This document shows positions 1-64,000 of a stretch of 64,000 nt of DNA, piece by piece. Position numbers and translations under genes: made by a program. Source of the stretch: Segetibacter sp. 3557_3 (GTDB lineage: Bacteria > Bacteroidota > Bacteroidia > Chitinophagales > Chitinophagaceae); the NCBI RefSeq assembly GCF_004354985.1, contig NZ_SMSK01000004.1, positions 310,001 through 374,000 of the forward strand, in the 5' to 3' direction. Within the stretch, counting starts at the first letter, position 1. Each line of letters opens with the position of its first letter. The notes under the pieces are model-generated. The model ran no database searches. It was given only the letters and a program-made list of their open reading frames with translations, and was not told the origin of the DNA.

Positions 1-832
1 CTTTGGCGAACCATGCCAGCACCGGCATGTTGGCCAAAGCATGTTCCAAATCGTGTAATAAATGGTTGGTTAGCGGCATGCCATGAGCAATAATTTCGGC
101 CCCAACCCAAAGCATTGCTGCCGTACCAACATAACTCAGGAAACTAAGGAAGTGGGGCATGAACTTGACAATGCCCCGACCAAATTTGCGGGTTGTCGGG
201 TTGTACTTGTCCTGCGCAAAGTGTACCCCGATGTCGTCGGCCTTAACAATAAGTCCCACAAACCCATATACTGCTACGGTGATGAATACCGCAACAGCCA
301 GCATCACCACAATTTGGTTTACGATTGGATCGCCGGTTACCTGGCTGTAGGCAATCGCCATAATTTCAGCTGATAAAATCACATCTGTGCGGACAGCACT
401 GGTAACCCGCTCGTTTTCCAGTTCCTCGGGGGTAATAACCTTTAGGTTCTCGCTCTCAACATGCACGTCGTGGTGCTTGCTGAACATGGAATGCACTTTT
501 TCATAACCTTCATAACACAGGTATGAGCCGCCTAACATTAGAATAGGTGTGATGGCCCATGGGGCAAAGAAACCCAGCAGCAAAGCAGCCGGGCTTAGTA
601 TCAGGACCTTATTGATCAGCGACTTTTTCGCAATCCGGAAAATGATAGAAAGTTCCCGGGCCGGATTGAGGCCGACAACGTATTTGGGGGTAACCGCCGT
701 ATCGTCGATTACAATTCCTGAAACCTTTCCGGTTGTTTTCGCTACCTGGGCGGGCACATCATCTAAGCTGGCGGCACTTGCTTTTACCAACGCCGAAATA
801 TCGTCCAATAAAGCAAAAAATCCTGAAGGCAT
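1..832 (-). CDS. DUF808 family inner-membrane protein (5' part, cut by window edge)
   Basis: The reading frame starts at the ATG complementary to 830-832 (MPSGFFALLDDISALV) and stays open to base 1, giving about 277 residues with the C-terminus outside the window. The opening, a following lysine/threonine-rich segment, the hydrophobic stretch around LLLGFFAPWAITPILMLGG and the later hydrophobic helices (ILSAEIMAIAYSQV; IVVMLAVAVFITVAVYGFVG) match the DUF808 (YedI-like) family of multi-pass membrane proteins. The biochemical role of that family is not established. About 660 bases without a convincing gene lie between its start and the next gene, so it appears to be transcribed alone to the left. 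Family assignment is from recognition of the sequence pattern. Confidence 0.85.
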   Translation of the reverse strand, partial: MPSGFFALLDDISALVKASAASLDDVPAQVAKTTGKVSGIVIDDTAVTPKYVVGLNPARELSIIFRIAKKSLINKVLILSPAALLLGFFAPWAITPILMLGGSYLCYEGYEKVHSMFSKHHDVHVESENLKVITPEELENERVTSAVRTDVILSAEIMAIAYSQVTGDPIVNQIVVMLAVAVFITVAVYGFVGLIVKADDIGVHFAQDKYNPTTRKFGRGIVKFMPHFLSFLSYVGTAAMLWVGAEIIAHGMPLTNHLLHDLEHALANMPVLAWFAK

Positions 833-1532
833 AGTTTATAAGTTAGCTGGTTGATTGCTGGTGATAATTGTTTACGTATTCTTGTTATCGTTATCCATCC
901 ATGTTGCTCACGCACAAGCCTGTGCGAGTGCGGTACACGGATGAACGCTTTTTCGCGGCAAACTTAAACTTATATCTTAAAGAATATCGCTTTAGCCGGT
1001 ACTACTTACAGCCACTTTGCCCTGGCAAGTTTGTTTTACCCTATGGTCTCAACAAGGATCAATATCATTATTGCATTTGCGGAGAGGCATGTCGTAAGCG
1101 CTCAGGCTTGCTTTGCTGCGCACTCAGGGCTGCGGTAAGCCGGGCCATTATGGCCTGAACTAAAACCAGGTGCCGGAGGGTAATGTTGCACTTTTGCAGT
1201 GCAATCGGCCACATACATGCGGGCTCAACCGACTACGAGGGGAGGTGGGGTGCCGATAGCGTTTGTAGAACCTGAAAGCCCATGAGGTGGGGATGGCTCT
1301 CCGGAGGCTTTTCAAAATGCGTAGGATGGTAGGGTTGTTGAACCTGCCTGTGCATAGGCTTTACATTAAGTGTTTGCTCATAATTGGGGTACGATCCGCT
1401 GAATAGGATTACCGGTCGTACAAGAGAGTGACACAACGATGTTTAAATAAAAAACAACTGTTGGCTACCAAAAAAATCCTGGCATGAGCGTAATTTTTGT
1501 CGTGCAGTTATTGTTCGATCATTTACAAGTAT
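833..1532. other. Intergenic stretch without a supported gene
   Basis: About 700 bases lie between the divergent DUF808 and lyase genes. Open frames are present on both strands (868-1158 plus, 1233-1436 minus), but their translations are rich in Cys, Arg and His, lack any recognisable domain and have no good start context, so I do not call them. The promoters of both flanking genes must lie here; I could not place them. Confidence 0.5.
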
Positions 1533-2723
1533 ATGGCTATGGGGTATAAAGTGACATACGGGCTTTTGCTGGTTGCGTTATGTACGCTTGCGTGTTCATA
1601 CGCAAAAAAAGCCGGGCTAACGCCGTTACAAAGCGAAGTCGCTAATGTATTACGCAGGCAGGTGCTTAAACAAGCTGCCTGGGCCATGCAACAGGAGCCT
1701 GTAACGGTTACGGCGCAAACATCGACCCGAAGCGCTGGTGGTATACATGATTTTTTTAGTGAAGGCGATTATTGGTGGCCCAACCCGCTCAGTGCCGATA
1801 GCCCTTACATTCAAAAGGATGGGTTGACCAACCCGGACAACTTTGTGGCGCACCGGCTCGCAATGATACGCCTGAGCAGGATTGTGGGTGCACTGGCCTC
1901 TGCCTATAAGCTAACGGGTGATAAGCAATATGTACAGCAGGTGCTAAAACATTGTAATGCCTGGTTTGCAGACCGGGCAACGATGATGAACCCGCACTTG
2001 CTATACGCCCAGGCGATAAAGGGACGGTTTACGGGACGGGGTATTGGCATAATCGATACCATACAATTGATGGAGGTGGTGCAGGGATTGTTGGCACTCG
2101 AAAAATCAGGCGTCATCTCCGCCAGCGAACTTGCGCCAATAAAAAGCTGGTTTGAGCAGTACATTACCTGGCTTACTACGCATAGATATGGCAAAGACGA
2201 GATGAATGCTGAAAATAACCATGGTACCTGCTGGGCCATGCAGGTGGCTTCGTTTGCAAAGTTCACCGGCAATACGGCCGTAATGGACTTTTGCAGTAAC
2301 AGGTATAAAACCGTTTTATTGCCCAATCAAATGGAGGTGGACGGAAGTTTTCCAAGAGAACTAAGAAGAACCAAGCCTTATGGGTACTCCATCTTCAATC
2401 TCGACGCAATGACCATGCTTTGCCACATTTTATCAACCCCCGCCAACAACCTCTGGAACTATACCACGGCAGATGTGAAGTCGATTCGGAAAGGCATTGA
2501 GTACCTCTATCCTTATGTGCAGGATAAGGCCAAATGGCCCTTGCCAGCAGATGTTATGTACTGGCAGGAATGGCCGGTTGCTCAACCATTTCTCTTATTC
2601 GGAGCCATGGCTTACAACAATAAAAAATGGCTCAATACCTGGAAAAAACTGGAGCACGACCCATCGGTGGAAGAAGTAATCAGGAACCTGCCGGTACGCA
2701 ACCCGCTGATTTGGATAGAGTAG
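1533..2723 (+). CDS. Secreted alginate-lyase family protein
   Basis: Predicted exported polysaccharide lyase or lyase-like protein of the alginate lyase superfamily (PL5-like alpha/alpha toroid). From the ATG at 1533 it has 396 residues. A frame opens 12 codons earlier at 1497, but the hydrophobic signal segment (YGLLLVALCTLACSYA) fits a start at 1533 or 1539 better. Family marks are DYWWPNP near residue 79, repeated helix pairs, and the ENNHGT motif near residue 227-232, where PL5 enzymes keep the catalytic Asn-His pair. Such enzymes beta-eliminate uronic-acid polymers and leave unsaturated sugars at the non-reducing end. The next gene, a GH88 hydrolase, removes exactly that kind of sugar, which supports the reading. 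The true substrate (alginate, another polyuronate or a glycosaminoglycan) cannot be decided. Confidence 0.8.
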   Translation: MAMGYKVTYGLLLVALCTLACSYAKKAGLTPLQSEVANVLRRQVLKQAAWAMQQEPVTVTAQTSTRSAGGIHDFFSEGDYWWPNPLSADSPYIQKDGLTNPDNFVAHRLAMIRLSRIVGALASAYKLTGDKQYVQQVLKHCNAWFADRATMMNPHLLYAQAIKGRFTGRGIGIIDTIQLMEVVQGLLALEKSGVISASELAPIKSWFEQYITWLTTHRYGKDEMNAENNHGTCWAMQVASFAKFTGNTAVMDFCSNRYKTVLLPNQMEVDGSFPRELRRTKPYGYSIFNLDAMTMLCHILSTPANNLWNYTTADVKSIRKGIEYLYPYVQDKAKWPLPADVMYWQEWPVAQPFLLFGAMAYNNKKWLNTWKKLEHDPSVEEVIRNLPVRNPLIWIE

Positions 2724-2865
2724 GCCATGATTTAAAATTTTACAATTTGGTCGGCAGACCAGCAAACAGGATCGAATGTGCTAACCGGTAGCTTACTCAT
2801 CTTCGCTCATCTAAAGTGGTGATCATTTACCTTGCAACTTATCGCGCTAAATAATTAAACAGCTT

Positions 2866-4077
2866 ATGACCAGATTACTGATAATGGTATTAATGTTTGT
2901 ACCGGCTTTGGCCCTGCAAAGCCAACAGATAAACATGTCGAAGGTGTTTGCGGAAGCGGGGCAGCAAACTGAAGTTATGCTCCGCGAAATTCCATTGGCC
3001 AAACAAGGAAACGCAGAACTTGTTTCGCCAAGATCGCTGGACAGTGGCATGTTGAAGCTGGTTGCATCGCGCGATTGGACAAGTGGTTTTTTCCCGGGCC
3101 AGCTATGGTTTTTATACGAGTACACCCGCAACAATAAATGGAAGAAAGCAGCGGAACAATACACCGCTTATATTGAACGGGAAAAAACAAACGCAGGAAC
3201 ACACGATATGGGCTTTAAGGTTTATTGCAGTTTCGGAACCGGATATCGCCTCACCCGTGAACCGCGGTATAAACAGGTTATTATCGAAGCGGCAACCACA
3301 CTTGCAACCCGCTTTAATGCAACCGCTGGCGTAATTAAGTCATGGGACAACCGTACCCGCTGGAAGTACCCGGTCATCATTGATAATATGATGAACCTCG
3401 AATTGCTGTTTGCTGCAACAAAGCTTACTGGTAACAAAAAGTTTTATGACATCGCCGTTAGCCATGCCAATACTACCATGAAACATCATTTCAGGAAAGA
3501 TTTTAGTTCATACCACGTTGTTGATTATGATACGACCAATGGTGCCATTTTGCAAAAGACCACACACCAGGGATATAGCGACGAAAGCGCCTGGTCGCGG
3601 GGCCAAAGCTGGGGACTTTATGGGTACACGATGTGCTATCGCGAAACCGGGAACAAAAGCTTTTTGGTCCAGGCTGAAAAGATCGCGGCTTACATATTGA
3701 ACCATCCGAATCTTCCGGCCGACCTGGTGCCTTATTACGATTTTAATGCTCCCGGCATACCGAACGAACCGCGCGATGCTTCAGCGGCATCCGTGATGGC
3801 AAGCGCCTTATACGAGTTAAGCACCTTTAGCAACAACGCAACCATATACAGGGCTGCTGCAGATAGAATCATGGAAAACCTTACGAGGGATTACCGCTCA
3901 GGCATCGGAGAAAATAAGGGCTTTCTCTTATTGCACAGCACCGGTTCCGCACCCGCCAAAAGTGAAGTTGACGTGCCGTTGAGCTATGCCGATTATTACT
4001 ACCTGGAAGCTTTGTTGAGAAGCCGTAAGCTAAAGTCAAACAAAAGTAAAGCTGCAAAAGCAAAAGGTTCAAGGTAG
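2866..4077 (+). CDS. Glycoside hydrolase family 88, unsaturated glucuronyl hydrolase
   Basis: 403-residue exported enzyme with an N-terminal hydrophobic leader (MVLMFVPALALQSQ). GH88 enzymes hydrate and release the 4,5-unsaturated uronic acid left by polysaccharide lyases. The two catalytic aspartates of the family fit D114 in THDMGF and D173 in IIDNMMN. The substrate-pocket stretch DESAWSRGQSWGLYGY and the RDASAASVMASAL segment are also typical. Length is normal for a GH88 domain. It follows the lyase-family gene by 142 bases on the same strand and precedes a cupin gene, forming a short lyase-hydrolase-cupin cluster. The lysine-rich tail (KLKSNKSKAAKAKGSR) is an unremarkable basic extension. 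Confidence 0.9.
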   Translation: MTRLLIMVLMFVPALALQSQQINMSKVFAEAGQQTEVMLREIPLAKQGNAELVSPRSLDSGMLKLVASRDWTSGFFPGQLWFLYEYTRNNKWKKAAEQYTAYIEREKTNAGTHDMGFKVYCSFGTGYRLTREPRYKQVIIEAATTLATRFNATAGVIKSWDNRTRWKYPVIIDNMMNLELLFAATKLTGNKKFYDIAVSHANTTMKHHFRKDFSSYHVVDYDTTNGAILQKTTHQGYSDESAWSRGQSWGLYGYTMCYRETGNKSFLVQAEKIAAYILNHPNLPADLVPYYDFNAPGIPNEPRDASAASVMASALYELSTFSNNATIYRAAADRIMENLTRDYRSGIGENKGFLLLHSTGSAPAKSEVDVPLSYADYYYLEALLRSRKLKSNKSKAAKAKGSR

Positions 4078-4167
4078 GCTAGGTTGCAGCAGTTACCACC
4101 AGGGTAGTTGGGCCGCTTCGTTCTGGTGCGGATACCAACGATAACCTTAACCTATAAACTTAATTTT

Positions 4168-4563
4168 ATGGAAGACAAATCGAACAGTGCCACATCGCAA
4201 CGTCCGGAAGGAGATCGTCTGCTAAACGCATCCCTGGTAGAAATGGACCTGGATGCTTTCATCCGGCAAATTAAAGAGGAAACTACCTGGCAGGAAAGCG
4301 ACCGGAACTCCATTACCATTTTCAAGTCTGAAACCATGCGTATAGTTCTGCTTGGCCTGCACGCAAACGCAGAACTCAAACCGCATCATGCCAATGGTGT
4401 TATCAGCGTTCAGGTACTCGAAGGTGAAATCAAATTCAGCACGCCCGACAAAACGGTAAACCTGGCAACGGGACAAATGATCGCATTGGCCGAAGGGGTA
4501 ACCCACAGTGTTACAGCGCAAACCGCTTCCTTTTTCCTGCTTACGCTTGCGATGAGCAAATAA
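4168..4563 (+). CDS. Small cupin-domain protein
   Basis: 131-residue single-domain cupin starting MEDKSNSATSQ. The frame is open 20 codons further upstream, but the ATG at 4168 gives a normal length and removes an unlikely leader. The cupin core runs from about residue 55: LHANAELKPHHANGVISVQVLEGEIKF, then TGQMIALAEGVTHSVTA. The first motif has HH rather than the full HxH...E metal set, so metal binding is uncertain. No signal peptide is visible, so it is probably cytoplasmic. It may bind a sugar or act in stress protection. It sits 90 bases after the GH88 gene and may be co-transcribed with it. Confidence 0.7.
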   Translation: MEDKSNSATSQRPEGDRLLNASLVEMDLDAFIRQIKEETTWQESDRNSITIFKSETMRIVLLGLHANAELKPHHANGVISVQVLEGEIKFSTPDKTVNLATGQMIALAEGVTHSVTAQTASFFLLTLAMSK

Positions 4564-4653
4564 AAGCCAGCCAATTATCGGTCTAACAGGGTTTAACAAG
4601 TTGAAATGCTGCGTGCGCAAGGGCAGGAAATGTCTAAAAACGGGCAACAAAAA

Positions 4654-4679
4654 ACCGCCTAATGAGTCGGTTAGGCGGT
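4654..4679. terminator. Perfect 9-bp hairpin downstream of the cupin gene
   Basis: Arms ACCGCCTAA (4654-4662) and TTAGGCGGT (4671-4679) pair perfectly around an 8-base loop. The left flank is A-rich (CAACAAAAA), so a U-run follows the stem on minus-strand RNA, whereas the plus-strand flank is CTCAAAAAA with no U-run. It could therefore end leftward transcription, or act as a 3' stabilising stem for the rightward cluster ending at 4563. Confidence 0.55.
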
Positions 4680-5185
4680 CTCAAAAAAGCACAATGAGAA
4701 AAGAGTCATAAAGATACACGCCCGCTGATTTTTGTGATATTAGAATCCGGTTATAGGTTTTGTTGCTTGCGAAGCAAATTCTCCAGGTGCACCGGCATCA
4801 CTGAAATCGAACCATGAAGCGCTGATTTCAACCGCTGCGAAAATTGAATAGTAGTACCTCCATTACAGCTGAGTGATATTAGGGCGCAGCCCGCAGAATT
4901 GCCATGGCGGGCCGGGCTTTCTGTAGTAGCTGGTGCCACCCGCATTAGCCACCCTGCCCCAGGCTACTACTGCCAATCCCTTGCGCAAACGTGCCTGCTC
5001 AGCAATTGTACGAACGCAATTAAAAACTTCCCGCAAAGTGCCGGATCATCATTCGGACCGCGCTAACCAGGATCAATACACTTTAAAGATGTTGGTTCGC
5101 CGTTTCGGTGATATACCTGAACAGGCTAGTTAGCAGATCGGGGACTTGTGCCGGAACAAACGCTGAATAATGGTACGATCAACAC
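4680..5185. other. Intergenic stretch without a supported gene
   Basis: About 500 bases between the hairpin after the cupin gene and the 3' end of the response regulator. Short open frames (4751-4945 minus, 4933-5133 plus) show no domain, signal peptide or credible start. I see no RNA gene. Confidence 0.45.
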
Positions 5186-5611
5186 CTAAGTATTGTTGAT
5201 GTGTTTGCAAAGCTCCCAGTAAGTGAATACGGTTCGCAGCATAGCCGTTAACTCATCAATGCCATAGGGCTTTTGAAAGTAGCCCTGAACACTTAAGGCA
5301 TGTGCATGACGCACAGAAATGGCACTTGTACTGGTGGATACAAAAACAAATGGAATTCCTTTCGATACCAGGTAGGGATCCTCCTGGATTTTCTTTTTCA
5401 GGTCAAGGCCGCTCATCTGCGGCATATTTACATCAGACAGGATGATAAAGGGCTGCTCTTCGGTTGTCAAGAGGTAGTCAAGTACGTCTTGCCCCCCATC
5501 AAACATCCGGAACTCGTTGTCTATCCCAAGACCCCGGATAGCTTCCATGTAAATTTCCTGGTCATCCTTATCGTCGTCAACAATTACAATTGGTCCTTTA
5601 GTCATCTTCAA
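5186..5611 (-). CDS. Single-domain response regulator (CheY/Rcp1-like)
   Basis: 141-residue stand-alone receiver domain with no output domain. The acidic pocket is IVDDDKDD (residues 11-17), the phospho-accepting aspartate is D60 in ILSDVNMPQMSG, the conserved Ser/Thr lies in FVFVSTSTS (about 89-97), and the lysine is K114 in YFQKPYG. The beta2-region loop is of the Rcp1 type often paired with phytochrome-like or hybrid kinases in Bacteroidota. No kinase gene is adjacent, so its partner lies elsewhere. A second possible ATG is two codons downstream (5605). It is probably cytoplasmic and acts by protein-protein interaction. Confidence 0.92.
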   Translation of the reverse strand: MKMTKGPIVIVDDDKDDQEIYMEAIRGLGIDNEFRMFDGGQDVLDYLLTTEEQPFIILSDVNMPQMSGLDLKKKIQEDPYLVSKGIPFVFVSTSTSAISVRHAHALSVQGYFQKPYGIDELTAMLRTVFTYWELCKHINNT

Positions 5612-6152
5612 GATTTAGTAAAAGGGATGTGCAGTATAAAAATGAACAACAAATTAATGTACTCAGGCCACGAAGTATCTTTCACGCCTGATTTTTTTTA
5701 TTCTCCGCTGTGTTTTTTCCAACCTATCCTGCTCTGACAAAGGTTGCTGGAGTACTAAAACAGCATGTGCGTTTTCCCGGGTACTTATTGTGTTGCGTAA
5801 AGCCGGGATGCCAGGAGTTCCCGTTTAGGGGCTATGGGTAAATGTCAATCTTTACCCTAATGATTTATAAATTTTTGCGCGCCGCCATACGCAAACTCCC
5901 CGGTAAAAATGGATTGATATAACGGTCGCCTTGATTGCAAGTTGCCACGCAGTATATTGATATATAGTTCCGGCCCGCTTCTAAAATTTACTGCAATGTT
6001 GCTTATTCTGAAGGCCTATTAACCCTAAACGGGATGCCTGACCTGGTGCATAAAAAACTTACCCAAATCTTTTTTTCGAGTAAAATATTAGCTATTTTTA
6101 TTATGCGGCTTGTTTGATCTGTGGCAATTCCTGGCTTTTAATACCTGGCGCT
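5612..6152. other. Intergenic stretch upstream of the response regulator
   Basis: About 540 bases between the start of the leftward response regulator and the start of a small rightward gene. It is locally AT-rich with T-runs (5692-5712, 6067-6077). I see no convincing coding frame or RNA gene. The promoters of both neighbours must lie here. Confidence 0.45.
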
Positions 6153-6374
6153 ATGCTTACACTTAAAGAGATTGATAACGCTCTTTACATTCTCGAACTT
6201 AGAACCACTTTGCTGGAGCGGGCATTAGAGGCAGGAAGCGATTCGAAAACACAGGACGAGCAAATTGCGGCAACCCGGCTGGCTTATCACCGGTTAAAAT
6301 TAGCAGAACAACGATTTAAAACCTTAATGCGGCGGTACCTGTGCCAGGATATTGGTGTTGGAACGCAAAGATAA
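6153..6374 (+). CDS. Small helical hypothetical protein (73 aa)
   Basis: Starts MLTLKEIDNALYILELR at the ATG at 6153. An in-frame start 13 codons upstream adds an unlikely Cys/Trp-rich leader. The protein is almost entirely charged and amphipathic (LRTTLLERALEAG, RLAYHRLKLAEQRFKTLMRRY), consistent with a short coiled coil or helical hairpin. No family is recognised. A strong 16-bp terminator stem follows 53 bases after the stop, which supports a real independent transcription unit here. A non-coding RNA cannot be excluded. Confidence 0.55.
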   Translation: MLTLKEIDNALYILELRTTLLERALEAGSDSKTQDEQIAATRLAYHRLKLAEQRFKTLMRRYLCQDIGVGTQR

Positions 6375-6426
6375 TTCGCGGGATGGATGCAGGTGTAGTA
6401 ACGCCTGACCGGTTCAGCCCGTTTAG

Positions 6427-6463
6427 AACAACAAGGCAGTACCAAAAGTACTGCCTTGTTGTT
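6427..6463 (+). terminator. Strong intrinsic terminator, 16-bp stem
   Basis: The left arm AACAACAAGGCAGTAC (6427-6442) and right arm GTACTGCCTTGTTGTT (6448-6463) are perfectly complementary around the loop CAAAA. The right arm ends in a T-rich tail (GTTGTTTTG). It ends the small-gene transcript that stops at 6374 and could also work on the other strand. Confidence 0.85.
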
Positions 6464-6771
6464 TTGATGAACTGTCCGGGTTAGTGCCTGATTGATTTGC
6501 CCCGGAATTATTGACATTCTATTTAGCTTAGAACAGTCGCCACGAATTGATGTAGTCGTCGATACATAATCACCATAAACTTGTATGTGACTAATTAATG
6601 GTGTAACATGAACCAATGGATCAGCGTTTCAAAATTGATGAATGAACCGATGAAAGACCTCTTCAGTGTTGTAGGTTGCAAAGAAAAATCCGGAAGGATG
6701 AATAGGTGTTGTTACGCTTCCTGGCGTGTTGATACGGGGCCTTTGTTTTGTGTTAGTGGTAGGATGCCCCG

Positions 6772-7380
6772 TTATTGCATCTGGCTAACCAGTTCTTTAA
6801 GATAAGCGATGTGTTTTCCAAACTTACGATGACTTACGGCACGGCTTACAAGATACTGGAACAACAGGAGTGCTGCATATGCACCAAACCTGGTATATGC
6901 TGGCAGTGCGTGCCAGGTATTCAACATGCGGAAGTGCTGAAAGTAGGGCAGTATTTCGGTGAGTACGATAAAGAGTAATAGTGCAACACGTATGCCTATC
7001 AAGTTTTGTTTGAGCCTTGTTTCGAGTAAGAAAATCTGCTGCTCAAGATTGGTTTTAACCCTGCCATCCATAACTTCCATTTTCTTTACCAGGTTGTAGT
7101 TCATTTTTGCAAAAAAGATCACGCCAATACAAAACAGGATATAAAACCAGAATAGCGCACTGGTTAGTGTTTTATCGATGTGATGAATGTTGGTTGCCAG
7201 AATGCCAATGGGTACTGCAATCATGGCAATCATTTGCTTTCTGAATGATCGCTTTAATTTTGCGATCGGTCCTGTGCTTTGGTGTTGTATAATTTCCATA
7301 ATATTTCGGTTGGAGGGTTGCTTTGTTGTGTCGGCTTGTTGCCATTGCTGTTTTAATGCGTCAAGATCCATATCAATCAT
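6772..7380 (-). CDS. Four-TM membrane protein coupled to an ECF sigma factor
   Basis: 202-residue protein with a soluble N-terminal segment (MDLDALKQQWQQADTTKQ) and hydrophobic helices near residues 50-64, 75-92, 129-146 and 164-180. Its start overlaps the 3' end of the sigma gene by 8 bases (ATG at 7380, sigma stop at 7373-7375), so translation is coupled. Position and the cytosolic N-terminus suggest an anti-sigma or sensor role, but I see no ZAS zinc motif or FecR-type domain. It could equally be an unrelated membrane protein of the sigma operon. Function unknown. Confidence 0.8.
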   Translation of the reverse strand: MIDMDLDALKQQWQQADTTKQPSNRNIMEIIQHQSTGPIAKLKRSFRKQMIAMIAVPIGILATNIHHIDKTLTSALFWFYILFCIGVIFFAKMNYNLVKKMEVMDGRVKTNLEQQIFLLETRLKQNLIGIRVALLLFIVLTEILPYFQHFRMLNTWHALPAYTRFGAYAALLLFQYLVSRAVSHRKFGKHIAYLKELVSQMQ

Positions 7381-7870
7381 TTTTTGTAAGCTGACGTAAT
7401 TTGTCTTTTATCCGGTTCATCTTTACCCGCAGATTCCCCTGTGTGATACCGAGAATTTCTTCCATTTCTTCATAACTTTTATCTTCCATATAAAGCATCA
7501 CAACAGCTTTTTCTACCTGGTTCAGTTGTTCTATTGCTTTGTACAACAGGCTTAGCTGCTCTTCGTTGTCGGGCGTATGCTCATCTTCAGTTTGGTGGGG
7601 CAGGGCAGAAGGCTCATAACTTTGTATAAAGTCCTTTTGTTTTCGCAAACCGGTAATCGCAGTATTTATAGCCACACGGTATAACCATGTGCTAACTTTC
7701 GACTGTCCCTTAAAGGCCGGAAAAGCTTTCCAAAGCTGGATAACAATTTCCTGGAAAAGATCTTGTCTTTCAGTATCGGTGCGGGCGTATATCCGGCAGA
7801 CTTTATAGATCAGCAGTTCATTTTCCATGATGTGCTTTTCAAACTGCTTCTCTACCTCATGTTTGTGCAA
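7373..7870 (-). CDS. ECF RNA polymerase sigma factor
   Basis: 165-residue sigma-70 family factor of the extracytoplasmic-function class, carrying only regions 2 and 4. Region 2 includes TERQDLFQEIVIQLWKAF and STWLYRVAINTAI (about residues 33-72). Region 4 includes LNQVEKAVVMLYMEDKSYEEM and LGITQGNLRVKMNRIKDKLRQ (about 115-160). The start MHKHEVEKQFEKHIMENE matches many Bacteroidota ECF factors. It is the first gene of a two-gene leftward operon with the overlapping membrane protein. The recognised promoter is not identifiable from one locus. Confidence 0.93.
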   Translation of the reverse strand: MHKHEVEKQFEKHIMENELLIYKVCRIYARTDTERQDLFQEIVIQLWKAFPAFKGQSKVSTWLYRVAINTAITGLRKQKDFIQSYEPSALPHQTEDEHTPDNEEQLSLLYKAIEQLNQVEKAVVMLYMEDKSYEEMEEILGITQGNLRVKMNRIKDKLRQLTKND

Positions 7871-8043
7871 TGTCTTTCTTTTGTATAAGTAGTCGTAAAA
7901 TGGTTTGTTTTGTTACAAAAAGTTAGCTGATTATTTTACGCCTGTTAAAAGCCCGATACGATTTACCAGCCGGGCACCGTTCCAAACAGGCCTTTGCTAA
8001 ACCGCCAGGTTATTCAAGGGCCTTTATGTTGTAATTTACGCTT

Positions 8044-8496
8044 ATGATCATTCGATTGTCGCTGCTGCTGTCTGGTTTATGGATGAGTACACTCGTGGGT
8101 GCACAAAGCGCACAGCCCAATCAACGGCACAAGGATCAAATTTCGGCATTGATTGACAGTTATTCACTGGCGAGGGAACAAAGGGACACCGCTTTACTCA
8201 GGCGTATTATGACCAAAGATGTTGATCAATTGGTTTCAACAGGTGAATGGCGATACGGTATAGATGCCGCAGTGTCGGAGATGATAAAAAGTTCCGCAAA
8301 TCGCCCCGGCACAAGAACCCTGATAATTGAAAAAATGCGAACGATGGGAGTCGACTGTGTCACCGTTGATTGCCGGTATGAGATCAGGGATACAGGTGGA
8401 ACCATTCGTAAGATGTGGAGCACCTTCATGATAGGAAAGGAGAAAAAAAACTGGAAGATTGCTGCCATCAGAAACATGTTACCTGCTGCGAATTGA
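8044..8496 (+). CDS. Exported DUF4440/SnoaL-like (NTF2-fold) protein
   Basis: 150 residues with a signal peptide (LSLLLSGLWMSTLVGAQ). The mature part starts with a long helix (QISALIDSYSLAREQRDTALLRRIMTKD) followed by beta-strands ending in WSTFMIGKEKKNWKIAAIRNMLP. This is the pattern of DUF4440 proteins, which adopt an NTF2-like cone. The family mixes scaffolds, ligand binders and enzymes, so no reaction can be assigned. The gene appears monocistronic. A TAATTTAC box lies just upstream of the ATG. Confidence 0.75.
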   Translation: MIIRLSLLLSGLWMSTLVGAQSAQPNQRHKDQISALIDSYSLAREQRDTALLRRIMTKDVDQLVSTGEWRYGIDAAVSEMIKSSANRPGTRTLIIEKMRTMGVDCVTVDCRYEIRDTGGTIRKMWSTFMIGKEKKNWKIAAIRNMLPAAN

Positions 8497-8611
8497 TGTA
8501 AACGATTTGCCTAACCGGCTAGTCTACCCACGAAAGGAAGTTAAGACCCATGCTGATTTCAAGCGTAAACACTAACATTTCTTTTCTCCTCAGCATTCCG
8601 ATCTTTGTAGC

Positions 8612-8872
8612 ATGAATGAGCATTTCAGGGATATTATCCGCATCATTAGTAAGGGTGATACCACCGTGGTGGAAAATTTTTTTCGCAAGCCGGGTGGCCG
8701 CAAATACCTTGAGAATATTACACTCATCTTAATCAATACCTTACCCAACTCTGTTGACGAAAAAGAAGAACTATATGCGGGCTTCGTAGAAGTACTCAAT
8801 GGTATGGAACAGCGCATCCGCAGGCAGAAAGAAGGGCAGGAGACCCTGGAACGTGTCTTTAGCGGCAGCTGA
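8612..8872 (+). CDS. Small hypothetical protein (86 aa)
   Basis: Frame starting MNEHFRDIIRIISKGDTTVVENFFRKPGG. The composition is balanced and protein-like, with amphipathic segments and a charged C-terminal helix (GMEQRIRRQKEGQETLERVF). It has no signal peptide or transmembrane segment. No family is recognised. It stands alone, 115 bases after the DUF4440-like gene. A GATCTTTG sequence resembling the Bacteroidota -7 box lies immediately upstream. Confidence 0.6.
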   Translation: MNEHFRDIIRIISKGDTTVVENFFRKPGGRKYLENITLILINTLPNSVDEKEELYAGFVEVLNGMEQRIRRQKEGQETLERVFSGS

Positions 8873-9063
8873 CCTCTCCAAAATGGTATCCAATTTGTAA
8901 AAGACTTCTCCTGTTGTTTCGTTCCCTGTTAAACCCTTATGCAGCCTGTTCTATTTACACAGCAAATGTATAAATCGGTAGGCTTGGTTTGGGGCAGAAA
9001 GGGTTTGCAATATCACCTGCCGCTCACAGGTTATACGCAACGATTAGCGGTCCTCCATTACGG

Positions 9064-9819
9064 TTATTTTTCTTTCCAGTTGAATAGCCCGAAGTCGATC
9101 ACCAATCTACAAGGAAGCCCCGTGGCATCGAAGCCAATATAGGATGCGTACCTGCCATCTCCAACTCCGGTAGTAAAAGCGGCTATTTTGTGTTCGCCTA
9201 ATGTATGCATGGCGTATTTCCAATCGTAATGGTAGTGCTGATCCATTTGTTTAAGAATGTCGGCATAAATACCTTCTTCTATTTGGGTAAGTTGCTCCTG
9301 GGTCATAGCTTTTATGGCTGCCTTATCCATCAATATTCCTATCCCTGCGTCAACACCATAGCCATGGATCTTTTCTCCGCCAACTGGCAAAGGTTCTTGT
9401 CCGGCGAGCAATGCAAGTTGCCACCGGGTAACGGGTTCATCGTTAAACTTTATCCTTGCAAAAGCAACAGTTTCTTCGCCTCCCACGTTTGCAATGGATA
9501 ACTGAACAGGGTATGCCCCCGTTGGAAAGGTTTGCGTAAACGGTATGCCATACTCATCAACATGCAGCGGGTCACATGCGATTACCTGCCCGCTGACAAT
9601 ATTAATGTTTCCAATGGTGATGCCATAAAGGTTTACGGTCGCGCTTTTACCCTTCTGCGTGGTGCCTTTGATAAAAGCTGTTTCAAACAGCGCGGGTGTG
9701 GTGTTTATCGGGGGCGCCGGGGTGGTAATGGTGTCGAGTACCTCGGTTGAGATGGGCGTTGTTTTTTTTGGGGAAATGTTGCAGGCAAAAAAGGTAAATG
9801 CAATGAATATGTATTTCAT
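9064..9819 (-). CDS. DUF4241 domain lipoprotein
   Basis: 251 residues with an N-terminal lipoprotein-like leader (MKYIFIAFTFFAC, candidate lipidated Cys13) and a Thr/Pro-rich linker (TTPISTEVLDTITTPAPPINTTPA). The C-terminal half matches DUF4241: a GYGVDAGIGILMD segment and the closing GVGDGRYASYIGFDATGLPCRLVIDFG. Members are often immunity-like or of unknown role; no neighbour hints at a toxin here. It is probably displayed at the periplasmic or outer-membrane face. Confidence 0.8.
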   Translation of the reverse strand: MKYIFIAFTFFACNISPKKTTPISTEVLDTITTPAPPINTTPALFETAFIKGTTQKGKSATVNLYGITIGNINIVSGQVIACDPLHVDEYGIPFTQTFPTGAYPVQLSIANVGGEETVAFARIKFNDEPVTRWQLALLAGQEPLPVGGEKIHGYGVDAGIGILMDKAAIKAMTQEQLTQIEEGIYADILKQMDQHYHYDWKYAMHTLGEHKIAAFTTGVGDGRYASYIGFDATGLPCRLVIDFGLFNWKEK

Positions 9820-9965
9820 GTTTATTGTTTGGTTTTAATAGTTCCAATTGTTTCGCCTCAAAATTGTCTAGTCTAAGTTCCCGTTCAATATTGTTTCCAC
9901 TGCGACAACTTACCGGATGTATTATTACCAGCAGCTTTTTGGGGCTACCACCCCAATTACCAGCA

Positions 9966-10222
9966 TTCGATAAACCTCATAATTCCCCATCCGCAATGCG
10001 CAATCCGCAATCCGCAATCAAGACATCTGCCCTCAATACCCAATACCTTAATACCTCAATACCACATCCCCCATCCGCAATGCGCAATCCGTATCATCTA
10101 CCCTCAATACCCAATACCTCAATACCTCAATACCCAATCTCCAATCCGCAATCCGCAATCAAGACATCTGCCCTTAATACCCAATACCTTAATACCTCAA
10201 TACCCAATCCCAATCACCCCAT
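9966..10222. repeat. Degenerate CAATACC / GCAATCCGC repeat tract
   Basis: About 250 bases are built from short imperfect words: GCAATCCGCAATC, AAGACATCTGCCCT, and runs of CAATACC alternating with TTAATACC and CCCAATACC. The block containing CAATCAAGACATCTGCCC followed by the AATACC run occurs twice (10014 and 10156 onward). Similar AATACC tracts occur at 36657-36720 and twice in 53.38-53.98 kb, so this is a dispersed intergenic family. It lies just downstream of the leftward serine-hydrolase gene. It is open as a frame but clearly not a protein. Confidence 0.85.
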
Positions 10223-10246
10223 ATACTTTACAACGACACCTGATTG

Positions 10247-11896
10247 TTAACGATTGTTGGCATTGGTCAAACGCGTAAACCTGATGTTTTTCGCCAGCGG
10301 GTTGCTGTAGTTGAGTGCCACAACCTTACCGGCTTTATCACGAACAAACCTGGCGATAACACCCGCTAACTGAAACGCATCGCGGTCAATCGGCTTTACC
10401 TCCAAACCCGGGCCTTTACCATTCAGCCGGCCAACCAGGCTCTCCTTGCCCGGACTGATGTCGAAAAAGGCATTGAGCTCGTCGCTATGGTAGCGGCCGC
10501 TAAATCCCTTTAGTTCCTCTGTCGTAGGTGCATACGGCCGGGCACGACGATAACGGTTAGTTTTGCCTTCCATCGATTTTAATTCAAACTCATCTGGGGA
10601 GATAAAGGTAATCTCAAAGGCATCCTGCGACATGAATTGCACGAATGCACCCCAACGGCGAAAGCGGTTTTTGGTGAGTGCAACCAAACCCGGCCCGTTG
10701 GCTACCCTGAACCTTCCACGATCCACAGCCAAACGAATCTGCTCTCCGGTACGCTCATTAAAGAAAACACCTGTCTTGCCATTTGCTTCTGCAAGGGTGT
10801 CGCCGGTAAGTGTAGGTGGCGGTCCGGCTTCAGGTTCCCGTGAGCCTGCTCCCTGTAGAAACTGGTCAGCTATCCGACGAGCTAATTGCGTCGCTTCCAT
10901 CGAACCTGAATTGCACAATACAGCGATTGATAAGCGCTGCGAAGGGTAGCTGCCAAGCCATGAGTGATAACCTGCAGCGCCACCCGAATGTGCCACTTCA
11001 TGGATGCCCCGGTAAGTTTCTAAAAATAGTCCGCGGGCATAACCTAGTTTTCTGCCGTTTTTCAATTTTGCCGGTTCCTGTAATTTGCTGGTAACAAAGC
11101 CACCAAGGCGTTTGGTTAACAGTGCATCGTTCCAGGTAAGCAGGTCGGTCGCTGTGCTGAGTATTGCACCGCCACCACGATCGTTACCCATGTACATATC
11201 AATCTTCCACAGATCGCCGACACGGTCGTAGGCCAGAACCCGGTTCGGAACAACCTGGGTCATGTCCGTGACATAGGTTGTAGATTTCATGCCGAGGGGT
11301 GCAAACAGGCGTTTGTGAACGAAATCGGCAAACGACATAGCACTGGTACGCGCAACGATTTCAACCAGCAGCACGTAGCCGCTATTCGAATACGCCCATT
11401 CTTCACCCGGAATGAAATTGAGTCCGCGTTGACGAAGAATTAGGGATAAGGCGTCGGGATCGCCGTTGGCTAGTGGCAGAATCCCGGTCCAGTCGCGAAT
11501 ACCGGAAGTATGTGTAAGCAGGTGGTCAATGGTTATCCTGTGACCGTAAGCCGGTAACTCCGGCAGGTATTTGTGAATGTCTTCGGTGAGCGATAGTCGC
11601 TTCTCTTCTACAAGCAGCAGTACGGCTGCTGCGATAAATTGTTTTCTTGTTGAACCAATGTCGAATACGCTTTGGTTGGTTATCGGAACGTTGCGCTCAA
11701 TGTCCGCTGAACCGTAGGCCCTGCTCACCAGCACTTTGCCGTTTTGCGCAACAGCACAGGCGCAGCCCGCGGTAGATCGCTTGGCCCATCCAAACATTTT
11801 GTCGACCTCAGTGGTTTTGTCTTGTGCTAATGCATGAGCAACAAGAGAAAAGGAAAGGACAAAGTAGGCCAGCTTCAGTAAAATATCCTGCTTCAT
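10247..11896 (-). CDS. Class C beta-lactamase-like serine hydrolase (penicillin-binding-protein fold)
   Basis: 549 residues from the ATG at 11896 (MKQDILLKLAYFVLSFSLVAHALAQ, a clear signal peptide). An upstream in-frame start adds 14 residues before the signal and is unlikely. Catalytic motifs of the S12/class C family are visible: SxxK as STRK at about residues 82-85, YSN at about 169-171, and HSGG in place of KTG further on. The C-terminal 150 residues form an extra beta-rich domain (GKTGVFFNERTGEQIRL onward), as in DD-peptidase or esterase relatives. Real substrates of such proteins range from peptidoglycan stems to esters; beta-lactam resistance should not be assumed. It is monocistronic. 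Confidence 0.9.
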   Translation of the reverse strand: MKQDILLKLAYFVLSFSLVAHALAQDKTTEVDKMFGWAKRSTAGCACAVAQNGKVLVSRAYGSADIERNVPITNQSVFDIGSTRKQFIAAAVLLLVEEKRLSLTEDIHKYLPELPAYGHRITIDHLLTHTSGIRDWTGILPLANGDPDALSLILRQRGLNFIPGEEWAYSNSGYVLLVEIVARTSAMSFADFVHKRLFAPLGMKSTTYVTDMTQVVPNRVLAYDRVGDLWKIDMYMGNDRGGGAILSTATDLLTWNDALLTKRLGGFVTSKLQEPAKLKNGRKLGYARGLFLETYRGIHEVAHSGGAAGYHSWLGSYPSQRLSIAVLCNSGSMEATQLARRIADQFLQGAGSREPEAGPPPTLTGDTLAEANGKTGVFFNERTGEQIRLAVDRGRFRVANGPGLVALTKNRFRRWGAFVQFMSQDAFEITFISPDEFELKSMEGKTNRYRRARPYAPTTEELKGFSGRYHSDELNAFFDISPGKESLVGRLNGKGPGLEVKPIDRDAFQLAGVIARFVRDKAGKVVALNYSNPLAKNIRFTRLTNANNR

Positions 11897-12161
11897 ATTC
11901 CTGGTGCCAGCAATGGCCTTTTGATAACGTACTTCCATAGTGTTAGCTATTATATTGTTTGATGTCTTTGTCCGTTTATGGGAAGAGTTAGAGGTTTAGA
12001 TCTATATGCTCAAGGATAGCACCGGGGCTCCGCACAACCTTTAAAAATCAGCTGATTGTAGTTGAAACTTAAGGACAGGCCGCATTTGGTTCGGAACTGT
12101 CTCTTTTGAAGCGGACAGGTTACATTAGCGCTTCAGGTAAGTATTAGATGCCTTGGGCGTC

Positions 12162-13406
12162 TTATTTGAAGCCAAATACAAGTGGGAAAATAAAGGTTAC
12201 AATTATGGCCCATACCACGTATACAGGTAAATAAGATGAAATGGATCTTCCTACTGACTTTAGTGCATCCTTGTTGGTTACTGCTTTAAATAGAGTCGCT
12301 GTTACCAGGAAGAGGTTTACCAGGATGATCACGTTGCTTCCAAGCACGGCAGCCCTGTTGGGTGTGATTCCTAAAGATGAGATGCGAAACAAGATGGCGG
12401 AAAGTGCGATCCCATTTACGATAATGGTGACAGTTGAAAGCAGGAAGAGTATCCATATCTGAGCTGGGTTCCTGGTAGTTGCAGATGTGCCGGCAACGGA
12501 AAAGAAAATAATTGCCATTACCCCAACCAGCAACGCATTGAAGATCATCAGGAACTCGCGGTCGTTATAAGGGTCTTTGCCGGAATAAACCATCGCTACG
12601 AGATAAACCACGAGCATAAGCAATACAAGGGGGCTGAATATCTTCGCAATTACCGGCGAAACCTTCCCAACTAGATGCGGATTATTTTGGGTAAGGTAAG
12701 TGCCTACGATTGGTGCGGCTGCAAGGCCAAATATACCCACATAAGAGAAGTATATTTTTTCGATCTTAAGCCCGATCAGCCCAAACAGCCCAACGGTTAT
12801 CGCACTCATGATACCACCTGCAATCAGGATTAGGGTTGTCATCACCACGAGATCCCCATTATACCTCAAGAATGAGAGGCGTTTCTCATGGTCGTTTTGC
12901 TTTCCTCCAACAAAGGCAAATCCAAGAATGGCCCAGAGAAAGAGCAATAAAAAAGCACAGGACAACAATAAAGTATCGCTGGTAGCTTTATTGGGAAATG
13001 CATTAATGAAAAGTACTCCAAATAATATTGTACTGGTTATGCCAACGCTCTTCATGGCCGACAATCTATTCTTCCAGGCAAAGTAGGCCGACAAAAGCGG
13101 GAATACAATAAAGCCAATGTTACGTTGATAGAAAACATCTTCCTTTAAGGAGAATATCGCAGGCAATTTTGCAACTAAGCCTGCAAGAATAGCGGCAATA
13201 ATTACAAGGGCAAGTTCTTTCCTGTTGCCAAACAAAACATCTTGCCTGGTGAAGCTCAGGCGTTCATGCCAAAAGGCAGCCAGGGCTTTGTCTTTGATAT
13301 TCGGGTAAAGCGTCGTAAATGTTTGCCTGAAACTTTGTTTATCTACCCGGTACAATTGTTCAAGCTGCCGCGGATTATCGATATTCATCAGGATTTCTTC
13401 TTTCAT
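12162..13406 (-). CDS. Polytopic membrane protein, DUF4153-like
   Basis: 414 residues (407 if the internal ATG at 13388 is used) with a soluble N-terminal region (NIDNPRQLEQLYRVDKQSFRQTF) followed by about ten hydrophobic helices. The YSGKDPYNDREFLMIFNALL region and overall layout resemble DUF4153 proteins. Function is unknown. It is the last gene of a leftward unit with a small TM protein, a lipoprotein and a 34-residue ORF. Confidence 0.7.
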   Translation of the reverse strand: MKEEILMNIDNPRQLEQLYRVDKQSFRQTFTTLYPNIKDKALAAFWHERLSFTRQDVLFGNRKELALVIIAAILAGLVAKLPAIFSLKEDVFYQRNIGFIVFPLLSAYFAWKNRLSAMKSVGITSTILFGVLFINAFPNKATSDTLLLSCAFLLLFLWAILGFAFVGGKQNDHEKRLSFLRYNGDLVVMTTLILIAGGIMSAITVGLFGLIGLKIEKIYFSYVGIFGLAAAPIVGTYLTQNNPHLVGKVSPVIAKIFSPLVLLMLVVYLVAMVYSGKDPYNDREFLMIFNALLVGVMAIIFFSVAGTSATTRNPAQIWILFLLSTVTIIVNGIALSAILFRISSLGITPNRAAVLGSNVIILVNLFLVTATLFKAVTNKDALKSVGRSISSYLPVYVVWAIIVTFIFPLVFGFK

Positions 13407-13421
13407 ATCTGTTTTTTATAA

Positions 13422-13526
13422 CTATTCAGTAGTGCGTTTATTTACCTGGCCGTTAATTGGTGATTTGATCAGCCGGTATCCCGTAGTGTCTTTGTATTTC
13501 TTCACTTCTGCCTCTTGCTTATCCAT
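13422..13526 (-). CDS. Possible 34-residue ORF inside the operon
   Basis: A short frame on the minus strand, MDKQEAEVKKYKDTTGYRLIK continuing to KRTTE, begins at an ATG that overlaps the stop of the upstream lipoprotein gene (shared CATGGATAA) and ends 15 bases before the DUF4153-like gene. The overlap suggests translational coupling, and the composition is protein-like (charged, with a GYRLIKSPINGQ segment). No family is recognised. It may be a real microprotein, a leader peptide or chance. Confidence 0.4.
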   Translation of the reverse strand: MDKQEAEVKKYKDTTGYRLIKSPINGQVNKRTTE

Positions 13527-13875
13527 GTATTTTCCTCCATTCTACGGTGCTATCGCTCCTTAGTTTAATCACCAGCGTACGGGTATAAATAGGGTATACG
13601 TTTGCAAAATATTTTTTAACAACAGTATAAAACAGATGGCCGTCATCGGTACGGTCAGGCTCACCAAGCAGGTTGAACACTTCTTTCGCGTTCAGGCCTT
13701 TTAAGGTGTAATTATCAATCAGGTCCTGGAGCATCCGTTCCCGGTACGGATGCTCCAGGCCGTTCGTTTCCATCCATTTCACACGATCAAATTTCTCGGG
13801 CCTGATTTCCTGTTGTTTGTTTTTGCACGCTATGAAACATAGCAGGAGTAATAACAGGAGGTTTGTTGGTTTCAT
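13519..13875 (-). CDS. Small lipoprotein with a BamE/SmpA-like motif
   Basis: 118 residues from the ATG at 13875 (MKPTNLLLLLLLCFIACKN); the lipobox fits FIAC with lipidated Cys17. A TTG five codons upstream is possible but leaves only an 11-base gap to lose. The segment LKGLNAKEVFNLLGEPDRTDDG matches the helix-turn G-x-x-x-x-E-V-x-x-L-L-G-x-P-D signature of BamE/SmpA-fold lipoproteins, followed by beta strands (LFYTVVKKYF; RTLVIKLRSDSTVEWRKI). The assignment is by motif only. It lies between a TM protein and the 34-residue ORF in one leftward unit. Confidence 0.65.
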   Translation of the reverse strand: MKPTNLLLLLLLCFIACKNKQQEIRPEKFDRVKWMETNGLEHPYRERMLQDLIDNYTLKGLNAKEVFNLLGEPDRTDDGHLFYTVVKKYFANVYPIYTRTLVIKLRSDSTVEWRKIHG

Positions 13876-13886
13876 AAAGTGAATAA

Positions 13887-14120
13887 TCAAAAGTGTTGTA
13901 AAAACGCGGTAACATTTCTTGCACCGATATAGGAGATCTTGCCCGCGCTGCTAAATGGTTCAAGACTGGTTTTGGTTGCAGGGCCTTTGCATTGCTGCCA
14001 CCTGGTAAACGCAAGTGCTAATACTAAGATTAAGATTGAGACAACTGCAATTACCTGCTTCTTTCTACCAGCAGTGTCGCTCATTTTGGTAAGCTGTTGA
14101 TCGTAAATTTTAGTAGACAT
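13887..14120 (-). CDS. Small single-TM protein (77 aa), first gene of the unit
   Basis: N-terminal 20 cytosolic residues, one strong membrane helix (VIAVVSILILVLALAF, about 23-38), then a periplasmic tail with a single Cys. No family is recognised. Its stop is 11 bases before the lipoprotein start. Two tandem ACTTTG-N5-CAAAGT palindromes occupy the 55 bases directly upstream of its ATG, which marks it as the promoter-proximal gene. A second ATG at residue 13 is possible. Confidence 0.55.
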   Translation of the reverse strand: MSTKIYDQQLTKMSDTAGRKKQVIAVVSILILVLALAFTRWQQCKGPATKTSLEPFSSAGKISYIGARNVTAFLQHF

Positions 14121-14126
14121 AAAAGT

Positions 14127-14172
14127 ACTTTGCAGTTCAAAGTTAATGTAAAAGCACTTTGTTATGCAAAGT
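14127..14172 (-). promoter_or_regulatory. Double operator: two ACTTTG-N5-CAAAGT palindromes
   Basis: Site 1 spans 14127-14143 and site 2 spans 14156-14172. Both have perfect six-base arms and a five-base spacer; site 2 extends to eight paired bases (GCACTTTG/CAAAGTAC with one mismatch). Their centres are 29 bases apart. The pair sits immediately upstream of the ATG of the 14120-12162 unit, where a dimeric repressor would block transcription. No regulator gene is adjacent. Confidence 0.6.
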
Positions 14173-14417
14173 ACCTACATATTTTTTTTCCAGGTAGTCT
14201 TCAGCTACACGATCACATTATACTTGGAGTTTGTTACCGGCTGAAACGCGCGTTAACGACAGTTTGGAGCGCCGTTGCCTTTCGAAAGGCTTCCGTTCTC
14301 AGCGGCAGCATATCGGTGCGTGTTATTGCCCTTTCTGGGAGCATCCGGCATAGGTTGGCAACGTAGTGATACGTGGTGGCGGACATTTCGTCGAGGCGCA
14401 ACCGCGGTGCTAACGCG

Positions 14418-15764
14418 CTATTTTGGTTTACCTTGTCGTAATACCCGCCAGAGGATCGCGGGCTGGAAAAGATGGGTCGGTGGTTTGAGCAGCGCAATAA
14501 CTTTCAGGAATGCACCGCAAACAACTTCGTCTTTGGTGGTTGCCTTATGTACCTGTTCAATATATTTATTTACCAGTTTAATACCGGGTGGCCTGGTACC
14601 TGAAGTCTGCGGGTACCTGAAGTCTTCTCCCGTAGCCATCGACCAGATAACATCAATGATACTGGTACTCCTTTTAAAGAATGTTTTTGCGAGGTCCTGG
14701 TCAGGTACTTGCTCGTTCAGGAGTTTGTCCAACAGTTCAACCTGCAGCGCTGCAGAACTCATCCCTTGTCCATAAATCGGGTTAAAACTTGAGAATGCAT
14801 CGCCTGCTACGAGAAAACCCACCGGAAACCGTCTTAACTTTTCATAGTGTCTCCGCAGGCTAAACGGGAACTTATATTGAATGAAGTCGCCGACGGCTTT
14901 GTTAGTGCTGACGACGTCGTATAAGGCCGGGTTCGGCAGGCCGCGCACAAATTCGAGGTATTCCGTTTCTAAAGTTGGTGCATGATCGTTGTGCCAGCCA
15001 CCAACAGTAACCATCCACCTGTTATTCTCTATGGGGAAGGCTGCACCAAAACGTTTGTGTCCGGGGGCTATGGGCGTAGAGATGATCCAGCTTTCTCCAT
15101 GCGCATCCCCGGGATCTCTTGTATAAATACGGGTTGTGTAGCCAACGTTAACCTTCACTTCGCTTACAGGGGTCTCGCCATAACCTAGTTCTTTTAACCA
15201 CTGTGCTGTCCGGGATCCGCGTCCGGAAGTGTCCATAACAAAGTCTGCTGAAACCAGGTTTGTTTGCCCGGTGTTTTTATTTTCTGTTACAATCCCTGTG
15301 ATGCTCTGTTTATCATCCGTAGTGGTGAGCTGTTTTACCAGGGTATTATCGACAAGTTGAATGTTTGGCATTGCCAGTATTCTTTCGCGAACAACGTGTT
15401 CGAGCAGGGCACGGCTCACGATTATAACTTCAATGCCAATGGGGAAACGTTTTCTAAAACCGCCATAGCAGTACCAGTTCATAGAACTGGCAAAGTCAAG
15501 CACCTTCACACCATGCGAACTTAAATCATCCAAAAAGCCGGGAAAGTAATGCGACAATACCTGTAAGCCTGCAGGAAGCAGGGCATGTAGGTGGTATGCC
15601 TGTGCTTGTCCTTTTCTTGCTTCGGGTTTACGTTGAACGCTATCTTTTTCAATAATAGTGACCGATGAATAGTGCTTGCTCAAGACCTTGGCGGCCAACA
15701 AACCGGCAAGGCTTCCGCCTGCTACAATTGCATGTTTTTTAGGGCTGGTATATGCTGTGTTCAT
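14418..15764 (-). CDS. FAD-dependent monooxygenase / epoxidase-like oxidoreductase
   Basis: 448 residues from the ATG at 15764 (MNTAYTSPKKHAIVAGGSLAG); an upstream start 12 codons earlier is weaker. The dinucleotide-binding fold shows GGSLAG at residues 16-21 and the acidic end VTIIEKD. The segment ARKGQAQAYHLHALLPAGLQVL and the second FAD motif (GFLVAGDAFSSFNPIYGQGMSSA) are typical of the UbiH/PHBH-like group that includes aromatic hydroxylases and polyether epoxidases. NAD(P)H is the expected electron donor. No biosynthetic partners are adjacent, so the substrate is open. It appears monocistronic. Confidence 0.82.
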   Translation of the reverse strand: MNTAYTSPKKHAIVAGGSLAGLLAAKVLSKHYSSVTIIEKDSVQRKPEARKGQAQAYHLHALLPAGLQVLSHYFPGFLDDLSSHGVKVLDFASSMNWYCYGGFRKRFPIGIEVIIVSRALLEHVVRERILAMPNIQLVDNTLVKQLTTTDDKQSITGIVTENKNTGQTNLVSADFVMDTSGRGSRTAQWLKELGYGETPVSEVKVNVGYTTRIYTRDPGDAHGESWIISTPIAPGHKRFGAAFPIENNRWMVTVGGWHNDHAPTLETEYLEFVRGLPNPALYDVVSTNKAVGDFIQYKFPFSLRRHYEKLRRFPVGFLVAGDAFSSFNPIYGQGMSSAALQVELLDKLLNEQVPDQDLAKTFFKRSTSIIDVIWSMATGEDFRYPQTSGTRPPGIKLVNKYIEQVHKATTKDEVVCGAFLKVIALLKPPTHLFQPAILWRVLRQGKPK

Positions 15765-15922
15765 GCTGGCTATCTCAGTTGCAGGAACCCTAATGTACAT
15801 TTTTTTGGCATCAGTTAAAAGCCTGAGATGTAAAGGTCAATCGCATAAATGCCAGCGATACCGGGTTGAACCCGTTACTTCCGTAATCGGTGAGAAGCAT
15901 TGAAAACCTGACTTGCCGCCGG

Positions 15923-15941
15923 TAACAGGGTTAACCTGTTA
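15923..15941 (-). terminator. Hairpin just after the esterase gene
   Basis: Arms TAACAGG (15923-15929) and CCTGTTA (15935-15941) pair perfectly around a five-base loop, 7 bases beyond the stop of the leftward gene ending at 15948. There is no immediate U-run on the minus strand, so termination efficiency is doubtful. Confidence 0.4.
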
Positions 15942-15947
15942 TGCCTT

Positions 15948-17885
15948 CTATTTTGCGTTTGGACTATCTGTCCGAAATGGCGCCAGGGGTAAACCTTCTT
16001 TGTTGTATACATTCGGGTTCACAGGATTGTCGGCCCAGCCATATCGAACATACATTGGAGCAGTAACCTTTTCGCTTGAAACCACTACCTGGTCACCTTC
16101 AATTTTTGCATTCGCCCAAACAAACTTTTTGTCTGCTCCTGCGATGGCAAATTCTCCGGGCTCTTCGCTATCGTTGGTTGTTAATCCCGCACCAACGTTA
16201 TCGAAGGCTACAACAATGTGGTTCCCTTCAACCCTTGCCGACTTATACATGGGGCTTAAGTAAGCCTGGTCTTTTTCAAGATAAACGGTCTTTTGAGCTG
16301 CGAGGGCTAAACGTTCACCAGCTTCTTTTTTCCTGTCCGGGTGAATATCATTCCATTCACCAAGGTCGATGGCAACAGCCATAGCAGTATTGGGCACCGA
16401 TAAGGACTTCGCCTGTGCCTCCCTGAAAGCTGCCCATTGACTTTCCACTGGCTGGTAACTCATATCCATATAGCCTGGAAGCTGAACATATAAAAAGGGA
16501 GCGTTGGGCTGGTTCCATTTGCTTCTCCAATCATCAATCAGCGCGGGTTGCAGCTTTGCATATTCGTCAGGTCGCCCTGCATTAGTTTCACCCTGGTACC
16601 ATAGAAAACCTTTAACGGAATAGTTTACAAAAGGAGCTACCATAGCGTTAAACAAAGCAGTTGGCTGGTTATGGAGGGCAATACCCCCACCCCCAAACCC
16701 ACGTTGTGGGGTAAAAACCTGTCCGACTTTGTACTGCCAGTAACCGGTTAGTTCAATGGTGTCGTTCCCTGCAATCAATTGATAGGGTTTATCAGGAACA
16801 AAACCTCCCTTGCCTCCGTTGTTGGTAACACGAACAACAAATAAGTTTTTACCCGCTTTCAACGTACCTGCGGGTAACGCATACCTGCGTTGCGGGTACA
16901 TGTAAGTGGTATTTCCAACCTGTTTACCGTTTACGTAAAGCGCGTCAGCATCCACTATCCGCCCAAGGAAAACCTTTGCAGCAGCAGCGGCCATCGAACC
17001 GGATACATCAACCTCTTTCCTGTACCATACGGTGCCATCAAGGTCCTTCACACCCTGGTCCTCCCAATAACCCGGCACGCTGATCGTACGCCAACCTTTT
17101 GGCACATATGTAGGATCAAACCACTTTGTCGACCCGGTTAGCCCCTTGTCGTCTGGCCTGGGTGGTGAAACAAAAGCGGAAGCTCTCCTGCTTAGGCCGT
17201 TGATGTATGCGGTATCCTTGTTTTTTTGGATGGTGGTTAGGTTTGCCGGAAACGTTTTGAAACCATCCTCGCTCAACCATGACTCAATCGGGGTTCCACC
17301 CCAGCTTGCATTGATTAACCCGATTGGTACCTTGTATGTATCATAGAGCTTGCGGGCAAAAAAGTAAGCAACTGCCGAAAACTGCCGTACATCGTTGGGG
17401 TTTGCCGATTTCCAGAACCCAAATGGTAAGTCATCCTCAGGACCCTGCAGACTTGTGATATTGGGTACCCAAAATTGCCGTATCTGGGGATAATTTGCGC
17501 TCGCAACATCCGTTGCATAAAGAACGCTATGCAGTTCCATTTGGTGCACCATATTAGATTGACCCGAACAAAACCAAACATCACCAATTAGTATCTCTTT
17601 AAGGGTAATATGATTTGAAGCGTCGATGTTCATGGTATAGGGCCCACCGGCTTTCAAAGGTGCAAGGGCAATACGCCATTGGCCATCTCTGGCCGTTGTC
17701 CTGTACTTTTTTCCTGCAAAGCTTACGGTAATCTTTTCGCCGCTTTTCGCCCAGCCCCATACATTAACTTTTTGGTCACGTTGTAAGATCATGCTGTCTC
17801 TAACCAGCTGCGGAAGCCGTACCTGTGCCGAAATCCGGCTTGTAAACAGGAGGAGCATGGAAATGATAAAAAGGAAAGCTTTCAT
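15948..17885 (-). CDS. Sialate O-acetylesterase-like carbohydrate esterase
   Basis: About 645 residues from the ATG at 17885 (MKAFLFIISMLLLFTSRISAQ signal peptide); frames open further upstream add no plausible leader. The SGNH-type catalytic serine lies in CSGQSNM (Ser110 from this start), and the matching Asp/His block near the C-terminus is DLGEWNDIHPDRK. An inserted beta-sandwich (WEDQGVKDLDGTVWYRKEVDVSG to LFVVRVTNNGGKGGF) resembles the jelly-roll insert of the 9-O-acetylesterase family. The enzyme removes acetyl esters from sialic acid or, in this phylum, more often from plant glycans. It is the last gene of a five-gene leftward cluster. Confidence 0.9.
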   Translation of the reverse strand: MKAFLFIISMLLLFTSRISAQVRLPQLVRDSMILQRDQKVNVWGWAKSGEKITVSFAGKKYRTTARDGQWRIALAPLKAGGPYTMNIDASNHITLKEILIGDVWFCSGQSNMVHQMELHSVLYATDVASANYPQIRQFWVPNITSLQGPEDDLPFGFWKSANPNDVRQFSAVAYFFARKLYDTYKVPIGLINASWGGTPIESWLSEDGFKTFPANLTTIQKNKDTAYINGLSRRASAFVSPPRPDDKGLTGSTKWFDPTYVPKGWRTISVPGYWEDQGVKDLDGTVWYRKEVDVSGSMAAAAAKVFLGRIVDADALYVNGKQVGNTTYMYPQRRYALPAGTLKAGKNLFVVRVTNNGGKGGFVPDKPYQLIAGNDTIELTGYWQYKVGQVFTPQRGFGGGGIALHNQPTALFNAMVAPFVNYSVKGFLWYQGETNAGRPDEYAKLQPALIDDWRSKWNQPNAPFLYVQLPGYMDMSYQPVESQWAAFREAQAKSLSVPNTAMAVAIDLGEWNDIHPDRKKEAGERLALAAQKTVYLEKDQAYLSPMYKSARVEGNHIVVAFDNVGAGLTTNDSEEPGEFAIAGADKKFVWANAKIEGDQVVVSSEKVTAPMYVRYGWADNPVNPNVYNKEGLPLAPFRTDSPNAK

Positions 17886-18005
17886 TATCAAGTTTGGGGT
17901 GTTAATCATTGGTTTAATTGATGTGTCAAATTCTCTTATGTGGATGTTCTCCACATCTGCCGCTAATCTACGGGCTATTGTTAACGAGCGGACGGTCTTG
18001 CCAGG

Positions 18006-19367
18006 TTATTGCTGTTGCTTTGCGAGTTCCAGCGCTTTCGTAGTGGTATAATATTTAGCGAGCATATTTGGTACTTCCCAGGCAGGCATATTTTTATTGC
18101 GCAGGTATTCAAGATATTTTTTAGCAACTCTTGCAAAGTGTTCTTCGTGTCCCTCTTTATATTGATCAGGGATAACAACTTCCCAACCTGCTTTTGAGGG
18201 TTTCAATTCAACTCCCGGATATTTAGCGGTGATTGCCTTAAATTGCTGCATTAATGCACTTCGGAAGTTCGCGTTGTTTGTAAGCGGCTCAATATATAAA
18301 ACGGGCTTATACTGTTGCCCGGCTGTTTGGCGGATAACAAGGTTTGCTTTCGTGCCGCGCATGATCGAGTTGTGGGTATCGCCGGCACCGGGCTCGGCCT
18401 GGTAGTTCCACACAACCGACACCTTTACATGCACACCTTTTAATTTGTAATTTATCTCTCCGTTGCTATAAACATTCAGCACTGTATCACTTGTAATATC
18501 CTTCTGTAGATAGTCGGGAAATGCAGCCGCACGCGTGATTGCTGTAAACTGGTTTAAGCGCATTGGTGTGGTCCAGCGTTTTGCAGCTACCATCTGAATG
18601 TCCTTGCTGTAATCGATAACCTGTTCCGGAAAACATGCCCATTGCACCAGGTCAACAAGATGGGTAGTCACGTCAACAATGCCTTCCCCTTGCTGACTAA
18701 CATCCATAAACCAGAATGGTCGGGTAAGTATATTTCCCGAAACATTTTTATAGAAGTAGTGGACACTTTCCTTGGTTACAGCCGGGTTTGCAGCTGTGCC
18801 TTTTTGCAAAGCCCCAAATACGTTGGTTAGCCTTGAAAGTTCCTTTTGTAGTACAGTGGTGATTTCGAAACGTTCTGTCATAATATCGTATAAAACGACA
18901 TTGTTCTTTTTTGCCGTTTCAAACGCCTGTTTTAACATCGCTAAATTCTGCGTGTTTATTGCCATTGGCTTATCGGCTAAAACATTCAATCCGCCTTGTA
19001 AAGACTTCAATATGTATTCTGTTTTCTTTAGGTTATTGCCCGATAGCACTACCACGTTTCCTTTTTTTTCTGCAATCATCTTTTCAAAAAAATCTTCCCC
19101 GGTATAAACTTGTTCCTTCCAGCTGGTAGGATTTTCTGCCCTGGTGTTGTACGCATTAATCCTGTCCAAATGTAATTTAAGATCATTGCCTTCAGGAGCA
19201 TAAACGTGTACAACTGAATCAACATCCTGGTACATCGTTTTTTGTAATAACGCAGCATGAAAATGGCCGGGATCAAGGGTGATGAGCCGGACTGTTTTAG
19301 ACGTGGGCTGTCCAATACTAAAAAGTGTTAAAGCAAAAGAAAACAGGAATATCGTAAGGTGTTTCAT
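18006..19367 (-). CDS. Exported Gfo/Idh/MocA oxidoreductase with Oxidoreduct_C domain
   Basis: 453 residues, signal peptide MKHLTIFLFSFALTLFSIGQ. The Rossmann part carries the VLADKPMAI motif, the family's substrate lysine in xxKP. The N-terminal nucleotide segment is divergent (RLITLDPGHFHAALLQKT), as in the periplasmic subgroup with the putative oxidoreductase C-terminal domain. Such proteins oxidise or reduce sugars or cyclitols with a bound NAD(P). It lies 63 bases downstream of the cupin gene in the same operon. The substrate cannot be inferred. Confidence 0.85.
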   Translation of the reverse strand: MKHLTIFLFSFALTLFSIGQPTSKTVRLITLDPGHFHAALLQKTMYQDVDSVVHVYAPEGNDLKLHLDRINAYNTRAENPTSWKEQVYTGEDFFEKMIAEKKGNVVVLSGNNLKKTEYILKSLQGGLNVLADKPMAINTQNLAMLKQAFETAKKNNVVLYDIMTERFEITTVLQKELSRLTNVFGALQKGTAANPAVTKESVHYFYKNVSGNILTRPFWFMDVSQQGEGIVDVTTHLVDLVQWACFPEQVIDYSKDIQMVAAKRWTTPMRLNQFTAITRAAAFPDYLQKDITSDTVLNVYSNGEINYKLKGVHVKVSVVWNYQAEPGAGDTHNSIMRGTKANLVIRQTAGQQYKPVLYIEPLTNNANFRSALMQQFKAITAKYPGVELKPSKAGWEVVIPDQYKEGHEEHFARVAKKYLEYLRNKNMPAWEVPNMLAKYYTTTKALELAKQQQ

Positions 19368-19429
19368 ATAAGTTTCATTATGAAGCAGTGAATAGCGATA
19401 AGCTTAGCGTTGGCCTCAAACCTGAGCCG

Positions 19430-20197
19430 CTATTCAAATTGGATAGCAAAATAGACACAATTTGTGTTGCCGTTGTTTTTAAGTGCGTGGGGCACATTTG
19501 AGCCGAGATAATAGATGCTCCCGGTACCACCTGGATATAATTTGCCGGCTATTTCCATTTCTGTTCGGCCGTCTGTTACCAGTACAATCTCCTCAGCCTT
19601 ATGTGTATGTGGTTCATGACTCTTAAGCCCTTGTTTCAGGGTGGTTTCGTGTATTTCAAGACGCCTGAACATAGCCGTTGGTCGTTCAAGCAGATCGCGC
19701 CTGCCGCCTTTGTCATGAGGCTTGAAAGCTATTTTGTCCAGGTCAGTAATTAACGAACCTCCTGCAGTATTTGCGCTTTCCAAAACCTTTTCGTGCTTGC
19801 TTCGATACCGCATCAGGTAGTAGGTGCATGCTTCATTTTTTTGCGTTTCCAACGCATACTTTTGACCCGGAATTAGTAGCGCGACTGTTCCTGCGCCAAC
19901 TGTATGCGTCGACTCATTTAGTTCCAACGAAATCCTGCCTGACTTCACAATTAACAGCTGCTCCTCGTCTGTTGGGACTTGAATATCAATCTTTGTTTTT
20001 ACCGCCTTAAGTTGATTGGCGCTTACCTGAAGCCACTGCAAGTCAAATGCTTTTCCTTGAAACAGGATGGCAGACGATATCGATTTACTGCTTTGTTTCG
20101 GCGGAACCTTCCAATTGTAAACTCCCGATAATATAGAATCCGTTTGTGCCGGAACAGCAATCGGAAAAACGAACAACAATATGAAAATAACACGCAT
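19430..20197 (-). CDS. Exported double-cupin protein
   Basis: 255 residues from the ATG at 20197 (MRVIFILLFVFPIAVPAQ signal). This start lies 7 bases after the preceding gene's stop, whereas the longer frame would overlap it by 68 bases. There are two cupin modules. The first is around DEEQLLIVKSGRISLELN. The second has the intact metal motif SHEPHTHKAEEIVLVTDGRTEM (HxH and E) and GSNVPHALKN. The layout resembles ureidoglycine aminohydrolase and sugar-binding double cupins. In this operon a role on a keto- or uronic-sugar intermediate is likelier than purine catabolism. Confidence 0.82.
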   Translation of the reverse strand: MRVIFILLFVFPIAVPAQTDSILSGVYNWKVPPKQSSKSISSAILFQGKAFDLQWLQVSANQLKAVKTKIDIQVPTDEEQLLIVKSGRISLELNESTHTVGAGTVALLIPGQKYALETQKNEACTYYLMRYRSKHEKVLESANTAGGSLITDLDKIAFKPHDKGGRRDLLERPTAMFRRLEIHETTLKQGLKSHEPHTHKAEEIVLVTDGRTEMEIAGKLYPGGTGSIYYLGSNVPHALKNNGNTNCVYFAIQFE

Positions 20198-20204
20198 ACT
20201 GTCG

Positions 20205-21605
20205 TTAAGTTTTTTTAATAGCGTATGGTTCCCTTTGTACCCTGCTGACCATCTTATTTGCTTCGTCATCATTTTTAAATTGCTCTTTTGCAGGATCCCA
20301 GTACACCTTTCTTTTTAGTTTCATAGCGATATGGTGTAGTAAACAGGCAGAACAGGAGCGGTGTGCTTCTTCTACGGGTGCAATCGGGGTTTTGTTGTCC
20401 CTTATGGCATCCAGCCAGTTACCGTGATGTTCTTTACTTACAGGGAGGTGAAACTCATTGGGCCCAATAACCGATTGCATGATCCTGGGATCGCTGGCAT
20501 CTAACTTTTTTGCTTGTGTGCTTCCTGCTCCCGGATCGCTTGACGTTGCCTGGTAGTCACCCCTTGAAACAAAGATCCAACCTTCACTTCCTACAAACTT
20601 CACCCCATTTGGTATTTCATTGCTCACAACCATTCGCACGCCATTCGCGTACAATGCTTCCGTTTTAAATATCCCATGTACATCCCACAAACCAGATGTA
20701 GGAAATTGTGCAGTGCCCCAGACTTCAATTGGTCCGCTACGTTCCATACCCATTCCCCAATGTGCAGAGTCAACATGATGAGCACCCCACCCGGTAATCA
20801 TACCGGCGCCGAATTGCTCGCAACGTAACCAGCCCGGCCGGCCGTATCCATTCTGCGGATGCACCCGATCTTCGGTGTAATGAACTTTTGGTGTAGAGCC
20901 CAGCCACATATCGTAATCCAACCCGGCAGGCACGGGCATTTCTTTCTCCTCGCCACCGGCAGGGTCGCCAGGTAGACCAACAAAAACGGTTTGCAATTGA
21001 CCTATTCTTCCGTTACGAACCAGCTCGGCTGCGTACCGGAACTGTTCTGATGATCGTTGCTGGCTGCCGATCTGGAATTTGACCCCGCTGCTTCCGATGA
21101 TGTCGCTCATCATTCGCCCTTCAGCAATGGTAAGCGAAGCAGGTTTTTGCATGTAGATGTGTTTCTTTGCGCGGGCAGCATCGACGCCGATTTTTGCGTG
21201 CCAATGGTCAGGTGTACTAATGATAACTGCATCGACATCTTTATTCTTCAGCAACTCACGGTAATCGTGATACACCCTTACGCCGTCATACGGTTTTCCA
21301 TCTCTCTTCGTATAATACTCATTTACCAATTCCTTACCTTCCTGAGCCCTTTTTTTATCGAAGTCGCACACGGCAATTACCTGTGCGTAATCATGCTGCC
21401 ATACACCTGGCAAGTCGTGTATACGCGATATGCGACCAGTGCCAATGGCTCCGATGTTGATACGGTTACTTGGTGCGCGTTTTCCGAAAACGGTGGCAGG
21501 CACGATAGCTGGAAAGCCAACCGCTAGCGAGGTGCCTAATACGGCCTTTACAGAATTATTCAGGAAGTGCCGCCGGCTGATTGTTGATTTTGTCTGCTCG
21601 ACCAT
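20205..21605 (-). CDS. Tat-exported Gfo/Idh/MocA oxidoreductase
   Basis: 466 residues from the ATG at 21605. The N-terminus carries a twin-arginine signal (SRRHFLNNSVKAVLG), so a folded NAD(P)-loaded enzyme is exported. The nucleotide-binding motif is GAIGTGRISR, and the STPDHWHAK and HIYMQKPAS segments are typical, with QKP where cytosolic members have EKP. The C-terminal half (GWGAHHVDSAHWGMGMERSGP; HHGNWLDAIRDNKTPIAPVEEAHRS) matches the large secreted Bacteroidota/Planctomycetota subgroup. It is the second gene of the operon, probably a glycoside-3-dehydrogenase-like or sugar oxidoreductase. Confidence 0.9.
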   Translation of the reverse strand: MVEQTKSTISRRHFLNNSVKAVLGTSLAVGFPAIVPATVFGKRAPSNRINIGAIGTGRISRIHDLPGVWQHDYAQVIAVCDFDKKRAQEGKELVNEYYTKRDGKPYDGVRVYHDYRELLKNKDVDAVIISTPDHWHAKIGVDAARAKKHIYMQKPASLTIAEGRMMSDIIGSSGVKFQIGSQQRSSEQFRYAAELVRNGRIGQLQTVFVGLPGDPAGGEEKEMPVPAGLDYDMWLGSTPKVHYTEDRVHPQNGYGRPGWLRCEQFGAGMITGWGAHHVDSAHWGMGMERSGPIEVWGTAQFPTSGLWDVHGIFKTEALYANGVRMVVSNEIPNGVKFVGSEGWIFVSRGDYQATSSDPGAGSTQAKKLDASDPRIMQSVIGPNEFHLPVSKEHHGNWLDAIRDNKTPIAPVEEAHRSCSACLLHHIAMKLKRKVYWDPAKEQFKNDDEANKMVSRVQREPYAIKKT

Positions 21606-21655
21606 GAGTTTTGTATTTGATGGCAATTAAGACTTTTAGTTAAGAGTTGCTGTCG

Positions 21656-22888
21656 CTATTTGACCATTTTTGCTTTTGGTGGGGCTGCAAAATACTGCCA
21701 GGCGCTTTCCGCTTTTGCTGCATCGAATTTTCCATTAAAAACAACCAACCGGTATTTCAAGGTGTAGGTTTTTCCCGGCTCTAACAACCAGTTTTTGTCT
21801 TTTGTAGGCGCAAAATTGAAAAACATGTCGCCCCTTCCGTTTGTATTTTCGGTCCATATGCGCATGGGTTCGGGATGGTTGAAGTTGGCCGGGTACGAGA
21901 GAAAAGCTATTCCACCTGAGTCATTGCCTGGTAGCGCACCCTGAACAATGCACCACTTCGCTTTTGAGCCATCAGTATCCTTGCGTGTTTTTCCTTCTGA
22001 AGTCAGTACCTCGCAATTTTGATTGTTCCAGTATTCAGTTGTACGCCAACCCATTCCGGCGTAACGGTATGCAACAATTAAAAACGGGCTCGCGGTGGCG
22101 CAGTTCATTTTCGACGTAATGTCTACAACGTAGTACTTGTCCTGTTCCTGTGGTTTGTATACGCGCACCGTTTGCAATTCGTTTAGTGCTACTTTTTCGG
22201 AACCATCCTTTTTGAATACAACATGTTCGTGTAAAGCTTCAAATTCCGAGAACACCGGTCCATCAGTTACAGAGGCAAACTTTGCAAAGCGTACCGTTCC
22301 CTGTTTGCCTTTGATGTTCCAGAAATCAACCGTGTCTTTCTCAAAATATACATGCGTCCAGGGGTTCCAAATGCCATAATGGTGGTAGTGGTCGGGGGCC
22401 TGTATGCGGGTAAGTTCTTGTCCGTTGGGCGTCCACAACGGATGTATAAAACCACTACGCTTGAAGTTCGTGTCGATACCTGTGGGCGGGTAAACCGTTT
22501 GGTAATGATAGCTCAGCAGGTTCTTTTGACCATTTCGGACAACTAATGCCCCTTCGTTCAAAGTTGCTTTTATGTCGCTGGTCGCAGCTGAGCCGGCGCC
22601 TTTCACCAGTTCATAGATATAGCGTTTTTTGCCAGGTGCAATGGTCCAGTTTAGTGTTCGTTGACCTGCATGGTGAATTTGAAAAGGAACGAGTGTTTTT
22701 TTACCATTTTCAACTTGCAGGAGTGTTAATGCGGAGTCGGGAACGAAGCTGATCTCATCGAGATTAATACTTGCAGGCGTACTAAGCATGTGCGCGCGTT
22801 CCGGCTGTACTTCAAAGGAGGCTATCTTTTGCGCAACAGTGCATATTGAACATGCAAGAGATAGTCCTATAATCAATAGCTTTTTCAT
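21656..22888 (-). CDS. DUF6807 (PmoA-like) secreted protein, first gene of the operon
   Basis: 410 residues from the ATG at 22888 (MKKLLIIGLSLACSICTVAQ). An upstream open frame adds 51 basic residues over the promoter region and is not credible. The core matches the DUF6807 family: SGFIHPLWTPNGQELTR, APDHYHHYGIWNPWTHV, and FLSYPANFNHPEPMRIW. These proteins form a large beta-sandwich and usually sit next to Gfo/Idh/MocA genes, as here; their reaction is unknown, though a sugar-modifying role is assumed. It lies 50 bases upstream of the Tat oxidoreductase gene. Confidence 0.85.
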   Translation of the reverse strand: MKKLLIIGLSLACSICTVAQKIASFEVQPERAHMLSTPASINLDEISFVPDSALTLLQVENGKKTLVPFQIHHAGQRTLNWTIAPGKKRYIYELVKGAGSAATSDIKATLNEGALVVRNGQKNLLSYHYQTVYPPTGIDTNFKRSGFIHPLWTPNGQELTRIQAPDHYHHYGIWNPWTHVYFEKDTVDFWNIKGKQGTVRFAKFASVTDGPVFSEFEALHEHVVFKKDGSEKVALNELQTVRVYKPQEQDKYYVVDITSKMNCATASPFLIVAYRYAGMGWRTTEYWNNQNCEVLTSEGKTRKDTDGSKAKWCIVQGALPGNDSGGIAFLSYPANFNHPEPMRIWTENTNGRGDMFFNFAPTKDKNWLLEPGKTYTLKYRLVVFNGKFDAAKAESAWQYFAAPPKAKMVK

Positions 22889-22923
22889 ATCAATCGTATG
22901 TCCTGTATTACCAAAGTAGATTT

Positions 22924-22936
22924 CCGGAGTCTCCGG
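22924..22936 (-). promoter_or_regulatory. Perfect palindrome CCGGAG-T-CTCCGG in the operon promoter region
   Basis: A 13-base perfect palindrome centred on 22930, 36 bases upstream of the DUF6807 start codon. A TACTTTGG sequence close to the Bacteroidota -7 box lies between it and the gene. This is a plausible operator for a dimeric regulator of the catabolic cluster. Confidence 0.45.
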
Positions 22937-23803
22937 GTGAATCAAGCTTTGATGTTTGGGATAATATTCTACTGAAAGCCTCCGTTCCTCGAAAGTTTTA
23001 AACTTTTTGAAGCGCTTTTTGGGTTTCAGTTTTTTCGTCAAATAGGAACGGAAGGTTTTTCCCGCGCCGGTTCAAAACGAATATAACAAAAATCTAATAA
23101 TGTAACCGGTTGCAATCTTTTGATTGCAACCCAATGTAGCCTCAGTTGGTGATCGGGGAGCAATTACAGGTGGAATTACGAGGCCTATCCTTATTGAATA
23201 CCTTGAACAAGAAATCAGGCTTAACCCACACCGGCTAATGACGGGGTTATGCCTTAGTGCAGTGAGCGCAACCCGGAAGGGTACAGGTGTAAGAAAACTA
23301 GCCTGAAACGTACCATTTGCAGTACTATGAAGCCTGGCCAGAAATGGAACAAGCAAAATGGATGTGAATTGATACAGCTGTCTGCAGGACGGCAGTTGAT
23401 AACTCCAGCTAAAGCATTACCCACTTAGCCGCGCACAATTGTCGGGGCTACACACGCGCTTAGCTAAGTATGCCGGCAGACCTTTCGGCTTTACAAATGC
23501 TCCATGTGCACCGTACTCATTAATCCGGCTAAGACGATGTAAAGCAGGGAGTTTTGGTCAATCTAAAGCGCGACGACTCGCATGGTCTTCAAACATCCAA
23601 TAGTTAGCTTGACCAACTTATGTGCATGTCGGCTGGGTGACCCGGCAAGGCGGTGGATATGACTATGGCGACCAGTGAACACACCCTGTTGCCCATACGA
23701 TGGTCGTGGCAACAGCTGTCATATCGTAGTAATATCAGCTCCTCCTGCAACAGAACACTGCCCGATTTGTGAACAGGACAATTTTAATTGTCGAATGGTT
23801 GAT
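22937..23803. other. Intergenic stretch upstream of the catabolic operon
   Basis: Nearly 870 bases with no convincing gene on either strand. It contains the perfect hairpin GTTGCAATC-TTTT-GATTGCAAC (23109-23130), with nine-base arms and no U-run. Frames at 23072-23356 (minus) and 23124-23306 (plus) have no recognisable features. Confidence 0.5.
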
Positions 23804-25186
23804 TTATTTGATCATGGAACCATCTATGCCGGTTCCCGTTAACTTAATTTGATAGGGCCATTGCTCTTCCTGGTTGTTACTGCTTTCGGTTCGTTGCCGC
23901 GGCGCACTAACCGGCCAATGTTCAGTTGGTGCACCCATCACCACCAGCCATAGATGTTCCGTGTTTTTCGGCACCTTAAAGTTTACAGAACCAACGGCTT
24001 TTTTAAAAGCATCCGAGTAAACCCTGCTTCCGTCTTTTTTGTGCGCAACAAAGCCATAACGCCATCCTGCGTTATCGGTTTTAACAGCGGTAAAGCCTTC
24101 ACTGCCGGCCAAACCTTTAAATTCTAGCCTGATCCTTGTTCCGCCTTTTGGCACCGCAAGCCTGATCCCGTTGTAACCATAGTTTTGGGGACAGTGTGTT
24201 TTTGCAATCCTGTACCAGCCGTCGGCAGCAGCATTCAGCGTAGTGGTATGCTGGTTTGCATATGGTGCGGCTACCTGTTTAATTCGCTCCATATCCCAGG
24301 TGATAAAACGTCTGCATGCATCGAATATCTCATCATTGAATTGCTCCTGGTTTAAATTGGTTATCCTTTTGTAAGTCATTACCGGGTCCTCGCCTTGCTG
24401 TGTTAACCGGCTGAGTTTCCCAAAAAATTCAATACCATGTTTATTCGACCAGTACTCAAATACATACGGAGAGTGATACATGTTGGTAGGATGAAGAAAT
24501 GCATAGTGCGTCTTCTTCATAAAATCAACGAGGTGATAATTTTCGAAGGTCATCCATTCGGGGTATACCTGCCATAAAAGGTACTGCGCCGACATTTCTG
24601 AAATCGCCCCTCTCGGCCCGGTGCCATGATCAGCCCGCATAATGTATTGAAACGAATGTCCCAGTTCGTGCGCAAGTGTTCCATATGGCATCTTGCTCAT
24701 TCTTCCCGGTGGGGTCCAGAGCATACCTACTTTGTTTTCGCTGCCGCCACCAAATGCTGTTCCGCCTTCACCACTGAACACGTAAAGTACCATCTTGTAT
24801 TTATCCGTTAGCGACTTGCCCTTCTCAACCAGCTTCAGGTTATTTACGTAGAAGTCGTAAAAGCGCTCCAGTTCTTTGAGTGCTTCCGCAGGGTTAAACC
24901 TTTTTTTCTCGTTGGCATTCGTGGTAGGATCGTCACCAAATTCTTTGTGCCAGAAAATGGCGATGTCATCTCCCTGAACCATCCGCTGAAAACTGTATTC
25001 ACTTTCATTTTTAGCGTAGTCGTTGCCATCAGGCACCCGGTTCACTTTTGCAGGTAGGTATAACTCCTTTGTGCCTGATCGGTGTTGAGCCTGCTGGATC
25101 GTGGGAGCCGTTTGGGCAGTTGCAGAAGTGCATGCAATGTTGAACCCCAGAACTACTGCTGCGAGCAGGCCTTTGCTGACAAACAT
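23804..25186 (-). CDS. Secreted DUF6055-type zinc metalloprotease-like protein
   Basis: 460 residues with signal peptide (LLAAVVLGFNIACTSATAQ). The zinc-binding motif is HELGH (H173, E174, H177) in GTLAHELGHSFQY, and the later EMSAQYLLWQ segment could carry the third ligand. This fits the DUF6055 gluzincin-like family. The C-terminal 130 residues form a beta-rich domain (GYNGIRLAVPKGGTRIRLEFKGL onward), perhaps for carbohydrate or cell-surface binding. The gene is monocistronic. Peptidase activity is predicted, not shown. Confidence 0.8.
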   Translation of the reverse strand: MFVSKGLLAAVVLGFNIACTSATAQTAPTIQQAQHRSGTKELYLPAKVNRVPDGNDYAKNESEYSFQRMVQGDDIAIFWHKEFGDDPTTNANEKKRFNPAEALKELERFYDFYVNNLKLVEKGKSLTDKYKMVLYVFSGEGGTAFGGGSENKVGMLWTPPGRMSKMPYGTLAHELGHSFQYIMRADHGTGPRGAISEMSAQYLLWQVYPEWMTFENYHLVDFMKKTHYAFLHPTNMYHSPYVFEYWSNKHGIEFFGKLSRLTQQGEDPVMTYKRITNLNQEQFNDEIFDACRRFITWDMERIKQVAAPYANQHTTTLNAAADGWYRIAKTHCPQNYGYNGIRLAVPKGGTRIRLEFKGLAGSEGFTAVKTDNAGWRYGFVAHKKDGSRVYSDAFKKAVGSVNFKVPKNTEHLWLVVMGAPTEHWPVSAPRQRTESSNNQEEQWPYQIKLTGTGIDGSMIK

Positions 25187-25536
25187 TTTGGCGATTTTTT
25201 GTAAGTGAACAACTGATTTCGAGAGAAGTAAATTTATGCGTTCTTCGTACCGCTTGGATTACCGCAGGTCGAATGTGTTAAAATCTGCAATGGATTGGGT
25301 AATTCGTATTTAGTAGGTGCGGGGTTTACCTGCAATTAAATCTTGTTGGTGACGCCAATGGCAGCTTTTTATATGGAGAAATGCCTGTATTATTCGTTTG
25401 CTGTTTCGACCGGTAGGAATGTGCGGGGTGTGCATTATGGTTCCCAATAGCATGACAGCCTTCATTTAACTCTTATGGAACCCGGTAAAGGCGCAGTTTC
25501 CGCTCTTTAGGTGGATGCTGTAGTATTTAGCTCGAA
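25187..25536. other. Intergenic stretch without a supported gene
   Basis: 350 bases between the metalloprotease start and the 3' end of the DNA glycosylase. I see no gene, hairpin with a U-run or repeat. The metalloprotease promoter should lie near 25190-25260, where a TAAATTTAC-like box occurs on the minus strand. Confidence 0.4.
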
Positions 25537-26313
25537 CTAGGTGTAAAGTACTTGTTCGTCGGTGTAGAAAGTTTTCCTCGATCCATTTGTTACAATCTTC
25601 ACAGGATAGCGGGTGGGGCTTTCTTTTACCTTGCGATTATGTATTTTCAGGAATTCTTTTATTTCCCCGGTAATCAATCCGGGGTAAGCCTTTTTAATTT
25701 TTTCGGTTGCTGAGGTCAACACCTTTTTGATTGCTTTAGCCAACTCTCTTATCTTTTCGTCGGGTATCGCATCAGCATGAGAAAAGGGAGAAATCTTTGT
25801 TTCCCATAGTATTTCATCGCTATAGCCATTACCTATTCCACGTATCAGGTTTTGATCAAGGAGGATATTTTTTATCGCTGTTTTACGCGATAGTAATTTC
25901 TTCAGGTATTTAAAATCAAGCGCCTTATCCAGTGCATCAATCCCGTCTTTGTCCACAGGGTTGAGTTTAACATTCGCATTTCTCATCCGGTCGGTAAGCG
26001 CAATACCGGAACCATCATCAAAATGAAGTTCGACAATGGTAAACTTGTTTTTATTGGTTTGCTCGAACGGAAACATATCACCCGTTAACATCAGGTGCAT
26101 ACCGAGCATTGTTCCGTTCGAGAATTGGTAGCGTAATTCTTTTCCTGACCTGAAAACATCTTCAAGTGTTTTGCCCTCCAATGAAGCTGATAAAGCTTCC
26201 TGTGTATCCTGCAATTTGTTTCCGTTGATAACGGTAACTTTAGTCAGCACCTTGCCTGAAAAACGTGATTTTATATTGCTGGAAAAAACTTCGATGTCCG
26301 GGATCTCTGGCAT
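25537..26313 (-). CDS. Fpg/Nei-family DNA glycosylase with a zincless finger
   Basis: 258 residues. The N-terminus MPEIPDIEV keeps the catalytic Pro2 and Glu3 of Fpg/Nei enzymes. Lys58 in SGKELRYQF matches the conserved beta-hairpin lysine, and the H2TH region reads LIRGIGNGYSDEILWETKISPF. The C-terminal beta-hairpin finger (IHNRKVKESPTRYPVKIV to GSRKTFYTDEQ) keeps the conserved arginine in GSRKTFY, but all four zinc-binding cysteines are absent. This resembles the zincless finger of NEIL1-type enzymes. It should excise oxidised bases through a beta-elimination lyase step. It is monocistronic. Confidence 0.88.
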   Translation of the reverse strand: MPEIPDIEVFSSNIKSRFSGKVLTKVTVINGNKLQDTQEALSASLEGKTLEDVFRSGKELRYQFSNGTMLGMHLMLTGDMFPFEQTNKNKFTIVELHFDDGSGIALTDRMRNANVKLNPVDKDGIDALDKALDFKYLKKLLSRKTAIKNILLDQNLIRGIGNGYSDEILWETKISPFSHADAIPDEKIRELAKAIKKVLTSATEKIKKAYPGLITGEIKEFLKIHNRKVKESPTRYPVKIVTNGSRKTFYTDEQVLYT

Positions 26314-26404
26314 TTGTTACAAATTTTCAGTGTAAATCTCGTGCAACTAATATAGGGTACTTTCAGGGCTAAACAAACATCAAAAAAGCTTAACTACATT
26401 ACGT

Positions 26405-27835
26405 TTACTTTCTTATTGCATGCAGTAAATCGTTAAGCTCTTTTTTCGAATACATTTTTCCGTTGGAAAGCACCATGTTGATGTTGTCGATCGCATTGAT
26501 GTTGGTCAGTGGATTTTCTTCCAGTACAACAAGGTCAGAAGACTTACCTTTTTGTATGCTGCCATAAGTCTTTTCAACGCCGAAAAATTTGGAGCCGTTG
26601 ATGGTGGAAGTTTGTAATGCTTGTGCAGGTGTAAGTCCGGATGCAGCGATAAGCTTGATCTCCTCGTGCAGGGAAGAGCCCGGGTAAACATACGAGTTGG
26701 ATGCGCCACAATCGGAGCCTGCCATAATATTTACTCCGCTTCGGAAAAGCTGGGGAACCAGGGAAGCCGCTTTTGCTGCAAACTGCTTAGAGAACCGGGT
26801 GCTTTCGTCTGACTGACGCTTTGCGCTTGCTATACGCCCCGCGTAGGTTGCCTGTATCTTCTTATCGATATACGGCAGCAAGCTGTCCGCAGTATGATCT
26901 GTCTCCTTGATTTCACCAAGTGTTTTGGAAATAAACAAGGTGGGTACTATAGAAACCCGCTTTTCGGCCAGGTGCCTGAATAACTTATCTGCTGTGGGCT
27001 GGTCATAGGTATCATATATCGTCGGCAAGGCAGCAAACAAGCCGATAGGTTTTGTGGTCTTTTCGCTTTGTATGATTGCATTGGTAATACTGTCTTCTTT
27101 TGCTGAACACGCTTTGATCACATAATACAGGTGTTCTGACCCATCAAGACCGCGGTCAACAGCTTCCCTTAACTTGACAGTATATGGCATATGTCCTGAC
27201 GTTTTCATTCCCTGCTGTTGAGCCTGGCTGATGGTTTCTAAAAAGGCTTCTCTCGACACTTTGCTGTCATACAGTTTTACGTAGTCAACTTTCAGTTTTT
27301 TAAGTGAGTCAAGTGCTTTGGATACTTCTCCTGGTGTCGTGACTTCCAATGAACCCGCCCAGGTGGCTCCGGGCCCGTCGATCTTTGGCCCTGATGAAAA
27401 TATTCGCGGGCCGGCCAGGGTACCGGCTTCAATCTGTTTTTTCCAGTCCATCACCGCAGGCGTGATGTCGCCGCCACAATCCCTCACTGTAGTAATACCA
27501 TAGGCAAGAAAAAGAGGTAACAGGGCTTTGTTGGCCTCAATTAAACTGTCCCCACCGCGAAAATGTACATGATTATCCCAGAGTCCCGGAATTATGTATT
27601 TGCCGCCAAGATCAATGGAACGTGCAGCTTTATATTGCGCCGATTTGCGGGTATCATCTATTGCCTGGATCGTATTGCCCGAAATTGCTATCAGCCGCCC
27701 AGACTCAATTTTACCTTCGGCGACATTTACAATGTTTGCGTTAGTAATTACAAGCGTGTATTGAGGTTTATTCGGCTGCGAAAAACCGGTATAGGTCATA
27801 CATAAACCGAGCAGCGTAGCAACTAGTGTTTTCAT
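26405..27835 (-). CDS. Exported metal-dependent amidohydrolase
   Basis: 476 residues from the ATG at 27835 (MKTLVATLLGLCMTYTGFSQ signal). Amidohydrolase-superfamily marks are HxH in WDNHVHFRGG, a candidate bridging lysine in VDYVKLYDSK, histidines in TSGHMPY and GSEHLYYV, and the aspartate in NIMAGSDCGASN. The C-terminal GSIQKGKSSDLVVLEENPL strand returns to the small beta-sandwich. The group includes imidazolonepropionase-like and prolidase-like enzymes; an exported dipeptidase or cyclic amidase is possible. It is monocistronic. Confidence 0.88.
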   Translation of the reverse strand: MKTLVATLLGLCMTYTGFSQPNKPQYTLVITNANIVNVAEGKIESGRLIAISGNTIQAIDDTRKSAQYKAARSIDLGGKYIIPGLWDNHVHFRGGDSLIEANKALLPLFLAYGITTVRDCGGDITPAVMDWKKQIEAGTLAGPRIFSSGPKIDGPGATWAGSLEVTTPGEVSKALDSLKKLKVDYVKLYDSKVSREAFLETISQAQQQGMKTSGHMPYTVKLREAVDRGLDGSEHLYYVIKACSAKEDSITNAIIQSEKTTKPIGLFAALPTIYDTYDQPTADKLFRHLAEKRVSIVPTLFISKTLGEIKETDHTADSLLPYIDKKIQATYAGRIASAKRQSDESTRFSKQFAAKAASLVPQLFRSGVNIMAGSDCGASNSYVYPGSSLHEEIKLIAASGLTPAQALQTSTINGSKFFGVEKTYGSIQKGKSSDLVVLEENPLTNINAIDNINMVLSNGKMYSKKELNDLLHAIRK

Positions 27836-28346
27836 GTGGGGAGAGAATTTAATTGTAGGAATTGTTGGGGACCGGGGTAGTGGCAAATATAGGTTTTAGC
27901 AATAATATCCACCCTCCCCGGATCCTGTTAATCTAATAGTAGTTAAAGTTCAATCAGGAAACAGAAAGCTTGCCGCCATAAAGTGTTGTCGTTGAACGGA
28001 GTCGCCCGTACCACTGGCGCAGCCCGGGCGGGCAACCACCGCTCCATTACAAATCAACCGCCCGTCACCAAAAAGGGCTCATGCTGTTTAGCGTCTCAAC
28101 AGAAGCTGCTTGAAGGAAGGCTTTGTCGTTTGTTATCAGTGGTTAGGACGTTGAAAAATGTGCCATACCACAGGTAAGATGAGACGGCAGTTTTACGATG
28201 AAATTTGGTTCACATTTTTCACCAGATCTGGTGATTGCTGGTCTTGCCATGATGGTTGATTTTTGAAGTGAAATCAGTAGCCACACGAACGAGGTTTTCA
28301 ACCCCACTTACCCAAGCACTTTTCCATCATCTATAAAACCCTTTGT
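27836..28346. other. Intergenic stretch between divergent amidohydrolase and subtilase genes
   Basis: About 510 bases with promoters for both neighbours. Near 27985-28050 it holds a GC-rich element that resembles one at 49830-49892. I see no coding frame worth calling. Confidence 0.45.
27985..28035. repeat. Copy of a dispersed GC-rich intergenic element
   Basis: The run TTGTCGTTGAACGGAG-TCGCCCGT followed by a TGGCGCAG-CCGGG block matches, with small gaps, the run TTGCCGTTGAAAGGAG-TCGCCCGT and TGGCGCAGCCGGG at 49833-49890. Both copies are intergenic. Confidence 0.5.
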
Positions 28347-29807
28347 ATGCACTTCAAAAACACTACATTGGCAACCCTGGCAATCTTTCTAATGGTAACC
28401 AGTTGCACAAAAACCGAACTTACCTCTGCTTACAGTAATCCCAATGGTGCGGGTTCAACTGCCCGATCAGCGGCGGCCGGCACTTCAAGCAGGGGATCCG
28501 CAAACGGCAATTACCTGGTCATCTGCAAAACACCCGCTGTCTCTAAAAAAGTTCTGGACCAGGTACAATCAATCGGCACCGTCACCCGTTCACTTGCGGA
28601 ATTCGGCGTGGTGCTCGCTAAGTCGACTGATCCCGATTTTGCCAGCACCATCAGCCAGGTAAACGAGGTTGAAAGCGTGGTTCCGGATTTGGAATACGAC
28701 ATGCTTGTTAATACCTGGCAGTCAGATAAGGCACATCGCTTTTCGGCAAGCGCAGTGGCACCGCAAACTTCGCATTTGTCTCTTCCAGGACTAACAGGTT
28801 CAAACAGTATTGCCCCTTTACAATGGAATTTAAAGGCGGTAAATGCCCATGCGGCCTTTGCTTCGGGGTACAAAGGTGCGGGCGCGGTTGTAGCGGTCCT
28901 CGACGGCGGTTTTTACATGGATAATCCTGACCTCGCACCGAATATCCTGGTGAACAAAGCTACAAGTTTTATCCCTGGTGAAAGCGCACAGTACAAGTAC
29001 CCGACCGGCATTAGCCACGGCACCCACGTAGCCGGTATTATTGCCGCTGCTGACAATGATTATGGTATTGTTGGCATTGCTCCTGCTGCAAAGCTGATGC
29101 TGGTTAAGGTGCTCTCCGATGATGGCTGGGCAACCCTGGGCACTATTCTCTCAGGGATTTACTATGCAGCCAACAACGGTGCGGATATTATTAGCATGAG
29201 CCTTGGTGGATTTTTCCCAAGGAACGACCATACTTTCACTCCGGATTTCCTTGCGCTGAACAGGGCATTCCAATATGCCAAACAGAAAGGTGTCGTCAGC
29301 ATTGCTGCAGTAGGCAATTCTTCCCTGGATTTCAATGGGCAGGGACAACTTACCGTCCTTCCTGCATCGAGTGTAAATGTTATTGCAATATCAGCAACGG
29401 GCCCATTGGGTTGGGGCACCGACCAAAACACATCGCTTTTTCCGCCTGCTGTTTATACCAATTTCGGAACCAGCCTGATTGACTTTGCGGCCCCCGGCGG
29501 CAATACAAAGTTGCCACAGAACAATACCCCTGTAACAATAGGTGGGCTGACCCTGCCAGTCTGGATATTCGACGAGGTAGTGAGCGATGGTAAAACGGGT
29601 GAGTTCGTGTTTATGTCGGGCACCAGTATGGCTGCTCCCGCAGCCGCCGGTGTTGCTGCGCTTATCGTAGGAAAACACGGCGGCAACATTTCGCCGGTAT
29701 CGGTAGAAAACAAGATGAAGGCATCAGCCGTGGACATGGGAGCCCCGGGTAACGACGACTACTATGGAAGAGGCCACGTTAATGCAGGAAACGCCGTTCA
29801 GCAATAA
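28347..29807 (+). CDS. S8 family (subtilisin-like) serine protease lipoprotein
   Basis: 486 residues. Lipoprotein signal with TSC lipobox (lipidated Cys20), then a Ser/Ala/Gly-rich linker and a propeptide-like domain (about 55-120). The catalytic triad is visible: Asp186 in AVLDGGFY, His224 in SHGTHVAG and Ser427 in SGTSMAAPAAAG, with oxyanion Asn324 in AVGNSS. The C-terminus ends soon after the catalytic domain, with no type IX sorting domain, so it is probably anchored in the outer or inner membrane as a lipoprotein. It is monocistronic and followed by a strong terminator. Confidence 0.95.
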   Translation: MHFKNTTLATLAIFLMVTSCTKTELTSAYSNPNGAGSTARSAAAGTSSRGSANGNYLVICKTPAVSKKVLDQVQSIGTVTRSLAEFGVVLAKSTDPDFASTISQVNEVESVVPDLEYDMLVNTWQSDKAHRFSASAVAPQTSHLSLPGLTGSNSIAPLQWNLKAVNAHAAFASGYKGAGAVVAVLDGGFYMDNPDLAPNILVNKATSFIPGESAQYKYPTGISHGTHVAGIIAAADNDYGIVGIAPAAKLMLVKVLSDDGWATLGTILSGIYYAANNGADIISMSLGGFFPRNDHTFTPDFLALNRAFQYAKQKGVVSIAAVGNSSLDFNGQGQLTVLPASSVNVIAISATGPLGWGTDQNTSLFPPAVYTNFGTSLIDFAAPGGNTKLPQNNTPVTIGGLTLPVWIFDEVVSDGKTGEFVFMSGTSMAAPAAAGVAALIVGKHGGNISPVSVENKMKASAVDMGAPGNDDYYGRGHVNAGNAVQQ

Positions 29808-29829
29808 AGAAAAACACCACACAACTGTG

Positions 29830-29861
29830 CCGAAAGTCCCTGCAAGGGGACTTTCGGTTTT
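29830..29861 (+). terminator. Intrinsic terminator of the subtilase gene
   Basis: The perfect 11-bp stem CCGAAAGTCCC (29830-29840) and GGGACTTTCGG (29847-29857) encloses a six-base loop and is followed by TTTTATATTA. It starts 22 bases after the protease stop. Confidence 0.88.
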
Positions 29862-30112
29862 ATATTATAGAGCACAGCGGAGGGCACTTTCGACGAATAC
29901 CAGTTACTACGGCAAAGTCAGTTTCAAAAGTGGTGTAAGCAGCTTTTCCATCCTTTTCTGTACTAACCCGATCAGGGACCACGGTGACTTAGTATCCTGT
30001 TTACCGCCCTGTTTTTTAACATGGCGGAACGTCCCCGGGTATAGGAACCGTCGAAATGTTTTGATAACTTAGTACGAGCAAGCAAGCCGTCCGCTCGACT
30101 AAACCCTTATTT

Positions 30113-31288
30113 ATGAAAAAGTACATAATGCTCTTATTGGGCTGCGCCTGGTTTGCTGGTGCAGGCTACGCACAGAAAGATTTCCAAAAGAAGATTCAAT
30201 CCCAGCTTATTCTTGCTGAACCAGGCGCCGTTATTGAATTGCCAGAAGGCACATTTACCTTAACAAACACACTTTCGCTTGAAGGCAAAAACAACATAAC
30301 GATCCGTGGAAAGGGGATGGATAAAACCATCTTAAGTTTTAAAAACCAGACCGACGGCGCTGAAGGTATCCGGGTGAGCAATGGCAGTGACATTGTTTTA
30401 GAGTCTTTTACCGTACAGGATTCGAAAGGGGACGGCATAAAAACGATGAGTGTCAACGGTATTTCTTTCAACAAGGTAAAAGCAGGTTGGACTGGTGATC
30501 CCAAGGCTGAAAACGGGGGGTACGGTTTATATCCTGTGCAGTGCCAAAAGGTGCTGATTGATCATTGTGAAGCAACAGGTGCCTCAGATGCAGGGATATA
30601 TGTGGGCCAGTCAGCGGATATCATCGTAAGGAACTCAAAAGCTTATCGAAATGTTGCCGGCATTGAAATTGAAAATTCGCTTCGCGCAGAAGTTTACGAC
30701 AATGAAGCTTTTGAAAATACCGGCGGCATCCTGGTGTTCGACCTGCCAGACCTGGTGTTGAAACGCGGAGGTCAGATAAAGGTTTATCGCAATAAGGTGC
30801 ACGATAATAACCACGTGAACTTTGCGCCGAAAGGTAATATCGTTGCAATGGTACCGAGTGGAACAGGCCTGATGATTCTGGCCACGAAAAATGTGCAGGT
30901 GTACCAAAACCAGATACTCAACAACCAGAGTTTTGGAACCGCGATTGTAAGCTATTTCACCACGGGCAAGCAGGTAAAGGATACCGCCTACGATCCTTTT
31001 CCCTCGGCCATCAGGATATACGATAATGTATATGAAAGAAAGCCGGGAACTCCGGTCGGAACTGATCCGATAGCAACTGTTGTGGGCAAAACCTTCGGTG
31101 AACAGGTGCCGCACATCTTTTTTGATGGCTTCAAAAATCCTGCATTGTTGGATGGTGCGGGTGAATGGACGGCAGGTAATTGTATTTCTATCTCCAATAA
31201 CAAAGGACAATCAATCGCTAACCTCGACGTTCAAAACGGCTTTAAGAATATCGCACGTGCGGATGATGCCTTTAAGTGTGCTAATTGA
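30113..31288 (+). CDS. Parallel beta-helix repeat protein (partner of SO2930-type cytochrome)
   Basis: 391 residues with signal peptide (MLLLGCAWFAGAGYAQ). From about residue 40 it repeats the short strands of a right-handed beta-helix (FTLTNTLSLEGKNNITIRGKG; CQKVLIDHCEATGASDAGIYVGQSADIIVRNSKAYRN; LRAEVYDNEAFENTGGILVFD). This is the lyase-like or NosD-like fold, but no catalytic set is evident. The next gene encodes a diheme cytochrome of the SO2930/HNE_0200 type and starts 1 base after this stop. From memory, these two families (TIGR03805 and TIGR03806) commonly occur as neighbours, so the pair probably acts together in the periplasm. Confidence 0.85.
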   Translation: MKKYIMLLLGCAWFAGAGYAQKDFQKKIQSQLILAEPGAVIELPEGTFTLTNTLSLEGKNNITIRGKGMDKTILSFKNQTDGAEGIRVSNGSDIVLESFTVQDSKGDGIKTMSVNGISFNKVKAGWTGDPKAENGGYGLYPVQCQKVLIDHCEATGASDAGIYVGQSADIIVRNSKAYRNVAGIEIENSLRAEVYDNEAFENTGGILVFDLPDLVLKRGGQIKVYRNKVHDNNHVNFAPKGNIVAMVPSGTGLMILATKNVQVYQNQILNNQSFGTAIVSYFTTGKQVKDTAYDPFPSAIRIYDNVYERKPGTPVGTDPIATVVGKTFGEQVPHIFFDGFKNPALLDGAGEWTAGNCISISNNKGQSIANLDVQNGFKNIARADDAFKCAN

Positions 31289-31289
31289 T

Positions 31290-32339
31290 ATGTTGCGATT
31301 AAGCATAATCCTGATTGTGGCTTTTATCGGCTCCGGTTTTCTAGTAGCTTATTCGGGTAATACCTACAACGGTAAAGCATACCCGGAGCGATTGTCTGAA
31401 TGGCAAATCTTCGATGCGAATATGGCCTCGCTTATGCCGAAGCCTGGGGTAGTGCCATTCGATCTCAACACCCCGCTGTTTTCCGATTATGCTGAAAAGG
31501 CCAGGTTTATACGCCTGCCAAGGGGTACGTCGGTAGAATATACTTCCTCGGGTATTTTAGCATTTCCAACAGGGGCATTACTCATTAAAACCTTTTACTA
31601 TTCAGCTGACCTTAGAAAACCAGGGCAAAACAAACAGCTCATTGAAACAAGACTCTTGTTAAAAGAAGCTGCTGAATGGAAGGCGCTTACCTATGTTTGG
31701 AACGAGGAGCAAACAGATGCCTTCCTGGAAATCGCAGGTGAAGACCGCCTCGTTCGCTTTGTAAACTCCGATGGCGAGGCTAAAGAACTCCGTTACGTGA
31801 TACCAAATCAAAACCAGTGCAAGGGTTGTCATAACGTAAATGAAATGCTGCTGCCTATAGGCCCAACTGCGGCCCAGCTTAACCGCAATTACCTGTACCA
31901 GTCGGGAGTGCAAAATCAATTGCGCTACTGGAAATTAAAGGGCATGTTGAACGGTCTGCCCGAGCTGCGAACAGTTTCAAAAACCCCGGTCTGGAACGAT
32001 CCTGCTAGCGGTGATCTTGAAAGCCGGGCCCGTGCTTACCTCGCCATAAATTGTGCGCATTGTCATTCGCCCCAGGGACCTGCCCGTACGTCAGGCCTCT
32101 ATCTTACCGAAACGGAAACCAACAAAACCGCACTCGGCATCCACAAGTCACCTGTAGCTGCCGGCAAAGGATCAGGCGGCAGGCTCGTGGACATTTTACC
32201 GGGAAGCGCAGACTCATCTATTCTCTGGTACCGGATGCAAGCCGAAGGCGCCGGGGAGCGTATGCCCGAACTTGGTAAAAGCCTGGTGCATAAAGAAGGT
32301 GTTGCGCTGATCCGTGATTGGATCAACAATATGAAATAA
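31290..32339 (+). CDS. SO2930-family diheme c-type cytochrome
   Basis: 349 residues. The frame is open far upstream over the beta-helix gene, but the ATG at 31290, one base after that gene's stop, gives a proper N-terminal membrane anchor or signal (MLRLSIILIVAFIGSGFLVAY). Two CxxCH heme sites are visible: CKGCH at residues 177-181 and CAHCH at 255-259. The C-terminal VDILPGSADSSILWYRM and RMPELGKSLVHKEG segments carry the methionines likely to serve as distal ligands. Predicted periplasmic electron-transfer protein whose partner is the preceding beta-helix protein. The substrate is unknown. Confidence 0.88.
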   Translation: MLRLSIILIVAFIGSGFLVAYSGNTYNGKAYPERLSEWQIFDANMASLMPKPGVVPFDLNTPLFSDYAEKARFIRLPRGTSVEYTSSGILAFPTGALLIKTFYYSADLRKPGQNKQLIETRLLLKEAAEWKALTYVWNEEQTDAFLEIAGEDRLVRFVNSDGEAKELRYVIPNQNQCKGCHNVNEMLLPIGPTAAQLNRNYLYQSGVQNQLRYWKLKGMLNGLPELRTVSKTPVWNDPASGDLESRARAYLAINCAHCHSPQGPARTSGLYLTETETNKTALGIHKSPVAAGKGSGGRLVDILPGSADSSILWYRMQAEGAGERMPELGKSLVHKEGVALIRDWINNMK

Positions 32340-32534
32340 ACTTCATAGTTAAAAAATGGTGCAGGCTGGCATGTTGCCACAGCTGGCCTTAGCTTCTACA
32401 TTCTCCACCTCTATATTCAAATGATTTCCTGAAAAAGTTTCCGGGAACAGGGAAGTCTGTAATTTCCGTGTTGATTACCTTTTAAGAATATCACTTCTCA
32501 CCACGTTGGTGCGGGTGTACAAATACTGTATTGC

Positions 32535-33215
32535 ATGATCAGAAATAAGCGCGTTTGCCTTTCGCTACTTGCTGTAACAAGCGGATTGATCTGGATGAGT
32601 TTTAAACAGGAAAGTAAGGTTGAAGTTGTTTGTTTTGGAGACTCCATAACTTATGGTGCAAACGTAAACGGTCACAGTTGGGTATGGCTGTTATCGCGGG
32701 CGAACCCATCCATAAACTTTATTAATGCGGGCAGAAGTGGAAGAAAAACTGCTGATAAACAAGAACTGTTGCCCGTACTCGACAAGTATCCTGATGCAGG
32801 CTACTACCTCATTTTCCTGGGCGTAAACGATTTAAAAGATGGTAACGACTCGATGGTAACTACCTGTGTAAACAACATGAAATGGATGATTGGTCAAATT
32901 CGTAAAACTGCACCCGGGGCAAAGATCATTGTTCTCTCTCCCGCAGATATCAATGTTGAAACCATGTCGGAAGTTAACGTGAAAAAGATGTACAATGTGC
33001 ACACCCATGAGTCCCTTCAACTCCTCGATAAAAGATACCGGGCTCTTGCGAAGCAGGAAGATGTGCAATTTATTTCATTGCTGGATGTTGTCGCTAAACC
33101 CAATTATGCCGACGGGCTTCATCCAAATGAAAGTGGACAGCAGGAGATTGCTGATCGGGTTTGGAAACACCTGCGTAAACAGGTTCTAAAAGGCAAAGAC
33201 AAACAACACGGATGA
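32535..33215 (+). CDS. SGNH/GDSL hydrolase
   Basis: 226 residues with an N-terminal hydrophobic segment (VCLSLLAVTSGLIWMSF). The four family blocks are present: block I FGDSITYG with Ser37, block II glycine in NAGRSG, block III FLGVNDL, and block V DGLHPNE with the Asp/His pair. Such enzymes remove acyl or acetyl groups from carbohydrates or lipids. It follows the cytochrome gene by 195 bases and may be separately transcribed. A bidirectional terminator lies downstream. Confidence 0.9.
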   Translation: MIRNKRVCLSLLAVTSGLIWMSFKQESKVEVVCFGDSITYGANVNGHSWVWLLSRANPSINFINAGRSGRKTADKQELLPVLDKYPDAGYYLIFLGVNDLKDGNDSMVTTCVNNMKWMIGQIRKTAPGAKIIVLSPADINVETMSEVNVKKMYNVHTHESLQLLDKRYRALAKQEDVQFISLLDVVAKPNYADGLHPNESGQQEIADRVWKHLRKQVLKGKDKQHG

Positions 33216-33254
33216 CTGGCCGGCTGTGCCGGAGCCAAAGCAATTTTTACTGAA

Positions 33255-33288
33255 ACAAAATGACCCGCCAATCAGCGGGTCATTTTGT
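33255..33288. terminator. Bidirectional terminator between SGNH hydrolase and MsrA genes
   Basis: The perfect 14-bp stem ACAAAATGACCCGC (33255-33268) and GCGGGTCATTTTGT (33275-33288) carries a six-base loop. T-rich sequence follows on the plus strand and A-rich sequence precedes it, so it can stop both convergent transcripts. Confidence 0.88.
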
Positions 33289-33384
33289 TGTAGCATTATT
33301 TTTTTTCGTTGGCATGTTGGGTCAACGGTTTGCTACCTAAACCACAATATGGTTCATCACCCAGGTCAGCTCGTACCATAGCGT

Positions 33385-33888
33385 TTAAGCTTTCTCCTTA
33401 GTCAGTTGCCAGTCGGGCCTGATGAAGTGGCAGGTATAACCACCCGGGTTTTTTCGCAGGTAATCCTGGTGTTCTGCTTCAGCATCCCAGAAATCTCCGG
33501 TGGGCACTACTTCGGTTACAATTGCGCCGGGCCATTTCTTAGAAAGGGCCATTTCGGCAATCAGGTCGGTAGCAACTTGCTGCTGTTCTTCGTTTGCATA
33601 AAAGATCGCCGAACGGTACGATGTTCCGCGGTCGTTACCCTGGCGGTTTTTCGTGGTGGGGTCGTGTATCTGGAAGAAGAACTCCAGCAGTTTTCGGTAG
33701 CTCAACGTATCCGAATCAAAGGTTACAGCAATACCTTCTGCATGCGTGCCATGGTTACGGTAAGTGGCATTTTTTACGTCGCCGCCTGTATAGCCGACAA
33801 CGGTATCAATCACCCCCGGCAGATCCCTTATCAGGTCCTCAACTCCCCAGAAGCAGCCCCCGGCGAGTATGGCTTTTTCGATTTTCAT
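33385..33888 (-). CDS. msrA: Peptide methionine sulfoxide reductase MsrA
   Basis: 167 residues from the ATG at 33888 ([19 protein letters not shown]); a 33-codon upstream extension has no family counterpart. The catalytic Cys12 lies in GCFWG, with the usual [13 protein letters not shown] and [17 protein letters not shown] blocks. The second cysteine near the C-terminus, in GGYTCHF, could act in recycling. The enzyme reduces methionine-S-sulfoxide using thioredoxin. It lacks an export signal, so it is cytoplasmic. No MsrB is adjacent. Confidence 0.95.
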
Positions 33889-34545
33889 ATACTTAATATT
33901 TTGCTTTGTTCTGTTTGTAAAAGTACTTAATAACATTCCTACCCGCACAATTGTTGGCTCAACCAATTCGCCCCGTTGAAGAGGCATTTTTGTAATTGAA
34001 GGTTAGCACTAAGATGGAGATCGGTTTTCGTGTTAGCCAACCCTTTTTCGGCCCGCATGATATTTTTTTTGTACTAAGCAGTTGTGCTACTATTTAGCAG
34101 CCGTTGCCACGCTCGCTTGTACGGTGAGAAGATAACTCAGCAGGACCTGGCGATAAGCTGTTTACACCCAGCAAAACATTTGTACCATTGCAGCTTAATG
34201 CTGGATTTGCATGCGTTTGCGCCTTAATTTTTTGGTCTAAACACCGGCATATACAATGCGTTGGTTTTGCTCCCTGGGGTTATCCTGTACAAGAGTGCGA
34301 CGCAACGGCAGCACCATCGGAGAGGCTTCTGCCGGGTCCAAAAAAAGGCTGCTTACTGCGCTGCGGCTACTTTGGCGAGTGCCGCATTGTTCGATATTGG
34401 TTCTGATGCTGTGTACGCTTTGATCGCAAACATAATTCATAGCGAGAGGCTATTCGCACATTCCGCAACCCGCTTTTCAGCTGGCGTGAAGCTTGCCTTG
34501 GCATCAACCCGGTTCTACTACATTCGCGTTGTAAATTAGTCAATC
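33889..34545. other. Intergenic stretch without a supported gene
   Basis: About 660 bases between divergent msrA and the acetyltransferase gene. Open frames on both strands (34237-34440 minus, 34261-34539 plus) are Ala/Cys-rich and featureless. A CGTTGCCACGCTCG word at 34103-34116 also occurs near 63262. Confidence 0.45.
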
Positions 34546-35115
34546 ATGCAACGGGCAAACTACAGTGATAAAGCTATTGTAATCGACATACTCAGTTGCG
34601 CTTTTGCCGAAAATCAAAGTGTCAACTACATTGTAAAGCAGGATCACAAGAGGCTGAGGCGCATCCGTAACCTGATGAGCTATTCGTTCGACACCTGCTT
34701 TAGGTTTGGAGAGATCTGGTTATCGGATGACAAGACCGGATGTGCCCTGGTTGTTTTGCCCGACAGGAAAAGATTTACGTTGCGATCGATTCTTTGGGAT
34801 ATTAAACTGATGTATAGCTGCATGGGAATCTCCAACACAGGTAAGGCCATGTTAAGAGAATCGAAAATCAAAAAACTTCAGCCGGATACACCTTTGTATT
34901 ACCTCTGGTTTATCGGGGTTCAGCCCCAGGCACAACACCGCGGAACGGGAACTGCACTGATGATTGGGATTATTGCAGAGGCAAAAAGGCTAGAACGGAT
35001 CATCTGCCTGGAAACCTCAACAGTAACAAATTTACCGTGGTACCAGCGCTTTGGATTTAACGTTTATACAGAGCTTAACCTCGGCTATCAGCTTTACTTT
35101 CTTAAGCGGGGGTAA
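34546..35115 (+). CDS. GNAT-family N-acetyltransferase
   Basis: 189 residues. The acetyl-CoA-binding motif A is visible as WFIGVQPQAQHRGTGTALM (about 126-144), the R-G-T-G variant of Q/RxxGxG/A, followed by ICLETSTVTNLPWYQRFGF, where the tyrosine-containing motif B lies. The N-terminal half (YIVKQDHKRLRRIRNLMSY) resembles the GNAT subgroup that pairs with small-molecule substrates. No signal peptide. It is monocistronic; the acceptor is unknown. Confidence 0.85.
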   Translation: MQRANYSDKAIVIDILSCAFAENQSVNYIVKQDHKRLRRIRNLMSYSFDTCFRFGEIWLSDDKTGCALVVLPDRKRFTLRSILWDIKLMYSCMGISNTGKAMLRESKIKKLQPDTPLYYLWFIGVQPQAQHRGTGTALMIGIIAEAKRLERIICLETSTVTNLPWYQRFGFNVYTELNLGYQLYFLKRG

Positions 35116-35200
35116 GGGTATTGCTGTATGGATTGAGCTGGTTTATTCACCTGCAGGTACAGCAGGGGCGGGGCGTCGGCATAAAAAGGAAACCCGAAGA

Positions 35201-36601
35201 TTATTGCAGCAAACCTGCTGACCACTCCACGGCATACCGGGCTTTATTCAATTTAATAGAAAGATCAATTTTCTTTTGCAGTGTTTCGATAACCTTTATC
35301 TCGCGGCTGTTTACCAGGAAAAGTGAGCTTTCGCCCTGTGAAAATTTTAGTTCCTCGTTGCGCAGCAGCGATTGGTAGCTGGCATACATATTTTCGATGA
35401 TTCTCAACTGGCTCGAAATGGTGACGTACTCGTTGTAGTACGACTGTACTTTGTTTTTTAATTGCAAACGTTTATCGATTAGTTCGAGATTGGCTTCCCT
35501 GACCTTCAATTGTGCCTGCCGGTAGTCGCCACGGGCTTCTCTTAAAAATATGGGAATGCGAAAATCAACTCCCCAGTTGTAATTGTTGCCGATATAGGCG
35601 GTACTCATATTTTTGAGTGCATAATAATCTTTGCTCAGCAGGTTGGCTTTAACCGAAAAGTAGGGCAACATACTCTGGAACTTTAGCCTTCGTTCAATTT
35701 CAAGACTATTGATCTTGTAGCCATAGATCCGCAGTCCGGGGTTTAGTACCGACGACTCGTTTAACAAAGCCTGAATTTGAAGTAAGGGTGCTGCATTTGC
35801 CTCACGGTTTTCCGGTAAGGTTTGTTCCGGCAAATCCAAGGGTTCTTCGTTTTGCTGCCATAAGAAATTGGCGAGTTCTAAACTGGCATTGTTCCAGGCA
35901 AGCCTGGTGCTTTCAAGGATCATCTGGTATTGCTGAAATTGTGCAAATGCTTCCGTAGTATCCATTTGTGCACGATCGCCGTTCTGGAATGAAATCCGCA
36001 TCAGCCGAAGCCGTCTTTCAGCAACGTTAACAAAGCCCGACATAATGGCGTACTGCTGCCATGCGCCTGCCCACTGCCAGTATGTACTGTACGCATCATA
36101 CAGCAGGTTGTTGATGATCAGTCGCCGTTCCTGTTCAGTTTGGTCGCGGTATATTCTTGCCTGTTGCAGTACCGCCCGGCGATTGTCGATCAACAGCCCC
36201 TTGCCAAGGGGTAACTCATAACCGAGATAACTTGCGCGGCCCTTTGTTTCTTCTGTGGTTAAATAATTGCCCCCATTGTTTTGTATCCCTGTTTTCAGGT
36301 TGCCAACGGGCAATGGAATGCCAAACTCTGCGATGTTGTATTGATAATAGTTGGTGCCGGCAAAAGTTTTACGGCTTGCCTCAAACGACACTGTGGGATC
36401 AAAACCACCCCTTGCCGCCATCAGCTCCGCCATACCTTTATCAACCTGTATCGCTGCCTGTTTGGCAACAGGATGAAACTGTTTTACCCGGGTTATAAAT
36501 TGGTCCAGGGTAAGGATGTTTGTTTGTTCTGTTTGCCCATAAACAACTTGTACGCAAAGTAACAACAGTACAAAACAGGCGTGCTTAAGTCTCATGGTCA
36601 C
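35201..36601 (-). CDS. TolC-family outer-membrane efflux protein
   Basis: 466 residues, signal peptide MTMRLKHACFVLLLLCVQVVYGQ (a start two codons later is also possible). Two repeats of long helical hairpins with outer-membrane strands between them, for example QFITRVKQFHPVAKQAAIQVDKGMAEL and LKVREANLELIDKRLQLKNKVQSYYNEY, are characteristic. It provides the outer-membrane channel of the exporter whose other parts are the HlyD and ABC genes upstream. It is separated from the HlyD gene by 136 bases that contain a CAATACC repeat tract. Confidence 0.9.
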   Translation of the reverse strand: MTMRLKHACFVLLLLCVQVVYGQTEQTNILTLDQFITRVKQFHPVAKQAAIQVDKGMAELMAARGGFDPTVSFEASRKTFAGTNYYQYNIAEFGIPLPVGNLKTGIQNNGGNYLTTEETKGRASYLGYELPLGKGLLIDNRRAVLQQARIYRDQTEQERRLIINNLLYDAYSTYWQWAGAWQQYAIMSGFVNVAERRLRLMRISFQNGDRAQMDTTEAFAQFQQYQMILESTRLAWNNASLELANFLWQQNEEPLDLPEQTLPENREANAAPLLQIQALLNESSVLNPGLRIYGYKINSLEIERRLKFQSMLPYFSVKANLLSKDYYALKNMSTAYIGNNYNWGVDFRIPIFLREARGDYRQAQLKVREANLELIDKRLQLKNKVQSYYNEYVTISSQLRIIENMYASYQSLLRNEELKFSQGESSLFLVNSREIKVIETLQKKIDLSIKLNKARYAVEWSAGLLQ

Positions 36602-36656
36602 TTGATAAACAGTTCGCCAACATAGTTAACGATCCCTTAGAAATATTTAATTTATA

Positions 36657-36720
36657 ATACCAATTACACTTCCATCAATACCTCAACACCTCAATACCAT
36701 TACCTCAATACCCAATCCCT
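36657..36720. repeat. CAATACC-type repeat tract inside the exporter operon
   Basis: A short run of ATCAATACCTCAACACC, TCAATACC, TACCTCAATACCCAATCCC between the HlyD and TolC genes. It uses the same words as the tracts at 9966-10222 and 53.38-53.98 kb. Confidence 0.8.
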
Positions 36721-36737
36721 AAAAAGCTCTAAACAAC

Positions 36738-38081
36738 TCACTTCGCCGGTTTCTCTGGTTTCATCTGGTAGTATTCAGGCGGGAAGCCATTAATATTCCG
36801 CCATAGCTCATAGTATATCTTCACGTCTTTCAACAAGGCAATTCCATTTGCGCCGCTGCCCATCCGCAATTGCTGCGGCCATTTGCGGTCGTTAGGATCC
36901 TCTACCACCAGCACCCTGAATTTACCACTAGTGCTCACAGATGACTCTACCGCTGAAACCTTGCCACCAAACGTACCATAGCTGTTTTGCGGCCATCCAC
37001 TAAAAACAATAGCGGGAAAGCCGTCGAATACCAACCTTACCTGCTGGCCGATGCTAATCAACGGCAGGTCCATCGGTTCAATAAACATTTCAACAGCATA
37101 TTGCCGGGTAGAAGGCACAATTTGCGCGATCATTTCTCCCTCTTTCAACATTTCGCCCAATCCCGCTTTCTTGGCATTTGTTACCTGGCCATCCTGTGGA
37201 GCGGTAATATAGTACAGCTTGTTTCTGACATCATAACCCGCAAACTGGTTTTGTAATTTTGCCACGTCTGCTTCGGTAGAGGCGATTGTTGCCAGTGACG
37301 AAAATCGATCGCCTTCCGCTTTTGATATCTTGTCGGTGTATTCCTGTACAGTACTGTTCTTTTCAATTCTAAGGTTTAGCAATTCCTGCCTGCCTTGCTG
37401 GTACTTATTTTCAGCACTGATCTTTTTGGCAGTGCCCTGCTGAAAATTCACCCGTCGCTTTTCGAAATCCACCAGGGAAATTGCGCCGCTGTCGAGCATT
37501 ACCCTTGCCGCATCAAGTTGTCTTTTATAAACCTCCAGTTCGTTTTGAATGGCTACAATGTCGGCACTGTCGCTTGCAACTTTCAGTTGCTGTTGCTGTA
37601 GCTTGTTGTCGAGCGATTGCAGCTTTAGTTGCTGAGCCTGCAACAAGGCCCCTGTCTGTACTTCAGCGGTGCCTGCCTTGCCCTGGTAGCCACGCATGCT
37701 TTCCTGTTTGGCGTTGATCTGCTGTTGGGTCCTGTCGAGCAGTAGCGGATCGAAGTAGTCAACCTTTACTTCTCCCAGTTGTAAAATCGTATCACCCGCT
37801 TTTACAAAGTCGCCTTCTTTTACATACCACTTCTTTACATTTCCCGCAATGATCGTGTTTAATTCCTGTGGCCTTTCTTCCTGCCGCAAGGTGGTAACAC
37901 TGCCCTTCGCGCGAATGTTTTGCGTCCACGGCAAAAACAAGGTCAGCAGAAATATTCCAATCATCGTCCAGGTCCATGTTTTTACATGTCCCTTCTTCCT
38001 GATCTTATAGATTTTTCCAAACGAATGGTACCGGCTTTCAAGTGCCTGCTGTTCTATATTGATGGATAAAAAACTTTTCAT
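36738..38081 (-). CDS. HlyD-family membrane fusion (periplasmic adaptor) protein
   Basis: 447 residues. A cytosolic N-terminus is followed by one membrane helix (WTMIGIFLLTLFLPW, about 38-53). A split lipoyl domain follows: IIAGNVKKWYVKEGDFVKAGDTILQLG, with its second half at YYITAPQDGQVTNAKKAGLGEMLKEGE. Between the halves a long coiled-coil hairpin (about 120-270) is rich in Gln and Lys. The C-terminal beta-barrel resembles type I secretion adaptors. It links the ABC protein in the inner membrane to the TolC-like channel and lies 17 bases downstream of the ABC gene. Confidence 0.9.
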   Translation of the reverse strand: MKSFLSINIEQQALESRYHSFGKIYKIRKKGHVKTWTWTMIGIFLLTLFLPWTQNIRAKGSVTTLRQEERPQELNTIIAGNVKKWYVKEGDFVKAGDTILQLGEVKVDYFDPLLLDRTQQQINAKQESMRGYQGKAGTAEVQTGALLQAQQLKLQSLDNKLQQQQLKVASDSADIVAIQNELEVYKRQLDAARVMLDSGAISLVDFEKRRVNFQQGTAKKISAENKYQQGRQELLNLRIEKNSTVQEYTDKISKAEGDRFSSLATIASTEADVAKLQNQFAGYDVRNKLYYITAPQDGQVTNAKKAGLGEMLKEGEMIAQIVPSTRQYAVEMFIEPMDLPLISIGQQVRLVFDGFPAIVFSGWPQNSYGTFGGKVSAVESSVSTSGKFRVLVVEDPNDRKWPQQLRMGSGANGIALLKDVKIYYELWRNINGFPPEYYQMKPEKPAK

Positions 38082-38097
38082 TGCTGTATAGTTCTGT

Positions 38098-39753
38098 TTA
38101 GCGCTGTTTGCCCAGGTTGATCACCACATCACAATAATCAGAGATCAACGGGTTTTCCGCGGCAATAACTACGGTTGTATTGTTATTTTTCTTCAACATT
38201 TCCACCACGGCCTCAATTGCAACCGGCTCAAGGTATTCAAAAGGTTCTTCCAGTAACAGTAAACGGTGCTTACCCAACAGGGCACGAACCAAAAGTATTC
38301 TTTGCCTGATGTGTTTTGGCAGTCGCTTACCTACCGTGTTCAACTGCATGTCAAATCCATTATGATCGGACTGAACAAATTCCAGGAGCCCGATTTTATC
38401 CGCAAGCCGGGTCACCTCTTCCGGAGCAATCGTTTGATCTCCCATGGTGATGTTTTCCCATAATGATCCCTCGAAAATTTCCTGGCTACTGAGCAGTATC
38501 CCGGTCGATGCACGCAGCGTATCGAGTTCATAGTTATTGATTGGCTTGCCATCAATAACGATATTACCGGTAAAGTCTTTATAGCTTCCTGTAAGCAATC
38601 GCAACAGGGTAGACTTGCCCGAACCCGACCTTCCCGCAATATGGGCCCATTTGCCCGGCTCTATATGAAAGCTTACATCTTCAAGAACCTTATCGCCATT
38701 GTGATACCCGAAGCTAACCTCTTCAAAGCGCACGGATAAGGGCTTGCCACCAGATTGCATAATTGCTGTTCCGCCGGTTTCCTTTTCGGCTTCTGTAATC
38801 TTTCCAAGTTTTTCAATCGACACCAGCGCGTCGTAAACCTTATCAAGACTTACAATCAGTTTTTCTACCGAGGCAATTATTGCGATGATCACAATGTCGG
38901 CCGCAATAAATTGTCCCACGTTGATTTGTTGGTTCACCAGCAGTATTGTACCTACAATAAGCATCGCCGCCGTAATGATTACTTTAAAGCTGATCAGGCT
39001 CCAAAACTGCACCAGCAACACCCTGAAGTATCGGGTTCTTGCATCGAGGTGACCAGCCACAAGCGCATCGGTTTTGGTGATGTGCAGGTTGCCCGGCGAG
39101 TATTTGAACGAATTGGTGAGGTTGGCAGTCTCCTGCAACCACCACAGCACTTTGTACTTGTAGTCACTCGACTTTAAAGCAAGCCGCAATCCCTCAGGTG
39201 AAGTAAACCGAACGATCAGTACGATGATGGTAATCAGTAAGGCGCCAAAGGCGATAAATACGGGGTGATAAAAAGATAGTAACAACAGGCCAAAAAGAAT
39301 CTGGATAAAAGCCGCCGGAAGGTCAAGCAACAATTTCTCAAGACCTTTCTGCAATGAGATCGTATCAAAAAACCGGTTTACCAACTCCGGTAAATGGTAG
39401 CCGTCTAGTTTTACCAGGTTAAGCCTGGGCAAACTGTTGCTAAACTCCAGGCCAAAGCGTAGGAAAATCTTTTGCTTCAGTTTCTCAATTATCTCCAGCT
39501 GTCTTACCTGCAAAACCCCGTTGATGAACGTGCCAAGCACTACCAGCAGGATGAGTGTAATAATGGAGGTTGATATCGATCCCGCCATCACGAAGCTGAT
39601 GATGGTTTGAATACCCAAAGGCAGTGAAAGCTGAACAACGCCTGCAAGTACGGCAAGCATATAAACGGCAATGATGTCCTGCTTGTCGTGTAATAACAGC
39701 CTGTGCAATTTTCCCGATGATGATAATATAGAGGCAGAACTATTTGTAGGCAT
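38098..39753 (-). CDS. ABC exporter with degenerate ATPase motifs
   Basis: 551 residues: a transmembrane domain (about 25-310, helices near 28-50, 62-82, 148-182, 253-273, 280-300) and a nucleotide-binding domain (about 340-545). Walker A is intact (GRSGSGKST, 374-382) and the Q-loop is plausible (SSQEIFEG, Gln424). The rest is altered. LSGGQ is replaced by LPKHI (478-482). The Walker B end reads LLLLEEPF instead of DEPx. The switch histidine is missing, with AAENP where xxTHR is usual. There is no N-terminal C39 peptidase or CLD domain. Gene order (ABC-HlyD-TolC) suggests a type I-like exporter of unknown cargo. Confidence 0.9.
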   Translation of the reverse strand: MPTNSSASILSSSGKLHRLLLHDKQDIIAVYMLAVLAGVVQLSLPLGIQTIISFVMAGSISTSIITLILLVVLGTFINGVLQVRQLEIIEKLKQKIFLRFGLEFSNSLPRLNLVKLDGYHLPELVNRFFDTISLQKGLEKLLLDLPAAFIQILFGLLLLSFYHPVFIAFGALLITIIVLIVRFTSPEGLRLALKSSDYKYKVLWWLQETANLTNSFKYSPGNLHITKTDALVAGHLDARTRYFRVLLVQFWSLISFKVIITAAMLIVGTILLVNQQINVGQFIAADIVIIAIIASVEKLIVSLDKVYDALVSIEKLGKITEAEKETGGTAIMQSGGKPLSVRFEEVSFGYHNGDKVLEDVSFHIEPGKWAHIAGRSGSGKSTLLRLLTGSYKDFTGNIVIDGKPINNYELDTLRASTGILLSSQEIFEGSLWENITMGDQTIAPEEVTRLADKIGLLEFVQSDHNGFDMQLNTVGKRLPKHIRQRILLVRALLGKHRLLLLEEPFEYLEPVAIEAVVEMLKKNNNTTVVIAAENPLISDYCDVVINLGKQR

Positions 39754-39795
39754 TGATTATTTTATTCGTAAACGCAAATATCAACCTGGGTATAC

Positions 39796-39830
39796 ATAAA
39801 ATACATTTATACTTCTTATGTTTGGCATAA
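39796..39830. promoter_or_regulatory. Two 15-bp inverted repeats, probable LysR operator
   Basis: ATAAA-ATACA-TTTAT (39796-39810) and TTATG-TTTGG-CATAA (39816-39830) each have perfect five-base arms with a five-base spacer and fit the T-N11-A pattern of LysR sites. Their starts are 20 bases apart, about two helical turns. They fill the 86-base gap between the divergent ABC and LysR genes, the usual site for autoregulation plus activation of the divergent operon. Confidence 0.65.
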
Positions 39831-39839
39831 ACATCCTTT

Positions 39840-40766
39840 ATGAACTACACCTTTCACCAACTCAAGGTGTTTATCGCGGTTGTGGATAACAAAAGTATAA
39901 CAAAGGCGGCGCAAGCGTTAAACATGACCCAACCTGCCGTATCGATCCAATTGAAAAATCTGCAGGAACAGTTTGATATTCCACTAACAGAGGTGATTGG
40001 TCGAAAGTTATATGTTACAGTTTTTGGTCATGAGCTTTACGCCATTGCCATAAAAGTGGTGGAGGAACTGGCCAATATTACTTATCGCACACAGAGCTTT
40101 AAGGGCATGTTATCGGGTAAGCTGAAAATATCGGTTGCTTCAACGGGCAAATACGTGATGCCCTACTACCTTAAAGGTTTTCTTAAAATTTACCCTGACA
40201 TTGATTTGGTCATGGACGTCACCAACAAAACCCATGTAATTAAAAGCATCTCAAACAATGAAGTTGATTTTGCGCTCGTATCGGTTTTGCCCGAACACCT
40301 GGAGATCGAACAGGAAGTTTTGCTGCCAAATAAACTTTATCTCACCGCTGCTGCCGATACAACCATTGATCAACCCGGCAAGCTAAACGAATCCGTATTC
40401 AGTAAAATTCCACTTATCTATCGCGAAGAAGGCTCGGGTACCCGAGTTACCATGCAACAGTACTTCCGCGAAGTTCACGTGGTGCCAACCATAAAACTTG
40501 AACTTACTTCCAGCGAGGCCGTTAAACAGGCCGTTCTCGCCGGCCTTGGCTTTTCTATACAATCCATCCTTAGTATAAAGAACGAGTTAAAGCAGGAAGA
40601 AATCAAGATCATCCCGGTCAAAGGCTTACCGCTTACTGAGAACTGGCGATTGATATGGTTGAAGCAGAAAAAGATGTCCATAGTAGCCTCGGCATTTCTG
40701 GACTATACCAGGCAACAAAAATCAGCAATTTACAAGGATCACTTTTCCTGGATAGAACAGTATTAG
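39840..40766 (+). CDS. LysR-family transcriptional regulator
   Basis: 308 residues. The N-terminal winged helix-turn-helix reads FHQLKVFIAVVDNKSITKAAQALNMTQPAVSIQLKNLQE (about 5-43), followed by the linker helix and a periplasmic-binding-protein-like effector domain (LSGKLKISVASTGKYVMPYYL to the C-terminus). The effector domain resembles the CysB/CbbR group. It is divergent from the ABC-HlyD-TolC operon with an 86-base gap holding two 15-bp inverted repeats, so it most likely controls the exporter in response to an effector. Confidence 0.93.
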   Translation: MNYTFHQLKVFIAVVDNKSITKAAQALNMTQPAVSIQLKNLQEQFDIPLTEVIGRKLYVTVFGHELYAIAIKVVEELANITYRTQSFKGMLSGKLKISVASTGKYVMPYYLKGFLKIYPDIDLVMDVTNKTHVIKSISNNEVDFALVSVLPEHLEIEQEVLLPNKLYLTAAADTTIDQPGKLNESVFSKIPLIYREEGSGTRVTMQQYFREVHVVPTIKLELTSSEAVKQAVLAGLGFSIQSILSIKNELKQEEIKIIPVKGLPLTENWRLIWLKQKKMSIVASAFLDYTRQQKSAIYKDHFSWIEQY

Positions 40767-41357
40767 CGTGATTGATCACGGTGCCACATTCTTCGGAAAG
40801 TCCTTGTGGTATACCCCTCCCAGGTGAAAAGAGCCCCTTTACCAGGAACCACTTTGTCTGCCTTCGCTGCCGGAAGGTTTTGGGCGTGCCCCCATCCCGC
40901 CTGCGGACGGGAATGGGTCGGGCTTTTCCGTTCCAAGTCCTCGTCCCCCCAAAAACAACATTGGGGGGCCTGCGGGCTTTCCACTCCAATCCCTCACGCT
41001 TGCTCTTGCAAGCTTAAAACTCCCCCTCCGGTACGAAATGAACAACCGCTCTTCATCGTGTTGAAGTTTGCACTGTTCAATACCTGTCTTAGCCACACCA
41101 GGGGAGATGGCGCGATTTTGATGCGCGGCCATATACCTTTGGTCGACCCCGGGCAAAGCCGGTGAGTTTATATTTTCTTCAGCTCATCTGTGAACAATAT
41201 TTGGCCGTGGTGGTTTTATCCTGTTCAGGTGCACGGGCATTGATCGGGTGTGCTGCCCATGTAAATAATTCAGCGTCCACCGGCTTATACATACAGGTAT
41301 CGGCAGAAAACGGGGGCGCTAACGATTGCCGCTGTAAAATCTTAAGAAGTAGAACAC
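40767..41357. other. Intergenic stretch with a GC-rich repeat-like element
   Basis: About 590 bases between the LysR gene and the response regulator. Positions 40864-41010 are GC-rich with words such as GGGCGTGCCCCCATCCCGCC, TCGGGCTTTTCCGTTCC and CTTTCCACTCCAATCCCTCA. This looks like a Bacteroidota-type interspersed intergenic repeat rather than a gene. Frames on both strands are open but repeat-like. Confidence 0.5.
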
Positions 41358-42068
41358 ATGCGTATTTTATTGGTTGAAGATGAACCAGACGTAGCATCGT
41401 TTATCAGGCGGGCCCTCGAAGAGGATGACTACGAGGTTACGGTAGCGATGGATGGAAACATGGCCTGGGAGTACCTCAAGTCTTATCATTACGACCTTTG
41501 CATTTTTGACCTCATGCTGCCAGGTATCAATGGCATCGAACTTAGTAAGCGAACCCGGGAACGCGGGATCAGCACACCTATAATGATGTTGACTGCACTA
41601 AGTGCAACCGACAATATTGTAATGGGTCTCGACAGCGGGGCCGACGACTACCTCACCAAACCTTTTAAGTTGGCCGAACTTCAGGCCCGTATACGAACCC
41701 TGTTACGCAGGCACCAGCCTGTTCTACAAGCCCCCGTGAAAACGGCAAAAAATACGCTGTCCATTGCCGATATCGTATTAAACACCGACGAAAAATCAGT
41801 TACCAGGAACGATGTTCCGGTTGAACTTACTGCTACGGAATACCGCTTGCTCGAGTTCCTCCTCAAGAACCAACGTAAAGTGCTTTCGCGGATGGAATTA
41901 CTGGAACACGTTTGGGGGTACGATTTTAACCTAAATACCAAAGTGGTAGATGTATACATCAATTATCTTCGAAAAAAAATCGACCGGGGCGATGCACCTA
42001 AACTCATACACACAGTGGTCGGGATGGGGTATATCCTAAAAGAAGTATACAATGAAGGTCCAGATTAA
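41358..42068 (+). CDS. OmpR/PhoB-family response regulator
   Basis: 236 residues. Receiver domain with acidic pair in LVEDEPD, phospho-acceptor Asp51 in IFDLMLPG, Thr79 and Lys101 (YLTKPFK). The winged-helix output domain runs from about 135 (VELTATEYRLLEFLLKNQRKVLSRMELLEHVWG ... VVDVYINYLRKKID). The gene overlaps the following kinase gene by 17 bases, so they form a translationally coupled two-component pair. Confidence 0.95.
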   Translation: MRILLVEDEPDVASFIRRALEEDDYEVTVAMDGNMAWEYLKSYHYDLCIFDLMLPGINGIELSKRTRERGISTPIMMLTALSATDNIVMGLDSGADDYLTKPFKLAELQARIRTLLRRHQPVLQAPVKTAKNTLSIADIVLNTDEKSVTRNDVPVELTATEYRLLEFLLKNQRKVLSRMELLEHVWGYDFNLNTKVVDVYINYLRKKIDRGDAPKLIHTVVGMGYILKEVYNEGPD

Positions 42069-43416
42069 GATTGCACTGATTTTTACACTGGTTTGTTCGA
42101 TAGTTTTGATTGGGTTGAGTCTTGCCGTTTATCTATACGCAAACGAAAAAGCATTTCAGGATTTCTACGCACGCCTTGAACTTAGGGCTAATATTGCCGC
42201 CAAAGCCAACCTTGGCTCCGACACACTAAGTAAAACTGCTTATGAGCAGGTCCGCTACCAGGTACTTCAACAGCTCCCCGACGAAAAGGAATTTATTGTT
42301 CCCGCAGACTCGCTGAAAAAAAATGCAAAGGGCACCCTTGCCGCAAGTTTACCCAGGCGTTTCGTGGAAGATCTTACCACCAATAAACACGCAGTTTACC
42401 GCGACGAATACCAGTTTTATAAAGGTATTTACTACCACAATAACAAAGGTGAATTTGCCATCATTGTAACGGCTATTCATAGTTATGCTCAAAACTTCCT
42501 GCTAAATTTAAAAACCATCCTGCTTGCGGCAAACCTCATTTGCCCTTTTCTGATGTTTGGAATCGGTGTCTTTTTTTCCAGTCATATTCTTGCACCAATC
42601 CGAAAAATCAACCAGGCCGTTAAAGACATCAATGCCACTTCGCTGCACAACAGGTTAGCGGTTAAACCTGGCAAAGACGAAATCTCTGAACTTGGGGCTA
42701 CATTCAATCGCATGTTAGCCAGGTTGGAAACCTCTTTTGAAACCCAAAACAATTTTGTAAGCAACGCCTCCCACGAGCTTAATACCCCGCTTACTGCTAT
42801 CATTGGCGAAGCCGAATATGCCTTGTCTAAAACCCGGAGCCCCGAACAGTACCAACAAGGTTTAAAGGTTGTTCTTGGGCAGGCCGAGAAATTAAAAAAC
42901 ATTGTAAAGAGCCTGCTGGAATTGGCGCAATCAGGTTTTTCGGGCAACCTTTCCTTTGAATGGGTGCAGATATCGGAACTGGTACAAAACGTTTTAAAAG
43001 TTTCCAGCAGCATTTATCCCGATTGTAAAATCGTAAATGATACCAGCGTTCAACCTGCAAACATCCAGGACATTTCCATAATGGGAAACTTTCACCTTCT
43101 CGAATTATGCATTTCAAATATATTGTTGAATGCCTGTAAATATTCTACAGGTGAAAGTGTAACATTCGCTGTTGGCGTAACCGATAAACATGTACTTTTT
43201 GTAATTCGCGACAAAGGAATTGGGATCCCTGCCGCAGATATCCCGCACATTTTCGATCCCTTCTTCAGGGCCTCCAACGTAAAACACTCCACGGGTTATG
43301 GAATAGGCCTGCCACTTGCACAAAACATCATTCAGTTGCACCACGGCTCAATTAAAATTACCTCCCGTGAATCGGAAGGAACAGAGGTGCTCGTAAAGTT
43401 TCCACTTCATTCCTAA
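42052..43416 (+). CDS. Sensor histidine kinase
   Basis: 454 residues. TM1 near 8-29, a periplasmic sensor region of about 120 residues, TM2 near 153-176, a HAMP linker (about 177-230), a HisKA dimerisation helix with phospho-accepting His241 in SHELNTPLTAIIGE, and an HATPase_c domain: N-box LNACKYS with Asn360, G1 DKGIGIP (387-393), G2 GYGIGL (415-420). This is the standard domain set for a PhoR/CusS-like kinase. It phosphorylates the regulator encoded just upstream; the stimulus is unknown. Confidence 0.95.
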   Translation: MKVQIKIALIFTLVCSIVLIGLSLAVYLYANEKAFQDFYARLELRANIAAKANLGSDTLSKTAYEQVRYQVLQQLPDEKEFIVPADSLKKNAKGTLAASLPRRFVEDLTTNKHAVYRDEYQFYKGIYYHNNKGEFAIIVTAIHSYAQNFLLNLKTILLAANLICPFLMFGIGVFFSSHILAPIRKINQAVKDINATSLHNRLAVKPGKDEISELGATFNRMLARLETSFETQNNFVSNASHELNTPLTAIIGEAEYALSKTRSPEQYQQGLKVVLGQAEKLKNIVKSLLELAQSGFSGNLSFEWVQISELVQNVLKVSSSIYPDCKIVNDTSVQPANIQDISIMGNFHLLELCISNILLNACKYSTGESVTFAVGVTDKHVLFVIRDKGIGIPAADIPHIFDPFFRASNVKHSTGYGIGLPLAQNIIQLHHGSIKITSRESEGTEVLVKFPLHS

Positions 43417-43526
43417 GCACCCCTGTTTATTCTTACCGGTTTCTTACCACAATTTTAAAATGTTCTTACTTCATCCTAACCCGGCTCTTACCTGGTTGAG
43501 GCAGTTTTGTTTTAAAATAATTCATT

Positions 43527-44045
43527 ATGAAAAATGTACTACTGCCAACCGACCTAAGTATCCAATCACTATGGCCCATTCACCAGATTGTTAAGGATGC
43601 GAAACAAGAACAGGTAAAGATTCACCTGGTGCACCTCGTAAGGCTGCCGACATCAATCAATGATCTTCTCTTCTTGAACGAAGACAAGTACTATGCACAG
43701 GTATCTGAAAGTTTTTCTGAGGCTTTACAGGTCTTTCGTAATAAGTACCGCGGAACCATCAACCTGATCGGCCTGCGGTTTATCTATTGCAACACCTCGG
43801 CATACCTGCGCAACTTTATCGAAGGAAACCATGTAGAAGCGGTATATAAGCTTGTCAATTACGATTACAGGCGCCCTTTTGCTGAGTCGGTAGATTTTGC
43901 AACTTGTCTCACCAAATCAAAAGTGCCTGTTCATGAACTATCACTGAGAGAAGAAAATTCTGCAAAACACCTTAACCTGTCGGTGCTATTAAGCGGTGAG
44001 TACCAAAAAACCACCGCTGACAATCTTGTTTCTGTTCCGGCATAA
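43527..44045 (+). CDS. UspA-like small cytosolic protein
   Basis: 172 residues starting MKNVLLPTDLSIQSLWPIHQIV, the opening of universal-stress-protein domains (LLPTDLS). The interior shows a second alternating strand/helix pattern (GTINLIGLRFIYCNTSAYLRNFI). The ATP-binding G-2x-G-9x-G motif is not visible, so it belongs to the non-ATP-binding group or is divergent. It lies 110 bases after the kinase and 21 bases before the bestrophin gene, so it is probably co-transcribed with bestrophin. Confidence 0.65.
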   Translation: MKNVLLPTDLSIQSLWPIHQIVKDAKQEQVKIHLVHLVRLPTSINDLLFLNEDKYYAQVSESFSEALQVFRNKYRGTINLIGLRFIYCNTSAYLRNFIEGNHVEAVYKLVNYDYRRPFAESVDFATCLTKSKVPVHELSLREENSAKHLNLSVLLSGEYQKTTADNLVSVPA

Positions 44046-44066
44046 TGCTAACCAAAAAGCTTTTGT

Positions 44067-44981
44067 ATGTTATTAAGAAAGAACATTCCGATTCACTACA
44101 TCATCGGTAAAATAAAGGTTGAACTATTGACCATAACCATTTATGCACTCGCCATTGCTGCGTTGTATGAATATTTCAACCTTTCGCGTATTGTATTGCC
44201 TTTGTCTGTGCCGATGATTATGGGTACCGTAATCTCGCTTCTGCTGGCATTCAGATCAAACCAGGCTTACGACCGCTGGTGGGAGGCGCGAACCGTATGG
44301 GGAGCTATCGTAAACGACAGCCGCACACTGGCCAGACAAATTAAAACGCTGAGCAAAGAAGCGTACCAGGGCGATGACCTGTTCTTTTTTAAACAACGTT
44401 TTATCAAAAGGCAGATCGCCTGGTGTTACAGCTTATGCAAAACGCTTCGCAACCAAAATGCTGAAGAAGGCCTTGACCGGTTGCTGGCAAAAAGAGATAC
44501 TCAGCATATATCAAACTACAGCAATATTCCTATGGCTTTGCTCGAGTCGCATGGACATGATATCCAGCAGGCGCTTGAAAATGGCTGGGTGAACGAATAC
44601 CAGCAGGTGGAGATCGACAAAACACTTACCCGGCTCTGTGATGCGATGGGAAAATGTGAAAGAATTAAAAACACCATATTCCCCGCAACCTATGGCTTAT
44701 ACATTCACTTTTCGCTGATATTCTTTTTTACGCTGTTACCCTTTGCGTTAATAGAAGTTTTTGGTGTCCTGCTTTTTATTCCTGCACTCGTGGCAATAGC
44801 TACAGTTTTTTTCCTGATCGAAAAGATGGCCATCCATTTACAGGATCCGTTTGAGAACAAACCAACGGATACGCCTATGACCGCAATCTGTGCAACAATT
44901 GAAAGGGACCTTAAGCAGGTGATAAATGAAACTGCCCAGTCTGCAGTTCCAAAAAACAAAAAAGAATTCTACCTGCTTTAG
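44067..44981 (+). CDS. Bestrophin-family (UPF0187) anion channel
   Basis: 304 residues with helices near 23-36, 45-62, 208-232 and 235-255 and the family hallmark FRSNQAYDRWWEARTVWG (about 66-83). Prokaryotic bestrophins form pentameric ion channels in the inner membrane. The helix-rich cytosolic segment and the tail (MTAICATIERDLKQVINE) fit the family. It follows the UspA-like gene closely and ends at a strong terminator. Confidence 0.92.
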   Translation: MLLRKNIPIHYIIGKIKVELLTITIYALAIAALYEYFNLSRIVLPLSVPMIMGTVISLLLAFRSNQAYDRWWEARTVWGAIVNDSRTLARQIKTLSKEAYQGDDLFFFKQRFIKRQIAWCYSLCKTLRNQNAEEGLDRLLAKRDTQHISNYSNIPMALLESHGHDIQQALENGWVNEYQQVEIDKTLTRLCDAMGKCERIKNTIFPATYGLYIHFSLIFFFTLLPFALIEVFGVLLFIPALVAIATVFFLIEKMAIHLQDPFENKPTDTPMTAICATIERDLKQVINETAQSAVPKNKKEFYLL

Positions 44982-45091
44982 GATTAAAGGAATGCGCATA
45001 ATGCAGGTCCAAAAAAGGTCAGCCCTGTACAGAGACATTTTCAAGATTAATGTTGTTACAAGCGCTAATCAAAGCGCCTGTAATCACCGGC

Positions 45092-45137
45092 ATCCTCAGC
45101 AATCCCGTTGTTAAACGGGTTGCTGGGGATTTTTTTT
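45092..45137 (+). terminator. Intrinsic terminator after the bestrophin gene
   Basis: A long near-perfect stem pairs ATCCTCAGCAATCCCGTT (45092-45109) with AACGGGTTGCTGGGGAT (45114-45130), one wobble pair and one bulge, followed by a T-run (45130-45137). It directly precedes the hairpin array. Confidence 0.9.
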
Positions 45138-45146
45138 GATTGCCGA

Positions 45147-45604
45147 TGCAGGTGTTGTCACCTGCAGCCACCACCCGGCGCCGTTGCAGGTGTTGTCACC
45201 TGCATCACCACGTGTCGTCATGCGCCGTTGCAGGTGTTGTCACCTGCAATCCACCCGCCCATGCTGGTGTTGTCACCCGCCGTTGCAGGTGTTGTCACCT
45301 GCATCACCACGTGTCGTCATGCGCCGTTGCAGGTGTTGTCACCTGCAATCCACTAGCCCATACAGGTGTTGTCACTCGCCGTTGCAGGTGTTGTCACCTG
45401 CAACACCACTAGCCCATGTAGGTGTCGTCATGCGCCGTTGCAGGTGTTGTCACCTGCAATCCACTAGCCCATGTAGGTGTCGTCATGCGCCGTTGCAGGT
45501 GTTGTCACCTGCAATCCACTAGCCCATGTAGGTGTCGTCATGCGCCGTTGCAGGTGTTGTCACCTGCAACCATCCTTTGCCACTTGCAGGTGTTGTCCCC
45601 TGTA
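45147..45604. repeat. Tandem array of TGCAGGTG-TTGT-CACCTGCA hairpins
   Basis: Nine exact copies of the 20-base palindrome TGCAGGTGTTGTCACCTGCA start at 45147, 45185, 45229, 45284, 45328, 45383, 45439, 45494 and 45549; a diverged tenth is at 45585. Spacing is mostly 55 or 44 bases. Degenerate half-copies (GTAGGTGTCGTCATGCG, TACAGGTGTTGTCACTCG) lie between many of them, so the higher unit is palindrome plus degenerate palindrome. Each copy can fold into an 8-9 bp stem with a TTGT loop. Linkers are conserved rather than unique, so it is not a CRISPR. All reading frames through it are repeat artefacts. Confidence 0.9.
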
Positions 45605-45688
45605 CCTGGGTTTAGAATCCCAATCATTATACACCTAAGGAAATCGGGTTCAACCATACTTTATCCGGTTCATTAAATTTACCCGTTA

Positions 45689-45696
45689 TACTTTTG
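45689..45696 (+). promoter_or_regulatory. TACTTTTG -7 box of the GH105-like gene
   Basis: A perfect match to the Bacteroidota TANNTTTG consensus, 89 bases upstream of the ATG at 45785. No clean TTTG -33 box is seen at the usual distance. Confidence 0.4.
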
Positions 45697-45784
45697 AAGT
45701 TGTCCGCCGATTACCTTGTTTCAGCACTGCCAAGCTTTGTTGATTGCGGAAGTCTTTTTGATACATAACCGAAATAAATTACTA

Positions 45785-46936
45785 ATGACCAGGAGACACC
45801 ATTTCACATTATTTATGCTTGCAGTTGTCCTACTGCTTTCCGCGTGTAGTAGCCGAAGGCTGACCAAAGCACCTATTCAAACTTCAAAAGCTGAAGTGCT
45901 GCAAATAATCGATAAAGTAAATGGTTACTGGCAAACAAACAATCCTCCAACTGCACGAGCGTTTTGGGACGTGGCGGCATATCACACCGGCAATATGGAA
46001 GCTTATGCAGTTACAAAGAATCCGGTATACAAACAGTATTCAGAAGCATGGGCGGAACACAACCGGTGGATGGGCGCAAAATCGACCAACAAAGCGGAGT
46101 GGAAATATACTTATGGAGAAAAGGATGACTACGTGCTTTTCGGCGATTGGCAGATTTGCTTTCAAACTTATGTTGACCTATATAACCTGGACAAGTACGA
46201 CAAGAAAATAGCACGGGCACGGGAGGTAATGGAATACCAGATGAGCACCGACAGGAATGATTACTGGTGGTGGGCGGATGGACTTTATATGGTGATGCCC
46301 TTAATGACCAAGCTCTACAAAGCCACGGGTAATGCTCAGTACCTTGAAAAGTTGCACCAATATTTTCAATATGCAAACAGCATTATGTACGATGGTGAAA
46401 CGCAGTTGTATTACCGGGATGCCAAATATGTTTATCCCAAACACAAAAGTGCAAATGGCAAGAAAGATTTTTGGGCGAGGGGAGATGGCTGGGTTTTCGC
46501 TGGCTTGGCGAAGGTGTTAAAGGACCTGCCAACAAATGATCCCCACAGGAACGAATACATTGCCAAATACCAGGGGATGGCAAAGGCAATCAAAAATTCG
46601 CAGCAGGCAGCGGGCTACTGGACAAGAAGTATGCTTGATCCGCAACATGCACCCGGACCCGAAACTAGTGGCACCGCTTTCTTTACCTACGGCATGTTAT
46701 GGGGCATAAACAATGGGTACCTGGATCGGAAAGAATACCTGCCTGTTGCGGCAAAGGGCTGGAACTATCTTACGAAAACCGCCCTTCAGCCAGGTGGTAA
46801 AATCGGGTACGTGCAGCCGATAGGAGAGCGGGCAATACCTGGCCAGGTGGTAGATGTAAACGCTACGGCAAATTTTGGTGTTGGTGCTTTTTTGCTTGCT
46901 GCATGCGAGATGTACCGGTACCTTGATAAACCCTAA
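45785..46936 (+). CDS. GH105/GH88-like unsaturated uronyl hydrolase lipoprotein
   Basis: 383 residues from the ATG at 45785; the longer upstream frame adds 23 residues before the signal. Lipoprotein signal MLAVVLLLSACSS. The alpha/alpha-barrel pattern with WAEHNRWMGAK, VLFGDWQICFQTYVDLY, the acidic aromatic stretch DYWWWADGLYMVMPLM, FWARGDGWVFAGLAKVL and PETSGTAFFTYGMLWGI matches GH105 rhamnogalacturonyl hydrolases. It would remove unsaturated galacturonic acid from lyase-made pectin fragments. It stands alone, distant from the lyase-GH88 cluster. Confidence 0.88.
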   Translation: MTRRHHFTLFMLAVVLLLSACSSRRLTKAPIQTSKAEVLQIIDKVNGYWQTNNPPTARAFWDVAAYHTGNMEAYAVTKNPVYKQYSEAWAEHNRWMGAKSTNKAEWKYTYGEKDDYVLFGDWQICFQTYVDLYNLDKYDKKIARAREVMEYQMSTDRNDYWWWADGLYMVMPLMTKLYKATGNAQYLEKLHQYFQYANSIMYDGETQLYYRDAKYVYPKHKSANGKKDFWARGDGWVFAGLAKVLKDLPTNDPHRNEYIAKYQGMAKAIKNSQQAAGYWTRSMLDPQHAPGPETSGTAFFTYGMLWGINNGYLDRKEYLPVAAKGWNYLTKTALQPGGKIGYVQPIGERAIPGQVVDVNATANFGVGAFLLAACEMYRYLDKP

Positions 46937-47050
46937 TCAATGTTGATCTTCGGAAGCCGGTTTAAGGGAATGAACTAAAGCCATTTACTGTAAATGCTTA
47001 TACTAATCTAATGATACTGGTATAACGGTACACGATAGAATGGTCTCACG

Positions 47051-47935
47051 TTACCGGTCCTTGAATAGAATAATTACAATAGAACCTGCAATCATAATTG
47101 CAGCACCGATCAATTTTTTATATACTTCCTGCTCGTTAAAGATTTTGTACCCCAGGATTACGCTTACAATGGTCGACAACTGGAAAAGCGACAATGCATA
47201 CCCAACTTCCAGTTGTTTAAAAACATAGTTGGTTGTGAATTGCATGGTTCCAATGCATAATCCTAACAGGAGATATTTCTGTAAGTTGCTGGCTGCACCT
47301 TGGAATGGATTGGGAAGCTTCACCCGGTATACTTTCATGAGCAACCATGAAAAGAGGGCGCCGAAAAAACACCAGCTGATGAATGCGGCGGTTGGCGTAG
47401 AAGCAAGGATAACTTTTTTGATGAATACGGCTTCGACAGCGGTTAGTATCATTGCCCAAACACGATACTGTATTTCCGTTTTTCGAAACAGCCTGAACGT
47501 AAACTTATCTTCAGTCGCATCAAAAATATAATAACTGCCGTAGATGATTATGGCAACACCCAATAAACCCCATGCGTTTGGTATTTCGCCAAGCAGTAGA
47601 ACTCCCATCAGCATGCCCACCACCGACTTGTAGGAATTTATTGGTCCAAGTACGGAAAGCTCACCTTGCTGTAATGCTTTCACAAGAAAGCCGTTCCCCA
47701 CCGCACCCGCGATTCCGCCAAGGATAGCGTAGATCCAAAAGTCATCGTTTAATGTCGACCATGTTATGCGAACTACCAGCGCCAGGCAGGCGATCGACAA
47801 TATCAGGTAGGTAGTAAGATTGACCAACAGGGGGTGATTGCCGTTGGCCGTGAGTTGTTTTTGAAATACATTTCCAAACGGGTTGGCAATAATTCTTGCA
47901 GCTACAGCTGCTGCGGTAAGTAAGGTTTCAATCAA
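47051..47935 (-). CDS. EamA/DMT-family inner-membrane transporter
   Basis: 294 residues with about ten hydrophobic helices arranged as two five-helix repeats (first AVAARIIANPFGNVFQKQL, then ALQQGELSVLGPINSYKSVVGMLMGVLLLGE; second repeat with QLEVGYALSLFQLSTIVSVILGYKIFNEQEVYKKLIGAAIMIAGSIVI). These are the 10-TMS drug/metabolite transporter marks, including the conserved xGE before a helix at the repeat ends. Substrate unknown. It is monocistronic, convergent with the GH105-like gene. Confidence 0.85.
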   Translation of the reverse strand: MIETLLTAAAVAARIIANPFGNVFQKQLTANGNHPLLVNLTTYLILSIACLALVVRITWSTLNDDFWIYAILGGIAGAVGNGFLVKALQQGELSVLGPINSYKSVVGMLMGVLLLGEIPNAWGLLGVAIIIYGSYYIFDATEDKFTFRLFRKTEIQYRVWAMILTAVEAVFIKKVILASTPTAAFISWCFFGALFSWLLMKVYRVKLPNPFQGAASNLQKYLLLGLCIGTMQFTTNYVFKQLEVGYALSLFQLSTIVSVILGYKIFNEQEVYKKLIGAAIMIAGSIVIILFKDR

Positions 47936-48390
47936 CTGTATCTATCTAGGTTTGCCAAATGTACCATCAATTGTCGAGCGTAGGTCACGGACTCATTTGA
48001 ACCTTCGTCAGAGAACGATAGCATACCCATGTTGTGGAAATGGTCTTCCGGATGAGTTGAGCAGGCAATTGCGCCCGGCTTATATGGGAGGGGTATCTTA
48101 AATGAACCCTCATGAAAGTGTTAACAATACGCCGACAGGCAACCACGGCTGGGGCAAGTATTGCCGAATGAAAAACGGCTATGGGGAGGATGTATAGTTG
48201 GTAAAGCAGGTCGTGTGAGTCCCGTGGGACAAAGTAATGGCAGTGAAAGCCCTTGCAATAATGCTAACGTACAACACGCAGTGCCATTGAGTATTACGGA
48301 TTATTCTATTTGATAATGTAGGTATTACGGAGCGCTAAAAACCGGTCACCTTAGTGATGCGCCCTCCGCGGATCTCATGTTTGGCAGGCA
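47936..48390. other. Intergenic stretch without a supported gene
   Basis: About 455 bases between the transporter start and the end of the small acidic gene. I see no coding frame, strong hairpin or RNA gene. Confidence 0.45.
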
Positions 48391-48684
48391 TTAACCCAAT
48401 ACGTCGTACGGATTTGGAAGACTTCTTTTTTCATCCTTCTGATCGTCTTCTTCTATGCTGGGTTCATTTGGTATAGCTGGTACAAGGGTTGTATGGTCAA
48501 CCTCATAAAGGTTTTCCTCATCAACCTGCACGGGCTCAGCTTCTTCGATGGTGGCGTTCCTGATCTCTTCGTCAGTTGTAACATGGTTTTCATCAGCCAG
48601 GTGTCGATGCGCCAGGTTACTGATGGTTTCAGACCCGTTGCTGTTAACCCCAGTTTCAGGAACCGGCTTATTTGTTTCAGGCAT
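48391..48684 (-). CDS. Small acidic hypothetical protein (97 aa)
   Basis: From the ATG at 48684 (MPETNKPVPETGVNSNGSE) the protein is very acidic and probably disordered (NATIEEAEPVQVDEENLYEVD; PSIEEDDQKDEKRSLPNPYDVLG). An upstream start would add 24 residues of unlikely composition. No domain or signal peptide. It resembles short acidic Bacteroidota proteins of unknown role. Monocistronic. Confidence 0.55.
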   Translation of the reverse strand: MPETNKPVPETGVNSNGSETISNLAHRHLADENHVTTDEEIRNATIEEAEPVQVDEENLYEVDHTTLVPAIPNEPSIEEDDQKDEKRSLPNPYDVLG

Positions 48685-48931
48685 TGCGCAATTTTTAGAT
48701 GATGAATGTATTACCAAATCTAAGCAAAAGGCATGGCAACTCGGGCTATGTAACAATTACTTAATACAAGCATATCGCAAGTTAGTTTAGTGGGTGCTGG
48801 TTCGCTAACCTGCATGGTTCTTTTAAGTGTACATATGGCCGGCAAATATACCGGACAAAACCAGCCCTGTCCATACTGCCTGCCCGTTGCATCTTTCTAA
48901 GACGTTTTGTACATTGGTTGACAAAAACGTC

Positions 48932-49591
48932 ATGAAAAAACTACTAATTGTGCTTTGCGCCGCTACAGTTTTATTTGGGTGTAACGGCGAAGATGAGAAC
49001 ACCACAGCAAACGGCGGATCAAAAGCAGAAACACATACGGCCGGGGCGACCGCGACGGCAGATGAATGGGTTCCGGTTGATTCGGCAACAGCTATGCGGA
49101 CAATGATGGAGGTTGGCACACCAGGCGAACAGCATGCTATGCTCGCCAAAGGCGATGGCAAGTGGAACGCTCAAATGATGATGTGGATGTCGCCGGAAGC
49201 ACCACCTATGACATCAACTAGTACGGTTGTTAATAAGATGATTTATGGTGGACGATACCAGCAAACATCGTTTAAAGGAGATATGATGGGAATGCCATTT
49301 GAAGGAACGAGCACGACAGGTTATGACAAAGCAAAAAAGGTGTATTTTACTACCTGGATGGACAATATGAGTACGGCCATGATGAATATGGAAGGTACCT
49401 GGGATGAAGCATCAAAGACAATCAACTTCAAGGGTAAAATGCTTTGTCCGGCAAACGGTAAAGAATGTGAAATGCGCGAGGTGTACAGGATTGTGGACGA
49501 TAACACGCATATGATGGAGATGTATGGTCCGGACATGCAAACAGGCAAAGAATACAAAAACATGGAAATCAAATTTACCAGGAACAAATAA
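48932..49591 (+). CDS. DUF1579-family lipoprotein
   Basis: 219 residues from the ATG at 48932 (MKKLLIVLCAATVLFGCNG, lipidated Cys17), followed by a Ser/Thr/Ala-rich linker. The remaining domain is the beta-barrel-like DUF1579 pattern: TGYDKAKKVYFTTWMDNMSTAMMNMEGTWDEASKTINFKGKM and EMREVYRIVDDNTHMMEMYGPD. Methionine is unusually frequent in both MMMW and MMNME clusters. Function unknown; members are often predicted lipid- or small-ligand-binding. Monocistronic with its own terminator. Confidence 0.82.
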   Translation: MKKLLIVLCAATVLFGCNGEDENTTANGGSKAETHTAGATATADEWVPVDSATAMRTMMEVGTPGEQHAMLAKGDGKWNAQMMMWMSPEAPPMTSTSTVVNKMIYGGRYQQTSFKGDMMGMPFEGTSTTGYDKAKKVYFTTWMDNMSTAMMNMEGTWDEASKTINFKGKMLCPANGKECEMREVYRIVDDNTHMMEMYGPDMQTGKEYKNMEIKFTRNK

Positions 49592-49610
49592 CTGCTCATG
49601 TGATTTTTGG

Positions 49611-49641
49611 AAGGTCGTCTCTTGTTAGGCGGCCTTTTTGA
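49611..49641 (+). terminator. Terminator of the DUF1579 gene
   Basis: AAGGTCGTCT (49611-49620) pairs with AGGCGGCCTT (49627-49636) including two G-T wobbles, and is followed by TTTTG. It lies 20 bases after the stop. Confidence 0.75.
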
Positions 49642-50197
49642 TTCGGCTTATGGTGCGGCCATGTTGTATAAGCTCTGCCCAAGTGCTGGCGGCACTCGGT
49701 TCAACTAAACCAAATTGCTGTTGGGTCAATTGGGGAGCAAGGGTGAATTTGTCAAACACGCTGACTTGTAAATTCAGGGGAAAGGTATACAACCTATGAA
49801 CACGACATAACTGCGGACACAGTTGAACCCCTTGTTGCCGTTGAAAGGAGCGTCGCCCGTCCGAGTGGCGCAGCCGGGCTCCATCTGTGGTCTTCCGCCG
49901 GTACCATAAAAAGCCTTACTACTATCGGCACATTGCTGCGCAAGGTATAGCAGTACGTGCCGTTCGCGTTGTCTGAGCCTGCATGTTTAACCACCTCCAT
50001 GAAGCATAACATTGAATTAATATCAGCGGAAGGCAGTATATTTCATTTCGTTTATTTTCGTGCCCGCTTGTAAAATGCATTGTGTAATGCAGTTCCGCGA
50101 AAACCATGACTGGTATCACTGCAAACGAGATTAACGTGTTCAGGCATTGTACAAACGATCATATTACCCAGTCGTCACCCTCAATTAATTTACCGGT
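49642..50197. other. Intergenic stretch upstream of the propeller-phosphoesterase gene
   Basis: About 550 bases, no gene seen. Holds the second copy of the GC-rich element (49830-49892) and a TAATTTAC box at 50186-50193, five bases before the next start codon. Confidence 0.45.
49833..49890. repeat. Second copy of the dispersed GC-rich element
   Basis: The run TTGCCGTTGAAAGGAGCGTC followed by GCCCGT and TGGCGCAGCCGGG corresponds to the run at 27985-28035, with small indels. Both are intergenic; the mechanism of spread is unknown. Confidence 0.5.
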
Positions 50198-52675
50198 ATG
50201 AAACCAGTTGGTATCGCTATAGGTTTGTTATTTTCCGCGCTGCAATTGTGCGCCCAGAAACCTTCGTTGGAGAAGAGTCTTGAAAACAAAAGGGTAAAGC
50301 TGCCGAATGGGTGGCACCTGTCGCCGGCGGGTCGTTCTTTTCCACTTGGTGATCTGCCGCTGAACATTGCTGTTTCTTCATCAAAAAAATATATGGCCGT
50401 TACCAACAACGGGCAAAGCATACAAAGCCTTCAGCTCATTGATCCGCGGACGGAAAAGGTACTTCATAATGTGATTATTCCAAAGTCGTGGTATGGCTTA
50501 AAATTTAGCAGCGACGAGCGTATTCTTTATGCTTCGGGCGGAAACGACAACTGGATACTTCAATATGCCATTGTAAATAACCAGCTTCAGCTAAGGGATA
50601 CGATAAAACTTGGAAAACCCTGGCCAGAAAAAATTTCTCCGGCCGGTATCGAGATTGATGATGCGCGCAAGGTGATGTACGTGGTTACAAAAGAGAACAA
50701 TGCTTTGTACGTTGTGAACATGGCAGAAAAGCAGGTTAGCCAAACGCTGGACCTGGGCAATGAAGCATATGCCTGCCTGCTGTCTCCCGACAAAAGTGAA
50801 TTATACATTTCGTCATGGGGAGGCGATAAGGTGTTGGTTTTCGATACCAAACAAAACAAGATTACCGCTGCGGTGCCCGTGGGTGATAATCCAAATGAGC
50901 TTTTACTGAATGCAAAGGGTAATATCCTTTACGTCGCCAATGCCAATGACAATAGTGTTTCGGTGATTGACATTAAAGCCCGCAAAGTACTGGAAGTACT
51001 CAACGCGGCTTTATATCCGGATGCCCCGGAAGGATCAAGTTCAAACGGGCTGGCGTTATCCGCTGATGGTAAGTCGCTGTATGTAGCCAATGCGAATAAC
51101 AACTGCCTCGCCGTGTTTGATGTAGAAACCGCAGGTAAGAGCCGGTCAAAAGGTTTTATACCGGTAGGTTGGTACCCCACAAACATCAAGGTGATCGGAA
51201 GGAAGATCTTTGTTTCAAACGGAAAAGGATTTTCTTCTTTTCCAAACCCTGATGGGCCAAACCCCATTAAGGCGCAACAAACTGTAGTGCGTCACCTTGG
51301 AGACACATCGGCGATGGTACGTCCCGGTTATATTGGTGGATTGATGAAGGGTACCATGTCGGTGATTGATCAACCAACTGACGCGAGCCTGGCGATCTAT
51401 TCAAAGACCGTTTACAAAAACACACCTTATTCCAAAGCGGGCGAGTTAAATGCAGTGGGTGATAAAGGCAACCCGATCCCGATGAAGGTAGGGGATAAGT
51501 CGCCCATCAAATACGTTTTTTACATCATCAAAGAAAACCGGACCTACGACCAGGTGCTTGGTGATATGCCGGAAGGCAATGGCGATACCAGCATCGTTTT
51601 ATTTGGCGAACGCATCACCCCCAACCAGCATAAGCTTGCCCGACAGTTTGTATTGCTGGATAATTTTTATGCCGATGGCGAGGTGAGTGCCGACGGACAC
51701 AACTGGAGCACCTCAGCACATGCTACTGACTTCCTCGAAAAAAACTGGGTCACCAGTTATGGCGGCCGTGGGGGTACCTACCCTGGTGAAGGCCAGCGTG
51801 AAGTTGCAAATCCTAAACGGGGCTTTATATGGGATTATGCCAAACGCGCGGGCGTTACCTATCGTACTTATGGCGAATTTGCCGACGACGGCAAGGCCAA
51901 CATCCCGGCGCTTGAGGGGCATCTTTGCCCCTATTACCCGAGCTATAACCTGAGTGTGCGCGATACGGTACGCTACAACCGTTGGCAACGCGAATTCGAT
52001 TCCCTTGTGTCGGTGAACGCTGTTCCCAAATTAAATACCATTCGATTCAGCAACGATCATACGGAAGGTTTGAAAAAGGGTAGTCCCACCCCGTTTGCGC
52101 ATGTTGCAGATAATGACCTTGCTGTGGGCCTTTTTATGGAACACCTTTCGAAGAGCCCGATATGGAAAGAGAGCGCGGTGTTTATCGTTGAAGACGATGC
52201 ACAGAACGGCTCCGACCACGTAGATGCGCACCGTACCACTGCATATGTTGCAGGCCCGTTTGTAAAAAGGGGATTTGTCGACAAGACGATGTATTCAACC
52301 TCATCGATGTTGCGGACGATGGAACTGATCCTGGGATTGCCGCCCATGAGTCAATACGATGCTGCAGCGATGCCGATGTACAAAAGTTTTATGGCCACAC
52401 CGGATTATTCCGGCTTTACTGCCCTGCCCTCCAATATCGACCTGAACGAGAAGAATACTGCTACCAATGCAACGGCTCTGCTTAGCGACCAGATAGACCT
52501 GAGCAAAGAAGACCTTGTGCCCGATATGCTGTTTAGCCAAATCATCTGGAAAGCGGTTCGTGGCGAACACAGTGAAATGCCGGCCCCACGCCGAAGCGCA
52601 TTTGTAAAAACGGTTGACGACGAGGAGGAGGAAGAAGAAGAAAAGTCAAAAGTAAAAATTCAAAAGTCAAAATAG
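50198..52675 (+). CDS. Bifunctional YncE-like beta-propeller / alkaline-phosphatase-superfamily phosphoesterase
   Basis: 825 residues with signal peptide (MKPVGIAIGLLFSALQLCAQ). The N-terminal half is a seven-bladed propeller (about 50-345) with repeated YVANANDNSVSVIDIK-type strands. The C-terminal half is a phosphoesterase domain starting YVFYIIKENRTYDQVLGDMP (about 450), with metal-binding segments ADGEVSADGHNWSTSAHAT and VFIVEDDAQNGSDHVDAHRT. The fusion is a known secreted architecture. The last residues are a Glu run followed by KSKVKIQKSK, encoded by the first unit of the A-rich repeat field, so the tail is probably repeat-derived. Cell-surface or periplasmic location expected. Confidence 0.9.
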   Translation: MKPVGIAIGLLFSALQLCAQKPSLEKSLENKRVKLPNGWHLSPAGRSFPLGDLPLNIAVSSSKKYMAVTNNGQSIQSLQLIDPRTEKVLHNVIIPKSWYGLKFSSDERILYASGGNDNWILQYAIVNNQLQLRDTIKLGKPWPEKISPAGIEIDDARKVMYVVTKENNALYVVNMAEKQVSQTLDLGNEAYACLLSPDKSELYISSWGGDKVLVFDTKQNKITAAVPVGDNPNELLLNAKGNILYVANANDNSVSVIDIKARKVLEVLNAALYPDAPEGSSSNGLALSADGKSLYVANANNNCLAVFDVETAGKSRSKGFIPVGWYPTNIKVIGRKIFVSNGKGFSSFPNPDGPNPIKAQQTVVRHLGDTSAMVRPGYIGGLMKGTMSVIDQPTDASLAIYSKTVYKNTPYSKAGELNAVGDKGNPIPMKVGDKSPIKYVFYIIKENRTYDQVLGDMPEGNGDTSIVLFGERITPNQHKLARQFVLLDNFYADGEVSADGHNWSTSAHATDFLEKNWVTSYGGRGGTYPGEGQREVANPKRGFIWDYAKRAGVTYRTYGEFADDGKANIPALEGHLCPYYPSYNLSVRDTVRYNRWQREFDSLVSVNAVPKLNTIRFSNDHTEGLKKGSPTPFAHVADNDLAVGLFMEHLSKSPIWKESAVFIVEDDAQNGSDHVDAHRTTAYVAGPFVKRGFVDKTMYSTSSMLRTMELILGLPPMSQYDAAAMPMYKSFMATPDYSGFTALPSNIDLNEKNTATNATALLSDQIDLSKEDLVPDMLFSQIIWKAVRGEHSEMPAPRRSAFVKTVDDEEEEEEEKSKVKIQKSK

Positions 52676-53335
52676 CGTGGTGCGTGGATAGTGTTTGAGC
52701 GCTGGATAAAGTTCGCGATAAATGGAAAATGCATTCAATAATGTAAAATGCAAAATGCAAAATGTAAAACGGTGCAGTGCGCGAATAAAGTCAAAAGTCA
52801 AAATTCAAAATAGTTCCCGAGCGTGGAGGTATCCTGGGCAAATCAAAAATGCATTATCAATAATGTAAAATGCAAAATGTAAAATGTAAAAGGGTGCAGT
52901 GCGCGAAAAAAGTCAAAAGTAAGAATTCAAAATAGTTCCCGAGCGTGGATGGTGTTCTGGGCTAATGGTAATGCCTTCTCAATAATGCAAAATTAAAAAC
53001 GAAAGATGTAAAAGGGTGCATTGCGCGATATAATTCAAAAGTCAAAAGTAAAAATTCAAAATATGTTCCCGAGCGTGGAGGTGTCCTGGGCTAATCAAAA
53101 TGCATTTTCAATAATGCAAAATGTAAAAGGGTGCAGTGCGCGATTAAATTCAAAAGTCAAAAGTAAAAATTCAAAATAGTTTCCCGAGCGTGGAGGTATC
53201 CTGGGCTAATGAAAATGCATTATCAATAATGTAAAATGCAAAATGTAAAATGTAAAAGGCTGCAGTGCGCGATAAAGTCAAAACTCAAAAGTAAAAATTC
53301 AAAATAGTTTAAGTGAATGGTGTTACGAAAGCTGC
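52640..53335. repeat. A-rich tandem repeat array (units of about 115-130 bp)
   Basis: The unit has four parts: a GTTCCCGAGCGTGGAGG block with ATCCTGGGC, an ATGCATTATCAATAATG block, runs of TAAAATGCAAAATG, an AAGGGTGCAGTGCGCGA block, and the tail AAAGTCAAAAGTAAAAATTC. Block CCCGAGCGTGG starts near 52816, 52939, 53068 and 53182, with a diverged copy near 52675. The array begins inside the 3' end of the preceding gene. There are no open frames with domain support; it is non-coding. Confidence 0.9.
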
Positions 53336-53370
53336 AAACTGATTTCTGAGCAAAAACGCCACTTATCAAC
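53178..53370. repeat. Segmental duplication, first copy
   Basis: 193 bases from AGTTTCCCGAGCGTGG to AACGCCACTTATCAAC. It recurs almost unchanged at 53632-53825, including a unique segment (AGTTTAAGTGAATGGTGTTA and GCTGCAAACT) that is not in the other repeat units. Confidence 0.85.
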
Positions 53371-53540
53371 TTATCAACTTCTCCCCTCAATATCTCAATA
53401 CCCAATACCTCAATACCCGATCCCCACCAATCAACTCCCCCCAATACCTTAATACCTAATCCCAACCCATCAACTTCCCTGAATACCCCAATACCCAATA
53501 CCTCAATACCCTCCTCTGCGTAACCTCCGCTTCTCCCATT
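53360..53540. repeat. TTATCAACT and CAATACC repeat tract, first copy
   Basis: Short tandem words: TTATCAACTTATCAACTTC, then CAATACC runs with CCGATCCCCACCAATCAACTC and CCCAACCCATCAACTTC. Same vocabulary as the tracts at 10.0 and 36.7 kb. Confidence 0.85.
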
Positions 53541-53631
53541 GTCTGCGGTGGAAAATGCAAAATGCAAAATGAAAAATGTAAAAGGGTGCAGTGCGCGATA
53601 AAATTCAAAAGTCAAATGTAAAATTCAAAAT

Positions 53632-53825
53632 AGTTCCCGATCGTGGAGGTATCCTGGGCTAATGCAAAATGCATTATCAATAATGTAAAATGCAAAATGC
53701 AAAATGTAAAAGGGTGCAGTGCGCGATAAAGTCAAAACTCAAAAGTAAAAATTCAAAATAGTTTAAGTGAATGGTGTTACGAAAGCTGCAAACTAATTTC
53801 TGAGCAAAAACGCCACTTATCAACT
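53632..53825. repeat. Segmental duplication, second copy
   Basis: Direct repeat of 53178-53370, about 194 bases with only a few substitutions. Confidence 0.85.
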
Positions 53826-53985
53826 ATTCAACTTATCAACTATTCAACTTATCAACTTCTCCCCCAATACCTCAATACCTTATTACCCAATCCCTACCAA
53901 CCAACTGCCCCAATACCTCAATACCCAATTCCCACCAGTCAACTTATCAACTTCTCCCCCTAATACCCATCCCCGCTTCCCAACC
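53815..53985. repeat. TTATCAACT and CAATACC repeat tract, second copy
   Basis: TTATCAACTATTCAAC repeated, then CAATACC runs, GCCCCAATACCTC and ACTTATCAACTTCTCCCCC. It follows the second segmental copy as the first tract follows the first copy, so a unit of about 450 bases seems to have been duplicated. Confidence 0.85.
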
Positions 53986-54009
53986 TATAACAAATCGGTA
54001 ATCGTCAAC

Positions 54010-54043
54010 TAACAATTACTTAACAGCCCACAGATACTTTCGC
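54010..54043 (+). promoter_or_regulatory. Possible SusC promoter region
   Basis: TAACAATTACTTAACA followed by TACTTTCG (54035-54042), a near match to the TANNTTTG -7 box, about 100 bases upstream of the SusC start. The -33 element is not clear. Confidence 0.3.
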
Positions 54044-54143
54044 CCCGGCATGGTAAAACAAGCCCGCGAAGTCAACATATCTATCTCTTCCGCTTACACA
54101 CTGGCACTGCGGCGAGCCCGCATGAAAATATTAAAACCAAAAC

Positions 54144-57100
54144 ATGAAACACGTTTACATCTTCATGAAAGCAGCCATTGCTTTCATGCTGTTACTGGTC
54201 AGCACCATTTTGTTAGCCCGGCAAACGGGCACCTTAAGGGGAACGGTTAAAAGCGAAACAGGAACGGTGCTCGAAGGCGTTTCGGTAACTGTTCAGCAAC
54301 AGGGTGGGGCATCACTGGGCTCCACAGTCAGCAATGCATCCGGAGGTTTTGTTATACCGGGTCTGCCCGAGGGAAAGGCCTACTCGGTTACTTTTTCTTA
54401 TGTTGGCTATGCCACCAGGACTTTAAGTAGTGTTGACCTTAAGCGCACGGACGGCAACGCTCTTGCTATAGTGCTGACGCCTTCGAGTGAAGCCCTGAAT
54501 GAAGTTGTAGTGGTAGGTTATGGTACGCAAAAGAAAGTAAACCTTACCGGAGCTGTCAGCCAGGTGGATTCAAGAACCATCAAAGACCGGCCGGTCGCCA
54601 ATATCTCACAGGCACTCCAGGGTGCCGTTCCCGGACTGAATGTAACATTTGGTGACGGGCACCCGGGGAGTGGTGGCTCGTTAAACGTCAGGGGATATGC
54701 CACCATCAACTCAGGGAGTAATTCGGCTCCGCTTGTGCTGATCGACGGTGTTCCGGGTAACATCAACCTGATCAATCCGCAGGACGTTGAAACCATCTCC
54801 GTGCTAAAGGATGCATCCGCGGCGGCCATCTATGGTGCACGGGCTGCATTTGGGGTGGTACTGGTTACCACAAAGCGCGCAAAGCTGGGCAAAATGGTGG
54901 TTAGCTATACCAACAACTTCAGCTCGCAAACACCAACCGTAAGCACCGACTTCAATACCGATGGCTACGATATGGCCATGATGATGGATGAAGCCTTTAA
55001 ACGTGCAACGGGCAACACCTATACACGGTACAGCGACAAGGATTACGAGGAATTGAAGAAGCGGCAAACTGATCCGTCGCTGCCTTCTGTAGTCATAGAT
55101 AATCGCAATGGTAAGGATATGTATATCTATTATGGCAATACCGACTGGTGGAATACCATGTTCCGCAGGTCTCAGCCAGCAATGCAACATTCGATTAACC
55201 TTTCTGGTGGAACGGAGAAAGTGGATTTTGTTGTTTCCGGCAGGTTTCTCGAGCAGAAAGGTATGTTGCGCATTAACCAGGATAAATACAACGCCTATAA
55301 TTTCAGGGCTAAGATCAATGCACACATTACCCCGGCTTTGACACTTTACACCAACACCCAATTTAGCGCCGATAAGTACACTTACCCGGGGTGGGGGATC
55401 AACAGCAACTTCGTATCAATCACCGTTCATGCACTGCCTTCCTATATACCGGTAAATCCTGATGGCACCGCTACCTATCGTACCGAATTAAACAACTACA
55501 CGATTGGAGACGGAATTTATGCCGACCTGCTGTATGGAAAGTCGAAAGGACAGCAAAACAATTTTCAACTAACAAATACAATAGGGGCAAATTACAAAGT
55601 AACCGATGGCCTTGTGCTTACGGGGAATTACACCTTTGATCTAAATCCGTATGCTGACTTTACAAGACGTACAGCTGCACCATGGTCGGTCTTTCCAGGC
55701 ACAACAAGCTTTGTTGGAAACGACAAGCTTACCGAATCAATGCGCCTCGACCAGTACCATGTGATCAATGCCTATGGTACTTACGACAAAAAAATTGGCG
55801 ACCACGCCATTAAAATTACCGCAGGTTACAACCAGGAACTAAAGAAATTTAAGACCCTTCGCGGTGAAAAGGCAGACCTGCTTTCACTCGACCTGAACCA
55901 ACTCGATCTTGGCACCGGTGCACAGGCTGCCGGGAGCAATGCGAGTGAGTGGGCACTGCTGGGGTTTTTTGGAAGAATCAACTACGACTTTCATGGAAAA
56001 TACCTGCTCGAGGTTAATGGTCGTTATGATGGTACATCGAGGTTCCCCAGGGAAAGCAGGTTTGGTTTCTTCCCGTCGGTTTCCGCCGGTTGGAGAATAA
56101 GTAAGGAAAACTTTTTCGACCCGTTAACCATCATTTTCTCAGAACTAAAATTGCGCGGATCTTATGGATCATTGGGTAACCAGCTGACCAGTAGTAATTA
56201 CCCTTCGATCCCGGTGATGGGTAGTGGTCAGAGCAACTATATCATCAACGATACAAGAACACAGTTCCTTAGTGTCCCGTCTCCAATCAGTCCAAACCTC
56301 ACCTGGGAGAGAACGGTGTCCTCAAACATCGGGGCCGACTTCGCACTGCTTAAAAACAGGTTGCAGGGCTCACTGGATTGGTACAGGCGAAACACCATGG
56401 ATATGCTCACCAACGGAAAAACACTCTCGGCAGTTTTTGGCGCAGGTTCGCCGCAGCAAAATGCAGCCGACCTGGTGACCAAGGGATTTGAGGCATCCTT
56501 AAACTGGCGGACCGATGGACGACTGCTAAACCGGGCATTCTCTTGGAACATCGGTGCCGTACTCTCGGATTATACCAGTACCATCACCCGGTTCGATAAC
56601 CCGAACAAACTATTGAACAACCATTTCGAAGGCAAAAAGGTCGGCGACATCTGGGGGTACAGTCTTGATGGTTATTTCCTGTCCGACGACGAAGCCTCCA
56701 AGTGGCCCATCAACCAAAGTTTTGTTAACCGCCAGATACAAAACTCCCCCGGCGAATGGAGCAAGCCCCGCGCCGGTGACATCAAGTTCAAGGACCTGAA
56801 TGGTGATGGTGTCGTCAACAATGGAAAAAATACGCTTGCCGAGCCAGGCGATCTCAGCGTGGTTGGGAACAGCTTGCCAAGGTATTCGTTTGGTATTAAC
56901 GGTGGTGCTAACTGGAACAATTTCGATGTCGCTTTCATCTTCCAGGGCATAGGAAAACAAAACTGGTATCCCGGTACCAACGCAGATAAATTCTGGGGTC
57001 CGTACTCAAGGGCATATTACTCGTTTACGCCTAAAGATTTCCCTGGTAAAATATGGAGCGAAGAAAATCCAAATGCTTATTTCCCAAGACTGCGTAGCTA

Positions 57101-57389
57101 TGAAGCGCTTAACGGAGGTGGTTCGCTTACCGATCCAAACGACCGCTACATCCAGGATCTTGCTTATATCAGGCTTAAGAACCTAACTGTCGGTTATAGC
57201 CTCCCTTCAGCAATCCTGAACAGGTTTAAAGTTACCCGCTGCAGGCTATACTTCAGCGGCGAAAACCTGTGGACCGCCACGAAACTTGAAACGAAATATA
57301 TCGATCCCGAACAGGCATCAGCAGAAACAAATGGTCGCGTGTATCCATTCATGAAAACATTTGCATTCGGCCTCGATCTTACTTTCTAA
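54144..57389 (+). CDS. susC: SusC/RagA-family TonB-linked outer-membrane protein
   Basis: 1081 residues. Signal segment (AFMLLLVSTILLA), a carboxypeptidase-D-regulatory-like beta-sandwich (about 28-110), a TonB-box-like stretch (EALNEVVVVGYGTQKK, about 113-130), then the plug domain (VDSRTIKDRPVANISQALQGAVPGL; LIDGVPGNINLINPQDVETISVLKDASAAAIYGARAAFGVVLVTTKRAK) and a large barrel ending FAFGLDLTF. It imports glycan oligomers with its SusD partner, 20 bases downstream. It is preceded by the 1.4-kb repeat field. No enzymes are in the same operon, so the substrate is unknown. Confidence 0.95.
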   Translation: MKHVYIFMKAAIAFMLLLVSTILLARQTGTLRGTVKSETGTVLEGVSVTVQQQGGASLGSTVSNASGGFVIPGLPEGKAYSVTFSYVGYATRTLSSVDLKRTDGNALAIVLTPSSEALNEVVVVGYGTQKKVNLTGAVSQVDSRTIKDRPVANISQALQGAVPGLNVTFGDGHPGSGGSLNVRGYATINSGSNSAPLVLIDGVPGNINLINPQDVETISVLKDASAAAIYGARAAFGVVLVTTKRAKLGKMVVSYTNNFSSQTPTVSTDFNTDGYDMAMMMDEAFKRATGNTYTRYSDKDYEELKKRQTDPSLPSVVIDNRNGKDMYIYYGNTDWWNTMFRRSQPAMQHSINLSGGTEKVDFVVSGRFLEQKGMLRINQDKYNAYNFRAKINAHITPALTLYTNTQFSADKYTYPGWGINSNFVSITVHALPSYIPVNPDGTATYRTELNNYTIGDGIYADLLYGKSKGQQNNFQLTNTIGANYKVTDGLVLTGNYTFDLNPYADFTRRTAAPWSVFPGTTSFVGNDKLTESMRLDQYHVINAYGTYDKKIGDHAIKITAGYNQELKKFKTLRGEKADLLSLDLNQLDLGTGAQAAGSNASEWALLGFFGRINYDFHGKYLLEVNGRYDGTSRFPRESRFGFFPSVSAGWRISKENFFDPLTIIFSELKLRGSYGSLGNQLTSSNYPSIPVMGSGQSNYIINDTRTQFLSVPSPISPNLTWERTVSSNIGADFALLKNRLQGSLDWYRRNTMDMLTNGKTLSAVFGAGSPQQNAADLVTKGFEASLNWRTDGRLLNRAFSWNIGAVLSDYTSTITRFDNPNKLLNNHFEGKKVGDIWGYSLDGYFLSDDEASKWPINQSFVNRQIQNSPGEWSKPRAGDIKFKDLNGDGVVNNGKNTLAEPGDLSVVGNSLPRYSFGINGGANWNNFDVAFIFQGIGKQNWYPGTNADKFWGPYSRAYYSFTPKDFPGKIWSEENPNAYFPRLRSYEALNGGGSLTDPNDRYIQDLAYIRLKNLTVGYSLPSAILNRFKVTRCRLYFSGENLWTATKLETKYIDPEQASAETNGRVYPFMKTFAFGLDLTF

Positions 57390-57409
57390 ATTCCAAACTA
57401 CTTATCATA

Positions 57410-59167
57410 ATGAAAAGCAGCTATTATTGCCTTATCCCTGTACTCGTGGTGCTAACCTCCTGTAGTAAATTCCTCGACAGGCAACCCCTTTCGCAGATTT
57501 CACCAACTACTGCATTCCGTTCAGAGAGCGAACTTCGACTCTACGTTCGCTCGTTCTACGACCGGATGTTGCCAAATGCCGACAACGACGACAGGGGTTT
57601 TAGCCTCTACAACGAAGGGGTTGACAACATTGTGAAAAATTCACTTCCAAATGAACTTACCGGCAACAGGACCATTCCCGTATCAGGCGGCGGCTGGAAC
57701 TGGAGCGAACTCAGAAACGTTAACTACTTTATCCAAAATCACCGCAATGGCGGAGTTGATGCAGCTGTTGCAAATAAGTACCTCGCTGTAGCGCGCTTTT
57801 TTAGGGCATACTTTTACTACAATATGGTCGCAAGGTTTGGTGACGTGCCCTGGTATTCTGCCGTAATTCAATCCAATGATAGCGCCGCTTTGCAGAAACC
57901 CCGCGATCCAAGAACGCTGGTCTTGGACTCGGTTTTAGCCGACCTGGACTTTGCTATTGCCAATGCGCCAACTGAAAAGAGTCCTGCTGAGGTAACCAGG
58001 TGGACAGCACTGGCACTGAAGTCGCGTATCTGCTTGTTTGAAGGAACATTTCGTAAATATCATGACGAATTTAACCTGCCCGATGCCAATAAGTTTCTGG
58101 AGGAATGTGTAAAGGCTGCAGATGAGTTAATTACAAGAGGACCCTATTCGATTTTCAAAGGCTCTGCCGAACCTTACCGCGATCTTTTTTCTTCCCAGGC
58201 CGTCAATTCGGTGGAGATTATTTTAGCAAGGCAATATTCCAGCACCCTGCAGGTTTTTCACAACGTAAACTATTATACAATCACCTCTTCTTACGGTAAA
58301 CCGGGGCTGGAGAAAAGATTGGTGAACAGTTACCTGATGAAAGATGGAACCCGGTTCACCGATATACCGGGCTACGACACCATGCAGTTTTACACCGAAA
58401 CAAAAAACCGTGATCCACGGCTTGCGCAAACCATTCGTATACCTGGTTATACCCGTATCGGAAGTACGGTGAAAAGAACCCCGGATTTTGGTGCTACGGT
58501 CACCGGGTACCAACTTACCAAATACGTAACAGGCGAAAGTGATGACAGTTTTACAAAGTCATTTAATCCCCTTTCCATACTTCGTTTTGCTGAAGTGCTG
58601 CTCAACTATGCTGAAGCAAAAGCTGAGCTGGGCACCTTGTCACAGGCTGACTTAGACAAGTCGGTTAATAAGATCCGCGACAGGGTACAATTACCCGCGT
58701 TGAATATGGCAGCCGCAAATGCAAATCCTGATACTTACCTCGCAAACCAGTATAGGAATGTTACAGGGGTTAACAAAGGAGTAGTTCTGGAGATACGTCG
58801 CGAAAGGCGGATAGAAATGGTGATGGAAAACCTTCGCTGGAACGACCTTATGCGTTGGAAAGAAGGAAGGCTACTTACAGAAATTTTTAAAGGGATGTAT
58901 TTTCCCGGTCCCGGCAGATACGATCTAGATGGAGATGGTAAAGCTGACGTGAATATCTATACCGGAACCAAGCCAACAGAAGCCGGGGTGTTTTACCTTA
59001 AGCTGGGTAGCGAAGTTGATTTGGAAAACAATACCAACGGCGGCAATATCGTGGTGAACCGAAACATTCCCAAAAAATTCAACGAACAACGCGATTACCT
59101 ATACCCTGTTCCAACCCAGGAACTCCTGCTGAACCCCAATCTAAAGCAAAATCCAAATTGGCAGTAA
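57410..59167 (+). CDS. susD: SusD/RagB-family glycan-binding lipoprotein
   Basis: 585 residues. Lipoprotein signal with Cys near residue 18 (VLTSCSK). Four TPR-like helix pairs (WSELRNVNYFIQNHR; VAVARFFRAYFYYNMVARFGDVPWY; KSRICLFEGTFRKYHDEF) and the C-terminal SusD domain with FAEVLLNYAEAKAELG and IRRERRIEMVMENLRWNDLMRWKEG are typical. It binds glycan at the cell surface and closes over the SusC barrel. It ends with a strong terminator about 115 bases downstream, so the operon is only SusC-SusD. Confidence 0.95.
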   Translation: MKSSYYCLIPVLVVLTSCSKFLDRQPLSQISPTTAFRSESELRLYVRSFYDRMLPNADNDDRGFSLYNEGVDNIVKNSLPNELTGNRTIPVSGGGWNWSELRNVNYFIQNHRNGGVDAAVANKYLAVARFFRAYFYYNMVARFGDVPWYSAVIQSNDSAALQKPRDPRTLVLDSVLADLDFAIANAPTEKSPAEVTRWTALALKSRICLFEGTFRKYHDEFNLPDANKFLEECVKAADELITRGPYSIFKGSAEPYRDLFSSQAVNSVEIILARQYSSTLQVFHNVNYYTITSSYGKPGLEKRLVNSYLMKDGTRFTDIPGYDTMQFYTETKNRDPRLAQTIRIPGYTRIGSTVKRTPDFGATVTGYQLTKYVTGESDDSFTKSFNPLSILRFAEVLLNYAEAKAELGTLSQADLDKSVNKIRDRVQLPALNMAAANANPDTYLANQYRNVTGVNKGVVLEIRRERRIEMVMENLRWNDLMRWKEGRLLTEIFKGMYFPGPGRYDLDGDGKADVNIYTGTKPTEAGVFYLKLGSEVDLENNTNGGNIVVNRNIPKKFNEQRDYLYPVPTQELLLNPNLKQNPNWQ

Positions 59168-59280
59168 CCCAGGTAAGATTAAGGAGCATATAGACTCCCG
59201 TTGGCGGTGTCAGGAAACAAGAGGAGCATTTTGAAACAGGAGTCAATTTAAGTGAAGGCACGCCATCCATTATACAGATT

Positions 59281-59320
59281 AACAGGCCGAACCTGCATGG
59301 TTGCAGGAACGGCCTGTTTT
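59281..59320 (+). terminator. Terminator of the SusC-SusD operon
   Basis: AACAGGCC (59281-59288) pairs with GGCCTGTT (59311-59318) and an inner CCTGCA pairs with TGCAGG, with a small internal bulge and a TTTT tail. It lies 114 bases after the SusD stop. Confidence 0.85.
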
Positions 59321-59461
59321 CCGTAGCTGTAAACAGGGCAAAAAATCGGTGAGTACAAGAATGCCCGTTATATCCATATAAAATTTATTCCTTTTATTTG
59401 ACCATTATCGTGTCGTTTCAAACGGCAGATATATCATACATCAATATAGCCAAACCGCTTC

Positions 59462-61480
59462 ATGAAAAGAGTTACTCTAATCCTGCTTGCCCTTTCAATG
59501 GGCAGGTTTGTGCATGCACAGGAAGATACAACAACGGGTATCCTGAAACAAGTCATCATTACTTCGCAGCGTAAACCTGCAGACCAGTTTTATGTTCCTT
59601 ACAGCACCCAGGTTGTTGATGGAGATTACCTGGGACACTATGGTCCACGAACAACACCGGAAGCATTGTCGGGTATAACTGGCGTATTTGTGCAAAAGAC
59701 AAACCACGGGGGTGGTTCACCGTTTTTACGTGGCCTGACGGGCAATCAAACTTTGCTGATGGTTGATGGAATACGGCTGAATAATTCAACGTTCCGCTAC
59801 GGGCCAAATCAATACCTGAATACGCTGGATGCATTTAACATTCAAAAAATGGAAGTGGTAAAAGGGACCGGTTCTGTTCAATATGGCTCTGATGCCATAG
59901 GTGGAGTATTACAGGTGTTTACCCGCGAGCCCCGGTTAACTTCCGAAGGATCGCAGTGGTCGGGTAGGGCATTGGCAAAGTATATGACCGGTGATATGGA
60001 AAAGACCGTGAGGGCAGAAGGCGGGTACTCATCAAAAAAGGCCGCAGTTACCATTGGGGCCACTTATCGGAATTTTGCCGACCTCATCGGGGGTGATACC
60101 ACCGGTCGCCAGTCGCCATCAGGATATAAAGAACTTGCCTTTGATGCAAAAGCGAAGTTTCTTCTAAAAGAGCAAATTGAATTAACAATTGCACACCAGC
60201 TATTACGACAGCAGGATGTGCCGGTGTATCACAAGGTGGTCTTAGAAGATTTTGCGATCAACAATTTCGACCCCCAACAGCGTATGTTGAATTACGCGCG
60301 GCTAAACATAAAAGGACAAAGTCCAATGCTCAATAAGGTTGAGCTGATTGCCTCCTGGCAGCAAACCAAAGAAGGAAGAAACAGCCAGAAAAACAGAAGC
60401 AGCACTTTAAGAAAGGAAATGGATCAGGTAAATACAATTGGCTTTACGGCTGATATCAGTTCTGCTTTCTCCGGTATATGGACCGCCAACTCCGGTATCG
60501 AACTTTATCACGATAAAGTAAACAGCATAAAGGACGACATCAACATCAACAATGGCAACAGGGTGCGTTCGCGCGGACTCTACCCCGATGATGCCCGCTA
60601 CGGAAATTACTCCCTGTATTCACTACATCACTTCGAATTAAATAAATGGCGCATCGAAGCAGGAGTTCGCTACAATACTTTTGCAATAAGCCTGCAGGAT
60701 ACGAGCCTGGGCAACGTCAGGATTACGCCATCTTCATTTGTTTATAACGGCTCGGTATTGTACAACATCAGTGCTAGCCACAACCTTTATGCAACCTTCA
60801 ATACCGGTTATCGTGCGCCAAATATTGATGATATGGGCACATTGGGAATTGTTGACTTTCGTTATGAATTGCCTTCAAATGATCTTGCACCCGAAAAGTC
60901 AACCAACTTCGAAGTTGGCTACAAGGTGCGCACAGCGGCGTTTTCAGGAAGGCTATCGGGCTTTTACATGCACTTAAGCGACCTGATTACCCGCAGCAAA
61001 ATTGATGGCGAAGTAATTAACGGATACCCTGTATACCGTAAAGAAAATGTTGACGATGCTTACATCCGTGGAGCAGAAGCTGAAGCACTCTACCAACTCT
61101 CTGGTAAATGGAATGTCAGCGGAAACGTTAGTTACCAATTTGGGCAAAGCCTGAGTAAGAAAGAACCGCTTCGGCGCATCCCCCCAATGCATGGCCGGTT
61201 AATGACAACCTACAACGGTGCAAAACTGTTTCTTTCTGCAGAAATGCTATATGCGATGAAACAAGATCGCCTTGCGCAGGGTGATAAAGATGACAACCGG
61301 ATACCAAAGGGTGGAACTCCCGGATGGGAAGTTTTGAACCTGTACGCCGGTTATAATGTTGGCAGCCTGAAGTTCAGGCTTGGTGCACTTAACCTTTTTG
61401 ATGTTGATTACCGTACGCACGGTTCGGGGATAAATGGGGTTGGAAGAAGTGCCTGGATTTCTGTTGAAGTACAACTGTAA
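59462..61480 (+). CDS. TonB-dependent outer-membrane receptor, heme/hemoglobin type
   Basis: 672 residues with signal peptide (MKRVTLILLALSMGRFVHAQ). There is no regulatory pre-plug domain, so it is not a SusC. The plug reads VPYSTQVVDGDYLGHYGPRTTPEALSGITGVFVQ and the region TNHGGGSPFLRGLTGNQTLLMVDGIRLNNSTFRYGPNQYL, the block shared by hemin/hemoglobin-family receptors. The barrel ends GVGRSAWISVEVQL. A palindrome CGTTTCAAACG lies at 59414-59424 upstream and might be a Fur-type or other operator. It probably imports heme or another iron or cobalamin-like ligand. Monocistronic. Confidence 0.92.
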   Translation: MKRVTLILLALSMGRFVHAQEDTTTGILKQVIITSQRKPADQFYVPYSTQVVDGDYLGHYGPRTTPEALSGITGVFVQKTNHGGGSPFLRGLTGNQTLLMVDGIRLNNSTFRYGPNQYLNTLDAFNIQKMEVVKGTGSVQYGSDAIGGVLQVFTREPRLTSEGSQWSGRALAKYMTGDMEKTVRAEGGYSSKKAAVTIGATYRNFADLIGGDTTGRQSPSGYKELAFDAKAKFLLKEQIELTIAHQLLRQQDVPVYHKVVLEDFAINNFDPQQRMLNYARLNIKGQSPMLNKVELIASWQQTKEGRNSQKNRSSTLRKEMDQVNTIGFTADISSAFSGIWTANSGIELYHDKVNSIKDDININNGNRVRSRGLYPDDARYGNYSLYSLHHFELNKWRIEAGVRYNTFAISLQDTSLGNVRITPSSFVYNGSVLYNISASHNLYATFNTGYRAPNIDDMGTLGIVDFRYELPSNDLAPEKSTNFEVGYKVRTAAFSGRLSGFYMHLSDLITRSKIDGEVINGYPVYRKENVDDAYIRGAEAEALYQLSGKWNVSGNVSYQFGQSLSKKEPLRRIPPMHGRLMTTYNGAKLFLSAEMLYAMKQDRLAQGDKDDNRIPKGGTPGWEVLNLYAGYNVGSLKFRLGALNLFDVDYRTHGSGINGVGRSAWISVEVQL

Positions 61481-61661
61481 TCGTCTTTTAAACAATTAAC
61501 TTTTAGGCGTTCCTTGTGGCCCGTTGAATTGCAGCGCAGTCATACCGGGTGCACCCGTTGCCCTGGTCATCGCGATCAAACCCGATCGTTATTATAAGCG
61601 CAGGAAATCAAAACCCGTTAGAGTTGGTGAGCACGGGCCCAGTCGGATCAATCCTGAAACA

Positions 61662-62279
61662 TCAAATCGCGCCCCTGTTAAATTTGCGTCGCGAATGACT
61701 TGAAAAAAGGTTATTGCGGTTCATCCATGCACCGAAGATGAGGTGAACCGTAAAACCTGTAATCATTCCAAACAGGGCGCCCGCCGCAATGTCCAGCGGG
61801 TAGTGTTTGCCAACATAGATCTGCGCATAACAAATGAGGGCAGCCCAAAGCCATAGCCAGAACCATCTGCGTCCGGTTAAAAGTTCGATGGTTGTAAACC
61901 AAAAACACGCCAGTCCAAAGTGATTGGATGCATGCGACGAAGGGAAGCCAAACCTGCCTCCGCAATTCAGCAGGCTGCGCATTACCATCCTGAGGTTTTC
62001 ATCGTAACAAGGTCGTGGCCGGTAAAAGATGGGCTTAAATATGGAGGCTGATCCAAAATCAGTGACAGCAAAAGTCAGTAACGAACAGAGGATGAAAGGA
62101 AGTGCCATCCCCCGTTTTTTTACAACGATCCAGGCCAGCAGGGCTACATATAAAGGGATCCATGCTTCAGGTTTTCTCAGGAACAACATAAGCGGATCCA
62201 GGAACGTGAAAGCTGCTTTAGAATGGATCAGGATAAATAGTTGTTGATCCGCTTCGTCGAGAAACTCAATAACACCCAT
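61662..62279 (-). CDS. PAP2-family phosphatase (undecaprenyl-diphosphatase-like)
   Basis: 205 residues, six hydrophobic helices. Phosphatase motifs: KxxxxxxRP as KPIFYRPRP (Lys82 to Pro90), PSSH (113-116) with catalytic-side His116, and HxxxD as His159 and Asp163 in QIYVGKHYPLD. The Arg that normally precedes the third motif (SRxxxxxHxxxD) is replaced by Gln153 (AQIYVGKH). Such enzymes hydrolyse lipid pyrophosphates or phosphatidate in the inner membrane. The start codon lies within a perfect 10-bp RNA stem (62272-62297). Monocistronic. Confidence 0.9.
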   Translation of the reverse strand: MGVIEFLDEADQQLFILIHSKAAFTFLDPLMLFLRKPEAWIPLYVALLAWIVVKKRGMALPFILCSLLTFAVTDFGSASIFKPIFYRPRPCYDENLRMVMRSLLNCGGRFGFPSSHASNHFGLACFWFTTIELLTGRRWFWLWLWAALICYAQIYVGKHYPLDIAAGALFGMITGFTVHLIFGAWMNRNNLFSSHSRRKFNRGAI

Positions 62280-62297
62280 AACAGAAATTATGGGTGT
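62272..62297 (-). promoter_or_regulatory. Hairpin enclosing the PAP2 start codon
   Basis: ACACCCATAA (62272-62281) and TTATGGGTGT (62288-62297) pair perfectly with a six-base loop. On the minus-strand mRNA the ATG at 62279 lies in the 3' arm. The stem could hide the start from ribosomes and open under some condition. No T-run follows, so it is not a terminator. Confidence 0.6.
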
Positions 62298-62480
62298 AGT
62301 GGTTCAAACTTTTAGCCATAACCCAGCACCTTGTGTTTGATAGCAAAAAGTTAATGAACCCAAATAAAGGTCGTTTATTGATCGTCGACTTTGTTATTCG
62401 AAGCTTTCCATCAGTGCCAAAAAGCAGGTGCAGTTACGCTTAAAATCCATACTCGATTCAACATATCCCTATAACGCAAA

Positions 62481-62498
62481 CAGCCACCAGGGTGGCTG
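62481..62498 (-). terminator. Possible terminator of the small TM gene
   Basis: CAGCCAC (62481-62487) pairs with GTGGCTG (62492-62498) around CAGG, just downstream of the leftward gene ending at 62527. The following minus-strand sequence is only weakly U-rich (TTTGCG). Confidence 0.4.
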
Positions 62499-62526
62499 CT
62501 GAATCACAATCTGCGTTTGTATCTGG

Positions 62527-62898
62527 CTAAAAAAGAAGGTATGTAATTACGCATGAAACAACAATGATGGCATCGACCAATAACGCAAAGAATAAGGCGG
62601 GCAACGTTACCTTAGTTGGTTGTGCAGCTAATGTTATTGCAAGAACCGGTGAATTAAGTGCACAGGTAAGGATCCATAAATTAAAGTTGTTTGCGCCAAA
62701 TACGAGTACCGCGAAAAGCGTCCCCGGTACTGCAATGCCAATCAATCCAAAGAAGGTGATGCCTAACCAAAGAAAGCGATTGTCTTCCTGCTGCTCACAC
62801 CAGGAGAGAAAGGCAGTCAATATATTTTTTTCAGCACGACCGGCTGCTGCATGATTAAGAACGTTGGTGATTTTCGGGGTGGTGATTGCTTGTGACAT
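62527..62898 (-). CDS. Small three-TM membrane protein (123 aa)
   Basis: Cytosolic N-terminus (about 40 residues, TNVLNHAAAGRAEKNILTAFLSWCEQQED) and hydrophobic helices near 43-68, 74-90 and 99-122. No family recognised. A GRAEK stretch and the compact fold resemble small Bacteroidota inner-membrane proteins of unknown role. It is separated from the PAP2 gene by 250 bases and is probably its own unit. Confidence 0.55.
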   Translation of the reverse strand: MSQAITTPKITNVLNHAAAGRAEKNILTAFLSWCEQQEDNRFLWLGITFFGLIGIAVPGTLFAVLVFGANNFNLWILTCALNSPVLAITLAAQPTKVTLPALFFALLVDAIIVVSCVITYLLF

Positions 62899-63778
62899 AG
62901 TGTATTTATTTTTGATGACACAAAGCTCAGCAATACATCGCCGCCCATAAATGACCGTCGTAATCCCGGAACATGATTTTAGTCATGGGGGCTAAATGCA
63001 ATTACAAGTGTTGGTAAAAAGTCCTTGGAATAATCGACTGCTTAAGGAATGAAAAGGCATAACTCCTGCGAATTATAGTTCTGTTTGCGTTGACCAAAAC
63101 AGGTCAGGACGGCCATTTTGAGGAAAAGGTTTGATACGTTTAAAAAGAGAGCCTTGCCGTTAACCCAGCGGGATAGCAGCCCGGTTTCGACTGGAGCTTT
63201 AGATTAGTGCTGCAAAATTCAGCTATTTTTTTGGTGACCAGCAGGGTCACTTTGTGGACCATCGTTGCCACGCTCGGTTCAACTGCCGTTTTTCATAGGA
63301 GCAGCATTAGGTGCAACATAAAATGGTCCTAAAGAAATGAAAAGAGCAGCTGCTAGAATAGATCGTAGCAGTGTTTGTAAACCCACCCGGATGCACGTCT
63401 GGTTATAATTCAGCAGGTGCTAAGCCCATTTTGTTGTACCATCCGGTGATCGTCGGGTTATCCTCCCTAAATTAATTTCTCCTTAATCCCGGCCAGGTAC
63501 CCCAAATTCTTTTCTGAAGGTGGAGACTGATTGAACCGATTAGAGTATTTTTATAGCACAACCCTTGCAAACAAGGTTCAACCAATTACTGCTGCCATAA
63601 CAATGGGCTTTGATTATTACCAGGTTGTCGAAAGGGCAACATCAATCGTTCAATAGGCCGGTATTTGGGATGCGCAGATTGAGCACCTTGCTTTACCTGG
63701 GAATATCTGGTAGATACACCTTCAACTAATTTTTCGGGTGGGTCAATTGGATTAACCGCCTTTCACACTATACAGAGT
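62899..63778. other. Intergenic stretch without a supported gene
   Basis: About 880 bases between the small membrane protein and the last gene, with no credible frame or RNA gene. A CGTTGCCACGCTCG word at 63262-63275 also occurs at 34103-34116. Confidence 0.45.
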
Positions 63779-64000
63779 ATGAGAAAAAAGCTATTCCTTG
63801 CCGCGTTCTTATCAGCCATCTTATTTGTCGGGCAATTAAAGGCACAGGTTTGCGAATGGCGGATTGTAAATCCTACGTACAGTACTGCTGATCCAGATGG
63901 TGCTGGTCCGGCAAGGGGATCAGCAACTTTTACCATCCAATTACACACCGTCTCGGGTACGATCAATAATGTAAACACGATCTCCATGGGATGGAGCTAT
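63779..64000 (+). CDS. Secreted protein of unknown function, 5' part (cut by window edge)
   Basis: The ATG at 63779 opens a frame of 74 codons that runs off the window: MRKKLFLAAFLSAILFVGQLK then AQVCEWRIVNPTYSTAD. The signal peptide is clear, with likely cleavage after AQ or KAQ. The mature part starts with a beta-rich Ser/Thr segment (GSATFTIQLHTVSGTINNVNTISMGWSY) like the N-terminus of secreted adhesins or T9SS cargo, but the rest is missing. No family can be assigned. Confidence 0.7.
   Translation, partial: MRKKLFLAAFLSAILFVGQLKAQVCEWRIVNPTYSTADPDGAGPARGSATFTIQLHTVSGTINNVNTISMGWSY

Follow-up and report, generated by a model that had tools for sequence, protein, structure and literature searches.

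Introduction

The repeats described here are probably, judging from sequence features, of the same kind as those accompanying subclass 2.6 of the TnpA-REP (RAYT) proteins, their closest match. In the account given in PMC6006769, this subclass is mostly from Bacteroidetes, its proteins are ~179 aa long with NH[LIV]H and YIH[QN]NP motifs, and its genes are flanked by "atypical secondary structures" without GT[AG]G, copies of which occur elsewhere in the genome. As far as that description goes, the likeness lies in the Bacteroidetes hosts, the non-GTAG hairpins around the gene, and the genomic copies. There are also differences from PMC6006769: the structures are called weaker there than canonical REPs, whereas the hairpins of the close clade considered below are mostly perfect; in the proteins of this clade WE or WQ is present, and YIHxNP takes residues other than those of the YIH[QN]NP of subclass 2.6; and the genome studied here has no RAYT match.

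Other described systems share some of these features. The REPs and REPINs of P. fluorescens SBW25 are likewise intergenic, RAYT-linked hairpins in many copies, and the same report describes tandem REP arrays, in some of which a single REP type recurs at even intervals (PMC3116915); in comparison with that report, no RAYT was found here and inverted pairs are not the rule, with a single orientation at 19 of 20 places. Stenotrophomonas and Marinomonas have perfect-palindrome REPs which, as presented in PMC8266576, likewise combine a perfect stem with a tag 5' of the hairpin, but their tag is GTAG and the transposases are others. The CGTC families of PMC3733652, which include Bacteroidetes members, resemble the present hairpins in stem (8-9 bp) and loop (4-5 nt), and GTAG- and CGTC-tagged REPs lie between unidirectional and convergent genes, as here; head-to-tail dimers are reported there as absent or rare, in contrast to the head-to-tail, GCC-tagged units described below.

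Non-GTAG REPs beside Bacteroidetes TnpA-REP genes (PMC6006769) and tandem REP arrays (PMC3116915) are already on record in those papers. We claim no priority for the hairpin sequence, subclass 2.6 being known here by description, not by its hairpin sequences. Searches for REP together with Chitinophaga, and for the core string GGTGTTGTCACC as text, gave no paper in the literature searched, and none of the matches listed for palindromic repeats in Bacteroidetes was relevant.

The array lies in a 64,000-nt stretch of the Segetibacter sp. 3557_3 genome ("the window"). From its sequence and those of relatives we conclude that it very probably consists of repetitive extragenic palindromic (REP) elements belonging to a Bacteroidota clade of RAYT/TnpA-REP proteins (rough probability 0.85); RAYT is a transposase that acts on single strands. 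Two features are out of the ordinary: searches of its own genome turned up no RAYT, and the copies stand in direct tandem arrays whose linkers differ from locus to locus.

Structure of the array

Nine exact copies of the 20-nt palindrome TGCAGGTGTTGTCACCTGCA start at 45147, 45185, 45229, 45284, 45328, 45383, 45439, 45494 and 45549 (start-to-start spacing 38, 44, 55, 44, 55, 56, 55 and 55), and a diverged tenth occupies 45585-45604, as a first-pass annotation of 45147-45604 had correctly described. The "half-copies" which it placed in the linkers are present, but turn out to be 22-nt units that have kept the tag, 5' arm and loop and lack the 3' arm. A full unit is laid out as GCC, six stem bases, GGTG-TTGT-CACC and six complementary bases. 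Cutting the array before every GCC gives 15 head-to-tail units. The exact palindrome is present in nine of these, a further one is diverged and the other five are truncated:

44067..44981, + strand: upstream neighbor, outside the element, bestrophin-like (PF25539, E 2.5e-63)
45142..45606, + strand: putative REP array, 15 GCC-started head-to-tail units
45142..45179, + strand: unit 1, full hairpin, exact palindrome 45147-45166
45180..45223, + strand: unit 2, full hairpin 45185-45204, with part of a truncated unit
45224..45256, + strand: unit 3, full hairpin 45229-45248
45257..45278, + strand: unit 4, truncated, 22 nt, core GGTGTTGTCACC kept
45279..45322, + strand: unit 5, full hairpin 45284-45303, with part of a truncated unit
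45323..45355, + strand: unit 6, full hairpin 45328-45347
45356..45377, + strand: unit 7, truncated, 22 nt
45378..45411, + strand: unit 8, full hairpin 45383-45402
45412..45433, + strand: unit 9, truncated, 22 nt
45434..45466, + strand: unit 10, full hairpin 45439-45458
45467..45488, + strand: unit 11, truncated, 22 nt
45489..45521, + strand: unit 12, full hairpin 45494-45513
45522..45543, + strand: unit 13, truncated, 22 nt
45544..45578, + strand: unit 14, full hairpin 45549-45568
45579..45606, + strand: unit 15, diverged hairpin 45585-45604, tag shifted outward by one base
45716..46936, + strand: downstream neighbor, outside the element, glycosyl hydrolase family 88 (PF07470, E 9.1e-91; ATG at 45786)

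Unit lengths that are multiples of 11 nt occur in this array and in no other of the genome. The window holds 22 matches to the 12-nt core with up to two mismatches, 12 lying inside the array; the number expected for the window is 4.6, and none of 100 shuffles reaches 22. The folding energy of a 27-nt unit is -11.6 kcal/mol, and the region 45140-45604 stands far from its shuffles when folded as DNA (z = -10.3) and as RNA (z = -6.95). The linkers repeat and there are no unique spacers, which rules out a CRISPR, as the first reading of the sequence had also held. Within 45108-45676, four ORFs of 82-128 aa arise by chance from the array; CRCCHLQ or AGVVTC is abundant in them, and they could be misannotated as proteins.

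Copies across the genome

The array had been said to sit alone. This is so inside the window; genome-wide, the 6.75 Mb assembly (35 contigs) holds 41 exact 20-mers and 86 cores GGTGTTGTCACC, against 0 for a reversed control pattern. These cores were grouped into 20 places, the sequences of which were all examined: 17 clusters of 2-13 cores and three single cores. Two of the latter, L044 (inside a called ORF) and L040 (with hardly any stem outside the core), are probably chance occurrences. Like REPs, then, the element is a short palindrome (20-40 nt) in many copies. It is also largely extragenic: by a rough ORF call, eight clusters lie between unidirectional genes, eight between convergent and one between divergent genes, so that 16 of 17 have the setting expected of REPs, while called ORFs of 97 to 234 aa touch four clusters (L029, L036, L038 and L039).

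Exact cores share one orientation at 19 of the 20 places, nearly all of them head-to-tail, and the inverted REP pair that makes up a REPIN is not the unit here. The sole array with exact cores in both directions (four and three) is L030. Linkers are more alike within places than between them (mean similarity 0.51 versus 0.38), and so are units (0.86 versus 0.78); the arrays may therefore have grown locally, as is also suggested by the direct tandem order taken together with the locus-specific linkers.

Mis-assembly of tandem repeats can occur, and one might ask whether the whole array is a slippage artefact or assembly error with no biological source. The 17 clusters have differing linkers, however, and the same 27-mer recurs in unrelated assemblies (see below), which reduces the probability of such an artefact to a negligible level.

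Conservation of tag, loop and stem

A tag 5' of the hairpin foot, a further hallmark of REPs, is conserved among the cores of this genome: G, C and C are found at -9, -8 and -7 from the core in 74, 78 and 74 of 86, although 24 of the 86 lack a GCC up to 5 nt from the computed hairpin foot. Counted over distinct hairpins, GCC is in register in 49 of 66 from this genome versus only 32 of 56 from other genomes. The tag is thus GCC, not the GTAG or CGTC of known families. The TTGT loop is present in 86 of the 95 GGTG-NNNN-CACC sites at the 20 places, and 14 of the 86 cores have no pairing beyond GGTG/CACC.

Stem covariation was evaluated in 120 distinct 27-mers (66 from this genome, 56 from elsewhere, two shared), with loci L040 and L044 of this genome and L104 and L116 of others left out; the set was picked by exact core, hence its four inner pairs are invariable. 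Paired cells made up 83.8% of these hairpins versus 73.4% in shuffles, and double changes 143 cells versus 62. The covariation score was 0.279 compared with 0.114 for shuffled sets, none of 500 reaching it, and 0.082 for the best slid version. Pairs with any double change showed no excess (6 versus 5.5 shuffled), and pair types a slight one (24 versus 21.1); in this genome alone, pairs 3, 4 and 5 were above every shuffle, and pairs 1, 2, 6 and 7 were not. The excess could reflect kinship, palindrome-templated repair or selection, which are indistinguishable here.

The outer stem pairs covary, then, while the loop and the GCC position stay fixed. RAYT proteins are described as binding a folded single strand with the help of the tag at the hairpin foot (PMC6006769, PMC8266576); for perfect-palindrome REPs, loop bases are also used, and in those of Stenotrophomonas and Marinomonas loop positions are crucial for the transposase (PMC8266576). 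By analogy, the fixed GCC and TTGT would be consistent with a RAYT binding both tag and loop.

Another possibility is that the hairpins are structured RNAs or mRNA elements, cut from a transcript or stabilizing it. The strong RNA fold, the stem covariation and the location of the places, mostly 3' of genes, would all suit this reading; the DNA fold is at least equally striking, however, an Rfam search of the locus gave no family (two matches were far below gathering scores), and the hairpins flanking RAYT genes in relatives, discussed below, would go unexplained. We consider it very improbable.

Distribution in other genomes

A search of Chitinophagaceae genomes for the repeat had been proposed from the sequence. 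The 20-mer was found in two of ten genomes of the genus and a 16-mer in two of 195 of the family, both counts including the Segetibacter genome itself. Cores in 244 family genomes numbered 86 in this genome, 32 in G131, 23 in G231, 7 in G157, 4 each in G059 and G207, and no more than 3 in each of the remaining family genomes listed; the other nine genus genomes have 0 to 2 each. The bestrophin orthologs of G006 and G002 (78 and 77% identical) have no array beside them, because these genomes hold 0 and 1 cores, the one being far away. A clean empty site beside the bestrophin gene was not seen in either: the G006 stretch ends just past the gene, and in G002 other DNA follows.

An 18-mer scan of genome_contigs, from which records of this genome were possibly left out, gave 36 stretches, sorted by eye into 25 with the element and 11, all singletons, that were dropped as chance. 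All 25 are from Bacteroidota (Mucilaginibacter, Foetidibacter, Marinoscillum, Ferruginibacter, Parafilimonas, Cytophagales UBA10427 and CAN_BIN01), and seven of these loci, in Parafilimonas, Cytophagales UBA10427 and CAN_BIN01, have exactly the same 27-mer, GCCGTTGCAGGTGTTGTCACCTGCAAC. A direct tandem array is also present in Mucilaginibacter RYN_333 (L096), a genome with RAYT matches. The 18-mer had no matches in viral_contigs, nor had the array any among plasmids and phages.

A conserved palindrome in tandem, stopping ~180 nt ahead of the ATG of the GH88 ORF, might also be expected where a regulator or chromosome-organizing protein has clustered DNA-binding sites, upstream of this gene and at others. 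A symmetric double-strand site would have no need of the conserved loop and one-sided GCC, however, and here the outer stem changes pairwise; only one of 17 clusters lies between divergent genes, compared with eight between convergent ones, and nine relatives within the genus have 0-2 cores. A binding-site origin is very unlikely on these grounds.

Hairpins and RAYT genes in relatives

An ORF with NHIH and YIHDNP motifs in one relative (G016) is bordered by two hairpins of this kind and by a third that is inverted; its product matches NCBIfam NF047646 REP_Tyr_transpos (8e-21; 74.5 bits, under the cut-off of 80) and Y1_Tnp (PF01797; E 3e-4; score 21.2, under the cut-off of 23). A profile built from 19 relatives found a single PDB chain up to E 0.01, 4ER8 (TnpArep, 5e-9). 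The motifs of this close clade are similar to those of subclass 2.6, by motif comparison rather than a tree with reference members. Against plasmids, the RAYT query gave 5 records at 29-38% identity.

The 57 RAYT loci included 38 "close-clade" ones at E <=1e-30, the 19 above this being left out of the flank count. A hairpin was counted as REP-format when it had GGT[GC], a loop of 4-5 and four or more of six outer pairs; by this rule, one lies within 300 nt of 24 of the 38, on both sides in 21, versus four of 1400 control windows; the control loci include the window array itself (L175), so this control errs against the REP reading. Genomes in the family sample, not picked for hairpins, contributed 27 of the loci (16 with a hairpin, 15 on both sides), and genomes mostly picked for hairpins the other 11 (eight and six). 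At the other 14 of the 38, no hairpin of this format occurs up to 300 nt away. A core-free rule (perfect stem of at least 9, loop 3-5) gave 25 of 38 loci, 18 on both sides, with 24 of 700 in the control. Among 63 flanking hairpins, 50 have the tag in register, 41 of them tag-outward and nine not. Loops vary among RAYTs (TTGT, TTTT, TTCTT, TCCT, GCCT), and most flanking hairpins are of the form GTTGTTGGTG as opposed to the GTTGCAGGTG of the window, with two base pairs exchanged.

The same kind of hairpin thus flanks RAYT genes in relatives, as REPs do, and the stem type of the window itself is found at two such loci, both imperfect as direct links. In Mucilaginibacter PPCGB 2223 (L147), a hairpin with the window stem and loop is 42 nt from a RAYT match, but CAC instead of GCC precedes its stem, and GTTGTTGGTG-type hairpins are beside the same gene. 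At L152, in Marinoscillum furvescens, the RAYT is surrounded by five hairpins, three of them of the GCAGGTG type; the five cores share one orientation, and the hairpin nearest the RAYT is tag-inward. Because of these imperfections, our confidence in the REP reading was slightly lowered.

The first-pass annotation had offered four explanations without choosing among them. The expanding selfish repeat comes closest, the format being that of the REPs flanking RAYT genes in relatives; nothing here favors the protein-binding, RNA or DNA-topology options as an origin, and secondary roles for them are conceivable.

Some other arrangements were seen near RAYT genes. On contig C1 of G131 (L098, L099, L100 and L101), RAYT occurs in several copies, of which some are partial or interrupted by stops; each lies within ~100-300 nt of GGTGTTGTCACC hairpins. 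At L156, L167 and L168 (in G207 and G059), more distant RAYT genes are near a different hairpin, tttaagtt-TGC-aacttaaa, and its complement.

Search for a RAYT gene in the Segetibacter genome

A RAYT protein search gave matches in 159 of 244 family genomes, 58 of them below 1e-30 by hand count, and the Segetibacter genome was not among the 159. In a search of 21 genomes with the RAYT protein, 19 matched and this genome gave none; a RAYT profile search of it up to E 10, which included no positive control, found nothing. RAYT remnants were sought within the window, where there were none, and at the 20 places and three Y1 loci of the genome, where three short matches (E 0.03-0.05) appeared in a search whose positive control worked. 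The three IS200-like Y1_Tnp genes of the genome were considered as partners and rejected, with neither the core nor part of it nearby. A REPtron, with its RAYT gene in the same genome, was therefore not found, and the array is likely an orphan.

RAYT genes flanked by repeats assemble badly, and it may be asked whether the system is complete, with its RAYT hidden in one of the gaps that remain between the 35 contigs. The completeness of the assembly is given as 100%, however, and neither a RAYT match nor a remnant was found in this genome; we regard a hidden gene as unlikely.

Origin and persistence of the arrays

If the arrays are REPs, a RAYT would have recognized the folded single strand through tag and loop, spread copies to ~18 sites, and afterwards been lost from this genome. 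Each array would then have grown locally by tandem duplication, which would account for the head-to-tail order, the array-specific linkers and the truncated 22-nt units. The case for the enzyme comes from relatives, because no close-clade RAYT was found in this genome.

It is possible, though we hold it only tentatively, that the REP arrays have outlived their transposase: their perfect hairpins and local direct-tandem growth would be RAYT-independent, the latter proceeding by hairpin-driven slippage and palindrome-templated repair, and they may perhaps be kept for a host function. In support of this, Cytophagales UBA10427 (G252, a MAG) has the identical 27-mer and, likewise, no RAYT match; the tandem array of Mucilaginibacter RYN_333, in a genome with RAYT matches, argues against such arrays occurring only in orphans. 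A related suggestion is that these are REPs by origin now maintained for a host role such as gyrase or IHF binding, mRNA protection or termination, as reported in other bacteria and listed in PMC6006769. Perfect palindromes persisting without a detectable RAYT would fit, but the arrays appear young and genome-specific; it seems somewhat unlikely.

With the REP reading, Bacteroidota REPs could be given a sequence definition, GCC-N6-GGTG-loop-CACC-N6', tied to a RAYT clade that has strong matches in many Chitinophagaceae-type genomes, and such arrays could be annotated as REPs rather than as spurious proteins. Moreover, a genome with many intact-looking REPs and no detectable RAYT would be a natural test: do upkeep and tandem growth need the transposase?

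Other repeats in the window

Degenerate short tandem repeats of the CAATACCT type are present at 10001-10226, 36675-36720, 53385-53511 and 53863-53929 of the window, and their other-strand form, TATTGAGGTATTGGG, adjoins the hairpin arrays L026 and L033. An AT-rich tandem repeat of 115-122 bp, in about five copies, occupies 52726-53309.
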